Positions 1 to 38,112 of a stretch of 38,112 bases of DNA are shown here, piece after piece. Below the pieces are notes generated by a model. That model did no database searches, was not told where the DNA came from, and saw only the letters and a program-made list of their open reading frames with translations. Source of the stretch: a virus. Both the position numbers and the translations under genes were made by a program. Where the stretch lies: the IMG/VR virus record IMGVR_UViG_3300023443_000373, positions 1-38,112 of that record. One strand, given 5' to 3'. Each line of letters starts with the position of its first letter. Position 1 is the stretch's first letter.

Positions 1-16
1 GGATATCAAAGAAGCA

Positions 17-433
17 ATGAAACCCTTTGTTCCTGCACTCAATAACCTTGATGAGTGTGATTTTGATCAACCTGCGTTTCCCGCGCCTGTATTTGCCGCA
101 TTGTTATTAACGGTTGTTAGAGACGGTAACTCCGCTTTATCATTTTGGGATGCATACTCTAAAAATGAAGGGAAAAAGACGACGAAAAAAATGGACGGTG
201 TTTTTGCTTGTACTCAAAAAGTTAGAGACCTACGCGAAGATTTCGAATTTGTACGAGGTTCTAGGCGCGCCGTTTTTCTAGTAGTACCACAATTACTGGC
301 GATTTATGAAAAATGGTTGGATGGTAAATTATTCACTAAAACACCGAAACCGGAAGGTGATTACAAACATTATGTTTTATTATTTTGCGATGAAATAGCT
401 GATAAATTAGATTGGAGAAAAACAATGTTGTAA
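17..433 (+). CDS. Unknown phage protein, possibly 5'-partial
   Basis: I do not recognise this 138-residue protein. It has no obvious signal peptide or membrane span; the middle is rich in Lys, Asp and Arg (about residues 48-80) and a hydrophobic patch lies near residues 84-96. The frame stays open from base 2 to the first visible ATG at 17, so the true start may lie left of the window. If the window ends were joined, an in-frame ATG would arise across the junction (last two bases plus base 1), six codons before the one used here and just after an in-frame stop. The gene precedes a small helix-turn-helix gene on the same strand, so a regulatory or early role is possible, but that is only position. 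Confidence 0.6.
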   Translation: MKPFVPALNNLDECDFDQPAFPAPVFAALLLTVVRDGNSALSFWDAYSKNEGKKTTKKMDGVFACTQKVRDLREDFEFVRGSRRAVFLVVPQLLAIYEKWLDGKLFTKTPKPEGDYKHYVLLFCDEIADKLDWRKTML

Positions 434-453
434 TTTTTTACAATATTTTTGTT

Positions 454-463
454 CTGTCAGGTT
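454..463. promoter_or_regulatory. Operator-like site CTGTCAGGTT, copy 1
   Basis: This decamer lies 55 bases before the start of the helix-turn-helix gene and is followed by a T-rich run. The same decamer occurs inside the perfect 13-base palindrome AACCTGTCAGGTT at 1019-1031 and 37472-37484. Here the left arm is degenerate, as in a weaker site. It may be a binding site of the adjacent regulator; this is inferred from recurrence only. Confidence 0.4.
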
Positions 464-517
464 GATTTTTTAACGAAATAAGTCGATCATTGAGATATTA
501 ACAACAGGATATTAAAT

Positions 518-724
518 ATGAACATTGGTACATCGCTAAAATTTGGGTTAGGAAGGGAAAATTTAAAAAATAAAGAACTAGCTCATGATATCGGTACTTC
601 TGAATCATATGTCAGTGCGATTTGTAATAATAAAAAAGTCCCAAGCGTACAAAGGATTGAGTTTTTCGCAAATTATTTTAAAGTGAAAGTCAGTACTTTT
701 ATCTCATGGGGCGAACCCAACTAA
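518..724 (+). CDS. Small helix-turn-helix (Cro/C1-type) regulator
   Basis: This 68-residue protein is essentially one helix-turn-helix domain of the XRE/Cro-C1 type. Residues about 16-50 read as helix (NLKNKELAHDIGTS), turn, recognition helix (ESYVSAICNNKKVPS) and a following helix (VQRIEFFANYF), the canonical layout. There is no oligomerisation or cleavage domain, so it resembles a Cro-like protein rather than a RecA-cleavable repressor. An AGGA motif lies just upstream of the ATG and a strong terminator follows at 753-778, so it forms its own short unit. The repeated CTGTCAGGTT sites are candidate targets. No partner repressor gene is visible in the window. Confidence 0.8.
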   Translation: MNIGTSLKFGLGRENLKNKELAHDIGTSESYVSAICNNKKVPSVQRIEFFANYFKVKVSTFISWGEPN

Positions 725-752
725 CATATTGTTAAAATTTTTAACGATAAAG

Positions 753-778
753 ACCCGCTTTTTAGCGGGTTTTTTTTT
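753..778 (+). terminator. Intrinsic terminator after the HTH gene
   Basis: A perfect 7-bp stem ACCCGCT/AGCGGGT (753-759 with 764-770) with a TTTT loop is followed directly by a run of T to 778. This is a textbook rho-independent terminator, 28 bases after the stop of the helix-turn-helix gene. It separates that unit from the promoter at 788-815. Confidence 0.92.
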
Positions 779-787
779 GTTCAACAT

Positions 788-815
788 TTGACATTTGAAA
801 GTTATAAATTATGCT
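788..815 (+). promoter_or_regulatory. Sigma70-type promoter for the replication region
   Basis: A consensus -35 TTGACA (788-793) is followed after 16 bases by a -10-like TATGCT (810-815). It lies immediately after the terminator and points at the 47-codon gene at 872 and the replication genes beyond. This is the clearest rightward promoter I can see. Confidence 0.65.
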
Positions 816-871
816 CAATTATCAAAGAAGTGGGAATTCACACCTTTAAATCTTTTTAAGTGGGGTGAATA

Positions 872-1015
872 ATGAAATGTCATTATGATCAAAAAGCAGT
901 CGACCGAGATAATCTATGGCGTGATATTGCTAAGAAACCAACATTCGATTTTGTGATGAAAAATATGAAGTGTAGCCAAAAAAGATTGCATTATCTTAGG
1001 CCACAAAGCCATTAA
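872..1015 (+). CDS. Small unknown protein, 47 residues
   Basis: This short gene starts at ATG 872 with a GGGGTG ribosome-binding motif close upstream and ends at TAA 1013-1015. The product is basic (about ten Lys/Arg), with residues MKCHYDQKAV at the start and a second Cys near residue 34. I recognise no family. Its place between a strong promoter and the replication initiator, and its proper ribosome-binding site, suggest a real early gene, perhaps a regulator. The operator-like palindrome at 1019-1031 starts four bases after its stop. Confidence 0.5.
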   Translation: MKCHYDQKAVDRDNLWRDIAKKPTFDFVMKNMKCSQKRLHYLRPQSH

Positions 1016-1018
1016 ATG

Positions 1019-1031
1019 AACCTGTCAGGTT
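1019..1031. promoter_or_regulatory. Palindrome AACCTGTCAGGTT, copy 2
   Basis: This is a perfect palindrome (arms AACCTG and CAGGTT around one T), identical to the site at 37472-37484 and sharing a decamer with 454-463. It is followed by TATTTTTTT, so a weak terminator for the 47-codon gene is an alternative reading. The stem would have only four or five pairs, and the copy at 37472 has no T-run, so I favour an operator. Confidence 0.45.
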
Positions 1032-1169
1032 TATTTTTTTATCTAAAAGGGGTACTATGACTCTGTGCGCGGATAGGTAGACTTAATTACCCTACTGAAA
1101 GCCTTCAAGTCCTTAATGGTTTCCGTTGCACCAAAATTTAAGGGCCAATAATAAAAAGGGCAACCCATC
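1032..1169 (+). other. Leader of the replication initiator gene
   Basis: This stretch holds a T-rich run, an 8-codon frame (ATG 1053-1079 region, ending TAG) behind an AAAGGGG motif that could be a leader peptide, and a possible weak promoter: TTGCAC near 1125, 17 bases, then TAATAA. The ribosome-binding motif AAGGG lies nine bases before ATG 1170. None of these elements is certain. Confidence 0.3.
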
Positions 1170-2222
1170 ATGAAATGGTTCAAACATGACACATGCGCCA
1201 ACATGGACCCACGATTACAAAAAATATTATCCCAGTACGGTCTAGAAGGCTACGGGCTGTATTGGTATTGCGTCGAGTTAATCAACTCCCAAGTCTCTGA
1301 GAAAGATGTCAGTTTCACGCTTCAGCACGATGCTGAGGGCATTGCTAGAAACACAAACAATACCCCTCACAAAGTCGAGTCAATGATGCGCGAATTTCTC
1401 AATTTAGAACTCTTTGAATTAGATGAACACGGCAACATTTGCTGTCCAGAATATGCAATGAAGTTAGACACTTCAATGACTTCAAATCGTCAAATGAGAC
1501 TGATCATTCAAGAGATAAAAAGTAGATTTGTTGAAGAAAAGGAGATCGAAAAATCGATCGAAAAGGGATCGAAAGACGAAATCGATCGATCGAAAGATGA
1601 AATCGATCGACAAAATCGATCTCCCGAGCGATCGAAAAATTCTGAAAAAGACGAAATCGATCGCGAAATCGATCGCAAAAAAGACTTTTTCGATACAGAA
1701 ACCCAAATCGATCCCGAAATCGATCGCAAAAATGACTTTTTCGATCGCGAAATCGATCGCGAAATCGATCAGGAAATCGAAATTGATACGGAAAAACCAC
1801 CAATTCGATACGAAAGTCATGATTCTTGTATCGAAAAAGACGATTCTGTACAAAAAACGAACAATCGATCTAAAAGTCATGATAAAATCATGCAAGAAGG
1901 AGAAGGAGAGAGAGATAAAGACCTTAAACGATCTTGTACGATTTTGGATGAAATCGTCCCAAATCATGATTTTGAAACTTTTTGGAATCTCTATCAGAGA
2001 AAAGTCAATAAACCCGCATGTCAGAAAAAATGGGCAAAACTTAAACCTGGAGAGATTTACCTTATTTTTAAAACTGTCAAAGATTACGTTAAATCAACAC
2101 CTGTAAAAAAATATCGTATGAATCCTTTGACCTACTTAAACAATTACGGATGGAATAACGAAATTATCGATAATGAATCAACAGGTGGGAAACACGATTT
2201 TAGTTGGATGGATGACGAGTGA
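1170..2222 (+). CDS. Phage replication initiator with internal iteron-like array
   Basis: The 350-residue protein has three parts. Residues 1-115 (MKWFKHDTCANMDPRLQ, then GLEGYGLYWYCVELI) match the N-terminal DNA-binding domain found in phage replication organisers (DUF4373 / Lin1244-type). Residues about 120-255 are a highly charged, low-complexity linker dominated by EIDR units. Residues about 268-340 (FETFWNLYQRK, KKWAKL, MNPLTYLNNYGW) match the C-terminal segment common in phage initiators, likely the contact for a helicase loader. The linker DNA contains the array described at 1544-1772, so the gene may contain its own origin, as lambda O does. The next gene overlaps its stop, which fits an initiator-loader pair. 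Long open frames on both strands here are by-products of the palindromic repeats. Role inferred; domain match by eye. Confidence 0.8.
   Translation: MKWFKHDTCANMDPRLQKILSQYGLEGYGLYWYCVELINSQVSEKDVSFTLQHDAEGIARNTNNTPHKVESMMREFLNLELFELDEHGNICCPEYAMKLDTSMTSNRQMRLIIQEIKSRFVEEKEIEKSIEKGSKDEIDRSKDEIDRQNRSPERSKNSEKDEIDREIDRKKDFFDTETQIDPEIDRKNDFFDREIDREIDQEIEIDTEKPPIRYESHDSCIEKDDSVQKTNNRSKSHDKIMQEGEGERDKDLKRSCTILDEIVPNHDFETFWNLYQRKVNKPACQKKWAKLKPGEIYLIFKTVKDYVKSTPVKKYRMNPLTYLNNYGWNNEIIDNESTGGKHDFSWMDDE
1544..1772. repeat. Iteron-like ATCGAT/GATC array, candidate replication origin
   Basis: Within about 229 bases I count 15 GATC sites where about one is expected by chance. The core unit is a 12-mer close to GAAATCGATCGC, at 1578, 1599, 1653, 1665, 1716, 1749 and 1761, several copies abutting exactly at 12-base steps. 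A larger direct repeat includes the GACTTTTTCGAT blocks near 1683 and 1733. The word occurs in all three frames of the host gene (EIDR, KSIE, QNRS), so the DNA rather than the peptide seems conserved. Lambda-type phages place origin iterons in the linker part of the initiator gene. The GATC density also recalls Dam-regulated origins. Function is inferred. Confidence 0.7.
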
Positions 2223-2656
2223 TGGAATATAAGCAATTTAAAGAAATTTTGGTTAAGCAGATAAAAGTTTTAGGCCGAAATTTCAGCGGTAGTGATAAAG
2301 AAAAAAAAGAGTCCCTAGAAGACCTTGTAGGCTATTATTTTTTGAGCCTTAGCTATCTATCAGAAACTGAATTAGATAGCGCCTTCCTACGTTGTAGGGA
2401 GTCTTACAGCTATTTCCCAAGTATCCACCAAGTTTTGAAGTGCGCTCCAGTAAAAAGACAAAAAGAGACCTTTGTCAGACCGAAATTTGTTCCGGTTAGG
2501 CCTGAAATGCAAAACAAAGTCAATTCTGTTCTAAATGGACCGAAAAAACCAATGACAAAACAACAAATGATCAAGAATTTTAAATTTCTTCATAAACGAA
2601 ACCCGTTCATTGATTGGCGTCCAATCATGGAACGCGAACTCGAAAAACTCAGTTAA
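2222..2656 (+). CDS. Probable replicative helicase loader / initiator partner
   Basis: This 144-residue basic protein starts at ATG 2222, overlapping the TGA of the initiator gene by one base; a GTG codon just before it could also serve. The middle has a pattern seen in phage P-like or DnaT-like partners: a helical segment (YYFLSLSYLSETELDSAF), then YFPSIHQVLKCAP, followed by a basic Pro-rich stretch and a C-terminal helix (NPFIDWRPIMERELEKL). Translational coupling to the initiator and its position support a role in bringing the host helicase to the origin. Sequence similarity is weak, so the call rests mainly on context. Confidence 0.5.
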   Translation: MEYKQFKEILVKQIKVLGRNFSGSDKEKKESLEDLVGYYFLSLSYLSETELDSAFLRCRESYSYFPSIHQVLKCAPVKRQKETFVRPKFVPVRPEMQNKVNSVLNGPKKPMTKQQMIKNFKFLHKRNPFIDWRPIMERELEKLS

Positions 2657-2719
2657 TTAAATAAATTCCCACCGAAATATCCCTTTGATATAGTTTTAGC
2701 GTCGAACTCCCACTTCGAC

Positions 2720-2770
2720 AAAGACCTTAAGCCCTTTGGTCTTTCGGGGGAGGGGCTTACGTTCCTCCCC
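2720..2770 (+). promoter_or_regulatory. Structured leader with competing stems, possible pseudoknot
   Basis: Three perfect 7-bp pairings overlap in this leader. Stem A is AAAGACC (2720-2726) with GGTCTTT (2738-2744). Stem B pairs TAAGCCC (2728-2734), inside the loop of A, with GGGCTTA (2753-2759), making an H-type pseudoknot with A. Stem C, GGGGAGG (2747-2753) with CCTCCCC (2764-2770), is largely incompatible with B. It lies 20 bases before the holin-like gene. There is no T-run after stem C, so a translation or readthrough control element is more likely than a simple terminator. Confidence 0.5.
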
Positions 2771-2789
2771 TTCTAATCGAAGGTGACCA

Positions 2790-3068
2790 ATGATTACCTT
2801 AATTTTCTACCAAAATATTGTGGCGAGCTTACAAATTATGACGTTTTTAGAACGTTGGGCAGATTTTGCCCATTTGAGAGTGAACGAGACCATCGCAACC
2901 TTTGCCAGTGGTGCACTGGTTGCTAATGGTATCGACGAACGACTGACGCTCGCTGACTGGTCAACAATTTTAGGAATGATTTATATTTCAACGATGCTAG
3001 TACCTCGTTTATTCGATTTTGTTCGATGGATTTATAAAAAAATTAAATCTAAGTTAAAAGGTGAATGA
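2790..3068 (+). CDS. Holin-like small membrane protein
   Basis: The 92-residue protein has a weakly hydrophobic N-terminus, then the segment LTLADWSTILGMIYISTMLV (about residues 52-72) that forms a convincing membrane helix, then a very basic tail (YKKIKSKLKG). A helix introduced by an LTL-xxW motif and closed by a charged tail resembles T7 gp17.5-type (class II) holins. In the cell it would sit in the inner membrane and set lysis timing. The ribosome-binding motif AAGGTG precedes the ATG and the large terminase gene follows seven bases later. No endolysin is recognisable nearby, so a non-lytic membrane role cannot be excluded. Confidence 0.55.
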   Translation: MITLIFYQNIVASLQIMTFLERWADFAHLRVNETIATFASGALVANGIDERLTLADWSTILGMIYISTMLVPRLFDFVRWIYKKIKSKLKGE

Positions 3069-3074
3069 CATATT

Positions 3075-4556
3075 ATGTCAGACCGAGAACAAATATTAGA
3101 TAAGCGAAGTGAAACCCTGAACGAATTTAGGGAGAATCGTGACAAATTCAATTTAGCAAAAATACATTACGCCAATGGTAATTATGCTGATTTTATTTGT
3201 GATTGGATGATCACATATGATCCTAGACAAAGCCCCTCGGAATTACCGTTTATCTTATTTGAACGACAACGCGAATACGTCGATTGGTTGTTCAAACTCT
3301 GGCGAAAAAAAGAAGATGGTTTAGTTGAAAAGTCTCGTGATATGGGTCTTACGTGGCTCTGTTCAGCGTTTGCCGTTTGTGTCTGGTTATTCGAACCAGG
3401 GCAAACAATCGCGTTCGGGTCACGTAAAGAAGACCTGGTTGATAAGATTGGTGATCCTGATTGCATTTTCGAAAAAATGCGGATTATCTTACGCAATATT
3501 CCAAGTGATTTTTTGCCAGAAGGATATGACGAAAAAAAACACGCGACTTTTCTAAAAATTATTAATCCAGAAAACGGAACGATTATCAAAGGCGAATCTG
3601 GCGATAATATCGGTCGTGGTGGTCGTTCTTCAATTTATTTCAAAGATGAATCTGCATTTTACGAAAGACCAGACAAAATCGAAGCCGCATTATCAATGAA
3701 TTCAGATGTGAAAATTGATGTGTCAACGCCGAACGGCTCTGGTAATCCTTTCTATCGAAAACGGCACGGCGGCGAAATAGCCGTATTTACTTTCCATTGG
3801 AGACAAGACCCCAGGAAAGATGACGCCTGGTATAACAAGCAAAAACGACTTCTCGATCCTGTTATTTTGGCGCAAGAAGTTGATATTGATTACACCGCAT
3901 CGATTGCTAATAACTTAATCGAGGGAAAACTTGTTATCGATGCCATGGCGCAAAAAGTTGAATTCGAGGTTTTTGGTCCAAAAGTTTTAGGCGTTGACCC
4001 TGCTAGATTTGGTGATGATCGGACTGCTTATGTGATGCGCCAAGGTCGAGTCGTTCATTGGATTGATACAGCGCGAAAGAAAAAAACAGTTGAAATTGTT
4101 GGTCAAGTTTCTAACTGGATTAGACATTATTCATTTGATGCCGTTTTTATTGATGTCATTGGTTTAGGTGCCGGTATTTATGATTCATTGGCTGAACAAT
4201 GGGGAGAAAGAATCATACCGGTTTGCTCTTCTGAAACAGCCGACGATTCAATCAAATACGCGAATAAACGTTGTGAGATGTGGTGTGAAATGCGGGAATG
4301 GTTACTCGATAAACCGGTAGCGCTGCCTAATCATAGCGAACTGACAGTTGATTTAACCGCCGTGCAATATTCTTTCAATTCAAATGGTCAAAGAGTTTTA
4401 GAAAAAAAAGAAGATATGAAAAAACGCGGTGTTAAATCCCCTGATATAGGCGATGCACTTGCAATGACTTTCTCAGAAAATGTTGATTATTACTCTGCTT
4501 CAAATGACTCTGATTTCGAAATGTTTAGTCAAAGCACCGGCGCGGGCGGCTATTGA
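3075..4556 (+). CDS. Terminase large subunit (packaging ATPase and nuclease)
   Basis: At 493 residues the length is close to P22 gp2. The N-terminal ATPase shows a deviant Walker A at about 86-94 (EKSRDMGLTW), a Walker B at about 186-193 (SIYFKDESAF) and a coupling motif near 217-221 (STPNG). The C-terminal RNase H-fold nuclease shows its acidic residues in LGVDPARFGDD (about 305-315), AVFIDVIGLG (about 356-365) and SPDIGDALAM (about 455-464). It would dock on the portal and drive DNA into the procapsid, then cut it. The small subunit is not adjacent: a candidate lies at the far right edge (37612). The stop overlaps the start of the next gene (TGATG), which implies translational coupling. Confidence 0.95.
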   Translation: MSDREQILDKRSETLNEFRENRDKFNLAKIHYANGNYADFICDWMITYDPRQSPSELPFILFERQREYVDWLFKLWRKKEDGLVEKSRDMGLTWLCSAFAVCVWLFEPGQTIAFGSRKEDLVDKIGDPDCIFEKMRIILRNIPSDFLPEGYDEKKHATFLKIINPENGTIIKGESGDNIGRGGRSSIYFKDESAFYERPDKIEAALSMNSDVKIDVSTPNGSGNPFYRKRHGGEIAVFTFHWRQDPRKDDAWYNKQKRLLDPVILAQEVDIDYTASIANNLIEGKLVIDAMAQKVEFEVFGPKVLGVDPARFGDDRTAYVMRQGRVVHWIDTARKKKTVEIVGQVSNWIRHYSFDAVFIDVIGLGAGIYDSLAEQWGERIIPVCSSETADDSIKYANKRCEMWCEMREWLLDKPVALPNHSELTVDLTAVQYSFNSNGQRVLEKKEDMKKRGVKSPDIGDALAMTFSENVDYYSASNDSDFEMFSQSTGAGGY

Positions 4557-4942
4557 TGCGGTTTGTATTATGTAATGAACAAATATTAAAAAATGCAATA
4601 TCGTATTTGTATTCGTTAGATTTGGATGAAGAAAAACCGAAAGAAATTATAATTAAGAGTTTCAATAAGAAACGAACTGAAGCTCAAAATGCTTTGTACT
4701 GGTCCTGGTTGAGAATTATCGGTCAAGAGACTGGAAACAGTACTAAAATTTTGCATTCTTTTTTTGGTGACAAATTTCTTTCTAAAAAATTTGAAATAGT
4801 ACGAGGTGAACAGGTCGAAAGCATTCAATCAACAACAGAATTAAACCCTAAAGAATTTACTCAATATCTGATTGAAGTTGAAGCCGATACAGCATCCTTT
4901 CACGGTATTACATTGCCTCACCCTGGAGAGCTAGAATGGTAG
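4556..4942 (+). CDS. ninB: NinB-like recombination-associated protein
   Basis: The 128-residue protein carries the hallmark of the NinB family at about residues 37-55 (NKKRTEAQNALYWSWLRII) followed by a segment with a conserved Phe/His environment (ILHSFFGDKFL), and a C-terminal helix typical of the family. NinB proteins of lambda-like phages bind single-stranded DNA and act in recombination at the RecFOR step. I chose ATG 4556, which overlaps the terminase TGA; a TTG immediately before is possible. The 3' end overlaps the portal start by seven bases. A nin-type gene inside the packaging operon is unusual, since the family normally lies in the early region. Confidence 0.75.
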   Translation: MRFVLCNEQILKNAISYLYSLDLDEEKPKEIIIKSFNKKRTEAQNALYWSWLRIIGQETGNSTKILHSFFGDKFLSKKFEIVRGEQVESIQSTTELNPKEFTQYLIEVEADTASFHGITLPHPGELEW

Positions 4943-7017
4943 ATATAATTGAAAATAATATCGAGGCCGCAAATGATGACGATCAAGAAACGACTAGGCC
5001 GATAACAAAAATTGATAAATTGATTTCTATTTTACGGGCTGAAAACGTTGCTGAGATTATCGATGATAAAATACTTTCAAAGATTGCTGATGAACTTCTT
5101 GATACTTTCGGACAAGACTTAGATTCTATGTCAGATTGGATAAATCTTGTTGAGAATGGTCAAGAGTTAATGAGTCAAGATTTTAATTCTCGAAGTGAAC
5201 CTTGGGATAAAGCAGCAAATTTTAAATCGCCAATAATCATCAACGCTGTTTTGCAGTTTGGTGACACTGCCAGTCAGGAACTTCTCAGAAAATCCGATAT
5301 TGTGAAAGGTATGGTTATCGGTTTAGATCCTGAAGGCATCAAAGAAGCACAAGCAAAAAGGGTGTCGACTTATTTAAACTTTCAGGTCAATGTCAAAATG
5401 ACAGAATGGAGAGTTGAACACGACAAATTATTATATACATTGCCCTCGACCGGTTGCATGTTTAAAAAGACATTTTTTGATCCACAGTTGGGCCGTAATA
5501 TTTCTGATGTTATTTTTTATCCTAATTTCGTTGTAAACCAGTCAAACACAACAATTGAAGATTCCATGGCTTTCACTGAGATTATGCAATTTACAGAAAA
5601 TGTCGTCATAGAAAAAAAACGTACTGGTGAGTGGGTCGATATCGATTTCATTGTTGAAGATGAAAATTTAAAGAAACAAGCAGAAGAAAATGGAGATAGA
5701 TTTTTAGAACAACACGGCTGGTTTGATTTAGACGACGACGGCTATAAAGAACCTTATATCGTCACTCTACACGAAGCATCGCGATCAATTGTAAAAATTG
5801 TTCCTCGTTTCATGCCTGAAAACGTGACGGTATCAGTTCAAGATCAATCAATGAATTTATTAGAATTCATGAGATTAAGCCAGGAAGGATTTCAAGGATT
5901 TCCGGACGAAGTTATTTTTATCACGCCGCTTAATTTAATCACTAAATATGATTTCTTACCTGATCCAGTCGGTGAGTTTTTGGGTATTGGTTATCCTCAT
6001 CTACTAGCCGGTGTCACTCAATCTATCAATACAACAACTAATCATTTATTAGACGCTGGAACACTAGCAAATCTTCCTGGTGGTTACCTTGCTAAAGGTG
6101 TCAGAAAAAAACTTGGCGAGGACCGTTTCAGACCTGGAGAATGGAAGGGAACCAATGTACCCGCGAGAGATTTTGCTAATGCTTTCTTTCCGCTCCCATA
6201 TGGCGAACCAAGTCAGACACTTTTCGCGCTTAATGAAAAAATGCAGCAAGAAGGGGAGCGTACCGCGTCCAATGCAGATTTCTCAAAGGTATTGGCAAAC
6301 AACGCACCAGCAACAACAACCCTGGCTTTATTGCAAAAAGAAACTCAATCGACCACTTCTATCATTAGGCGTATCTATCTGGCAATGAGTGAAGAGTTTA
6401 AAAAAATGGCGCGTCTCAATCAATTATTCGCTGATCCAAATGAATATATGGCGGTCGTTGACGACCCGAATGCAAATTTTCAAACTGATTTTGATATGTC
6501 TCAATTTAACTTAGTACCCGTTTCAAACCCTGAAATGTCAACCAGGATAGAACGTGTTAAAAGTGCTGAGGTACAAATGGGATTCTTGCCTCAAATTCAA
6601 GAAGCAGGGGGCCAAACTCAAATCGTTATCCGATCATTTCTAGACGCATTAGGTGTAGAAAATATCGACGCGATATTCCCACAGCCTCAACCATCTCAAA
6701 TTGAGCAACAAAATCAATTATTACAGCAACAAAACGAAGCGCAACAATTCCAAAATAATTTATTTGATCGAGAGTTAATCGTTAGAGAAGCAGATTTGCA
6801 ACGAAAGATTGCAGAAACACAAAGCAAAGCCGCAGAAACCAGGGCGCAAATTGTTAAATTGCAATCTGATGTGATTGTTAATTTAGAAAAAGCCGAAACA
6901 GAAGATCAGAAAAATCAATTAACAAAATATACGACTGAACTTTCAACGTTAGTACAACTTCTTTCAGCATTAAATCAAGGAGCGGCAAACGATGCAAACA
7001 ATCGAACAGCAGCTTGA
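4936..7017 (+). CDS. Portal protein, P22-like
   Basis: At 693 residues this is close to the P22 portal (725). The N-terminal part has the portal signature of residues near the clip and wing (SRSEPWDKAANFKSPIIINA, about 86-105), and the body ends in a long Gln-rich helical segment (about 575-690), matching the extended barrel of P22-type portals. Twelve copies would form the ring at the head vertex through which the terminase packages DNA and on which the gp4-like adaptor docks. It starts inside the NinB-like gene and its end overlaps the next start, so the packaging genes are tightly coupled. No truncation is seen. Confidence 0.9.
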   Translation: MVDIIENNIEAANDDDQETTRPITKIDKLISILRAENVAEIIDDKILSKIADELLDTFGQDLDSMSDWINLVENGQELMSQDFNSRSEPWDKAANFKSPIIINAVLQFGDTASQELLRKSDIVKGMVIGLDPEGIKEAQAKRVSTYLNFQVNVKMTEWRVEHDKLLYTLPSTGCMFKKTFFDPQLGRNISDVIFYPNFVVNQSNTTIEDSMAFTEIMQFTENVVIEKKRTGEWVDIDFIVEDENLKKQAEENGDRFLEQHGWFDLDDDGYKEPYIVTLHEASRSIVKIVPRFMPENVTVSVQDQSMNLLEFMRLSQEGFQGFPDEVIFITPLNLITKYDFLPDPVGEFLGIGYPHLLAGVTQSINTTTNHLLDAGTLANLPGGYLAKGVRKKLGEDRFRPGEWKGTNVPARDFANAFFPLPYGEPSQTLFALNEKMQQEGERTASNADFSKVLANNAPATTTLALLQKETQSTTSIIRRIYLAMSEEFKKMARLNQLFADPNEYMAVVDDPNANFQTDFDMSQFNLVPVSNPEMSTRIERVKSAEVQMGFLPQIQEAGGQTQIVIRSFLDALGVENIDAIFPQPQPSQIEQQNQLLQQQNEAQQFQNNLFDRELIVREADLQRKIAETQSKAAETRAQIVKLQSDVIVNLEKAETEDQKNQLTKYTTELSTLVQLLSALNQGAANDANNRTAA

Positions 7018-7273
7018 AGAATTAGACGTTGATGTCAAAAAAATAGAAGTTACCGACGATGAAATTGAATATTGGTTAGAGAACAAAGTAACGCGTAGAT
7101 TTATGTTAGAAACCCAATGTGCAATGTTGGTAGCGTTGAAACCGTTTGACTATGAGGGACCAACCGAAAGCGTTGGAGAAACGGCCTTAAGATTTAATTT
7201 TTCAAAAGGCATCGTAGAAGCTTTTGAATTGGTTATTAAGTGGGGACCAGGATCGTATGCTGATAATGAATAG
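6992..7273 (+). CDS. Unknown small protein in the head operon
   Basis: This acidic 93-residue protein begins 26 bases inside the portal gene with a good AAGGAG ribosome-binding motif. It is mostly helical by pattern, with a segment DDEIEYWLENKVTRRFMLE and a C-terminal GPGSYAD. I do not recognise a family. Its fixed place between portal and co-chaperonin suggests a head-assembly or completion accessory, but nothing in the sequence proves that. Confidence 0.75.
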   Translation: MQTIEQQLEELDVDVKKIEVTDDEIEYWLENKVTRRFMLETQCAMLVALKPFDYEGPTESVGETALRFNFSKGIVEAFELVIKWGPGSYADNE

Positions 7274-7282
7274 AGGTTATTT

Positions 7283-7609
7283 ATGAAATTTAATCCGTGT
7301 GGTTTTCAAGTATTAATAGAAATGGATATTGTGGAAAAGGAAGTCAAAGAGGGGGCTTTGGCTGGCTTTCAATTGGCGTCAAATAACGAACAACAAAGAG
7401 AGCAAAATGGTCATGATGTTGGAAAAATTGTGGCTTTTGGTCCTTTAGCCTACAAAGGTTTTGATTGTGATACCCCCGAAAAGTGGGGCGTTTCAATTGG
7501 TGATATGGTGGAATTTAGACGGTATGACGGGAAAATACCGCGCAGTGATAAAGATGGCCGATATCGTGTAATTAATGATTCTGACGTTATTTTAGCGATT
7601 GAGGGTTAA
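7283..7609 (+). CDS. Phage GroES-like co-chaperonin
   Basis: The 108-residue protein aligns by eye to GroES along its length: an N-terminal strand (CGFQVLIEMD), a long mobile-loop region with a hydrophobic FQL in place of the GroES IVL triad (about residues 28-32), then VGKIVAFGP, the strand VSIGDMVEFRRYDGK and the terminal strand NDSDVILAIEG. It probably caps host GroEL and helps fold the coat protein, as T4 gp31 does. No GroEL-like gene is present, so host GroEL is the expected partner. It sits between portal and scaffold, directly before the proteins it would assist. Confidence 0.85.
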   Translation: MKFNPCGFQVLIEMDIVEKEVKEGALAGFQLASNNEQQREQNGHDVGKIVAFGPLAYKGFDCDTPEKWGVSIGDMVEFRRYDGKIPRSDKDGRYRVINDSDVILAIEG

Positions 7610-7612
7610 ATC

Positions 7613-8539
7613 ATGAATGATAAATTAGCAAACTGGGCGAAAGATCAAGGCGTCGAATCCGAACAAACGGAAGAAGAAAACGACGCGTCAAAGAACCAGG
7701 ATGAAAATTTAGATAATACTAATCTGCCTGACGCCGCGAACGATGAGAATTTTGATGAAGATGAAACACCAAAACTCTCGGATGCGGAACAACGCGCAAT
7801 GCAAATGGGTTGGCAACCCAAAGATAAATGGGATGGCGATCCTGATGATTGGACAAGCGCCAAACGTTTTATTCAAACGGGCGAAGTCATTCAAGCAAAT
7901 AAAGTATTGCATTCAAAAGTGGATAGAATGCAAAACGAATTTGAAAACAGAATTCAAAATCTTCAAACGCTTCACGAAAACAAAATAAAACTTGAAATGG
8001 AAGCGTTAAAAGCGAAACGCGACCAAGCGGCAAATGATGCGGACATAGACACTTATAACGCCGTTAATAAAGAAATTGACAATATAGAACAAACTGTACA
8101 AAAACCGGAAATCTCAGCGCCACAAAATGCGCAGCCAGATTTAATGCAAAAGATTGTCGAAACACCGGTGGTTCAACAATTTGTCGATGAAAATCCATGG
8201 ATTCGCGAGCAAGGTGCTAAAGGTGTTTTTGGTCAGAAAATATTTACCGATTGGATTCAATCAAATATGAATAATCCAAATGCAGTATTAGAAGATGGAT
8301 TAAAAGCTGTTCAAGAAGCTGTAACAAAAGAATTTCCACAACATAACCCTAATCGAAAAATTAGCCAAAGTATGGGAACTCGAAGTAATGGCCCTAAAAA
8401 ATCCGCACAAAATCATCGTTTAACTATGAAGGATTTATCGCACCAGGAAAAACTTATATGGAATTCAATGGGGGGGGGTTGGAAAGATGAAAAAGACTTT
8501 TTACAAGCCGTCGCGGATGACAGAAAATTAGAGGTGTAA
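7613..8539 (+). CDS. Scaffolding protein
   Basis: The 308-residue protein has the composition of a phage scaffold: a very acidic, disordered N-terminus (1-55), a motif QMGWQPKDKWDGDPDDW (about 64-80) seen in many phage scaffolds, a long charged coiled coil (about 100-170) and a basic C-terminal part (about 250-308) that would contact coat protein. The length matches P22 scaffold (303). It lies before the decoration and coat genes, as expected, and would guide procapsid assembly and leave before packaging. A run of nine G at 8470-8478 encodes Gly-Gly-Gly near the C-terminus and is a possible slippage site. Confidence 0.75.
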   Translation: MNDKLANWAKDQGVESEQTEEENDASKNQDENLDNTNLPDAANDENFDEDETPKLSDAEQRAMQMGWQPKDKWDGDPDDWTSAKRFIQTGEVIQANKVLHSKVDRMQNEFENRIQNLQTLHENKIKLEMEALKAKRDQAANDADIDTYNAVNKEIDNIEQTVQKPEISAPQNAQPDLMQKIVETPVVQQFVDENPWIREQGAKGVFGQKIFTDWIQSNMNNPNAVLEDGLKAVQEAVTKEFPQHNPNRKISQSMGTRSNGPKKSAQNHRLTMKDLSHQEKLIWNSMGGGWKDEKDFLQAVADDRKLEV

Positions 8540-8540
8540 C

Positions 8541-8960
8541 GTGAAAAAATCAAAAAGTGAAACAAGTGAACCAAATCGAGTTGTTAAAGCGCATACACCT
8601 AAAGACCGACCGGAGCGCAGACCTCTATCAAGAACCTTTCGTTTAGACATCCCCGCAGGCATTCGCGAAGAAGGCTATACTTATCGTTATATTTTAAATC
8701 GCGCTGAACGCATCGAAATGTTTGAAGGTGCTTGGTGGGACCAGGTTCGTGATGAAAGAGGCAAGCCAATTAGAAAAGCTTCCGGTATGGGGGAATACTT
8801 GCTACTATATAAAACTACAACAGATTTATTTGAATTAGATCTCATTGAAAATCGGAAAAAACCTATTAGCTTGCTCATAGATAAAGCACAGTTACAAAAG
8901 GACCGAAATTCTAGTGAATATGTCCCAGAAGGGCATGAAGCAGTTTTAAAAATTAATTAA
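8541..8960 (+). CDS. Unknown head-operon protein
   Basis: The 139-residue basic protein starts at GTG 8541, supported by GAGGTG just upstream and the stop of the scaffold gene two bases before. Its N-terminal 35 residues are rich in Lys, Arg, Pro and Ser and look disordered; the rest, with RFKI-like strands (YTYRYILNRAERIEMFEGAWW) and a C-terminal LIDKAQLQKDRN segment, looks folded. I do not recognise a family. Proteins of this size are common between scaffold and coat in related podoviruses, so a head-assembly role is likely but unproven. Confidence 0.75.
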   Translation: MKKSKSETSEPNRVVKAHTPKDRPERRPLSRTFRLDIPAGIREEGYTYRYILNRAERIEMFEGAWWDQVRDERGKPIRKASGMGEYLLLYKTTTDLFELDLIENRKKPISLLIDKAQLQKDRNSSEYVPEGHEAVLKIN

Positions 8961-8972
8961 AATCAATTAGAT

Positions 8973-9057
8973 TGCGCGTCCGCGCATATTCATCGGCCAT
9001 TATCCCAATGGTTTAGACGATGTTTAACAATAGAAATTTTATCGTTAACTGTCTAAA
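8973..9057 (+). other. Intergenic double hairpin before the decoration gene
   Basis: Two inverted repeats lie in this gap. TGCGCG (8973-8978) pairs with CGCGCA (8981-8986). TTTAGAC (9012-9018) pairs with GTCTAAA (9051-9057), and within it GTTTAAC (9022-9028) can pair imperfectly with GTTAAC (9044-9049). Neither is followed by a T-run, so RNA processing, transcript stabilisation or partial attenuation ahead of the highly expressed decoration and coat genes is more likely than strict termination. Confidence 0.4.
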
Positions 9058-9074
9058 TTATTGGAGAAATTCTC

Positions 9075-9656
9075 ATGGCTGGCTTCATAGCTAATAGAAC
9101 CCAAGCGGATGGCGATTATACCGGCAAGCTAGAAACTTACGCTGTTATAACTGCTGTCGATGTCATCGCCCCAGGCGATCCGGTTATCATTCAAGGTACT
9201 GGTGACACTGACGGGCGTTCTTCCGTTGAACGCGCTACCGTTGAAGGAACTAGAATCACCGGTATTGTCGCATCTATCTCACCTCAATTTGTTGGTGAAA
9301 ACTTTTCTGGTACTGGTTTAGCAATTGGTGCTTCCGGTCAAGTTCAAGTTTCAATGTCACCAATGACACTTTACGAAGTACCCATTCTTGATGGTTCTGG
9401 CGCAGCTGGTGTATTGACGACTGCTGCTGTCAATGCCAACGCTGAAATGGATCTCACTAACGACTCTACTAATCCTGATGGACTCACTATTGCTGGTGCT
9501 GCATTAAGCAATACACCGGCTCCTGATACTACGCTAGCGCGACCATTTAGAATCGTCGGTTTAACTGATCCTGATCCAGCAACGCCAACTAACTTCAGAA
9601 AAGCATTGGTTCGCATTAATGCCTCAACAATCGCCCCTGGCGCATTAGGAGTGTAA
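9075..9656 (+). CDS. Capsid decoration or cement-like protein
   Basis: The 193-residue protein is small, beta-rich and low in charge, with Gly, Thr and Ala dominating. The pattern of an early VIAPGDPVIIQG strand pair and a later GASGQVQVSM segment resembles head-decoration (structural cement) proteins of tailed phages. It has a good GGAGAAA ribosome-binding motif and ends two bases before the coat gene, the usual place of decoration genes. It would bind the outside of the expanded capsid. An alternative is a minor structural protein of the neck. Confidence 0.65.
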   Translation: MAGFIANRTQADGDYTGKLETYAVITAVDVIAPGDPVIIQGTGDTDGRSSVERATVEGTRITGIVASISPQFVGENFSGTGLAIGASGQVQVSMSPMTLYEVPILDGSGAAGVLTTAAVNANAEMDLTNDSTNPDGLTIAGAALSNTPAPDTTLARPFRIVGLTDPDPATPTNFRKALVRINASTIAPGALGV

Positions 9657-9658
9657 TC

Positions 9659-10585
9659 ATGGCCGGTACAATCGCACGCGGTAACGCCCCGCGACTCTTA
9701 CAAGAAGGCGTCAAAAAGGTTTTCGGTCAAGCTTATGATGAGCATGCTATCGAATGGAATAAATTTTTCGATGAAGATTCAAGCCGAAAAGCATTTGAAA
9801 TAGATGTAATGTTCGAAGGGTTTGCACTCGCAATCGAGAAATCCGAGGGGAGCGATGTAGCATTCGACACGCAACGTCAAGGTTTCACTCCAACTTATCC
9901 ACACATAACTTATGCGAAAGGCTTCACGGTTACAAAAGAAGCGCTTCAAGATGAACTTTATAATCAGTTCTCTAAACGCGCTCGCGCTCTCGCATTTTCT
10001 ATGACCCAAACCAAAGAAGTTATCGGCGCTAACGTGCTTAATAATGGCTTCAATGGTGCTTTTGTGATGGGTGGTGGTGACGGTGTTTCACTCTTTAACA
10101 CAGCACATATCAACGGCCCTACTGACGGTGGAACATTTAGCAATACGCTGGCGGTTCCAGCTGATTTATCAGAAGCATCCTTAGAAGATTTGTTAATACA
10201 AATCGGTCAAGCGACTGACCCACGCGGTTTATTAATTGCATTACAAGGCACTCGTTTAATCGTTTCGGTACAGGAAATGTTCGAGGCTCAAAGAATCCTT
10301 GGTTCAGTTCTTCAGAACGATACGGCCAACAATGCAACTAACGCTTTGCGTGACATGCGCGCTCTAACTGATGGTTTTGTTGTTAATCATTTTTTGACGG
10401 ATTCAGATGCTTGGTTTATTAAATCCAATTCTCCTGAAGGCTTAAAATATTACACAAGACAAGCGGTTGAGTTTGGAGAAGATATGGCTTTTACCAATTC
10501 TAACACTCGTTTTAAAGCTGATGAACGATATAGTTTTGGTTGGACAGATCCTCGCGGAATGTATGCGTCGCAGGGAGCGGCTTAA
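9659..10585 (+). CDS. Major capsid protein
   Basis: The 308-residue product follows scaffold and decoration genes and precedes the tail genes, the expected coat position. It begins MAGTIARGNAPRLLQEGVKKVFGQAYDE, has a helix-rich middle (KEALQDELYNQFSKRARALAFSM, about 98-120) like the spine helix of HK97-fold coats, then a motif FNTAHINGPTDGG near residue 141, common in Mu gpT-like and related coats. It is shorter than P22 coat (430) and shows no extra insertion domain, so the coat was probably not inherited with the P22-like tail genes. HK97 fold is inferred from pattern and context. Confidence 0.85.
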   Translation: MAGTIARGNAPRLLQEGVKKVFGQAYDEHAIEWNKFFDEDSSRKAFEIDVMFEGFALAIEKSEGSDVAFDTQRQGFTPTYPHITYAKGFTVTKEALQDELYNQFSKRARALAFSMTQTKEVIGANVLNNGFNGAFVMGGGDGVSLFNTAHINGPTDGGTFSNTLAVPADLSEASLEDLLIQIGQATDPRGLLIALQGTRLIVSVQEMFEAQRILGSVLQNDTANNATNALRDMRALTDGFVVNHFLTDSDAWFIKSNSPEGLKYYTRQAVEFGEDMAFTNSNTRFKADERYSFGWTDPRGMYASQGAA

Positions 10586-10595
10586 TAGCAGAATT

Positions 10596-10657
10596 AAGGG
10601 TGGCAGAGTTGATAATCCTCGCCATTAAAAGATTATTTCAACGCCCTTTATTTTTTT
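10596..10657 (+). terminator. Probable attenuator after the coat gene
   Basis: AAGGG (10596-10600) can pair with CCCTT (10644-10648), followed by TATTTTTTT to 10657. Nested inside is a hairpin of TGGC-a-GAG (10601-10608) with CTCGCCA (10618-10624). Long loop and short outer stem make it weak. A partial terminator right after the coat gene would raise coat transcript over downstream genes. Confidence 0.4.
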
Positions 10658-10669
10658 AGAGGATTAAGC

Positions 10670-13600
10670 ATGGCCATTGTTAATGGAACTCCTGGTTTCA
10701 CTCAACTAACAAAACTTAATGTCACTGAAATACTATTAGAAGACGGCAACCCAGTTTCAACAATACCTTCTACCCTTCTTGATGGTGAGATGGTTAAGTT
10801 TGATGCGACTCTGGATATGTGGGCTTTTGCTGGAATTACAGTCGATCCAATTACTGGTGTAGTTACCTTTAATAATTCAATCGTTGTGCCTAGTGGTTCA
10901 GTCACTGTCGGTGAAGTTTTAGAGCTTTCTGAAGGTGTCGCAGATTTAGTCGTTGTTGATTTATTAAAAAATGAAATGGCTTTTTCTGTCAATTCGAGAT
11001 TTGATGACTCAACCGGCGCGGACACACCTAGTTATCTTAATTTCGGCGCAACATTCACTTTAAATCTACAAACTGATGATAGTACAGTCATCACTACTAA
11101 TCCTTTAATTGTTCAACTTACAGGTACAGTAACCGCGCCTGATGTTCGATTAATCGATGAGGTAACCGTTCGCGCAAATGGTGCAATAATTAATTTTAGG
11201 GCGAAGCTTACCGATAATGCAACTGGTCTTGTTGTTCGATATATCCCCAGTAAAGTTGCTTTTGAAGGTGACGAACCAGGGATTAATTTAATTGCTGGTG
11301 ATAACACTTTTTTCCTTGCGAGTAATGCGCTTAGCACCCCTGGAAACTTTCATTTAGGTTTTACTCCATTTTTAATCGAAGACGGCCAAGTTATAGATTT
11401 TGAAATTATTGGTGACACAATTGATTTACTTGGAAATGCTGGGGGATTTCCTTTTATTGTCGCGCAGGCTCATGACGGCCCACCGGTTGATTTGGCTGGT
11501 ATCAGTGGGACGCTTGTTGATGACGCTGTATTGATTGGTTCTGGCGGTAATATCGCTTCAGCTTTAACGCTCACCTATGAAACATCCGGTAATGTCAGGC
11601 AGCTAAATTTTAATCATGATTTTACTAATATAGGACTTGAAGAAATTCTATGGTTTGATGATGCATTTTCATTACACGCTAGGATTAGTCTCAACTATGC
11701 AACAGATGAGTTTGTCATTATAGGCTCTGATGACTTAAGGCTAGAATCCACTGGCGGAAATTTAGAACTCGAAGCATTAACCGGCAGTGTGTCTATCGAT
11801 GCCCCATTTGGCACACAAACTATTACTTTGGATGCTGCGGGGCAGATTAATGTACTACCTGGAACATTTGTAGCTGTAACCACTGTCACTAGCGAAAGCC
11901 AATTAATTTTAAGGATGGATAGAAACGGCGCTCAACCTGGCGATATTGATTTTTACGCGCAAAATAGAAGCCCTTTAACACTACCTGTCACTGCGGAACC
12001 AGGCGCTCTCGATATCGAAAATACGGGAGTGACTTCTAAACTCTGGATTAATAAAGGTGCGAGTGGTTCCACAGACGATTGGTTCCCGTTTGTCACTGGA
12101 CCGGACAATGGAAGTGTTGATAACCGGTTAATGATTTGGGATGGCACAACAGGTTCGCAAGCTCAAGATTCTTCGATAATTACTTATACTACTAGTGGCA
12201 ATAACAGACGACTTGATTTTAATCATGACGTTGCTTTCACTGGCACAGTTTCACAAAGATGGTTTACTAGTGCAGCCGCGCAAGTCGCACAAATTGATTA
12301 CGAATATTTATCCGGTGAATTTACTATTGATGCGGTCGTTGGCGATTTACGTTTAGATGGCGCTAGCGCAGTAGTAATAACCCAAAGCGGCAGTACGACC
12401 GGTTTTGTCAATATCAATAGTGTTGGCGATGAACTTGTCCCCTTAATGACGTGGGATCGCTCAGGCACACGGTCAGGCAATATCCAAGTCAGAATTAGTG
12501 ATAGAACACCAATAGGAAATGCACTCGGTGCGTCCGGTGATGTTTCCATTGAGGATAGCGGCTCGCAATCTGATTGGTGGATGCATCGCGGCGCATCTTC
12601 TAACACTTCAGATTGGTTCCCATTTGTAACCGGTCCAAATGCAGCGATTACGGCTAATACAATTCCTTATTTTCCAACAACGGAGGGCAGCACTTTAGCC
12701 GGTGATTCTATTCTCACTTATACCACTAGCGGCAGTGATAGATTTTTAGATTTTAATCATGATGCTCCAGGTGGAACCGACCATATTAGATGGTTTACAG
12801 ATTCACCTCAATTGGCCGCTCAAATCAATTGGGATTATACGAACGATGAGTTTAACATTCGCGCGGAAGTAGGCGCGTTACAGCTGTTCGGTCAAGGCGG
12901 AATGTTGTTTACTCAAACACAGTCATTTGGAAGTTTTCAATTCGATAGTAGCGGAAGTGAAGCCTCTCATTTGCTTGTTCTTAACAGAACAGGTACACAA
13001 GCCGCAGAATCAAATATTACTGTTAGCGATAGAACGCCGATAGGTAATATATCAGGATTTCCTGGGAGTTATCATTTTCAAGTCAGTGGCACCACTTCCG
13101 ATCTTTATATACACCTTGGATCAAGCCAAAATAATTCAGATTGGGTAGGTATACTTGCGAGTATTGCCGCACAAGATACATTGGCAGAAGTATTATCAAA
13201 TGGTAATACAACCGGTGGAACTGATATCTCGATCACTAGTGGTGATGCGATTACTTCATCTAGTACCACTGAAATCATCGACCTTACTTCTGCGGCCACT
13301 ACAGACAGCGCTATATTTGTTCAGTCTGATAGTTTAACGACTGGTCAGATAGCTAATTTTGCCAGTAACTCAGCCGATGTAAGTTCTAGAAATCTAGTCA
13401 CGATATCTAATCAAAACGTTGCATCAGTTAGTGCTATGTGTCTGTTTATAGACCAAGACGCGGACGCACCGGCTTTGATGATAGAAGCCGAATGCACGAC
13501 TGACCACGCTTTTGAAATTGACGCTGACGCTTTAACCATAGGAACAATAGCGCGCTTTACTAGTGACTCGGCTAATACTGGCACAAGAACGCTCGTTGAA

Positions 13601-15712
13601 ATCGTTAATGATAATGTACTAGCTACGGGCGCAACTTGCTTAACAGTAAGGCAAGACAGTACGGGACTCGCTGGGGACTTTGAAGGCGATGTTCGAATCA
13701 ACGGTAAACTAACGGTAACGGGTGCAATTGATCCGACGCATCTTGTACTAGACGAACAGTCAACAAGTCCTACTTCACCAACTGCGGGGGTTGGCAATCT
13801 TTGGGTGCGTGATGATGTTCCTAATACGCTTATGTATGAGGATGATCAAGGTAACGAACTTGAAGTTGCAGGCATGACTGCAAATCCGACGCATACTTTT
13901 TTTACTATTGATTCGCCAGCGACTACAGAAATTGCGTTGACAGTTATCGCAGACACCTTAACAACAGGAACGGCTGCAAACATTTCGAGTGACAGCGCTG
14001 ATACAAGTACTAGAAATTTAGTTAACATCGTAAATGATAATGTCTTAGCGACTGGGACGACTGTTTTTACTGTTAGAAATGATTCGACAGGTCTCGCGGC
14101 CGATTTCACTGGGAATGTTGATTTTACCGGAAATGTAGATATTGTATCGAGTACAACAGACGGGAATGCTTTACATGTAACCGCTAATTCTCTTTCTCAG
14201 GGTTCGGGGTTGAGAGTAGAATCTAGCAGCAACGACGGTTTTTCTAGAAATATAGTTGAATTCGCACAAACTGCGGCATCATTTAGCGGCGTAGTTTTAG
14301 ATATCAATCAAGGCGGCTCCGATAAAGCTCTTAATATTGTAACTTCGTCAACTGATATTCAGGCAATCGATATTCGCGCCGATAGTTTAACTACTGGCGA
14401 AGTTCTTAACGCTCAAAGTAATTCATCATCTACAGCAACACGTTATTTATTCGTAGCATGGAACTCTAACCCACTAGCTACCGGTGCCCGTTGTCTGCGA
14501 TTGATACAAGACAGTACACACACTGCTTTAGCTATCGAAGCCGATACAGAAGCGCAACCGGTTATCGATATAGATGCTGACAGTTTGACAACCGGAAGTA
14601 TTATTAATGCTGTTTCAAATTCCGCTGATACTAGTACCAGAAATCTAGTCAATATAGTCAATGATAATGTTTTAGCCACGGGTACAACTTGCCTTGATAT
14701 TCAGCAGGACAGTGACGGCCCAGCGTTAAATATTGATACCGCATCAGCAAGTAACGCCGTAAACATTACGATGGATTCCCTTTCTACTTCTGGCGAACCT
14801 GGCGTGTTAATCACTAGCAATAGCGCTAACGATAACATAAGACAACTGGTAGAAATAATTAATGATAACCCTGCTGCAAATTCAACAACATGCGTAACTA
14901 TAAGACAGGATGCGCCTAATACCGCTCTTGATGTGAGAACGCTTGCTTCAGCTCAAGCAACTAGTTTTGATAGTGCTGGTACTAGTAGCGGTTGTTCAAG
15001 GTTTAGGGCCGATTCTTTGACTACTGGTTTTATTGCACAGTTTCAGAGTGGTTCTTCCGATTTTGCACCACGTAGTTTAGTTAATATACTTAACGATGAT
15101 CCTGCGGCCACTGGAGCAGTTCTTTTAACCTTGAATCAAGACAGTACCGGACCATTAATAAGGTTAGATAGGTCAGGTGCGACACCGGAAATTTATGCCG
15201 ATGATGCGACGGCCATAGGCAATATTACGGGTGACCCTGGAGACGTTAACTTTTTAGAAGACGGCGTTGATTCAAATATTCAAGTTCATATCGGTTCAAG
15301 TTCTAATAACACAGATTGGGCGGGTTGTGTTGGCGGACCTTCTGTAATTGGCTTTGGTGCTAATGTTGTAGGAGTTACCACGACCACGCGCTACTTGTTT
15401 CCATGGGTAGAGGATCTTGTTGCTCCAGCTACTGCAACGGGGACACCAATAACTAGAGACGGTTTTTTAAAGAATATGTTTCTACTGCATAACACTGTTG
15501 GTGTCAGTGCCAATCTGATTGTTTATACACTTAGGATTAATAGTGTTGCAACCGCTTTAACTATAAGCGTAGCGGCAACTGCTACTAGCGGCAATGATAC
15601 GACAAACGTTGTGGCTGTATCAGCTGGAGATGTAATTGATATCGAAGTCACGAAGGCTGTAGCCATAACTACATCTCCCGTCGATGTAATTTTAAATGTG
15701 GAACTTGTTTAG
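10670..15712 (+). CDS. Giant repetitive beta-rich virion protein
   Basis: At 1680 residues this is the longest gene here. Residues 1-30 match the N-terminus of the protein at 18976 (NG, TQxTxLNV, LLxxG), probably a shared virion anchor. Residues about 310-835 hold three modules, each opening with TSGxxRxLDFNHD and closing with a GASxxxSDWFPF-type motif. Residues about 870-1500 hold roughly nine degenerate units of about 50-60 residues (SLTTGxxxxxxSxSAxTSTRNLVxIVNDN, LATGTTCLxIxQDS). Residues about 1555-1680 form a C-terminal domain nearly repeated in the next gene. Low charge and high Thr/Ser/Asn content fit a long surface fibre or whisker. Its place between coat and gp4-like genes suggests head or neck attachment. 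No enzyme motif is visible. Confidence 0.7.
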   Translation: MAIVNGTPGFTQLTKLNVTEILLEDGNPVSTIPSTLLDGEMVKFDATLDMWAFAGITVDPITGVVTFNNSIVVPSGSVTVGEVLELSEGVADLVVVDLLKNEMAFSVNSRFDDSTGADTPSYLNFGATFTLNLQTDDSTVITTNPLIVQLTGTVTAPDVRLIDEVTVRANGAIINFRAKLTDNATGLVVRYIPSKVAFEGDEPGINLIAGDNTFFLASNALSTPGNFHLGFTPFLIEDGQVIDFEIIGDTIDLLGNAGGFPFIVAQAHDGPPVDLAGISGTLVDDAVLIGSGGNIASALTLTYETSGNVRQLNFNHDFTNIGLEEILWFDDAFSLHARISLNYATDEFVIIGSDDLRLESTGGNLELEALTGSVSIDAPFGTQTITLDAAGQINVLPGTFVAVTTVTSESQLILRMDRNGAQPGDIDFYAQNRSPLTLPVTAEPGALDIENTGVTSKLWINKGASGSTDDWFPFVTGPDNGSVDNRLMIWDGTTGSQAQDSSIITYTTSGNNRRLDFNHDVAFTGTVSQRWFTSAAAQVAQIDYEYLSGEFTIDAVVGDLRLDGASAVVITQSGSTTGFVNINSVGDELVPLMTWDRSGTRSGNIQVRISDRTPIGNALGASGDVSIEDSGSQSDWWMHRGASSNTSDWFPFVTGPNAAITANTIPYFPTTEGSTLAGDSILTYTTSGSDRFLDFNHDAPGGTDHIRWFTDSPQLAAQINWDYTNDEFNIRAEVGALQLFGQGGMLFTQTQSFGSFQFDSSGSEASHLLVLNRTGTQAAESNITVSDRTPIGNISGFPGSYHFQVSGTTSDLYIHLGSSQNNSDWVGILASIAAQDTLAEVLSNGNTTGGTDISITSGDAITSSSTTEIIDLTSAATTDSAIFVQSDSLTTGQIANFASNSADVSSRNLVTISNQNVASVSAMCLFIDQDADAPALMIEAECTTDHAFEIDADALTIGTIARFTSDSANTGTRTLVEIVNDNVLATGATCLTVRQDSTGLAGDFEGDVRINGKLTVTGAIDPTHLVLDEQSTSPTSPTAGVGNLWVRDDVPNTLMYEDDQGNELEVAGMTANPTHTFFTIDSPATTEIALTVIADTLTTGTAANISSDSADTSTRNLVNIVNDNVLATGTTVFTVRNDSTGLAADFTGNVDFTGNVDIVSSTTDGNALHVTANSLSQGSGLRVESSSNDGFSRNIVEFAQTAASFSGVVLDINQGGSDKALNIVTSSTDIQAIDIRADSLTTGEVLNAQSNSSSTATRYLFVAWNSNPLATGARCLRLIQDSTHTALAIEADTEAQPVIDIDADSLTTGSIINAVSNSADTSTRNLVNIVNDNVLATGTTCLDIQQDSDGPALNIDTASASNAVNITMDSLSTSGEPGVLITSNSANDNIRQLVEIINDNPAANSTTCVTIRQDAPNTALDVRTLASAQATSFDSAGTSSGCSRFRADSLTTGFIAQFQSGSSDFAPRSLVNILNDDPAATGAVLLTLNQDSTGPLIRLDRSGATPEIYADDATAIGNITGDPGDVNFLEDGVDSNIQVHIGSSSNNTDWAGCVGGPSVIGFGANVVGVTTTTRYLFPWVEDLVAPATATGTPITRDGFLKNMFLLHNTVGVSANLIVYTLRINSVATALTISVAATATSGNDTTNVVAVSAGDVIDIEVTKAVAITTSPVDVILNVELV

Positions 15713-15724
15713 AGGATTAAATGA

Positions 15725-16450
15725 ATGCCAATTTATGCATATGAATCAACTGACAATACGCCCCAGGTTATAGCCAGTATTGACAAGCAGCTTCCGGGAA
15801 CTATTACTTCGTATAGTGTCGGTAATCCTCAGACAGTGACGATTGATACCGATGCGTCTAATAAAGATGACTTAGACAATATAATGTCGTTCAGAGGTTT
15901 CTCTGCTTTGGCGTCCGAGGCTTCTGTAGTACTTGCACCCAGACGAGACTGGGGGATATTTACAACCGCGAATGAACCTACCGTAAATCTTTCTGAAGGT
16001 GATACGGGTTTTGATACGACATTAGGCATTTTTGTTTTTTATACGGGCGCTGTTTGGAGGCCCGTAGTTTCTCCCGCTGTAATGAGCTTCGGCGCTAACG
16101 GTATTGCGATTACCACAGTAACACGTTATCTATTTCCATGGTTTTATGATATTGCCGCACAAATTACCACACCAATTGGTATGCGGGTTCCGAGAGATGG
16201 ATTTTTACGAAATATGTACCTTATCCACAATGTCGTCGGTGTTAGTGCCAACCTTATTGTTTATACGCTTAGGATTAACCAAGTTGCTACTGCCTTAACT
16301 ATAAGCGCCGCAGCTACGGCTACCGGTGGGGAAGATACAACGAATGTCGTCGCTGTTTCGGCTGGTGACACAATTGATATCGAAGTCACAAAAGCGCTTG
16401 CTATTACGACTTCACCTATGGATGTAGTGGTAACTTTTGAACTTGTTTAG
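15725..16450 (+). CDS. Virion protein sharing the giant protein's C-terminal domain
   Basis: Residues about 118-241 of this 241-residue protein closely match residues about 1555-1680 of the preceding giant protein (shared GVSANLIVYTLRIN, VATALTIS, DTTNVVAVSAGD, IDIEVTKA). The N-terminal half differs and contains a motif SEGDTGFDTTLGIFVFYTGAVW typical of small tail-associated beta domains. The two genes also share the bases around the stop and the ribosome-binding site that follows. It is likely a second fibre or spike component using the same tip or trimerisation domain. ATG 15725 is the start; the ATG at 15721 leads to a very short frame. Confidence 0.7.
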   Translation: MPIYAYESTDNTPQVIASIDKQLPGTITSYSVGNPQTVTIDTDASNKDDLDNIMSFRGFSALASEASVVLAPRRDWGIFTTANEPTVNLSEGDTGFDTTLGIFVFYTGAVWRPVVSPAVMSFGANGIAITTVTRYLFPWFYDIAAQITTPIGMRVPRDGFLRNMYLIHNVVGVSANLIVYTLRINQVATALTISAAATATGGEDTTNVVAVSAGDTIDIEVTKALAITTSPMDVVVTFELV

Positions 16451-16461
16451 AGGACAGAAAA

Positions 16462-16770
16462 ATGGCAATTAACGTCGAGCAAACCCACACAACGACTGGA
16501 TTTAAACCTGGTATTCCATTGAGTCGACATAACGATCCTCAGTACTCTATTGGTATTGATATCGGTGGTGGTGGAACAGTGACAGTCCAGGGAACGATTA
16601 GTCAAATTAATCGCGCTGGCGTCACGCCTATTTGGTTTGACATAACCGCATTAACAGGCGTTACAATTGATACTTTTGACAAAATAACTAACACACCACT
16701 GGAGGCTGTCCGATTAGAGATAACTGCGGTGACTGACACTATTATTTTTCAGGTAATGCAGAACACGTAA
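16462..16770 (+). CDS. Small beta-rich virion protein
   Basis: This 102-residue protein has the pattern of small phage structural proteins: TVTVQGTISQINRAG, then PIWFDITALTGVT, and a closing strand VRLEITAVTDTIIFQVMQ. I do not recognise a named family. A GAGGA ribosome-binding motif precedes it. Its stop overlaps the next start (TAATG), so it is co-translated with the downstream structural gene. A decoration or adaptor role is likely from context. Confidence 0.65.
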   Translation: MAINVEQTHTTTGFKPGIPLSRHNDPQYSIGIDIGGGGTVTVQGTISQINRAGVTPIWFDITALTGVTIDTFDKITNTPLEAVRLEITAVTDTIIFQVMQNT

Positions 16771-17387
16771 TGGCTATTGGTGCAGAAAATATCGATTCAG
16801 AAAATGTCGATTCGGAGTCAATTGATTCTGAAGAGGTCGGCAATACCGGAATGGCTTTAACAGAAAGAGCGTTCACTATATTAAATGACGCAAATTCAAC
16901 ACAAGTTTTTGCTGAGGGTACATGGAATTTAATTGATAATTTTCCAGGCACTAACAACCTTTTTAATCCTTCCAATGTTGATACTGGATGGGATATCGCT
17001 AATACAACCTATGGAGAAAATGGGCTTTCGTTGGCGGCGTTGCCTTTTTACGATGCCGGTGTTTATGCGATAGCGAGATGTGTTCTTAGCGCGGCGGCTT
17101 CATTCACTTTAACAATTACCGGTCTAAATAATTCGTCTTTATATTCATTTATATTTTCTGGTGCGACTTCCTCTGGTGCTGGTGCTGGAACAAGAGTCAT
17201 GACGATAACAAGTAGTGTCAGTGCGATGACTGCAACAATTTTAACCGATAGTTTAGACCCTACAAACGATCATATTGATTCGATAGACCTGCAATTACCA
17301 AGTGCTGGAACGATTGTTTTAACTTTAACTAATACAGGCGTTAATCAAGTTCAATGTTCAACTTTTGAAATTCAAGAATTTACTTAA
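16770..17387 (+). CDS. Putative virion beta-sandwich protein
   Basis: The 205-residue product opens with a short acidic repeat, ENIDSENVDSESIDSEEV (about residues 6-23), likely a flexible stalk. Residues about 40-205 form a run of beta strands with an aromatic-rich start (FPGTNNLFNPSNVDTGWD) and an ASFTLTITGLNNSSLYSFIF segment, resembling fibronectin-III-like or carbohydrate-binding beta sandwiches on phage particles. It starts inside the stop of the previous gene. It may bind host glycans, but no catalytic residues are evident. Confidence 0.6.
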   Translation: MAIGAENIDSENVDSESIDSEEVGNTGMALTERAFTILNDANSTQVFAEGTWNLIDNFPGTNNLFNPSNVDTGWDIANTTYGENGLSLAALPFYDAGVYAIARCVLSAAASFTLTITGLNNSSLYSFIFSGATSSGAGAGTRVMTITSSVSAMTATILTDSLDPTNDHIDSIDLQLPSAGTIVLTLTNTGVNQVQCSTFEIQEFT

Positions 17388-17398
17388 GGAGAAAAAAA

Positions 17399-17533
17399 AT
17401 GAGCAGAATTAGACAAATGGAAGAACAAAAAAGGGGCAGACAAATACCATTAGGTGGGACTAGTAATGAAAAATCGTCTGTCGTCACCACTGGCACTTTT
17501 AAAGGAAATCCAGGTCATGCCCAAAAAAGGTAA
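17399..17533 (+). CDS. Tiny unknown protein, 44 residues
   Basis: A strong TAAGGAG ribosome-binding motif seven bases before ATG 17399 supports this short gene, which ends at TAA 17531-17533. The product is polar and basic with a Gly/Ser/Thr-rich C-terminal half and no hydrophobic core, so it is likely unstructured or a binding peptide. It overlaps the next tiny gene by 17 bases in a different frame. I recognise no family. Confidence 0.6.
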   Translation: MSRIRQMEEQKRGRQIPLGGTSNEKSSVVTTGTFKGNPGHAQKR

Positions 17534-17636
17534 GTCTCCAAAGAAACGAAAAGGGCGTGGCACAGTGTCCCAGAAATTGGGCGCTATAAAAGGTGCGAAG
17601 AAACGTCGTGCGAAGAGTAAAAGAAAGAAAAAATAG
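17517..17636 (+). CDS. Extremely basic 39-residue protein
   Basis: From ATG 17517 this frame encodes 39 residues of which more than half are Lys or Arg (start MPKKGKSPKKRKGRG, end KKRRAKSKRKKK), with no acidic residue. An AAAGGA motif lies about ten bases upstream. It overlaps the 44-residue gene by 17 bases and the next large gene by 44, so three genes use three frames within about 240 bases. The composition recalls protamine-like or histone-tail DNA-binding peptides, and its place among virion genes suggests binding to packaged DNA. An upstream in-frame ATG at 17466 would lengthen it but lacks a good ribosome-binding motif. Confidence 0.5.
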   Translation: MPKKGKSPKKRKGRGTVSQKLGAIKGAKKRRAKSKRKKK

Positions 17637-18960
17637 CGGTGATGTAATTGCGGGAAAACCTGCTAATTTCACTCGGCGCAAAACAAAAGCTATCCCTGGC
17701 GACTGGTTAATTCAGTGTGACGTCACGGGACAAGTTTGCCGTCGTTCTGAAGCAAGTTTAACCTGGAGAGGCTTACTTGTATCCAATCAAAACTGGGATG
17801 TTAAACACCCACAATTAACAATTCGAGTGCCACCTGAAGACATTTCAATCTCAGACGCAAGACCATTTAAAGGCGTGGATGGCGGCGGACTCTCAGTTGC
17901 AGATTATCAGGAAAATCCTAGTGGTGGATGGCCTGATGGTGGTCTAACCACAGCTCAGTCAGTCAACCTATCAGATCAAACTATTTTATTTACAGACGAT
18001 TTTCCCGCTTATCAATTAGATAGTTCCGGTCGTGCGACTGCTGGTGACGCTGGAATTATCGATAGACAGTGGTGGACATTATCACCGCTTCCACAGGCTA
18101 CTGTAGGCAAATTTCATCAAGTTCAAGCGACTTTTGTTTCTAATACTGGTGTTGAAATATCCGGTCCTTTTGGTTCGTTTGTTAATTTAGATGTTACCAG
18201 GATATGGAATATTGTTGGCGGTGATGGCATTGCTGTTGTTCAAATTCAAATAAGACAAATATTTGGTCGTAAGGTCGTACAAGATGTTGCCAATATAACA
18301 TTTGATTCGTCAATCGTATCAACTATCGGTTGGGATCCAGATTTAGAGTTTCAAACCTCTGGCGCAACAGGTGTTCTGACTTATTCCGATGATAATAAAA
18401 TAGGCACTCTCACAATATTAAACAGTGGCGAAGGTGGAGAACTCTCGATAACTTCCGCAATTATACAAAGCTCTGGTCAACGATATGTAGAATTTAAAAT
18501 TTTAAATGCTGGCGGCCTTACATCACTCGAAGGACCAAGATTTAGTGTGATAGAAGCTGGCCTTATGCCTTCGAGACAGATTGTTGGTGCTGGTGGTGGT
18601 GGATTTGTAAATGGTACTCAAGCATTTTTTAACAATAAAAGAGGCAATGTGCCTGTTTTTAATGTTGCCTTTGAAAATGGGACTGAAAGTAGTTTTGAAC
18701 CATCTTCAAGTACTTTAATTAACAACGCTGGTGATGTAGTGGCATTTGCAATCGATTTTGATTCTTTAATTACTACGCTATTTATCAATAACGTTGAGAT
18801 AGGCGCTCTAGGTGGTGGGTTTACAGGTGATGCATACGGACCATTGCAGCCTAATTTCTTTGGAACAACAGTGAGCCGAAATTGGCAAATCAGAATACAA
18901 GAAACAGCAGCAGATCAAGATTTTACAGCTCCTATCGGGTTTACCCCATGGGCAGATTAA
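17593..18960 (+). CDS. Virion protein with conserved phage N-terminal domain
   Basis: The 455-residue protein starts at GTG 17593 or GTG 17608; no ATG fits. Residues about 20-85 (RRKTKAIPGDWLIQCDVTGQVCRRSEASLTWRGLLV) match a small Cys-containing domain common in podovirus tail genes, with an RPGDW-like turn and a paired Cys motif. Residues 110-455 are beta-rich with Gly/Ser-heavy strands and look like a lectin or SPRY-like surface domain (GPRFSVIEAG, RQIVGAGGGGFVNGTQAF, a pattern of a concanavalin-type fold). It likely belongs to the outer tail or neck. The first 20 residues are very basic, which may be an artefact of the upstream start. Confidence 0.7.
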   Translation: MRRNVVRRVKERKNSGDVIAGKPANFTRRKTKAIPGDWLIQCDVTGQVCRRSEASLTWRGLLVSNQNWDVKHPQLTIRVPPEDISISDARPFKGVDGGGLSVADYQENPSGGWPDGGLTTAQSVNLSDQTILFTDDFPAYQLDSSGRATAGDAGIIDRQWWTLSPLPQATVGKFHQVQATFVSNTGVEISGPFGSFVNLDVTRIWNIVGGDGIAVVQIQIRQIFGRKVVQDVANITFDSSIVSTIGWDPDLEFQTSGATGVLTYSDDNKIGTLTILNSGEGGELSITSAIIQSSGQRYVEFKILNAGGLTSLEGPRFSVIEAGLMPSRQIVGAGGGGFVNGTQAFFNNKRGNVPVFNVAFENGTESSFEPSSSTLINNAGDVVAFAIDFDSLITTLFINNVEIGALGGGFTGDAYGPLQPNFFGTTVSRNWQIRIQETAADQDFTAPIGFTPWAD

Positions 18961-18975
18961 TAACAGGGGAAATAT

Positions 18976-19479
18976 ATGCCAATTATAGATGGTAGTAACG
19001 TAACACAGTACACCAACCTTAACGTTGAGGGACTTCTTTTCGTGAACGGTGATTTTGTCAATATTCAAAGAAGCGGAAATTTTACTACCAGTAACGTTAC
19101 TAACTTTAACAATAGCCTTCACGTAACGGGCCGGTTATTTGTTGACGGTGTAGAGGCTGTAATCCCTTCTAATTCAGGCGGCATTGATGCTTACGCTGAT
19201 GCTGGCGGCGGTCTTGTGACTGTAACCACTGACGCGAATAGTTTTCTAGCGGATGGTCTTGAAGTCACCATTTCCACATCAACCAATTATAACGGTACTT
19301 TTACGATATTAAATGCGACCGACGCTACATTTGATATTGAAATCGCATTTAACGGTGATGATATGGTCGGCATTTGGACTGTTGTGCCTGCTACCCCAAG
19401 TAATTTTAAGGGAACAAGATTAACTAATGTAAATATTATCGGTGAATATGGATTGAATGACGAAAGGTACGTAACTTAA
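18976..19479 (+). CDS. Virion protein sharing the giant protein's N-terminal anchor
   Basis: The first 30 residues (MPIIDGSNVTQYTNLNVEGL) parallel the start of the 1680-residue protein (MAIVNGTPGFTQLTKLNVTE), suggesting both attach to the same site on the particle. Residues about 70-140 form a compact beta domain (VTVTTDANSFLADGLEVTIS, YNGTFTILNATDATFDIEI), a fold pattern frequent in phage and adhesin beta modules. The C-terminus ends NIIGEYGLNDERYVT. A GGGGAAA ribosome-binding motif precedes it and the gp4-like gene follows. Probably a short fibre or decoration protein. Confidence 0.65.
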   Translation: MPIIDGSNVTQYTNLNVEGLLFVNGDFVNIQRSGNFTTSNVTNFNNSLHVTGRLFVDGVEAVIPSNSGGIDAYADAGGGLVTVTTDANSFLADGLEVTISTSTNYNGTFTILNATDATFDIEIAFNGDDMVGIWTVVPATPSNFKGTRLTNVNIIGEYGLNDERYVT

Positions 19480-19490
19480 AAGGTTAAATC

Positions 19491-20825
19491 ATGGCTACTA
19501 GCGGTGTAAATGTATTAACTAGGAGTGCAAGTGATATTGTCACTAGCGCATTGAGGCGCGCGCGAATAATTCCCGTGCGGCAACCGGTATCGTCAATTGA
19601 TTTACAAACCGGTATTGATGCGCTTAATAATATGGTTGCGGAACTTCGCGCGCAAGGTTGGCATCTTTGGAAATCAGACGAATATGTTTTATTTTTAGAC
19701 CAAGCAAAAACAGATTATAAAATTGGTCCCACTGGAGATAGAGCAGTATTTTTTGATGATTTAATTCAGGACGCTTTGACGGTAGCAACTATCGCAGATG
19801 ATACGCAATTGACCATTTCTGATACGTCAAAATTTACTGGCTCTGATGATATTTTAGATTTTAATCCAACAACTGCAACGACTGGTTGGACGGACGTCGA
19901 TGCTGTTTCGACTTCAAATGGAACAACTTTAAATATCCTTAATAGTTCACCAAATGGTTATTCCGAATTTCAAGCGATTGATACCACACTTGATGTCGAT
20001 TATTTTTTCGAGGTAGATATCACTCAGAACGTAGGCGCTGTCACGCTTGAAATTTATAACGACGATTCCGGTCCAACTTTAATTACTTCTCAAGTTGTTA
20101 CAGTCAACGGAACTCAAACGGTATTTTTCACGGCTATTGGCACAGGGACTATTTTAAGAATTGTAAACAATAACGGCGGCGGCAATACAACCGTCGGAAA
20201 TTTCAGATTAAGAGAAACTGATACAGGCGAAACGATTGGTTTTAGAGTCGATGCAAGTCTTCGAGAATGGAATATTGTTACAAGAGTTTTAAGCGATACT
20301 GAAGTTCAACTTAAAAATTTAGTCGTTAATGTTGCTGAGATCGGTCAAGTCGTTTTCGCTTTTAAAGTTTTACCACCAAGACCCCTAAAATTAAGAAATT
20401 ATCGCAGCAAAAACGCCAGTTTTGACGATGAGATACCAGTGAATACCTGGGCGCGTTCTGAATATATGAAACAAACCCTTAAGACTTCCCAAGGTCTTCC
20501 AACACAAGCTTATTACGATCCTGAATTAGACAACGGACGATTATATATTTGGCAAACTGCAAGCGACGTTAATCAAATGCTTTTATTCACTGGTGATACA
20601 CCTTTAGAAATATTTATTGAGAATGCCAATAACCCGGATTTTCCTGCTGAATGGTTTAACTTTCTTTCCTGGGGTTTAGCGGCTGAAATAGGACCGGAAT
20701 ATGGTATTCCCACACCGAGACAACAAACTCTTGAACAAAGAGCATTAGTCTCAAGAGAAATTGCTTCCGAGTGGGATGAAGAACAAGGCAGTTTATTAAT
20801 TGGACCGGATGATAATGGCCGATAG
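19491..20825 (+). CDS. gp4-like head-to-tail adaptor with inserted domain
   Basis: Residues 1-115 and 245-444 match the P22 gp4 type of tail accessory factor: an N-terminal helix pair (SASDIVTSALRRARII, TGIDALNNMVAELRAQGWHLW), the middle YRSKNASFDDEIPVNTWARSEYM, and LPTQAYYDPELDNGRLYIW. This factor docks on the portal after packaging and stabilises the head. At 444 residues it is far longer than P22 gp4 (166) because of its extended family form and a beta-rich block at about 120-243 (DFNPTTATTGWTDVD to VGNFRLRE) that reads like a carbohydrate-binding beta sandwich. The insertion would project from the neck. Confidence 0.85.
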   Translation: MATSGVNVLTRSASDIVTSALRRARIIPVRQPVSSIDLQTGIDALNNMVAELRAQGWHLWKSDEYVLFLDQAKTDYKIGPTGDRAVFFDDLIQDALTVATIADDTQLTISDTSKFTGSDDILDFNPTTATTGWTDVDAVSTSNGTTLNILNSSPNGYSEFQAIDTTLDVDYFFEVDITQNVGAVTLEIYNDDSGPTLITSQVVTVNGTQTVFFTAIGTGTILRIVNNNGGGNTTVGNFRLRETDTGETIGFRVDASLREWNIVTRVLSDTEVQLKNLVVNVAEIGQVVFAFKVLPPRPLKLRNYRSKNASFDDEIPVNTWARSEYMKQTLKTSQGLPTQAYYDPELDNGRLYIWQTASDVNQMLLFTGDTPLEIFIENANNPDFPAEWFNFLSWGLAAEIGPEYGIPTPRQQTLEQRALVSREIASEWDEEQGSLLIGPDDNGR

Positions 20826-21096
20826 CTTAGAAAAAAATATGGTTTCTAACATTCCAAAATCTGTTTTGGCAGTGGGTGGTAGTTTGCTATGCCTATCGCT
20901 TTCAATGAATTTGGTTGGCGTCTATTTAGGACCGGCCATCAATGACTGGATGAAGTATAAAATTGAAGCCGCAAAAATGAATGCAGCCTGTATCAAAGAA
21001 GCTGAATTTGAAATTGAAAGTTTTGAAAAAAGAGTTATTTTAATTCAAAAACGAATCCAACTTTTGGAAAAGTTATCGCATAGGAAAACAGAATAA
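20815..21096 (+). CDS. Membrane protein with coiled-coil tail; possible spanin
   Basis: From ATG 20815 the product is 93 residues; earlier in-frame TTG and ATG codons add five or two residues. A membrane helix lies at about residues 15-38 (VLAVGGSLLCLSLSMNLVGVYLG), followed by a charged helix that extends to the end (ECE-type heptads, KRVILIQKRIQLLEK). One N-terminal membrane span plus a periplasmic coiled coil is the layout of an inner-membrane spanin (Rz-like). No lipoprotein partner is visible. It overlaps the gp4-like gene and its stop overlaps the gp10-like start, so a virion or ejection role is the alternative. Confidence 0.6.
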   Translation: MADSLEKNMVSNIPKSVLAVGGSLLCLSLSMNLVGVYLGPAINDWMKYKIEAAKMNAACIKEAEFEIESFEKRVILIQKRIQLLEKLSHRKTE

Positions 21097-22565
21097 TGCC
21101 TAAGATACCGGTTTCAATTGCCAATGGATTTTATGAATCACGTTCACTGCCATTCAGTGCGCAGCGTTGTGTTAACTGGTATCCAAATTATGCAGAAAAT
21201 GACGCACTATCTGAAGCCGCAGTATTCGGCACCCCTGGTATTGAGTTGCTTGCTAGTGCCGATAGTGACGTTGATTTTAGTCGCGGCGCTGATGTGGTCG
21301 CTGGTATCCCTTATTTTGTCAACGGTACAACGCTTTATAGACTCGATAGGTCTTTCAATGCTGCGAACGATGAAGTATTTGATGCCGTTTCAATTGATAC
21401 CGTTCCTGGATCTGGTTTTGTTTCTATGGATGATAACGGTACTGAACTTTGTATCGTAGTTCCTGGTGTAAGTGGATTTATTTATAACGTAGAAACCGAT
21501 GTATTTACACAAATTACCGATCCTGGTTTTATTGCTAACGGAAAGAGTGAAAGGGTCGTTTTTATCGATGGTTTTTTTGTTCACATTGCTGGTAAAAATA
21601 TTTTTCATTCACTACTTAATCAGGGATTGGAATATAACTCGCTCGATGTCGGTCAGGCACAAGCCGATCCAGATAACATCGTTTCATCGCTTGTTTATAA
21701 AAATCAATTAATGATATTAGGAAGTGAAACCATCGAGGTTTTTGCGAATGTTGGCAAGTTTCCTTTCTCCTTTCAGAGGATACCTGGTTACTTCGTTCCT
21801 ATCGGATGTTTCGCAGCTTTTACGGTCGTTGAATTTAACCGAGCGCTAGCATTTTTAGGGGGAGCGACACGCGAAAAAGCGGGCGTCTTTTGGGGAGCAG
21901 CGCAAAATTTTCAGAGAATATCCACCACGCCAATTGAGCAGAAAATTCAAGCGGCTACGGATGAAGATATTTCGAATGCGTTCACCTGGACCTATTCAGA
22001 AGATGGAGCCGTATTTTTAGGGTTGGTCGTCGGTGATGACTGTTTTGTCTACGATGCCAATGCTTCAAAACTGGCGAATAAACATATTTGGCACGAACGC
22101 AGGACGACACGAATCGAGTTAGCGAATAAACAAGTGAGATGGCGCGTGAATGCCATGGTTCAAGCCTACGGTCGTATTCTGATTGGTGATGTTTTTAGTG
22201 GTGGTTTTGGATCAATCTCACTCAATGTTTTTGAAGAGTTTGGAAATTTTATTCAGCGTAGATTATCGACAACGCCTTTAACCAATCAAGGCGAAGATTT
22301 ATTTATTGATGAAGTTGAATTGACAATGGAATCAGGGGTAACGACTGACGATGATAACGTCATTAAATTACGGTGGAGCGATGACAACAAAGTATTTAAC
22401 GATCCACTTCCAGCCGATATTGGCGTGGATGGCGATTTTACTTTAAGGCAATACTGGAGACGGTTAGGTCATTCTCCACGTTTTAGAACATTTGAATTTA
22501 TTTATTCAGGCCGTGATAAATCTGTTTTATTAAAAATGGAGGTGAATCTTGACTCTTCAAGCTAG
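21096..22565 (+). CDS. gp10-like DNA stabilisation / tail accessory factor
   Basis: At 489 residues the length matches P22 gp10 (472). The N-terminus PVSIANGFYESRSLPFSAQRCVNWYPN is the diagnostic start of this family, followed by a beta-propeller-like series of strands (GTPGIELLA, VSGFIYNVET, VVFIDGFFVHIAG, LMILGSETIEVFANVG, YSEDGAVFLGL) and a C-terminal RWSDDNKVF and WRRLGHSPRFRTFEF segment. It binds under the gp4-like ring and helps seal the head. The start codon overlaps the stop of the membrane-protein gene (TAATG), and the order gp4, gp10 is as in P22. Confidence 0.9.
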   Translation: MPKIPVSIANGFYESRSLPFSAQRCVNWYPNYAENDALSEAAVFGTPGIELLASADSDVDFSRGADVVAGIPYFVNGTTLYRLDRSFNAANDEVFDAVSIDTVPGSGFVSMDDNGTELCIVVPGVSGFIYNVETDVFTQITDPGFIANGKSERVVFIDGFFVHIAGKNIFHSLLNQGLEYNSLDVGQAQADPDNIVSSLVYKNQLMILGSETIEVFANVGKFPFSFQRIPGYFVPIGCFAAFTVVEFNRALAFLGGATREKAGVFWGAAQNFQRISTTPIEQKIQAATDEDISNAFTWTYSEDGAVFLGLVVGDDCFVYDANASKLANKHIWHERRTTRIELANKQVRWRVNAMVQAYGRILIGDVFSGGFGSISLNVFEEFGNFIQRRLSTTPLTNQGEDLFIDEVELTMESGVTTDDDNVIKLRWSDDNKVFNDPLPADIGVDGDFTLRQYWRRLGHSPRFRTFEFIYSGRDKSVLLKMEVNLDSSS

Positions 22566-22812
22566 TGATGAACCGCGAGTCGTGCCACCAGATAGATTAG
22601 ATCCAATAACCGACGATGAAGGCACCACTCAGCGCTTCTACGCGTGGATTCAAGATATTAGCTCTAGAGTTATCCTAGAAGGAAACGGAAGCCCTGAAGG
22701 AAGCTTAGAGGCTAACCAGGGGCGCTTATATATCGACAAAGAAGGAATTCAAGGCGAGAGGATTTATTTTAAAACAACGAACGGCGGTCAAACGGGATGG
22801 GAATTCGCATAG
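22549..22812 (+). CDS. Short tail-associated protein, TTG start
   Basis: This 87-residue protein starts at TTG 22549, supported by the strong GGAGGTG motif four bases upstream; no ATG alternative keeps the N-terminus. The C-terminal half (EGNGSPEGSLEANQGRLYID, then GERIYFKTTNGGQTGWEFA) matches a small beta-hairpin domain repeated in many phage fibre and needle tips. It sits where P22 has its needle gene 26, but at 87 residues it is much too short for the long coiled-coil needle. It overlaps its neighbours on both sides. Confidence 0.65.
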   Translation: MTLQASDEPRVVPPDRLDPITDDEGTTQRFYAWIQDISSRVILEGNGSPEGSLEANQGRLYIDKEGIQGERIYFKTTNGGQTGWEFA

Positions 22813-23276
22813 AGCAAATATGGGATGAAGAATTGATTTATTCCGTGTTAAAGAATCCTGAAATTTGGAAAACAATTTCTAATGACGGTCAACTGAGTGA
22901 TAAATTTTTTGTTGATGTTGAAAATGATGATTTCTACTATTTAGCGGTAGCTCTCAATGAGGTTTGTATTGGTATTTATATTTTGCATCCGTTCAATGAT
23001 TGCACATTAGAAATTCACGCGAATATCATTCCGTATTATCGTAGAGAACATGCAACCGAATCAGGTGAAAAAATTTTAGAGTGGTTTAGAAAAGAAGCAC
23101 CGGAACAATATCAAAAATTAGTTGCAAGAATACCTGAAATTTATCCTGAAGTTTATCACTTCACTTTAAATCGTGGTTTTAATGATGAAGGTCGTTTAAT
23201 AAATGGGTGTAGAAAAGGTGGGAGCTTATGTGATTTACACATCCTTGGTTTGGAGCGCAAAACGCTCAAGGAGTAA
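22797..23276 (+). CDS. GNAT-fold protein, P22 gp14-like
   Basis: The 159-residue protein has the strand-helix order of a GNAT fold: YYLAVALNEVCIGIYILHP, then LEIHANIIPYYRREHATESGEKILEWF, where the HANIxPxYR segment leads into the helix that would hold acetyl-CoA, and PEVYHFTLNRGFNDEGRLI. P22 gp14 belongs to a related phage family (DUF2824) and occupies the same position between the gp10-26 genes and the ejection genes. Whether it still acetylates anything is unclear, since the acetyl-CoA loop is poor in Gly. It starts 16 bases inside the previous gene. Confidence 0.65.
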   Translation: MGIRIEQIWDEELIYSVLKNPEIWKTISNDGQLSDKFFVDVENDDFYYLAVALNEVCIGIYILHPFNDCTLEIHANIIPYYRREHATESGEKILEWFRKEAPEQYQKLVARIPEIYPEVYHFTLNRGFNDEGRLINGCRKGGSLCDLHILGLERKTLKE

Positions 23277-23281
23277 ATACA

Positions 23282-24319
23282 ATGGCTATCGGAGGGATAA
23301 TTTCTCTTGTTGGTTCAGCTGCTTCCGCAGAATCCCAGCGATCCGCTGCAAGTCGCGCGCGTCGTAGACAAGTTTCGTCATTAGAACAAGCACAACAATT
23401 CATACGTGAAGGCACAACCGGCGCGCGCGGTGAACTAGAAACTGGATTTGGCGGTGCTGAAGACGCTTTAGCCCAAGCTTTACAGTCACAGTTAGGCGTT
23501 CAAGGCCAAGGACTTGAAGACATCCTTGCATCGCTTCGAGGCGGTTTTGGTGAAGGTATTGAAACGCTTAGAGGTGGTGAGACAAGAGGAATAGAGGCTT
23601 TACAGCAAGGTTTCGCCGGTGCACAGCAACAACTCGATCCTTTTGCGCAAGGCGGTGTGCGCGCTTTTGAGCAACAACAAGCCTTATCCGGTGCGTTAGG
23701 TCCAGAAGCACAACAAGCGGCCTTTGACGCGTTCACAGCAAGCCCTGGTCAACAATTTCTTCAACAACAAGGCGAACAATCAATCGCGCGTCAATCTGCT
23801 GTTACGGGTGGCTTAGGCGGCGGCGCATTGCAAGCTGATTTATCGCGTTTTAATCAAGGTTTGGCACAGCAAGACTTTCAAAATCAATTCAATAGACTGG
23901 GCGGTATATCCGCGCAGGGACAACAAGCGGCGGGACAACTGGCGCAAGGTTCACTCGGAACAGGCACCAATATTGCTGATTTAATTCGCGGCACCTCTGG
24001 CGGGGTTGCGGGTCTTCAGACTGGTTTAGCTCAACAGCTTGCCAATGCATTTGGCACTTCAACACAAGCGATTTCAAATATATTTGGCGGTCAAGGTCAA
24101 CAGTTAGCCGGTTTAAGGTCGGCACTTGGAGAAAACCTAGCCAATATTTTATTAGGCCAAGGCACTAATCTTGCGAATTTACAACAAGGTATCGGTCAGG
24201 CCGAATCAAACGAAGCATTGCGAAGAGGCAACGCGCTCGGCGGTTTCTTCGGTGATTTTGGTAGTTTCGCTGGTCAAGGTGGCTTCAATCAATCTAGTCA
24301 ATTCGGGCGACTTAGTTAG
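23282..24319 (+). CDS. DNA ejection protein, gp7-like
   Basis: The 345-residue protein is rich in Gln, Gly and Ala. It begins MAIGGIISLVGSAASAESQ, a hydrophobic start seen in ejection proteins, and carries the family core DPFAQGGVRAFEQQQALSG, then SPGQQFLQQQGEQSIARQSA and GGLGGGALQADLSRFNQG (about 120-205). Such proteins are packaged and then released to help form a channel for DNA across the envelope; P22 gp7 is the positional counterpart. An AAGGAG motif precedes the start. The C-terminal region is a series of degenerate LGxGTNIAxL repeats. Confidence 0.8.
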   Translation: MAIGGIISLVGSAASAESQRSAASRARRRQVSSLEQAQQFIREGTTGARGELETGFGGAEDALAQALQSQLGVQGQGLEDILASLRGGFGEGIETLRGGETRGIEALQQGFAGAQQQLDPFAQGGVRAFEQQQALSGALGPEAQQAAFDAFTASPGQQFLQQQGEQSIARQSAVTGGLGGGALQADLSRFNQGLAQQDFQNQFNRLGGISAQGQQAAGQLAQGSLGTGTNIADLIRGTSGGVAGLQTGLAQQLANAFGTSTQAISNIFGGQGQQLAGLRSALGENLANILLGQGTNLANLQQGIGQAESNEALRRGNALGGFFGDFGSFAGQGGFNQSSQFGRLS

Positions 24320-24328
24320 GAGAGCATA

Positions 24329-24781
24329 ATGGGTTTCGGTGGACAACAACAAATAGGCAACCGGTCTGGTAATTTTGGCGGTGGTGGTAATTTTGGCGGT
24401 GGTGGTAATTTTGGCGGTGGTGGTAATTTTGGCGGTGGTGGTACGAATCTCGGTGATTTGTTTAGGGGAAATATTGGTGCGCCTCAACCAATTGGAACCA
24501 CACAACAGCCAACACAACTTTTCGCCTTGATTCAACAGTTGCTCGGTAACCAGGGGGGCGGCGGTGGACCTCAATCGCAACCACCCCAACTTGGCGGCCT
24601 TGGTGGACTTGGTGGGCCAAGTATCGGACCTCAAAGACCTGGGGGATTAAGTTCTAATGCTGGTCCTGGTGCGGATTTTGGTGGACCTCAATCACTACCC
24701 CCGCAGTTTGGTGGTGGAACAAATCTAACTCAATTAAATAATCCATTTCAGGGGTTAATTAATCAGCGCTTTGCAAGGTAG
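24329..24781 (+). CDS. Glycine-rich protein with perfect 18-bp tandem repeats
   Basis: This 150-residue protein is dominated by Gly, Gln, Pro and Asn. Residues 15-38 are four identical units of NFGGGG encoded by identical 18-base repeats. A helix-like block (QPTQLFALIQQLLG, about residues 60-73) breaks the low-complexity sequence. It has a TAGGAGAG ribosome-binding motif and lies between two ejection-type proteins, so it is likely an ejected or structural spacer protein. Its low complexity prevents any family call. Confidence 0.7.
   Translation: MGFGGQQQIGNRSGNFGGGGNFGGGGNFGGGGNFGGGGTNLGDLFRGNIGAPQPIGTTQQPTQLFALIQQLLGNQGGGGGPQSQPPQLGGLGGLGGPSIGPQRPGGLSSNAGPGADFGGPQSLPPQFGGGTNLTQLNNPFQGLINQRFAR
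24371..24442 (+). repeat. Four perfect 18-bp tandem repeats
   Basis: The unit AATTTTGGCGGTGGTGGT occurs four times in a row without a mismatch at 24371, 24389, 24407 and 24425. Identity even at third codon positions implies recent expansion or ongoing slippage. Each unit adds NFGGGG to the protein without changing the frame. Confidence 0.97.
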
Positions 24782-24786
24782 AGAAA

Positions 24787-25947
24787 ATGGCCGTTCAAAC
24801 TCCTTTAGTACAGCTTTTAAATCAGGGTAATGTTCAGCAAACACCGGCTAATGTTGGTGCGAGTTTTCGTGCGGGAACGAAATTACAAGAGCTACAGAAA
24901 ACAGCTGAATCACAAAGAGATATAGCAGAAAGACAGCAAAGCCAAAAAGAGCTGTTTCAAAAAGCGGTCAATATTAATGGTACGTCACAATCAGTGATTG
25001 ATATCGCCAATAAAGCAATCAGTGAGGGGCGCGATCCTACTGCTGATTTAACTTCTTTTTTAACCACAAAATCCGAGGCTTTGCCTGGGTTAGGTTTTGG
25101 TAATGAAGACACGCTAGAAGGTTTAAAAGTATTAAGAGAACAAGGCGTCGACGGACTTCTAAAACTAGCGAGAGACACGCAAGAAACAGTCAAACCATTT
25201 ATCAAAGGTTTAAAGCCGAATGATTTAAATCGTAGAGAAACGGAAGCTGTAAAAAACTTCAAATTTCTAAAACAATTACAAGCGTCCGGTGATACTGAAG
25301 GCGCGCGAGTATTTAGGCAGACATTACCTGGAGCGCCTAAAGGATTATCAAGTAAAGGTGAAAGCGAATTATTCAAATCACAAAATCGAGTGGGCGAAAT
25401 TTCAAGTGATATCACTGAAAATAGATCCTTAATTAATGACCTTAAAAGCTTGGATATTTCTGGCGGCGTCGCATCAACTGTGGGTGAATTTTTAAAGCGG
25501 CAATTCGGCACTCAAGATCAAATTACGGCTGCAAGAATAAAATTTAATAAATTAAGCACCGGCATCGCTGTGAGTAATCTTCCCCCTGGAACCGCTTCTG
25601 ACGCCGACGTTAAATTGGCACTTAGTGGAGTTCCACCAGCCAATGCACCGGCATCGCAAATGGTTCTTTTTCTACAAGGTGCAAATAGATTGCTTGCATT
25701 CGAAAGCACATTTAACGAATTTAAAGCTGAATATATCGGACAAAATGGCAACTCAATCGGAATGTTAAACGCCTACAGAGCCTTTATTAATAATCCAGCA
25801 AATAGAGACTTAACTCAAAGCGCGCTCGCTGTACCGGCATCAGCACAACAACCAGCGCAACAACAAGAACCACAAGCGCCTGTCGATACTAGCGATCTGG
25901 AAGCTCAAATAAAAGCGATTGAAGAAGAATTAGCGAGGGAGCAATAA
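24787..25947 (+). CDS. DNA ejection protein, gp20-like by position
   Basis: The 386-residue protein is largely helical: a Gln-rich coiled region at about 38-58, helices through the middle and a low-complexity Ala/Gln/Pro segment at about 350-368 before an acidic helical tail (DLEAQIKAIEEELAREQ). Length and composition fit an ejection protein, and it lies between the gp7-like and the 581-residue gene, where P22 has gene 20. No enzyme motif is seen. Its TAA overlaps the next ATG (TAATG). Confidence 0.75.
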   Translation: MAVQTPLVQLLNQGNVQQTPANVGASFRAGTKLQELQKTAESQRDIAERQQSQKELFQKAVNINGTSQSVIDIANKAISEGRDPTADLTSFLTTKSEALPGLGFGNEDTLEGLKVLREQGVDGLLKLARDTQETVKPFIKGLKPNDLNRRETEAVKNFKFLKQLQASGDTEGARVFRQTLPGAPKGLSSKGESELFKSQNRVGEISSDITENRSLINDLKSLDISGGVASTVGEFLKRQFGTQDQITAARIKFNKLSTGIAVSNLPPGTASDADVKLALSGVPPANAPASQMVLFLQGANRLLAFESTFNEFKAEYIGQNGNSIGMLNAYRAFINNPANRDLTQSALAVPASAQQPAQQQEPQAPVDTSDLEAQIKAIEEELAREQ

Positions 25948-27692
25948 TGGCAACCCGCGAAGAACAATTAGCGAGATTAGAAAAGCTCAAACGATTGCGT
26001 GACTTAAGAGCGCAACTGGCAGCAACACAAGCACCAGTTACTCAGCCAACAACCGCGCAACCAGAACCAAAAAGAAATGCTGGTCAACGTCTTGAGGATA
26101 TTTTTGGATCATTCCCTGTAGACGTTGCCAAAGGCATCAAAGGAGCTACCGAAGCAGCTTTTTCAATCGGTCAATCTGCAATTGCTGAACCTGTAGCCGG
26201 TTTACTCGGTCTCCAAGATGTCCTTACGGGTGAAGGTAGCATAAAGAGCGCTGAAACAGTGGAAGAATTTAGAAAACGAGCCGAGTTTATCCCTAGTGAA
26301 GAGGGACAACAAATGTTGCAGAATTTAGGGCAAGGTTTGGAGTTACTTTCTCAACTTCCAGGGATGGATAAAATCATAGAAGGCGCAAAAAATACAAAAG
26401 ATTTCATTACAAAGGTAGGTGAAATTACAGGCGAATCTTTAGCGGGTGAAGAGGGCCGAATGGTTGGTGGTGCAATCTTTCAAGGATTGCCACAGGTTGC
26501 ATTGGAACTTGCAAACGTCAGAGGTTTAAGGATGATTGATGATACAGCCGTACAAGCCGTCAAACGATTACCTGACCGCGCTAATAGGGTCAAAGCTGTT
26601 AACCAGGTAAACGGTAACGTTGAACGAGTATTGGAACTGGCAGCACCGACCGCAGACGAACTGACAACGGCCGCGCAAGCAATCTATCGGCAAATCGATG
26701 ATATCGGAATTTCAGTGAAGCCTGAAGCAGTATCCAGTTTTTCAAGTAAGGCTACCGAAGTTTTAAGAAAAGCGGGATTTGATGCGCCGTCACATCCTTT
26801 GGTTGCTCGCGCTCTAACCAGGATTGATGAAATTAGTGGTCCAATTAATACACAGGAGATTGGTATTCTCAGAACCATTGCACAAAATGCCACGAAAAGC
26901 GCCATACCCAATGAAGCGAGAATCGGCCGTATTTTGGTTGATCAATTTGATGATTTCTTGACGGGTATTAAGCCAGGTCAAACCATTGGGGGTGATGTCA
27001 AAGGGCTAGGTAATCTTTATAAAAATGCGGGTGAACTCTGGCGGCGTTCGATTAAAACTGAAACGATTGATGATCTGTTTGAAAATGCAAAACTTGGCGA
27101 AGGTAGCGCAGCTCAAGAACGTAATTTAATTAATGGATTTAAGGGATTAATCCGTGCGAACAAAAAGACTAAACAATTCAGTGGCCCAGAAATCGAGTCA
27201 ATGAAGCGAGTAGTGAAACGCGGTAAACGCGGCAGTTTACTTAATCTTGTCGGAAAATTGGATATCTCCCCACAACAAAAATTAAGCTTCCTGACATCAA
27301 TCGCGGTTACTGGTGGTCTTGGCGCTGGTGTTTTGGGAGGTGCGGGTGCGGCATTAGGCGTGACACTTCCAACGATTGGGATCGTTTCAAGAAAGTTGGC
27401 TGAGAGGTTAACGCGTAAAAGTTCTGAATTCGCGAGAGCAATTGTTGCAGCTGGCAGTGATGGTAATCAAATTGTTACCGAATATTTGGCTCGAACACCT
27501 AAAAAATTCCGTGATTCAGCAGAATTAACAGAACTTCTTATTAACCGTGGCGCGAATGTTGATGTACTTAAATCAAGGCTACCTTTTGTGCGTGAAGCCG
27601 TCGAAAACGCTAAGAATTTTACGCCTGAAGAATTAGCAATCTCGTTTGGGTTGCTAACCCCTAGCGAACTTCCACAAGGAGAACCGCAATAA
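25947..27692 (+). CDS. Large DNA ejection protein, gp16-like by position
   Basis: The 581-residue protein is close in length to P22 gp16 (609). It begins with a charged helix (REEQLARLEKLKRLRDLRAQLA), has a long helical body, and near residues 448-485 carries a Gly/Ala-rich hydrophobic stretch (FLTSIAVTGGLGAGVLGGAG and on) able to insert in a membrane, as expected for a channel-forming ejection protein. No transglycosylase motif is obvious. The gene is coupled to both neighbours by TAATG overlaps. Assigned by position, size and membrane segment. Confidence 0.75.
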   Translation: MATREEQLARLEKLKRLRDLRAQLAATQAPVTQPTTAQPEPKRNAGQRLEDIFGSFPVDVAKGIKGATEAAFSIGQSAIAEPVAGLLGLQDVLTGEGSIKSAETVEEFRKRAEFIPSEEGQQMLQNLGQGLELLSQLPGMDKIIEGAKNTKDFITKVGEITGESLAGEEGRMVGGAIFQGLPQVALELANVRGLRMIDDTAVQAVKRLPDRANRVKAVNQVNGNVERVLELAAPTADELTTAAQAIYRQIDDIGISVKPEAVSSFSSKATEVLRKAGFDAPSHPLVARALTRIDEISGPINTQEIGILRTIAQNATKSAIPNEARIGRILVDQFDDFLTGIKPGQTIGGDVKGLGNLYKNAGELWRRSIKTETIDDLFENAKLGEGSAAQERNLINGFKGLIRANKKTKQFSGPEIESMKRVVKRGKRGSLLNLVGKLDISPQQKLSFLTSIAVTGGLGAGVLGGAGAALGVTLPTIGIVSRKLAERLTRKSSEFARAIVAAGSDGNQIVTEYLARTPKKFRDSAELTELLINRGANVDVLKSRLPFVREAVENAKNFTPEELAISFGLLTPSELPQGEPQ

Positions 27693-29044
27693 TGGCACGC
27701 TTTATAAATCCTTTCCCTCAATTTATCAGTCTTTCAGGTTCGCCAATTAACGGTGGATTTTTAAAGTTTTTTGATACTGGAACGAGCAACCCGAAAGTTG
27801 TTTTTGGTGATCCTGATTTGACACAAAGTATCGGGAGTGTCATTAGGCTTGACGGTTCAGGGAGAATCCCCGCAATATTTCTAAGTGGTGCTTATGCCGT
27901 CACGTTAACCGACGCTAATAGTAATGAAATTGACTCCGCTGATCCAATTGGCCTCGATACCGATATAACCAATTTTGATTTATGGGATATCACTAATACT
28001 TATAATATTCCTGATATTGTCAGAGGTTCAGACGATTTATATTATCAATCAATTGTTGATACCAACTTGGGGAATGACCCAACGAGCCAACCTTCAGCAT
28101 TTTGGGAACAGTTCTTTTTCTTACCGACTTGGAACACCGCTCAAACTTATGCGTCTGGTCAACTTGCTATCGGTAGTGATGATAAAAGCTATCAATCTCA
28201 GGTTGGTTCTAATACTGGCAACGATCCAACTACCGACGACGGCACCAACTGGCAAATATTGCTTGAAAGTGGTTCTGTTATTGATGTCGCTGGTTTAACG
28301 ATCAGCAAAACCGGCCCCGCTGCCGCATCCATAATTTTTCAAAGTGATGATTCTACTAGTTGGCTTTGGGATTTTGACGGTTCAGAAAATATGTCTCTAG
28401 ATCGATTTATTGGCGGTGTTTTGCAAGATACAACTTTGTTTTTTGCCAATGCCAACGGTAATGCAACTTTTATGAGTCCTGTTGTGACGCTTAGTCAAGA
28501 TGGTAATGCTACGGATCAAGACCTCGTTTTAACCAGCGACGCCGCAGAATCTAATATATTATTCTTCCAAGATGCCACGGTGAACCGGTGGACGTTCGGC
28601 CAAAACGCGGCGAACAATTTTTCTCTTATCACCCTGAACGCAAGCGGGTTAAATCCTCAAACAGTATTCAACGTGCAAGACGGTGTTAATGATATTCAAT
28701 TCGGTGGGAATCTGAAATTTATACTCACTAATCAAGGTTTAGACGTTTCTAATCTCAACGGTGGAGCGCTCAAATTCAACTTCCCTGACCTTAGTTTAGA
28801 AACAGAAGATACCGCTTTTGACTTTTTTGACAACACGACGACAACTGGTGATAAACTGTTCAATATCTACCAAGGTGATGGAACGAGTACCGTAACTTTT
28901 CAAATTGATGCGGAGACTGGTTCTATTCATACCGCTCTTGATAGAGCTGGCGAAGCTGATGTTGGCGTTAAGCTGGGTAAAATAATTCTCTCACAAGATG
29001 CCCCCACTGGCGGTGAGGATGGCGATTTATGGTTAAGGTTTTAA
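27692..29044 (+). CDS. Tail spike/fibre with P22-like head-binding domain
   Basis: Residues 1-90 (NPFPQFISLSGSPINGGFLK, FFDTGTSNPKVVF, IRLDGSGRIPAIFLSGAYAV, TLTDANSNEID) match the head-binding domain of P22-type tailspikes. Residues about 95-190 hold two similar units with WDITNTYNIPDIV and WNTAQTYASGQLA starts and QS(I/Q)V...LGNDPT / TGNDPT centres, resembling carbohydrate-binding ChtBD3-type modules. The rest is beta-rich and ends in DAPTGGEDGDLWLRF. I see no endorhamnosidase or lyase active site, so it may be a binding fibre rather than an enzyme. It follows the ejection genes and is the last large plus-strand gene. Confidence 0.8.
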   Translation: MARFINPFPQFISLSGSPINGGFLKFFDTGTSNPKVVFGDPDLTQSIGSVIRLDGSGRIPAIFLSGAYAVTLTDANSNEIDSADPIGLDTDITNFDLWDITNTYNIPDIVRGSDDLYYQSIVDTNLGNDPTSQPSAFWEQFFFLPTWNTAQTYASGQLAIGSDDKSYQSQVGSNTGNDPTTDDGTNWQILLESGSVIDVAGLTISKTGPAAASIIFQSDDSTSWLWDFDGSENMSLDRFIGGVLQDTTLFFANANGNATFMSPVVTLSQDGNATDQDLVLTSDAAESNILFFQDATVNRWTFGQNAANNFSLITLNASGLNPQTVFNVQDGVNDIQFGGNLKFILTNQGLDVSNLNGGALKFNFPDLSLETEDTAFDFFDNTTTTGDKLFNIYQGDGTSTVTFQIDAETGSIHTALDRAGEADVGVKLGKIILSQDAPTGGEDGDLWLRF

Positions 29045-29045
29045 T

Positions 29046-29213
29046 ATGACTCTACAAGAAATTCAATATTTACTTCAAACCCTTAATAATGCTGACATTA
29101 AAGGTCAAGTTTCAGTATTTCATGCGCAGTTAACGCATAAATTGGCTTTAATGGGTAAAGAACTGCAAGAAAAGGAACAACAAGAAAAGGAACCAAAGGA
29201 CAATGCCGACTGA
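29046..29213 (+). CDS. Small helical protein, 55 residues
   Basis: From ATG 29046, one base after the preceding stop, this frame runs to TGA 29211-29213. The product is a single long amphipathic helix by pattern (MTLQEIQYLLQTLNNADIKG, then HAQLTHKLALMGKELQEKEQ) with a Glu/Lys-rich tail. It overlaps the next gene by 11 bases. Tight packing supports it as real. It may be a chaperone or cap for the flanking fibre proteins, which is inference. Confidence 0.6.
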   Translation: MTLQEIQYLLQTLNNADIKGQVSVFHAQLTHKLALMGKELQEKEQQEKEPKDNAD

Positions 29214-29799
29214 AATATATAAATTCGACGGTCAGACCTGGCTACCAATAGTCGAAATACAATATACGGATGACACCTTGACTGATAGAGATATCATTGA
29301 GGTGCACTACAACGATAATGGAACATTTCGCCAGGTTTTTGGCGCTGGTGTAGCGGCTGAAACTTTGGTTTGGGCAGCGTCGACACCAACAGGAACTTAT
29401 ACCGCTGGTATTACTGTACCTGGAAGAATTGCAACCATGGCTATAGGCATAGACACAGCCGGTGCATTTTCATTTTTATTTTTAGAAACAAATGAAAACG
29501 CTGGTGGCGCACCAGAATTTGGCACGTATCGCCCAGGACTTACGGGAATAGATGCTTCTAGTTATGAGGTAAGCGTCAACGCTTCTAGTGTTACTGGTAC
29601 TGGTACTAGGTCGGGAGTTGGTTCTATGTCCGTAATCGATGGAACATTTCAAGCCTTAAATGGCACTGGAAATTTGATTATGACTGCTGGACCGTTTGGC
29701 GGCGGAAATATATCAGTGACTCTTGAAATTAGAGAAATAGCACTTCCATCAAATACAACTGGACCAGCAACATTTGTGATGAGAGCTAATGCTAATTAA
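29203..29799 (+). CDS. Tail or fibre beta-rich protein
   Basis: The 198-residue protein starts MPTEIYKFDGQTWLPIVEIQYTDDT, a pattern common in small phage tail proteins with an N-terminal beta hairpin, and continues as a Gly/Thr/Ala-rich beta domain (ITVPGRIATMAIGID, SFLFLETNEN, ISVTLEIREIALPS). It is the last gene of the plus-strand late cluster and likely a receptor-binding accessory. I do not recognise a specific family. Confidence 0.65.
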   Translation: MPTEIYKFDGQTWLPIVEIQYTDDTLTDRDIIEVHYNDNGTFRQVFGAGVAAETLVWAASTPTGTYTAGITVPGRIATMAIGIDTAGAFSFLFLETNENAGGAPEFGTYRPGLTGIDASSYEVSVNASSVTGTGTRSGVGSMSVIDGTFQALNGTGNLIMTAGPFGGGNISVTLEIREIALPSNTTGPATFVMRANAN

Positions 29800-29800
29800 A

Positions 29801-29867
29801 AGACCATCCATGGTCTGGAGGTTCCACAATCCAAGCTAGTCTAGTTATGACTTTGGGGAGTTATAAC
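29801..29867. terminator. Hairpins between convergent operons
   Basis: AGACCAT (29801-29807) pairs with ATGGTCT (29810-29816), starting two bases after the last late gene. A second stem pairs GTTATGAC (29844-29851) with GTTATAAC (29860-29867) using one G-U pair in the plus-strand RNA. Neither has a T-run. They sit between convergent transcription units, where termination or transcript-end protection is expected. Confidence 0.4.
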
Positions 29868-29932
29868 CAAATTAGCGACGAGAATTATACACATTTAAAA
29901 ATCTCGGTAAAGAATAAAATAATCCCTTGAGG

Positions 29933-31009
29933 TTAATTTGGCTTCAATGGGATCACTTTTGCCGTCTCGATCACTTCATAAGTACGGCGTATTTTTCTAC
30001 AAATACCCTCCCCCACTAACTCCAATAAAATCCTCGATAACTCTGGATGACGGCGCTTTGTTTCAGCCATTAAGACAGTAATTTTTAAAGTATTACCATA
30101 GAAACCAGACGCAATTTTTTGTTTAATTACACTCAATTCTTCACTGATATTGCAAGTTGCAATTGCTAGTGCAACTTCGGTATGTTTCACAGGTTTTGCA
30201 ACTTGCAACTTTTGTGCAACTTCTGCAACTTGCAGTGGTGCAACTTTTTCTTGCAAACTTGCAACCCGCGTATTCTCTGGCTTGCAAGGTGCAATAACTT
30301 TTTCTTGCAATGTTGCATTGTCAAGTTGCAAGGTCGGTGCAATAACTGCAATTTTATGTTTCACGGTTATTGCAAGGATGCAAATTACGCCGCAAATATC
30401 AACCAACATTGCACCGAAAAGAAATAGCAATAACTGTGCAAGTTGCGCAGTAATACCCAACATTTCGCCAACAGTTTTGAAGATAGAATCTTCTCTAGAT
30501 TCTTGCACACCCTTAAGGGTGTTTAACTTTTCAAGTGCTGCCGCTTTCTCTACTCGAAGCGCCTTCAAACGAGTACTGATTGAATAACCCCTAGTTTTAT
30601 ATTTACCTTTCAAATCGTTTGCTTGGGATTCAATAAGTGTGGCTGATTCACTATCTAGTTTGTGTATGATATTTTGCTGTTCATGATACACAAATGATGA
30701 AGTACTAATTATTTCTAAATTACTCGTTGCGCCTGATTCAAGAAAAACCACCGTAATGAACACCGAAAAAGCGAGCAAAACAACGGCTATCATATAAAGA
30801 AAAAACGACCATATTCTAGATACTGTCTTTTTTGCCAGCGCAAAGAATGCGAATTTACACACCTCAAGACCGGTGGCAAATACACCCGCCATGACCATTT
30901 TTTCTATATTAGGCTGTCTTGTCACCCAAAAGGCCACTGAAGCCACCAAAGAGAAAGAGCAAAGCAGAACGGCCCCAATCACAAGGCCGCTTTGTAATAT
31001 CTTAGTCAT
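29933..31009 (-). CDS. Membrane-anchored protein with coiled coil and winged-helix-like tail
   Basis: The 358-residue protein has likely membrane helices at about 6-29, 37-58, 66-90 and 184-215, with a long charged coiled coil between the third and fourth (100-180). A low-complexity linker (about 217-287, VA, LQ and AT units) leads to a C-terminal block (288-350) that reads like a winged helix: SVIKQKIASGFYGN, ITVLMAETKRRHPELSRILLELVGEGICRKI. An even number of spans puts both ends in the cytoplasm, so it could hold DNA at the membrane. The linker is encoded by the TGCAA-rich array. GAGGTGGG precedes the ATG. It is the last gene of the RecT operon. I recognise no named family. Confidence 0.7.
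   Translation of the reverse strand: MTKILQSGLVIGAVLLCSFSLVASVAFWVTRQPNIEKMVMAGVFATGLEVCKFAFFALAKKTVSRIWSFFLYMIAVVLLAFSVFITVVFLESGATSNLEIISTSSFVYHEQQNIIHKLDSESATLIESQANDLKGKYKTRGYSISTRLKALRVEKAAALEKLNTLKGVQESREDSIFKTVGEMLGITAQLAQLLLFLFGAMLVDICGVICILAITVKHKIAVIAPTLQLDNATLQEKVIAPCKPENTRVASLQEKVAPLQVAEVAQKLQVAKPVKHTEVALAIATCNISEELSVIKQKIASGFYGNTLKITVLMAETKRRHPELSRILLELVGEGICRKIRRTYEVIETAKVIPLKPN
30151..30441. repeat. TTGCAA/TGCAA array within the membrane-protein gene
   Basis: I count 19 copies of TGCAA on the plus strand in this stretch, where well under one is expected, plus many on the other strand as part of the palindrome TTGCAA. Several are spaced 7 or 8 bases apart (30151/30158, 30197/30204, 30252/30260, 30283/30290, 30371/30379), giving units such as TTGCAAGTTGCAA. 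The word falls in all three frames of the host gene (LQ, VA/IA, TCN), so peptide repetition does not explain it. It is the second DNA-word array in the window and differs from the ATCGAT array. A protein-binding array is likely; its ligand is unknown. Confidence 0.75.
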
Positions 31010-31067
31010 GTTCCCACCTCGTTAATATTTCCCCCCAGGTAAGAAACTGAGGGATAAATAAAGTCTA

Positions 31068-31991
31068 TTATGTTGTTTTTAGTGCCGCCTTTTTATTGTT
31101 GTAAACGTGTCGCAACGAATCAGCAAAGCGAGTGCCACCGAAAGGTAAAATATGATCCATTAATTTTTGTAACGAATTGAAGCTTCGACAACGATTAATT
31201 CTACCAATTAGGGCGCTGGCTGCCTGTTGATTTAATCCTGACGGTATGCCCTCAGCAACAATTTCAGCTTTGACAACATTTTCTTCCTCAATGACAACTT
31301 CAGCTTCTTTGATTTCTTCAACCTCTTCGATTTCTTCAGTCACTAACGTCGATTGAGGCAATATTTTTGTTTTAAGAGAATCGACGCGGCTTAGTGGCGC
31401 GCTTTGTGGTAGTTCTTGCGGTGCCTCGTTTATCTGTTTTATCACTGGCAATGAGAAGTCTTGCGCCTCTTCTGCGATAGACAAGCCCTTTAGCGCATCA
31501 GGAAACAAATCACGCAAACAAAACGCCCTAGCGCGCATTTTAAGCATTCGCTGAGGGTATTGCGTCCATGGACCTTTTTTAACCCATAATCCCGCAAGGA
31601 TCGCGTCCTGTTTGTCAAAAGTCTCTATATTTACCTCGTCGTCATCCTTTCGCTTTGCGGTACAAGTCGCCGTCATGGTTTTTTCGTCAAAAGTCTCTCT
31701 AATATATTCACATTTTGGGTGATTTCTACAGATTGCGATAAAAGCATCCCCCCAAACCGACGGACGCCCATTAATCACAGAGATATTTTGCAATGATTGC
31801 ATTGGTTTTAAGCCTATTTCTAGACCCATTTGGATCGCAATTAGGACATTTCCAGGCTTATTCTGATAATCTTTAGGCACCATATCGCTACCCGAAAGGA
31901 CTTGAGCTGATCGCCAGTTAGTATCTAAATCGTTATCACCGGAAAAATTAAACAAGTCTCTGCTTTGTTGGTTAACTAGTTGCTGTTGCAT
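31068..31991 (-). CDS. recT: RecT-family single-strand annealing protein
   Basis: The 307-residue protein shows the RecT core: SDMVPKDYQNKPGNVLIAIQ, then GLKPMQSLQNISVINGRPSV and WGDAFIAICRNHP, TATCTAKRKDDDE, and the FDKQDAILAGLW...WTQYPQRMLKMRARAFCLRDLFPD block (about 35-170), followed by GLSIAEEAQD. Such proteins anneal complementary strands during phage recombination. A Glu-rich linker (about 219-245) joins the core to a C-terminal basic domain (about 255-307), longer than in E. coli RecT. It overlaps the exonuclease gene by 20 bases, forming the classical exonuclease-annealase pair. Confidence 0.9.
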   Translation of the reverse strand: MQQQLVNQQSRDLFNFSGDNDLDTNWRSAQVLSGSDMVPKDYQNKPGNVLIAIQMGLEIGLKPMQSLQNISVINGRPSVWGDAFIAICRNHPKCEYIRETFDEKTMTATCTAKRKDDDEVNIETFDKQDAILAGLWVKKGPWTQYPQRMLKMRARAFCLRDLFPDALKGLSIAEEAQDFSLPVIKQINEAPQELPQSAPLSRVDSLKTKILPQSTLVTEEIEEVEEIKEAEVVIEEENVVKAEIVAEGIPSGLNQQAASALIGRINRCRSFNSLQKLMDHILPFGGTRFADSLRHVYNNKKAALKTT

Positions 31992-33195
31992 TTTGCACCT
32001 CTCTTTTTAGTAATTGCCATTTCACCGAAAGCGAACGTTTAGGATCACTCTCTTTAATCGTATCATTGGCGGCATCAGGCCAGTTTTTACGTAATTTTTT
32101 CATGTCGACTGACTTTCTAGGCGTAGGCGTTGAAAATCCAGCCATGGCCTTTCCTTCATCGTTAATCAATAAGTCTTTATTTTCGCCAATGACTTTGCCG
32201 ATCTCAATTTTGATTTCTTCTTGACGGTCTCCTATCGTTTTTCCCTGCTGTCTAAGCCTTTCATGCTCTAGGCAAAGTTCTTTCGTCGCGTCATCAGCGA
32301 CTATTGATTGACCGTTATTAGTCGGATATTTAGAGATTAAATCTTCCATAGTGGTGATTTCTGGCTCAACTTCGAGTTGTACATTGTTATACCAAAAATC
32401 ATAGGTTTTAAGGATGATTGCTTGCGCCAATTCTTCATCTAATTCAAATTTATAATGACGGAACTCTCTTGTATCAGTAAAAATAACGGCTAAATAGCCA
32501 GTACGAACACCGAAAACGATCATATAAAAATAAAGCTGGAATAAATGCATTTCTGGCACGTGATCGGTTCCTGTTTCGCCCCATTCATCTTTTTGAAACA
32601 TATAGCTTGCCATTTTACATTCTAAAACCGCCTTTTGACCCACAACAAAACGATCAATATTTGCTAACATCCATTCGTATTGGCTATGTTGATAAATGGC
32701 GTGACGGTTATGAACTTTAAAACCTGTTTCTTGCGTAAACCACTGAGCAATAATGTCTTCCATATCACGCCCCAAACGCATATGGTTGTTATCTTCTGTT
32801 TCAGGAAGAAGCCCCAACTTATCCTGATAACATTGATATTCAGTTCGATACTTATTCATACCAAAAATAGCTGAAACGTCCGTACCGGTTACGCCTCCCC
32901 TTCTCCACTTAAGCCATACTTCTTTAAGCATATCCTTGGTATCAACTAGACGCTTCGGCGCTAGCTCAACAAAGGGAAAATTCTTGTCTTCATCAATTAC
33001 CTGGATTAAATCGTCGTTAGATGCAATCAATAATTCATCAGCACCATAAGAAGGATCTTGATGATAAACAGGAATAGTATAAAATGAATGATCGCCCCGC
33101 TCCGACGGTTCAACTTTAGTAATGCGACCTTCGAAAAAATAATCATTCGTGCTTTCTGTATCGGGATATCGTAATTTTTGACCTACTTTTAACAT
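31972..33195 (-). CDS. YqaJ-type phage exonuclease
   Basis: I start this at ATG 33195, seven bases after GGAGG; the frame is open upstream to a TTG. The 407-residue product has an extra N-terminal domain of about 85 residues (LRYPDTESTNDYFFEGRITK), perhaps SH3-like, then the YqaJ core: WRRGGVTGTDVSAIFGMNKY, GRDMEDIIAQWF, ANIDRFVVGQKAVLECKMA with the catalytic Asp-Glu-x-Lys signature, and QLYFYMIVFGV. It would resect double-strand ends and feed single strands to the RecT partner. A C-terminal region (about 300-407) with charged helices extends beyond the core. Confidence 0.9.
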   Translation of the reverse strand: MLKVGQKLRYPDTESTNDYFFEGRITKVEPSERGDHSFYTIPVYHQDPSYGADELLIASNDDLIQVIDEDKNFPFVELAPKRLVDTKDMLKEVWLKWRRGGVTGTDVSAIFGMNKYRTEYQCYQDKLGLLPETEDNNHMRLGRDMEDIIAQWFTQETGFKVHNRHAIYQHSQYEWMLANIDRFVVGQKAVLECKMASYMFQKDEWGETGTDHVPEMHLFQLYFYMIVFGVRTGYLAVIFTDTREFRHYKFELDEELAQAIILKTYDFWYNNVQLEVEPEITTMEDLISKYPTNNGQSIVADDATKELCLEHERLRQQGKTIGDRQEEIKIEIGKVIGENKDLLINDEGKAMAGFSTPTPRKSVDMKKLRKNWPDAANDTIKESDPKRSLSVKWQLLKREVQNATATS

Positions 33196-33219
33196 ATTGG
33201 AACCTCCATAGTTCAATAT

Positions 33220-33444
33220 TTAAAGTTCTTCGTAAAGACTGCCTTTTTTTAATGATTCTTTATATTTCTCAATGCCTTGCATAACGAAAAAATTAAGCAC
33301 TGAATTTTTAGAACCACCTGTATTTTCTACAATCCATTCATAATGTTTTTTATCTAATCGAGTTGTAAGGTTCACATGGTCATTAACAAAGCCGATAATG
33401 TGTAACTTAGAAGGCTTTTTATCACCTTTTGATTTTTTTGGCAT
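33220..33444 (-). CDS. Ribbon-helix-helix regulator
   Basis: The likely start is ATG 33444 with GGGAG upstream; the longer frame lacks a site. The 74-residue protein has a Lys-rich N-terminus (MPKKSKGDKKPSK), a strand HVNLTTRLDK and two helices (KHYEWIVENTG and SKNSVLNFFVMQGIEKYKESLK), the ribbon-helix-helix layout of Arc and MetJ-type repressors. It heads the YqaJ-RecT operon. A perfect palindrome, TATCATGATA (33495-33504), lies between the -10 and -35 of the promoter for this operon, suggesting autoregulation. Confidence 0.7.
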   Translation of the reverse strand: MPKKSKGDKKPSKLHIIGFVNDHVNLTTRLDKKHYEWIVENTGGSKNSVLNFFVMQGIEKYKESLKKGSLYEEL

Positions 33445-33490
33445 AAGTATATTGCTCCCACAATTAATATGATTGCCTGAAAGAGATTCT

Positions 33491-33520
33491 ATAGTATCAT
33501 GATAAATTGTTTTAGTGCAA
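33491..33520 (-). promoter_or_regulatory. Promoter of the recombination operon with internal palindrome
   Basis: On the minus strand a -35 TTGCAC (33520-33515) is followed after 18 bases by -10 TACTAT (33496-33491), close to consensus. The 10-base palindrome TATCATGATA (33495-33504) overlaps the -10 and spacer, where a bound repressor would block polymerase. It drives the ribbon-helix-helix, exonuclease and RecT genes. The divergent plus-strand cassette starts at 33550. Confidence 0.55.
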
Positions 33521-33549
33521 CGATAAAACCAAATTAAATAGAGGTTATT

Positions 33550-33723
33550 ATGTGGTGTCACGTTAAAGACGAAAAACCAACGCCAGGAAGCGAGATAGAA
33601 ATACAATACGATAATAGGATTTTAGAATGTCACACGGCGAAAAATACAGTATATAATCGGTCAAATACATTGTGTTTAACCTATGATGAGTTTGAATTCT
33701 GGCGTGAAAAGGAAGCATCCTGA
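33550..33723 (+). CDS. Small DUF551-like protein
   Basis: From ATG 33550, with GAGGT upstream, 57 residues to TGA 33723. The N-terminus MWCHVKDEKPTPGSEIEIQY follows the pattern of small DUF551-type phage proteins (W, then V-x-D-x-x-P-x-x-G). It is cysteine-containing and ends EFWREKEAS. The VRR-NUC gene starts 40 bases before its end, so the two form a unit. Function unknown. Confidence 0.6.
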   Translation: MWCHVKDEKPTPGSEIEIQYDNRILECHTAKNTVYNRSNTLCLTYDEFEFWREKEAS

Positions 33724-34087
33724 ATCTGACATTTGTATTAAATTATGGTACTGGTTCAGTTGTAATTATCCAGAATATAAAAATCGTTACTTAAGGTTTG
33801 AGGTCGGCGGTAACCGCCCCAGGATAACGCAGCAGATACTAAAAGCCGAAGGTAATAAAGCAGGTGTCTCTGATATTTTTATCGCGCTACCGAATAAGAA
33901 CGGCGGCGGCTTATGGCTTGAAGTAAAGACAAAGACGGGAAAGCTTTCACAGAAACAAAAAGACTTTGATAAAGAGATGAGAAACGATTATACCAGTGTT
34001 GTAGCCTATGGATATAATCAGTGCAAGGATGAAATAAACCATTACATGATCGCGTGTGATGTGTCGCCTAAATTTATGGATTTATGA
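33683..34087 (+). CDS. VRR-NUC domain nuclease
   Basis: The 134-residue protein shows the VRR-NUC signature: NKAGVSDIFIALPNKNGGG, LWLEVKTKTGKLSQKQKDF (about residues 59-95), with Asp, Glu-x-Lys as metal-binding and catalytic residues, and a preceding basic segment (NRYLRFEVGGNRPRI). Stand-alone phage VRR-NUC proteins are thought to cut branched or structured DNA, and could resolve recombination or packaging intermediates made by the nearby RecT and YqaJ products. ATG 33683 lacks a clear ribosome-binding site; GTG 33704 is an alternative start. Confidence 0.85.
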   Translation: MMSLNSGVKRKHPESDICIKLWYWFSCNYPEYKNRYLRFEVGGNRPRITQQILKAEGNKAGVSDIFIALPNKNGGGLWLEVKTKTGKLSQKQKDFDKEMRNDYTSVVAYGYNQCKDEINHYMIACDVSPKFMDL

Positions 34088-34121
34088 TCAAGGCAATAAC
34101 GAAAAACGCTATCACCTTGAT
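34087..34121 (-). terminator. Long hairpin between convergent genes
   Basis: ATCAAGG (34087-34093) pairs with CCTTGAT (34115-34121). In the minus-strand RNA the stem extends through G-U pairs to about 15 pairs with a five-base U loop, while in the plus-strand RNA three mismatches break it. No T-run follows. The asymmetry suggests the structure acts in the transcript of the minus-strand early operon, ending at 34128. Confidence 0.5.
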
Positions 34122-34127
34122 TATTAG

Positions 34128-34490
34128 TTAATGTTTGATTTCGTCTTTGATGGCTCCTAATTCCTCAAACAATTTATAGGCCACTTTCGCATTTTCTTGA
34201 GCTTCCCCACTGAGATTTTTTGTTAAATCAGTCAGTATTTCGGGGTGTTTCGTTAAAAAGGTTAAACCATTCATGGAATAGTGAAACATATTTTGATGTA
34301 GGCCGATCATATCTTCTATATCAACACTAATCACCATTAGAAAAAATAATAGTGTCTGTTTCGCTGTTATTTCAGTTTGTAAACTTTCAATTATTTCAAG
34401 CGTATTTTCTTTGCCGCCGTCAACCATCGAATATCGTTCTTTTGCGTATTTTTCAAGTATTTCTAGTATTTTTTCTTTGTCGTTTTGCAT
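34128..34490 (-). CDS. Unknown helical protein, 120 residues
   Basis: I start at ATG 34490 (MQNDKEKILEILEKYAKERY), which follows the previous stop by five bases with AAGGG upstream; the longer frame to 34544 overlaps the neighbour. The product is acidic and almost entirely helical, with a hydrophobic helix near residues 46-58 (QTLLFFLMVISVDI). I do not recognise a family. Last gene of the minus-strand early cluster. Confidence 0.65.
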   Translation of the reverse strand: MQNDKEKILEILEKYAKERYSMVDGGKENTLEIIESLQTEITAKQTLLFFLMVISVDIEDMIGLHQNMFHYSMNGLTFLTKHPEILTDLTKNLSGEAQENAKVAYKLFEELGAIKDEIKH

Positions 34491-34495
34491 AATAG

Positions 34496-34684
34496 TTATA
34501 GCCCTTCGTATAGTGTGTATTTTTTGCGATGTTTTAGAGTACAACGCAAATCGTAAAGATAGATACTAAGATGATTAGAGACGACGATTGATATACGGCG
34601 CTCTTCTCGAATGATGCGAGTTAGTAAACGAACTCTATAATTCCAATATTTCCTATTAATTATTTTACAGTTATAAACCGTCAT
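34496..34684 (-). CDS. Small basic unknown protein
   Basis: From ATG 34684 the product is 62 residues, basic and rich in Arg, Tyr and Ile (YWNYRVRLLTRIIREERRIS). Its start overlaps the upstream stop in the ATGA arrangement typical of translational coupling, and the next gene starts five bases after its stop. That packing supports it as real despite the lack of any recognisable family. Confidence 0.5.
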   Translation of the reverse strand: MTVYNCKIINRKYWNYRVRLLTRIIREERRISIVVSNHLSIYLYDLRCTLKHRKKYTLYEGL

Positions 34685-34869
34685 AACGGCGTACCACACT
34701 GAGAACAACGACAAACAACGCCTTTTAAATGCGCTTTTCTGCCTTCATTGAACCAGTAAAATATTCTTTCACTGGAAAGGTGCAATCTCCATAATAAATT
34801 TTCTAATATTTGCTCATTACCATGATATCCGTGCATGATAATTAATTGAACAATTGTGAAACCTCTCAT
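34681..34869 (-). CDS. Small unknown protein with Cys cluster
   Basis: From ATG 34869, behind AAAGGG, 62 residues to the coupled stop. The end CRCSQCGTPL contains three cysteines and looks like half of a zinc knuckle; His residues at 13 and 16 could complete a site, but this is speculative. The middle is helical (EQILENLLWRLHLSSERIFYWF). No family recognised. Confidence 0.55.
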   Translation of the reverse strand: MRGFTIVQLIIMHGYHGNEQILENLLWRLHLSSERIFYWFNEGRKAHLKGVVCRCSQCGTPL

Positions 34870-34954
34870 AATTTACCCTTTGGTTAATTGTTAAATACTC
34901 TCTATTAATGGTTAAAATAAATCCGCTAATCTCCCACGACTAGCGAACCCCTGT

Positions 34955-35215
34955 TTAAAATGCTATTTCAATCTCTCTTAGAATTTGACGGCCTGAATCC
35001 TCAATTTTATATTCTCTACTCGGTAAGCAGTTCTGTATACTTTCGCGTTTTATTGATGAAATAAGGTCTCTATTTTCAAGGCGGGATAAATATATATAAA
35101 CCGTCCCGAATCCTAATCCACCGTCTGATTCTTTTATAATGTCTCTTCCGCTCATATAGGCATTTCTGCCTTTTAAAACGAGAATCTCAAGTACTAATTG
35201 TTCTTTTTTATTCAT
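34955..35215 (-). CDS. PadR-like winged-helix regulator
   Basis: The 86-residue protein has the PadR winged-helix pattern: KEQLVLEILVLKGRNAYMSG, DIIKESDGGLGFGTVYIYLS (recognition helix GTVYIYLSRLENRDLI), and the wing SREYKIEDSGRQIL (Y-x-I-x-x-x-G). PadR proteins are usually repressors with a second dimerisation domain, here missing or reduced to the C-terminal helix. A GAGGTC motif precedes the ATG. It may regulate the early cluster it lies in. Confidence 0.8.
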   Translation of the reverse strand: MNKKEQLVLEILVLKGRNAYMSGRDIIKESDGGLGFGTVYIYLSRLENRDLISSIKRESIQNCLPSREYKIEDSGRQILREIEIAF

Positions 35216-35233
35216 GTGACCTCTCTTTAAAAA

Positions 35234-36040
35234 TTAGTGAAACAATGGCACTACATTATCTTCAATGCTTATCAATTCAATTTTCTTTGGTTCATCGTCT
35301 GGACCAGTTGCAATGCCTGCAAACTGTTTAGCCTCTTTGATTGATGAGAATGCAAATCCCCCTGGTGTAGTTTCCCATTTGCGCGAGTACCAACCAAACC
35401 AGGCTTTCGCCCTGGAACGTTCTTCGCTGAATTTGTCCTTACTCATCTTCTCATTTGATACACAAATAAACATTTTGGTCTTTTTCTTACTGTGTGTGTG
35501 TTCTTCAATCGTGTAATCACTAGTTACTTCAGTAGTGATTTCCTGTTTTGACTCTGATAATGAGAGCTTTATAGTCGGTTTCACGAAGTAACAAAAATCA
35601 GAATCAAGACCTGTTAAATAGGTCCAAAGCATTTGAGAGCCTTCTCTATGAGGACCATCTAAATAAACCGTGTGCGGTTCGTCGTTCTCTTTGCCTTCTA
35701 ATTCTTGCTGACTGGCGCATAACTCTAACCAGGCCGCTTTTCTAACGTCGTCGGTGAAAGTGTTACTGATAGTTAAATACTTAGTTTGTGGACCGTCAAA
35801 ATCACGGTTTTTAAACCCTTGACAATCGGTCATACTGTCAAACGTTCCATACTCGTAACAATCGGTTTGTTCTTCAATCATTTTCATTATCCAAGGCGGT
35901 TGGTTCTCGACTCTGATATTGACGCTATTACCCATTGAAAATGAATCGCTCTTAGCAGTGCATTTGATGTTGAAACTTTTTAACTTAGCTTTGATTATCT
36001 TTGCTACTTGTGCGTGTTGTGATGCTTCTCTTTTAGCCAT
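35234..36040 (-). CDS. Unknown protein with LPD29-like segment
   Basis: ATG 36040, eight bases after GGGAGG, is preferred over the longer frame to 36085. In the 268-residue product, residues about 30-90 (SVNIRVENQPPWIMKMIEEQ, CYEYGTFDSMTDCQGF, TKYLTISNTFTDDVRK) follow the pattern of the LPD29 domain found in large phage and plasmid polyvalent proteins. The remainder has a region rich in Thr, Glu and Lys, then EERSRAKAWFGWYSRKWETT and a terminal SSIKEAKQFAGI helix. Proteins with such domains often travel with anti-restriction genes. Function unproven. Confidence 0.6.
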   Translation of the reverse strand: MAKREASQHAQVAKIIKAKLKSFNIKCTAKSDSFSMGNSVNIRVENQPPWIMKMIEEQTDCYEYGTFDSMTDCQGFKNRDFDGPQTKYLTISNTFTDDVRKAAWLELCASQQELEGKENDEPHTVYLDGPHREGSQMLWTYLTGLDSDFCYFVKPTIKLSLSESKQEITTEVTSDYTIEEHTHSKKKTKMFICVSNEKMSKDKFSEERSRAKAWFGWYSRKWETTPGGFAFSSIKEAKQFAGIATGPDDEPKKIELISIEDNVVPLFH

Positions 36041-36115
36041 TGTGTGTCCTCCCACAGAACATTGATTGATAATTAGTTTAATCATGCCCTGGCTCGCAGG
36101 ACATTGTTAAATCAA

Positions 36116-36358
36116 CTATTCGCCTAGATAGTGCGTGTAATTACTGCGACAATTGAGACTATTTTGAACGAATGGTAAAAAATCTCGTGTACCCTGGACG
36201 GCTTGCTCTTTGCGCAGTCTCTTAATATAAAAGATCGCGAGATGATTCCACCACTTACGGTTGTGTCGCTTAGATGTACTTATCTGCTTGTATGTTGGTT
36301 GTGATTCGCGGTTGTAGGTCATTTCCCACATGCTCTCATTTTTCTTGTATTTACTCAT
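36116..36358 (-). CDS. Unknown basic protein, 80 residues
   Basis: This 80-residue product is basic and rich in Asn, Tyr, Trp and His (WWNHLAIFYIKRLRKEQ). Its start overlaps the stop of the upstream gene by eight bases, indicating coupling. No family is recognised; it belongs to the early cluster of small proteins. Confidence 0.55.
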   Translation of the reverse strand: MSKYKKNESMWEMTYNRESQPTYKQISTSKRHNRKWWNHLAIFYIKRLRKEQAVQGTRDFLPFVQNSLNCRSNYTHYLGE

Positions 36359-36557
36359 GATTCATACGCTCGATACGTCGATTGATTGACTTTTTAGTGG
36401 CTAGCGTTGTGATTATTTTTAAGTCGTCGCGATGATAGTTATGATTAAAAATATCGTGTACTTCTTTGACCGTTTCGTGGTTAAAATTCCCAAATTCTTC
36501 GCGCCATTTACCGTTCAATTTAATTACTAATGTGTAATATTTTTCTAGTGTAGTCAT
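36351..36557 (-). CDS. Unknown small protein, 68 residues
   Basis: ATG 36557, two bases after the previous stop and ten after AAGGA, is a better start than the ATG at 36575. The product (MTTLEKYYTLVIKLNGKWRE, then DDLKIITTLATKKSINRRIE) looks like a small alpha/beta phage protein with a basic C-terminus. No family recognised. Confidence 0.6.
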   Translation of the reverse strand: MTTLEKYYTLVIKLNGKWREEFGNFNHETVKEVHDIFNHNYHRDDLKIITTLATKKSINRRIERMNHE

Positions 36558-36559
36558 GG

Positions 36560-36757
36560 TTACAATTCCTTCCATTCAGTGTGTTCATTAGGTTCAAAGA
36601 ACAGTGATGGTACACAATGAGAATCTATGCCATATTTCTTGACATACTCCCAATTAGTCTCTCTTACGTTACCAGGGAACCCGTAATATTCGCCCTTGTA
36701 TTTGATAATTACATGCCCCTCTTTATCATGTGTGTACATTAGGTTGTGTTTAGCCAT
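36560..36757 (-). CDS. Unknown small protein, 65 residues
   Basis: The product begins MAKHNLMYTHDKEGHVIIKY and looks like a compact beta domain with conserved-looking aromatic residues (YYGFPGNVRETNWEYVKKYG). A GGGAGAAAGGG ribosome-binding region precedes it. I do not recognise a family. Gene packing on both sides supports it. Confidence 0.6.
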   Translation of the reverse strand: MAKHNLMYTHDKEGHVIIKYKGEYYGFPGNVRETNWEYVKKYGIDSHCVPSLFFEPNEHTEWKEL

Positions 36758-36773
36758 TGCCCTTTCTCCCGTG

Positions 36774-37136
36774 TTATACTAAGTCATCAATAGATTTGAT
36801 ATTTGCTATCACCGAACTTGTTAAAGGATTTTCAGGCCAATTATTCAATAAACCTCGCAAGTCGCTGATAATATCCATGTTCTTACGGATGTCGTGATTG
36901 TGAATAACTCTCCATAACTCTCGTTTTAATAGCCCTACCTCAGTCATTGCAGGTTGTTCAGCCAATAGAGCCGATACAGTTTTAAACTTCTGTAAAATCA
37001 CAAGAAAACCAACTAATACTAGTGTCTTATGTTCTTTTAGTTCTTTATTACCTGTGTGTTCTATCTCATCGTCTAACAGTTCAGCTTTAAGCTCTAAAGC
37101 GTGCACTATTCGTTGTAGTTCTAATTCATCAAACAT
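36774..37136 (-). CDS. Unknown helical protein, 120 residues
   Basis: The 120-residue product is helical throughout (MFDELELQRIVHALELKAEL, TLVLVGFLVILQKFKTVSAL, DIISDLRGLLNNWPENPL). Its ATG follows the stop of the upstream gene directly (TAGATG) and AGAGGA lies in that gene. No family recognised; acidic, possibly an interaction protein. Confidence 0.65.
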   Translation of the reverse strand: MFDELELQRIVHALELKAELLDDEIEHTGNKELKEHKTLVLVGFLVILQKFKTVSALLAEQPAMTEVGLLKRELWRVIHNHDIRKNMDIISDLRGLLNNWPENPLTSSVIANIKSIDDLV

Positions 37137-37301
37137 CTATTTACATCCTCTTAGTTCTGATTCATCTATCTCACCGTATATAAGACAGTCATTCACTGTG
37201 TTTCTCACTTCATAGTCACTAAAATCACAAGCATGAAAGCCAACTTGATTGAGTAGTTCACGCATCTTGCTAATATTTGCTCTCAGTACTGAATCAAACA
37301 T
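37137..37301 (-). CDS. Small acidic protein, 54 residues
   Basis: From ATG 37301 to TAG 37137-37139 this frame encodes 54 residues (MFDSVLRANISKMRELLNQV, then EVRNTVNDCLIYGEIDESEL). It abuts the next gene exactly and overlaps the 33-residue frame upstream, so it fits the tight operon. Two Cys and many acidic residues; no family recognised. Confidence 0.6.
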   Translation of the reverse strand: MFDSVLRANISKMRELLNQVGFHACDFSDYEVRNTVNDCLIYGEIDESELRGCK

Positions 37302-37395
37302 ATTTATGACCCGTCAATTTAACCGCTATCTTACGAACTGGTATCGCTATAAACCAACCACTTACACAAACCGCTATCAAAACACCTATCAACAT
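37294..37395 (-). CDS. 33-residue membrane peptide
   Basis: From ATG 37395, behind GGGGTGG, this frame encodes 33 residues: a hydrophobic helix (MLIGVLIAVCVSGWFIAIPV) and a basic tail (RKIAVKLTGHKYV), ending in a TGA that overlaps the next start by eight bases. It is the first gene after the early promoter. Single-span mini-proteins of this kind occur in phage early regions, for example as membrane-acting inhibitors. Short length keeps confidence modest. Confidence 0.5.
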   Translation of the reverse strand: MLIGVLIAVCVSGWFIAIPVRKIAVKLTGHKYV

Positions 37396-37428
37396 ACGCC
37401 ACCCCAATGACTCATTAAGTTAGGTGCT

Positions 37429-37456
37429 ATTCTACCTAGTTCTACCGTGGTGTCAA
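37429..37456 (-). promoter_or_regulatory. Strong leftward early promoter
   Basis: On the minus strand TTGACA (37456-37451) is followed after 16 bases by TAGAAT (37434-37429), both near consensus. It reads into the cluster of small genes from 37395 leftward. The operator-like palindrome at 37472-37484 lies 15 bases upstream of its -35. Confidence 0.75.
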
Positions 37457-37471
37457 CACAATACTAGAAAT

Positions 37472-37498
37472 AACCTGTCAGGTTTATAATAACAGGTT
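37472..37498. promoter_or_regulatory. Palindrome AACCTGTCAGGTT, copy 3, with extra half-site
   Basis: The perfect palindrome at 37472-37484 is identical to that at 1019-1031. A further half-site CAGGTT follows at 37493-37498, and a consensus -10 hexamer TATAAT (37485-37490) abuts the palindrome on the plus strand, although no good -35 stands before it. The site lies between the leftward early operon and the rightward terminase gene. Confidence 0.5.
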
Positions 37499-37563
37499 AA
37501 ACGGCTCAATTACTAACCGTAAATTCCCATGAAATCCGAAATGGTCCACTATGTATGTCCAAA

Positions 37564-37585
37564 TCTGCTGTTTATCTGCTGTTTA
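37564..37585 (+). repeat. Tandem 11-bp repeat upstream of the small terminase gene
   Basis: TCTGCTGTTTA occurs twice in perfect tandem at 37564-37574 and 37575-37585, 26 bases before the start of the terminase small subunit. Small terminase subunits bind repeated sites in or near their own genes in several phages, so this may be part of a packaging site. The 11-base step puts both copies on nearly the same DNA face. Confidence 0.45.
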
Positions 37586-37611
37586 GACGGTATATCGAGG
37601 TAAGAGAGACG

Positions 37612-38112
37612 ATGTTGAAAAGTATTGACGTGACTAGCATTAGAGAGCCGTTCTTCAATTGTAACGCCAAAGAAGCGGCTTTCGTGCATTTGGTGGTTGA
37701 GGGTTTGCCAAAGCACTTGGCGTATAACCAGTCGTTCAATCCTAACTCATCAGATAAGCACTACTTGAATAGACAGGCAAAGAAATTGCTATCTGGTGTC
37801 GCTGGCATTTACTACCGATCACTAATGGGAGAACTACTAGGTGACAAACTACTACCTGTAGTTCTAACCAGGGAACAACGACTACTTATGTTAACAACCC
37901 TGGCTACCATGGCATTCACTGAGTACGACGAACGCAGGGAACCACAACAAGCAGCAGTCATAATCAAGACCATCAACGCTATGAACCTCATGACTGGAGA
38001 CAACGCAGCTACTGAGGTCAATGTATCCACTACGTTCATCAATGCAGACCTAACACAGCTATCACCACATGAGGCAACCAGGCGATACAAGGACATGATG
38101 CGCAATATACAT
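37612..38112 (+). CDS. Terminase small subunit, 3'-partial
   Basis: The frame from ATG 37612 (GAGGTAAGAGAG upstream) is open to the window edge, giving 167 residues. The N-terminal helix-turn-helix-like part (NAKEAAFVHLVVEGLPKHLA, then NRQAKKLLSGV) and the middle LTREQRLLMLTTLATMAFTE match the Terminase_2 type of small subunit, and the end EVNVSTTFINADLTQLSPHE with EATRRYKDMM resembles the C-terminal part that binds the large subunit. It would recognise the packaging site. Leu codons here are mostly CTA and CTT, while neighbours prefer TTA, so it may be a recent acquisition. If joined to base 1, it would end 14 codons later at TAA 43-45. Confidence 0.7.
   Translation, partial: MLKSIDVTSIREPFFNCNAKEAAFVHLVVEGLPKHLAYNQSFNPNSSDKHYLNRQAKKLLSGVAGIYYRSLMGELLGDKLLPVVLTREQRLLMLTTLATMAFTEYDERREPQQAAVIIKTINAMNLMTGDNAATEVNVSTTFINADLTQLSPHEATRRYKDMMRNIH

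Follow-up and report, generated by a model that had tools for sequence, protein, structure and literature searches.

Intragenic iteron origins have been proven in a few model phages. The lambda ori lies in gene O, and between lambda and its Stx-phage variants the number of iterons varies, adding residues to the protein (PMC7466680); SPP1 oriL, in gene 38, and 80alpha ORF20 combine direct repeats with an AT-rich element, also inside the initiator gene (PMC6316719, PMC5499656). At Vibrio cholerae oriII, RctB recognizes 11- and 12-mers with a GATC in each, and methylation is required for binding (PMC2865523); in PLE, a group of Vibrio satellite elements, the RepA origin has semi-palindromic iterons to which a phage-related initiator binds (PMC8263062). 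Our literature searches found no description of origins of the Lin1244_N family, which does not show that none exists. We suggest that the linker of a Lin1244_N initiator gene in a 38,112-base virus record (hereafter the window) is the phage's replication origin, an intragenic iteron origin of the lambda/SPP1 type with a new, Dam-methylatable iteron, and we would place the probability of this reading at roughly 0.78. Comparison with related genes further suggests that they use the same layout with other, matching words.

The gene (1170..2222, + strand) encodes 350 amino acids. Its identification as a replication initiator in the original prediction is upheld by an N-terminal Lin1244_N match (Pfam PF14297, E=3.6e-8, 34.5 bits against a cut-off of 25), by PHROG 20981 (E=2e-38) and by a match of the C-terminal part to PHROG 270, 'replication initiation protein'. 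The N-terminal, winged-helix-like DNA-binding domain (approximately residues 1-119, 1170..1526, +) is modelled confidently by AlphaFold, with pLDDT mostly 81-97 from residue 11 onward, and in a fold search its nearest viral models are Lin1244-type proteins, followed by the N-terminal domain of a phage replisome organiser. The C-terminal O-like domain (FETFWNLYQRK...NYGWNNEI, 1950..2165, +) matches PHROG 270 and 35156 over residues 261-332 and is modelled with fair confidence as a folded block, residues 246-325; relatives aligned to the protein match replication-initiation, O-like, primosomal and replisome-organiser profiles. The N-terminus is Lin1244_N and shows no homology to the DNA-binding domain of lambda O, only the C-terminal domain resembling initiation or O-like profiles. 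A PDB sequence search gave no match, and we claim no solved relative because the PDB fold search returned weak matches alone, none at E<=0.001. The linker had been described as disordered; AlphaFold instead renders residues 125-200 as helices, mostly with medium to high confidence. AlphaFold frequently over-predicts helix in charged repeats. Downstream lies a 145-aa gene (2219..2656, +) of unassigned family, without a match in Pfam, PHROG or phage records; in several relatives the initiator is followed by a gene for an IstB/DnaC-like ATPase or DnaB-like helicase. GC skew tracks gene direction in the window and carries no information on the origin.

Within the linker, positions 1544-1770 (+) hold an ATCGATC array that we interpret as a putative lineage-specific iteron bank. 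It is the densest 229-nt GATC stretch of the window, with 15 GATC and 11 ATCGAT, and all 15 GATC lie inside TCGATC or its complement GATCGA. The word GAAATCGATC occurs seven times in the window, always in the array (1578, 1599, 1653, 1665, 1716, 1749, 1761), and abuts at 12 bp in the pairs 1653/1665 and 1749/1761; the counts, the recurring 12-mers and their abutment are thus as first described. Of the 19 TCGATC in the window, 13 fall between 1500 and 1900. By reading frame the array GATC divide into nine in frame 0, four in frame 1 and two in frame 2. Every linker ATCGAT is followed by C (12/12), a base that stays constant across R, P, Q and S codon contexts, against 0/15 for ATCGAT outside the gene. 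Counting the whole linker, some 20 TCGA-centred words are interleaved with TCATGA words, the ATCGATC bank meeting these family words at about 13 bp, and the series ends in TCATGCAAGA and a purine tract. Part of the array originated by in-frame duplication, positions 1654-1701 and 1705-1752 being 90% identical; the 12-bp spacing common in the array is one that in-frame duplication would yield too. The array is also spanned by two overlapping ORFs, one of 161 aa on the minus strand and one of 192 aa in another frame, which were set aside as by-products of the stop-free repeat.

To what extent codon choice could produce these words was assessed under two null models. When the protein was held fixed and codons were drawn from the phage's own usage (5000 draws), 5.9 GATC and 1.9 ATCGAT were expected, and no draw exceeded 12 GATC. 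The harder null, in which only the array's own codons were permuted synonymously, still gave P=0.011 for GATC, P=0.0024 for ATCGAT and P=0.0002 for TCGATC. The GATC density of the array is beyond what codon choice alone explains. Elsewhere in the window no 4-base palindrome is avoided more than GATC (87 against 157 expected); it stands at 0.55 of expectation outside 1541-1775, and at 0.66 in the relatives' loci L033-L112. The distribution over frames and the excess under synonymous permutation support the earlier proposal that the DNA word, and not the peptide, would be under selection here. These results also bear on the notion of a coding microsatellite, in which a 12-bp EIDR unit was amplified by slippage and duplication and the charged helix was tolerated or selected. 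Such a history would account for the in-frame 12- and 51-bp duplications and for the charged helices that AlphaFold predicts at this place, yet it seems improbable to us in view of words in three frames, their excess under permutation, the C that invariably follows ATCGAT whatever the codon, and the avoidance of GATC in the rest of the window.

A broader basis for the origin reading is provided by 178 other distinct Lin1244_N genes collected from IMG/VR, species genomes and phage records; a single-sequence scan of genome contigs yielded no relatives, and an alignment scan yielded 18. None of the 178 contains the ATCGATC array, and GATC-bearing iterons were not found in relatives. The check proposed earlier was whether homologous initiator genes keep the DNA word when the linker changes. 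Aligned relatives keep neither EIDR nor ATCGAT, and this check could not be passed literally because no relative found has the array, whose own lineage is represented by one genome. What the relatives offer is, in our judgement, stronger than literal ATCGAT conservation, namely lineage-specific words in the same layout. Most linkers contain two or more copies of a short word of their own, about 11 bp apart and hence in different frames, and then a purine tract; in many the last word is TCATGCAAGA, followed by a tract such as AGATAAGATTAGATTAGATAAG. Vibrio phage XM1 and douglas 12A4 are cultured relatives that have this layout. The array's position between the DNA-binding and C-terminal domains is borne out, and at this place relatives have origin-like iterons together with a purine tract. 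When genes were ranked by repeated 9-mers in different reading frames, the window came first and many relatives were flagged too.

The family word is TCATGA, TCCCGA or TTCCGAA and goes with the kind of DNA-binding domain encoded. In 70 other genes of the SMTSN type (those with an SMTSN element after the DNA-binding domain) TCATGA is present 145 times, against 46 expected and a maximum of 60 under synonymous permutation, and it is absent from 54 DEYT-type genes, which instead contain 87 TCCCGA/TCGGGA (10 expected, maximum 19). Words of the purine tract reach about six times their expected number in both SMTSN- and DEYT-type genes (273 against 46 and 178 against 29), while an automatic purine-tract criterion recognized the tract in only 128 of 179 genes. 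Of about 130 spacings between TCATG words, 93 are 11 bp, 28 are 21 and 5 are 10; between TCCCGA-like words, 69 are 11 bp and 20 are 10 (89 of about 117). Since 11 is not a multiple of three, the same DNA word is read SHD once and VMT next. On the DNA-binding-domain tree the word changes 10 times among rows with a word, and all states require 19 changes against 35.8 when shuffled, on a tree that is poorly resolved and with clustering inflated by near-copies. A 25-nt TCATGA-pair pattern searched against 2.9 million viral contigs gave 31 matches, all 31 in Lin1244-type initiators (L313 being the last to be assigned) and, where the start could be placed, 350-482 nt from it. Relatives without a recognisable word include L118-L120.

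Other searches returned loci of a different nature. AAATCGATCNNNAAATCGATC matched seven loci in viral contigs, none an initiator, and was discarded. Tandem AAATCGATCTC units at approximately 2185-2505 of IMGVR_UViG_3300037767_000026, where there is no long ORF, resemble a satellite repeat and not an initiator. We also note a Lin1244_N initiator (L219, ORF from 771) with a T5orf172/GIY-YIG-type domain (Pfam T5orf172, E=9e-10) inserted in its linker before TTCGGGAA words and a purine tract, an arrangement that recalls the origin-directed nuclease Odn of phage ICP1 (PMC8263062).

The family signature is present in the window as well. At 1805..1834 (+) a TCATGA is flanked on both sides at 13 bp by TCGA (centres 1806.5, 1819.5 and 1832.5), so that the family word is interleaved with the window's own. 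At 1864..1897 (+) ATCGATC is followed after 13 bp by TCATGA and after a further 11 bp by TCATGCAAGA; the stretch 1877-1897, TCATGATAAAATCATGCAAGA, is the exact family core, and TCATGANNNNNTCATGCAAGA, exact at 1877, would be expected 0.05 times even allowing two mismatches and recurs in dozens of relatives' loci. The 28-nt purine tract AAGAAGGAGAAGGAGAGAGAGATAAAGA (1894..1921, +), a putative DNA unwinding element, occupies the place of the relatives' AGATAAGATTAGA tract and is without their AGATAAGA words. The stretch 1877-1921 reproduces the family layout of out-of-frame words about 11 bp apart and then a purine tract. Windows of 60 nt over 1830-1919 have an AT content of 67-70% and rank with the less stable ones of the linker, downstream parts of the gene being equally weak. 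Because the TCGA words lie 13 bp from TCATGA at 1817 (both sides) and at 1877, both words belong to one array. The functional block probably reaches about 1921, and because the conserved core is downstream, the ATCGATC array is probably a supplementary or substitute bank of iterons and not the entire origin. The original prediction of an origin at the array is thus supported as to place, relatives having origin-like iterons there, and falls short as to extent, the conserved core at 1877-1921 lying outside it.

The core might even be the whole origin (1816-1921), with an array that the initiator does not bind and that serves Dam/SeqA-type timing, as a decoy or for host-protein binding. This we consider unlikely. 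The core is exact, relatives lack GATC-rich iterons, and the window domain retains SMTSN, the element that accompanies TCATGA in relatives, all as such an arrangement would have it; against it, TCGA words flank TCATGA at 13 bp on both sides like iteron slots, long arrays of their own word are present in other members (TTCCGAA in L212, GTCCGGAC in L126), and near-invariant positions of the DNA-binding domain have changed. That domain is 51-61% identical to those of TCATGA-type relatives, sits on a long branch of the domain tree and is altered at K15, K94, K97 and R98, near-invariant in its type; these departures fit, and do not prove, a shift of binding preference to ATCGATC.

The iteron had been thought unlike known ones, a view that the GATC-containing 11- and 12-mers of RctB contradict (PMC2865523): they are a close parallel and the nearest precedent for the ATCGATC iteron, with a GATC in each site of about 12 bp in both. 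The systems differ in that the window initiator is unrelated to RctB as far as tested, in that oriII is intergenic and chromosomal, and in that methylation dependence is proven there and hypothetical here. Because each ATCGATC word contains GATC, Dam methylation may influence binding, as for RctB, and with the GATC content shared by the two sets of sites Dam-dependent binding becomes a possible, concrete hypothesis. Window ORFs above 100 codons showed no DPPY-type methylase motif. A fuller scenario we regard as quite unlikely in its entirety: the initiator would have switched its specificity from TCATGA to ATCGATC, phage replication would be gated by Dam methylation at about 15 sites, and the family would be one in which iteron word and DNA-binding domain evolve together, lineage by lineage, within one gene.

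Under the origin reading, the N-terminal domain would bind the linker words cooperatively, like lambda O or SPP1 gp38, the strands would open at the purine tract, and the C-terminal domain, with a partner, would recruit the helicase or its loader; the window lineage would have replaced or supplemented the ancestral TCATGA by ATCGATC during the divergence of its DNA-binding domain, with duplication lengthening the array. It is also conceivable, and in our view very improbable, that the linker words are operators through which the initiator represses its own gene: repeated sites in a coding region could equally be regulatory, but these sites are 370-750 nt past the start codon, the purine tract comes after them, and the layout is that of the proven intragenic origins of lambda, SPP1 and 80alpha. 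Like the lambda ori, the window has repeated short sites inside the initiator gene. In lambda these iterons lie in the middle of the gene, are bound by the initiator and adjoin an AT-rich opening region (PMC7466680); in the window the corresponding binding is predicted. With the SPP1 and 80alpha replisome organisers it shares repeats in the initiator gene and a distant fold match, that of the N-terminal domain; the words differ, and the protein has no shown sequence-level membership in that family. Lambda iterons are 18-19 bp long. The window instead has words every 11-13 bp, about 20 of them against lambda's 4-6 iterons, a putative opening tract that is purine-rich, and an initiator domain unrelated by Pfam. 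The PLE RepA origin differs in having three iterons, each about 30 bp long, that lie in non-coding DNA. We suggest that the plan known from model phages extends to a large, mostly unannotated family of phage initiators, whose lineage-specific iteron words, readable from sequence, would make the origin predictable in many uncultured phages and supply naturally matched binding domains and words with which changes of initiator specificity could be tested. Within this family the window would stand at an extreme, its array being long and containing GATC in a genome that otherwise avoids this site.

Two other repeats were observed in the window. A second word array, at 30150-30440 in a coding linker of ORF 29933-31009 (- strand), contains 10 TTGCAA in three frames and 22 TGCA, where phage codon usage predicts 1.25 and 4.0 and own-codon permutation gives P=0.0024 and <0.0002, respectively. 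The ORF encodes a 358-aa membrane protein of unassigned family, the N-terminal part of which has one weak relative, on a Microbulbifer plasmid, and the array might be a binding site of its own protein, for instance in partition or anchoring. A perfect 18-bp tandem repeat of 4.3 copies (TGGTAATTTTGGCGGTGG) at 24367-24455, in ORF 24329-24781, encodes a Gly/Asn-rich stretch.

Follow-up and report, generated by a model that had tools for sequence, protein, structure and literature searches.

The gene of a 358-residue membrane protein in the phage genome IMGVR_UViG_3300023443_000373 contains an array of the DNA word TTGCAA/TGCAA that is a feature of the DNA itself, unexplained by the encoded peptide or by codon usage. 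Distant relatives of the gene have arrays of other words at the same position. This pattern suggests that the gene contains a docking site tying the phage genome to the membrane. The account that we favor, with somewhat less than even confidence, is that the array is read by the membrane-anchored tail of the protein encoded around it and that this reading tethers or partitions the phage DNA; the purpose, segregation or the placement of replication, is less certain than the account as a whole. "The window" below means the whole stretch of DNA analyzed, positions 1 to 38,112 of the IMG/VR record. The gene and its parts are laid out in the window as follows.

29933 to 31009, minus strand: gene of the 358-residue membrane protein, predicted to comprise four transmembrane (TM)-like helices, a coiled coil, a disordered linker and a C-terminal winged helix (translation, AlphaFold2 model, alignment with 23 relatives).
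30150 to 30441, no strand assigned: TTGCAA/TTGCA/TGCAA array of 22 cores, 10 of them the full TTGCAA, in three frames (counts and shuffles).
30734 to 30985, minus strand: predicted TM-like helices 1 to 3, residues about 9-31, 35-61 and 65-92 (model and hydropathy).
30458 to 30721, minus strand: predicted coiled coil between TM3 and TM4, residues 97-184 (model and hydropathy; putative topology).
30362 to 30442, minus strand: codons of the predicted TM4 helix, about residues 190-216, into which the array extends with 4 to 5 cores (model, word positions, hydropathy).
30149 to 30346, minus strand: predicted disordered linker, residues 222-287, pLDDT under 50, with 17 cores (model and word positions).
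29969 to 30148, minus strand: predicted C-terminal winged helix, residues 288-347, the proposed reader of the array (AlphaFold2, IclR-type structural match, marginal FtsK gamma profile match).

An earlier note on this DNA had reported 19 TGCAA words between positions 30151 and 30441, often spaced by 7 or 8 bases. An exact recount of the plus strand agreed, the minus strand of the same stretch held 13 more, and the gaps between words were irregular and frequently 7 to 9 bases; helical phasing was looked for among the words of the window array and none was found. Across the whole window TGCAA occurred 135 times (128 expected), which makes the excess a local one. The cores of the array were counted on the gene strand as TGCA flanked on one or both sides by T or A, and those that are not the full palindrome TTGCAA are TTGCA or TGCAA.

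The same note had held that peptide repetition could not account for words falling in all three frames. This was borne out by the core centers over the whole gene, which were distributed 14/6/3 among the frames, and by codon-matched shuffling, the check that had been named as able to refute the array. We counted TTGCA on the gene strand (19 observed) under three shuffle schemes of 5,000 shuffles each. Synonymous shuffling across the gene gave a mean of 5.8 and a maximum of 13; drawing from the phage's codon usage gave a mean of 2.5 and a maximum of 9; and re-dealing the linker's own codons, the strictest of the three controls, gave a mean of 11.8 and a maximum of 18. The observed count was reached in 0 of 5,000 codon-matched shuffles, and the array stands. 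All 15 Ala codons in the array stretch were GCA, a codon that makes up 28% of Ala codons phage-wide. When 37 genes of the window were put through a similar shuffle test, two stood out, the membrane-protein gene at 29933-31009 (z = 7.5) and the gene at 1170-2222 (ATCGA, z = 6.2). The failure of the codon shuffles, together with the standing out of two genes among 37, indicates that the array is a DNA-level feature.

The array had also been described as coinciding with the linker of the protein. This was so for 17 of the 22 cores, which lie in codons of the disordered linker, but the array proved wider, with the other 5 in the codons of TM4 and its edge. Since the peptide is constrained in TM4, the cores there are a further argument for selection at the DNA level. 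A peptide repeat or replication slippage with no function of the DNA is thus a very improbable explanation: L-Q and V-A residue pairs do supply part of the excess, but the use of three frames, the irregular spacing, the words in TM4 codons and the synonymous shuffles that never reached the count all speak against it. The array also contains two copies, 86% alike, of a 21-base repeat that starts TATGTTTCAC and finishes TTGCAA (30181-30201 and 30355-30375); TGTTTCAC is also half of the known parS consensus, possibly by chance.

The reading of the product as a membrane protein with a separate C-terminal domain was supported by an AlphaFold2 model built from 24 sequences. The model predicts helices at residues 2-31, 35-61 and 65-104, a long coiled coil, a further helix at 188-223, disorder at 222-287 and a winged helix at 290-346 (pLDDT mostly above 90). 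Hydropathy of the window protein supports four TM-like helices, with segments near residues 9-27, 38-56, 70-88 and 193-211. A cytoplasmic winged helix would place the coiled coil on the periplasmic side of the membrane. In a structure comparison, the modeled winged helix aligned with an IclR-type winged helix-turn-helix (Z = 7.8, rmsd 2.0 over 66 residues), and a fold search of the model listed many winged helices. With the C-terminal profile, the best match of solved structure was FtsK gamma, which was marginal (E = 0.032). Foldseek with the whole model returned no PDB match under E = 0.001; in its viral library, the best matches (E about 1e-5) were unnamed phage proteins of similar length. 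No family in Pfam, PHROG or NCBIfam names the protein, and family searches found no initiator, primase or helicase domain in it. Beside the gene, at 31068-34087 of the window, are genes for RecT-like, RecE-like and VRR-NUC nuclease proteins.

Close relatives of the window protein were absent from phages, IMG/VR and GTDB contigs by tblastn. A plasmid collection yielded one remote match (E = 4e-9), on a 43.5-kb circular phage-like plasmid of Microbulbifer sp. MI-G (L350). The MI-G gene spans the start of the record and was left unannotated there; it retains the membrane part and the tail, and its linker word differs (CGTTTA). That record (NZ_CP098024.1, 1-43523) is listed as a plasmid, has terminase, portal, capsid, tail and holin genes, and resembles the circular genome of a phage or a phage-plasmid. 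Searching onward from MI-G, we found ten Microbulbifer loci, then members in 21 of the 144 genomes searched from the taxonomic family and in 11 of 390 from the order, often with several prophages per genome. Microbulbifer prophages commonly carry the protein, and related genera have scattered members. In an alignment of 24 sequences (A2), relatives at 16 to 26% identity retain the membrane part and the winged helix, and the window protein has the same layout, with a membrane part and C-terminal winged helix in a single open frame aligned over its whole length.

A general scan of IMG/VR for TGCAA arrays returned many, none of them within a relative of the window gene. Several were in-frame peptide repeats (L052, L151), and several were frame-mixed and near helicase-like or terminase genes. 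Frame-mixed TGCAA/GTTGCAAC arrays were seen in the unrelated IMG/VR phages L083, L145, L208, L211, L063, L113, L149, L179 and L182, several of them near helicase/primase-like or terminase genes.

We tested the linkers across the protein family with synonymous shuffles (n = 200), taking as significant a count reached in 0 of 200 at both 5 and 6 bases. Besides the window, three further lineages carried a significant linker array.

L401, L350, L409, L410 and L402: linker array of CGTTTA with AACGG (0/200 shuffles).
L403 to L405: linker array of AACGTTCA, AACGTTTA (0/200 shuffles).
G429 member, its gene split over contigs L413 and L458: linker array of GTTTAA (0/200 shuffles).

These three lineages have the half-site TAAAC/GTTTA in common and differ in its arrangement. 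Their linker peptides also differ (KRFSTD.., ERSxxxSKRLA.. and KPLNPSEFKPQ..), and the regions of their recognition helices are alike (GG...KP[VI][FI]D.L); the window differs in both word and helix. The carriers of arrays do not form one group and are scattered on a tree of the membrane part, which leaves out the G429 member and on which the window branch is very long and of unsure placement. Many members whose winged helix is very similar have a short linker and lack a significant array, so a linker array does not define the family. Some short-linker members of one lineage, and L407, showed a small excess of words in the gene itself, which may partly reflect codons common by descent; the TAAAC word set was also chosen after the arrays were seen. 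Elsewhere in the loci of array-less members, we found no strong cluster of TAAAC words. In the gene tails of L423 and L425, which have short linkers, the window's word (TTGCA/TGCAA) occurred 6 times, compared with about 2 expected (P about 0.02).

In L405 the array takes the form of a 10-bp dyad, TRAACGTTYA, repeated at a constant 21 bp across 11 successive gaps, a period of two helical turns and of seven codons. In L403 to L405 the 21-bp period is also that of a 7-residue peptide repeat, a point in favor of the peptide or slippage as the source of the words, but synonymous change is depleted in them: among these loci, synonymous changes were found in 1 of 89 codon comparisons within words, compared with 13 of 71 for other linker codons and 133 of 775 for the gene outside the linker, these comparisons not being mutually independent. 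Radical peptide swaps within the words (E/K, S/L) leave the dyad core AACGTT intact. Recent duplication of 21-bp units could also homogenize the words in these loci. Across the window and these relatives, the explanation by peptide repeat or slippage is already largely refuted.

The earlier note had offered a partition-like or membrane-anchoring site and a secondary origin as possible functions. The former is still the best reading, on indirect evidence; the latter became less likely, since the window and several relatives have an origin-like array with a different word elsewhere. In the window this is an ATCGA/GATCGA/ATCGAT array at 1351-1951, with 32 ATCGA in 300 bases, beyond synonymous shuffles; it lies in the linker codons of the Lin1244-type initiator-like gene at 1170-2222 and is a probable lambda-type origin. 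In the MI-G element, the linker codons of an O-like initiator gene (HTH_36, 8356-9273 of L350) contain four repeats, each about 20 bases long (GTGAATCTCCTGCAC..). L404, L405 and L413 each have a noncoding origin-like array of a different word besides the one in the membrane-gene linker. In the window, MI-G, L404, L405 and L413, therefore, two arrays with two words coexist, one on the replication side and one in the membrane gene, and the linker array is unlikely to be the main origin.

A second origin, with iterons bound by an initiator, was accordingly judged doubtful as an account of the linker array. Lambda-type origins do sit in the middle of the initiator gene, where extra iterons add residues to O (PMC7466680). 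The TTGCAA-type arrays of other phages often adjoin replication or terminase genes, which would also suit an origin; against it are the separate arrays just described, in the window, in MI-G and in L404, L405 and L413, and the lack of an initiator or helicase domain in the membrane protein by family searches. The lambdoid origin is nevertheless the closest parallel if the protein here reads its array, both being arrays of binding sites inside the middle of a gene. The difference is that O is a soluble initiator whose array is the origin, beside an AT-rich region, whereas the window protein is membranous and the origin-like array lies elsewhere.

Mostly noncoding origin-like arrays were seen in many loci of the family (L357 6501-6951, L406 4451-4751, L407 4651-4951, L408 1101-1501, L411 4701-5001, L415 4751-5151, L416 4651-5151, L417 1851-2301, L429 5001-5501, L404 4351-4851, L405 951-1351 and L413 2001-2401). 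They span about 300 to 450 bases, with an AT-rich core, downstream of a large primase-like gene, which is the phrog_1139 primase in L404 and L413 and phrog_1139 in all five loci tested (these two, L357, L358 and L416). Their layout is constant and their words change fast (GTTAGG, TGTTCC, TGTCCC, GTTAAT, TTTTACA, GTTTACA, GTAACC, GTGCCC, GTTGCT). That the tail of the membrane protein targets these noncoding words is unlikely, as L406, L419 and L429 have nearly the same tail and different words.

We propose that the linker array is a set of cis-acting protein-binding sites kept inside the gene of a membrane-anchored DNA-binding protein. Four helices would anchor the protein in the inner membrane, with the winged-helix tail held in the cytoplasm on a flexible linker, and the tail would most likely bind the TTGCAA sites of the gene that encodes it, with many copies binding together. 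Such multicopy binding could tie the phage DNA to the membrane, either for segregation as a circular element or for placing replicating DNA. The linker can accommodate a site array in its codons, since almost any peptide sequence is tolerated there. The array at the DNA level and its recurrence at the same position with other words are observed; the fold is predicted; and we infer the tail as reader, the tethering of the genome by its binding and the purpose of the tether. This reading is favored because array and tail are in one gene, arrays recur there, and word and recognition helix are alike in the TAAAC lineages and both different in the window, although the link between word and helix is a single contrast, that of the window with the TAAAC lineages. 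For the family at large, we put forward more tentatively a one-gene tether or partition system of temperate phages, with a centromere-like array in its own linker codons and a word that changes between lineages together with the winged helix.

The array might instead be read by another protein (a host factor, a phage repressor or a packaging protein), the membrane gene being merely a convenient place for it. We regard this as unlikely: in four lineages an array sits at the corresponding place of this gene, and in the window only the initiator gene has one besides, even if the link between reader and word is not direct and many members have the same winged helix without an array. That similarity also implies that the array is not needed for a family-wide role, and the tail may have other targets. 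Quite unlikely, in our view, is a ToxR-like transmembrane regulator or a superinfection-exclusion protein, whose tail would bind its sites on resident or incoming phage DNA and set expression or block entry. Membrane location and a winged helix that is probably cytoplasmic would suit such a role, as would the excisionase-like and integrase-like genes that adjoin the membrane gene in MI-G, but the sites are many and inside the coding region, and outside the gene they were not seen to cluster.

The proposed tether resembles known systems in part. The chromosome protein RocS, whose membrane module is also found in the plasmid protein pSK1 Par, is a single protein with an N-terminal winged helix that binds DNA, a coiled coil and a C-terminal amphipathic helix that contacts the membrane (PMC11500499). 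Like pSK1 Par and RocS, the window protein would unite helix-turn-helix-type DNA binding (here predicted), a coiled coil and membrane association in a single protein without a partner ATPase; unlike them, it has the reverse order in the model, with four TM helices first and the winged helix last, and it is of another family, DUF536 not being among its Pfam matches. For p16.7, a membrane protein of phi29 DNA replication, a role in recruiting the phage DNA to the membrane has been proposed (PMC4974454). It is likewise a phage-encoded integral membrane protein, and a gp16.7-like PHROG weakly matched 14 of the 24 alignment members (best E = 0.00058; the window protein itself was unmatched), probably through the coiled coil. 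The difference is that p16.7 acts with terminal protein and single-stranded DNA. We know of no site array inside its gene. FtsK likewise has a membrane domain followed by a linker and, at the C terminus, a winged helix, and its gamma domain gave the marginal profile match above, but IclR-type winged helices also fit the model, and a RecA-type motor domain is absent from the 358 residues by Pfam and by the model. Nor is the window word TTGCAA the KOPS motif of FtsK. Searches of open-licence papers for TTGCAA iterons and for combinations of partition, phage-plasmid and winged helix gave nothing relevant, and that literature yielded no description of a site array within the gene of a membrane protein.

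Single genomes can carry several of these prophages, and in G471 (L401, L403, L405, L407) and G472 (L402, L404, L409, L410) the prophages of one genome have different linker words, as would fit the avoidance of cross-talk.

An origin inside the initiator gene is already known in phages; here, the same trick appears in the gene of a membrane protein, apart from the probable origin. The case is also a caution that low-complexity linkers can be disguised DNA sites. If the tail reads the array, the differing words would form a natural series for following how winged helix and site change together, as well as a natural test of whether coresident prophages avoid each other through different words, and the protein would represent a minimal, ATPase-free way of fixing phage DNA at the membrane.

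Follow-up and report, generated by a model that had tools for sequence, protein, structure and literature searches.

Why does a phage gene for a predicted membrane protein carry a dense array of short words within its own coding DNA? The question arises at an ORF of 358 aa on the minus strand (29933..31009) of a stretch of viral DNA of 38,112 bp, the whole of which is referred to here as the window. A first-pass annotation, which named no strand for the ORF, had proposed that a membrane protein with a DNA-binding tail recognizes TGCAA words inside its own gene and in this way fixes the phage DNA at the inner membrane. Reading frame, translation and homologs of the same family support the ORF as a real gene, and the predicted product is membrane-anchored with a winged-helix tail.

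To our knowledge, the holding of phage or plasmid DNA at the membrane is poorly known in Gammaproteobacteria. An anchor and a binding array in coding DNA, combined in a single protein gene, would represent a very small system to test. A synonymous recoding of the linker would separate the DNA role from the protein role.

Structure of the predicted membrane protein

The structure of the 358-aa protein was analyzed by hydropathy and by an AlphaFold model that was built from a 21-row alignment. Both bore out the four membrane helices and the coiled coil that had been claimed, and these parts were modelled with confidence. Membrane helix 1 (residues 9-27; 30929..30985, on the minus strand as are all features of this gene) had a hydropathy peak of 2.48 and corresponded to a modelled helix at 2-31. 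The respective values were 1.60 and 35-61 for helix 2 (residues 38-56; 30842..30898), 2.76 and 65-104 for helix 3 (residues 70-88; 30746..30802) and 2.68 and 188-237 for helix 4 (residues 193-211; 30377..30433). According to hydropathy, a coil of about 95 residues separates helix 3 from helix 4. It was modelled as a coiled-coil hairpin at residues 106-184 (30458..30694), composed of helices 106-134 and 138-184 with pLDDT block means of 81-95. Helix 4 is followed by a disordered linker (residues 238-287; 30149..30298), in which the pLDDT was below 50 at 239-257 and 259-287.

From the N-terminus to just past helix 4, the mean loop charges of 21 family members were +0.67, -0.67, +1.24, -1.38 and +1.19. 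Because of this bias, both termini of the window protein are probably inside, and the coil probably faces outward from the membrane.

The tail (residues 285-346; 29972..30157), which had been guessed to be winged-helix-like, was composed of H285-300, a short strand, H310-317, H321-333, E337-340 and E343-346 in the full model, with pLDDT block means of 82-93 over residues 291-350. A model of the tail alone gave identical elements at lower confidence (mean pLDDT 71.8). By prediction the tail has the three helices, the helix-turn-helix and the two-strand wing of a winged helix, in agreement with the earlier guess. The arrangement of membrane part and linker is likewise a predicted one.

When the best 1,000 Foldseek chains were re-aligned with VIA-align, the tail matched IclR and GntR regulators as well as Z-alpha domains at Z ~7, a value which according to the tool's own note may mean merely a common arrangement. 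The FtsK gamma domain and SelB were among the structure matches listed. Since ribosomal proteins and ESCRT subunits were also present on the match lists, the winged-helix fold by itself is no proof of DNA binding. The family profile matched GntR/MocR-type regulators via the tail alone (model positions ~262-319), with best per-genome E values between 8.6e-6 and 1e-5; that the matched regulators are of GntR or MocR type was judged by reading their sequences. Furthermore, a tail profile found the regulatory protein PDB 6sbs (E 0.0034). Family tails scored below the cut-offs of the Pfam HTH models. PF00392 (GntR) was matched by two of seven tails, with a best E value of 0.13 and below the 27-bit cut-off. 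As modelled, the tail is likely to bind DNA.

For the complete window protein no Pfam or NCBIfam model matched above its cut-off, and replication-initiator families gave no match either. Phrog_26898 (E 0.01) was rejected as an identity, as the match spans the coil only. ABC transporters topped the Foldseek list of the whole model via their long helices (E 0.13 and worse) and were discarded; winged-helix matches were present on the same list.

The TGCAA array within the coding DNA

Word counts revealed an array of 22 TGCAA/TTGCA cores at 30150..30442 (no strand assigned), ten of which form the word TTGCAA. The cores are located within 286 bp. Their spacing is irregular, and adjacent cores are often 7-8 bp apart. 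The array starts within the DNA coding for helix 4 and stops where the coding of the tail begins. It had been ascribed to the linker DNA, and in addition it spills into the DNA of helix 4.

The array was confirmed against two codon-level nulls. In the first, the stretch was recoded synonymously 5,000 times from the codon usage of the other window ORFs; the recodings averaged 5.0 word hits and never exceeded 15, whereas 33 were observed. In the second, which used other bounds and the local codon usage, 32 word hits stood against a mean of 4.9 and a maximum of 17 (5,000 recodings). Across the whole window TTGCAA occurred at chance level (24 versus 23.1 expected). It is the clustering and not the overall number of TTGCAA that carries the significance. 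Regarding clustered 6-mers, the gene was second only to the gene at 1170 among the 33 non-overlapping ORFs with 120 aa or more. Helical phasing of the array was not clear, the strongest periods being near 11 and 9.25 bp with a power of ~4, too low for us to regard them as evidence.

The best single explanation, to which we would give a probability slightly below one half, is a DNA tether anchored in the membrane, with a tail that binds the array of its own gene in a centromere-like manner; here we infer both the binding and the tethering purpose. The four membrane helices would anchor the protein in the inner membrane, with both ends in the cytoplasm and the coiled-coil hairpin outside. The flexible linker would carry the winged-helix tail as a DNA-binding domain in the cytoplasm, where it would bind the TGCAA words in the linker-coding DNA of its own gene. 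The gene would thereby bring its own binding sites along. Many sites in ~290 bp would gather many anchors and so fix the phage genome at the membrane, and this centromere-like tether would act during early replication or an extrachromosomal stage. We prefer the tether because it joins the membrane part, the tail and the array at DNA level, and because it fits the plasmid relatives described below. A membrane-bound regulator and a linker grown by repeats remain serious rivals.

The family and its linker arrays

The one direct relative found with the window protein, in the plasmid search, was a protein of a Microbulbifer phage-plasmid (24% identity, E 4e-9), whose gene spans the start of its record. 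As a query, the window protein found no direct relative in viral contigs, genome contigs or phage records. Queries from other branches of the family had no match in phages, plasmids or viral contigs. Family profiles were built starting from the phage-plasmid relative. The first one had matches in 13 of 390 genomes sampled from the order of a Microbulbifer genome. A broader profile had matches in 45 of the 390; many of these consisted of the tail alone, and the tail-only matches that were read were regulators. Among 369 genomes sampled across the class, the counts were 5 and 13, and within the genus Microbulbifer 13 of 48 genomes had a match.

Members of the family were found in prophages and plasmids of Gammaproteobacteria and in some of their chromosomes. 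Most of its proteins share the order of membrane helices, coil, membrane helix, linker and tail, and some distant members bear other tails. A description of this family was not found in the open-licence papers that were searched. In the window, a RecT-like annealing protein and a YqaJ exonuclease are encoded upstream of the membrane gene. The suggested tie to these recombination genes was not supported by the relatives: by reading, other genes were seen in the Microbulbifer prophage neighbourhoods, and RecT and YqaJ were not among them.

A linker array was called when its 6-mer cluster was reached by 0 of 500 synonymous shuffles. Of 31 hand-picked members (the fragments L018 and L034 and the duplicate places L004, L010-L012 and L058 were excluded), seven had a significant array: the window, L002, L017, L028, L030, L031 and L033. 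All seven were also at 0/5,000 under the null of local codon usage. In the remaining 24 members the cluster was reached by 33 to 500 of the 500 shuffles. Among more divergent loci (100 shuffles each) none was above the maximum of its own shuffles. Further arrays were present in L134, L144, L147, L149 and L150 (0/200 shuffles each), which belong to a set of 19 additional loci. In this set, L139 had no usable ORF, L143 and L146 were one gene and L140 was taken as the L002 gene. It also holds repeats, as the linker and tail of L132 are as in L003, and L135 and L141 resemble L009 and L007.

An array in a homolog without the tail, named earlier as a refuting result, was not found. All seven array-bearing members carried a tail (0/7 tailless), and so did the array-bearing members of the additional loci. 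Conservation of tail and array together was not supported: 24 of the 31 members lacked a significant array, nearly all of them having a tail (shortened in L056), so that most tailed members are without an array.

The 11 Microbulbifer arrays were confined to two genomes, six in G017 and five in G787. Arrays may therefore have arisen independently only two or three times, once in the window and once or twice in Microbulbifer. G787 carries an apparent copy of the phage-plasmid and four more array-bearing copies on another contig. One of these four, L144, is 97.6% identical to the phage-plasmid over 1 kb.

The words of the arrays differed between the groups. The window uses TGCAA, one Microbulbifer group TAAACGG/CAACGG and another AACGTTCA. 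The palindrome GTTTAGCTAAAC, the KorA operator of IncP plasmids, lies at the start of the Microbulbifer array at L002:312-323 and is found at the same place in L017 and L028; here it is probably a chance junction of two array words. The word AACGTT follows a 21-bp lattice in the linkers of L031 (8/8 sites), L033 (12/12) and L149 (11/12). No comparable lattice was present in the window array. As 21 bp equal seven codons, and about two helical turns, a heptad of the protein would yield the identical lattice, and from the spacing alone protein heptad and DNA lattice are indistinguishable. Codon bias argues for a role at DNA level. In the array linkers, codon choice departs from local usage toward the array word; Arg was encoded by CGG in 10 of 12 cases in L017 (18% in local usage) and Ser by TCA in 12 of 20 cases in L033 (9%).

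Short-linker Microbulbifer relatives were mixed as to an excess of the array words. In L009 and L016 none of 1,000 shuffles reached the count of these words after the last membrane helix, and in L007 and L006 the word count past this helix was reached by one and two of 1,000 shuffles, respectively. No such excess was seen in L008 (221/1,000) and L013 (802/1,000).

These data bear on an explanation in which slippage and local duplication lengthened a low-complexity linker and left the array as a by-product. The words would have no role at DNA level and the tail would have another target. Linker length and the presence of an array indeed differ sharply between close relatives, TTGCAAGAAAAAGTT is present twice in the window array as a sign of some local duplication, and the heptad mentioned above could account for the lattice. 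However, the words of the window linker use all three frames and encode LQ, VA, IA, CN and CK, and synonymous codons were biased to the word in each of the seven arrays tested. Furthermore, the commonest word of L149 is CGTTTA where L031 and L033 have CGTTCA, with Leu for Ser. This fits selection on the DNA, although homogenisation of repeats would give the same result. We regard a by-product as unlikely.

Plasmid-type relatives and the possible role of the array

In a distant branch of the family, a ParA-like ORF was located 0.2-1.5 kb from the membrane gene in all five loci counted (L112, L113, L114, L115 and L116). The count leaves out two further matches of this branch on G102:C91. L094, L108 and L115 were taken as one plasmid of 82,464 bases, and L095 overlaps with L114 as does L096 with L116. 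AAA_31/CbiA ATPases were confirmed by Pfam for L094 (= L115), L095 (= L114) and L096 (= L116); in L096 the ATPase is followed by a ribbon-helix-helix protein. The annotated plasmid pC of Spartinivicinus ruber, one of these loci, shows the order ATPase, small gene, membrane gene.

In three of the five loci (L113, L114 and L116) an array was present between parA and the membrane gene; no such array was found in this gap in L112 and L115. GTATTAC/GTAATAC palindromes occur in the gaps of L113 and L114. In L114 this family has nine copies, of which seven are located inside the gap, mostly 55-61 bp apart. The gap of L116 holds 11 AAGTAT words. Between the tails of the plasmid branch and of the window the similarity was marginal (probability 1.3, E 0.041).

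ParA motifs were absent near L117, L109, L110 and L111 of the same distant branch. At L117:3585-3745, nine GTTACA words lie in 161 bp between two genes. The members L109:7974-9044 and L110:7974-9014 are carried by Vibrionaceae replicons of 2 Mb that are listed as plasmids (in Photobacterium and Vibrio campbellii), and their C-terminus reads like a winged helix.

Since relatives of the plasmid branch adjoin ParA genes with arrays, a role of the family in DNA segregation or anchoring becomes more likely. On the other side, the tether reading is weakened because arrays are narrowly distributed and many array-bearing copies occur in two genomes; six and five copies per genome fit poorly with a strict centromere. 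The 24 of 31 members without a significant array count against it as well, as does the window itself, in whose six frames no Walker ParA motif was detected. An integrase motif was not found in the window either.

A more far-reaching form of the tether, which we put forward as tentative, would be a centromere and an anchor in one gene. The tail of the family would read the array in its own linker codons, word and tail would change together between phages, and the plasmid relatives would keep the array beside the gene and add ParA. If so, the 21-bp lattice of Microbulbifer would suit the codons and the helical turns simultaneously.

Instead of a tether, the protein could be a transcription regulator bound to the membrane. 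In this case the outer coiled coil would sense the state of the envelope, the cytoplasmic winged helix would control phage genes, and the array would be a cluster of operators within the gene. Transcription regulators predominate among the nearest folds and the profile matches of the tail. Moreover, CadC/ToxR are described as having a winged helix, a disordered linker, a membrane part and an external domain in one protein (PMC5430869), as predicted here. However, the 58 bp that separate the gene from its upstream neighbour contain no TGCAA/TTGCA, TTGCAA is at chance level window-wide, and in our judgement 22 cores within an ORF are unusual for an operator. Many relatives lack the array in addition. 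We consider a regulator rather improbable.

The array could also be a replication origin or a set of iterons for another initiator that is embedded in the gene. In lambda, the iterons of the origin lie midway within gene O (PMC7466680). Here, however, the window has an initiator gene of its own (1170-2222, plus strand), whose product has Lin1244_N at its N-terminal end and matches replication initiators C-terminally. In the middle of this gene, 15 GATCGA words form an array in 227 bp (1544-1770), which supports the parallel between both genes that had been drawn earlier. The word GATCGA contains GATC. By analogy with the mid-gene sites of lambda O, this array is a candidate for an embedded origin. 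A relative, L040, has a GGTTAC array after a long putative primase gene as well as a linker array. A second array thus accompanies a replication gene in the window as well as in L040, which makes an origin in the linker array unlikely, and we judge this explanation very improbable.

Strong 6-mer arrays, which were considered as possible missing targets of the tails, were also seen elsewhere in family loci (L040:4166-4413, L042:4257-4561, L039:8097-8401, L043:8247-8530, L044:8512-8810, L047:9588-9890, L048:11519-11806 and L049:10457-10744), with words that mostly differ from one another. Those of L040 and L042 begin just past the long putative primase gene, which was assigned by reading. These arrays are perhaps origins.

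Some exclusion and defence proteins combine a membrane part with a coiled coil, and relatives gave weak matches to ZorA and LmuB; with ZorA far below the cut-off and no PADLOC match of the window protein at E 0.01, a prophage exclusion or defence factor with an incidental array is the least probable explanation and hardly to be expected.

Compared with known systems, the preferred tether shares single features with several of them. ParA partition loci resemble the distant plasmid-type relatives, which adjoin ParA and have a gap array in three of five loci, and differ from the window by their ParA. In CadC/ToxR a single membrane helix follows the DNA-binding domain, whereas the window protein is predicted to have four helices and a C-terminal domain.

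Protein p16.7 of phi29 is described as an organiser of phage DNA replication that binds displaced strands and the terminal protein (PMC4974454). By this description it is phage-encoded and membrane-integral and recruits phage DNA to the membrane, as the window protein would under the tether reading. An embedded array of sites, as in the window gene, is not mentioned in this description.

In corynephage CGP3, AlpA is described as a DNA-binding adaptor with 24 alpS repeats in the promoter region and acts through an actin-like filament. A phage DNA-binding adaptor, predicted in our case, and a dense repeat array are common to both. The differences are the position of the alpS array in the promoter region and the actin-like filament; moreover, this description does not present the adaptor as a membrane protein.

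The embedding of sites can be compared with lambda O, whose binding sites are located mid-gene and in which extra iterons add residues to the protein (PMC7466680). There, as presumably here, the sites are embedded in the gene of the protein that binds them. However, lambda O is a replication initiator, whereas a membrane anchor is predicted for the window protein, and the initiator of this phage is encoded by another gene, which carries an array of its own.
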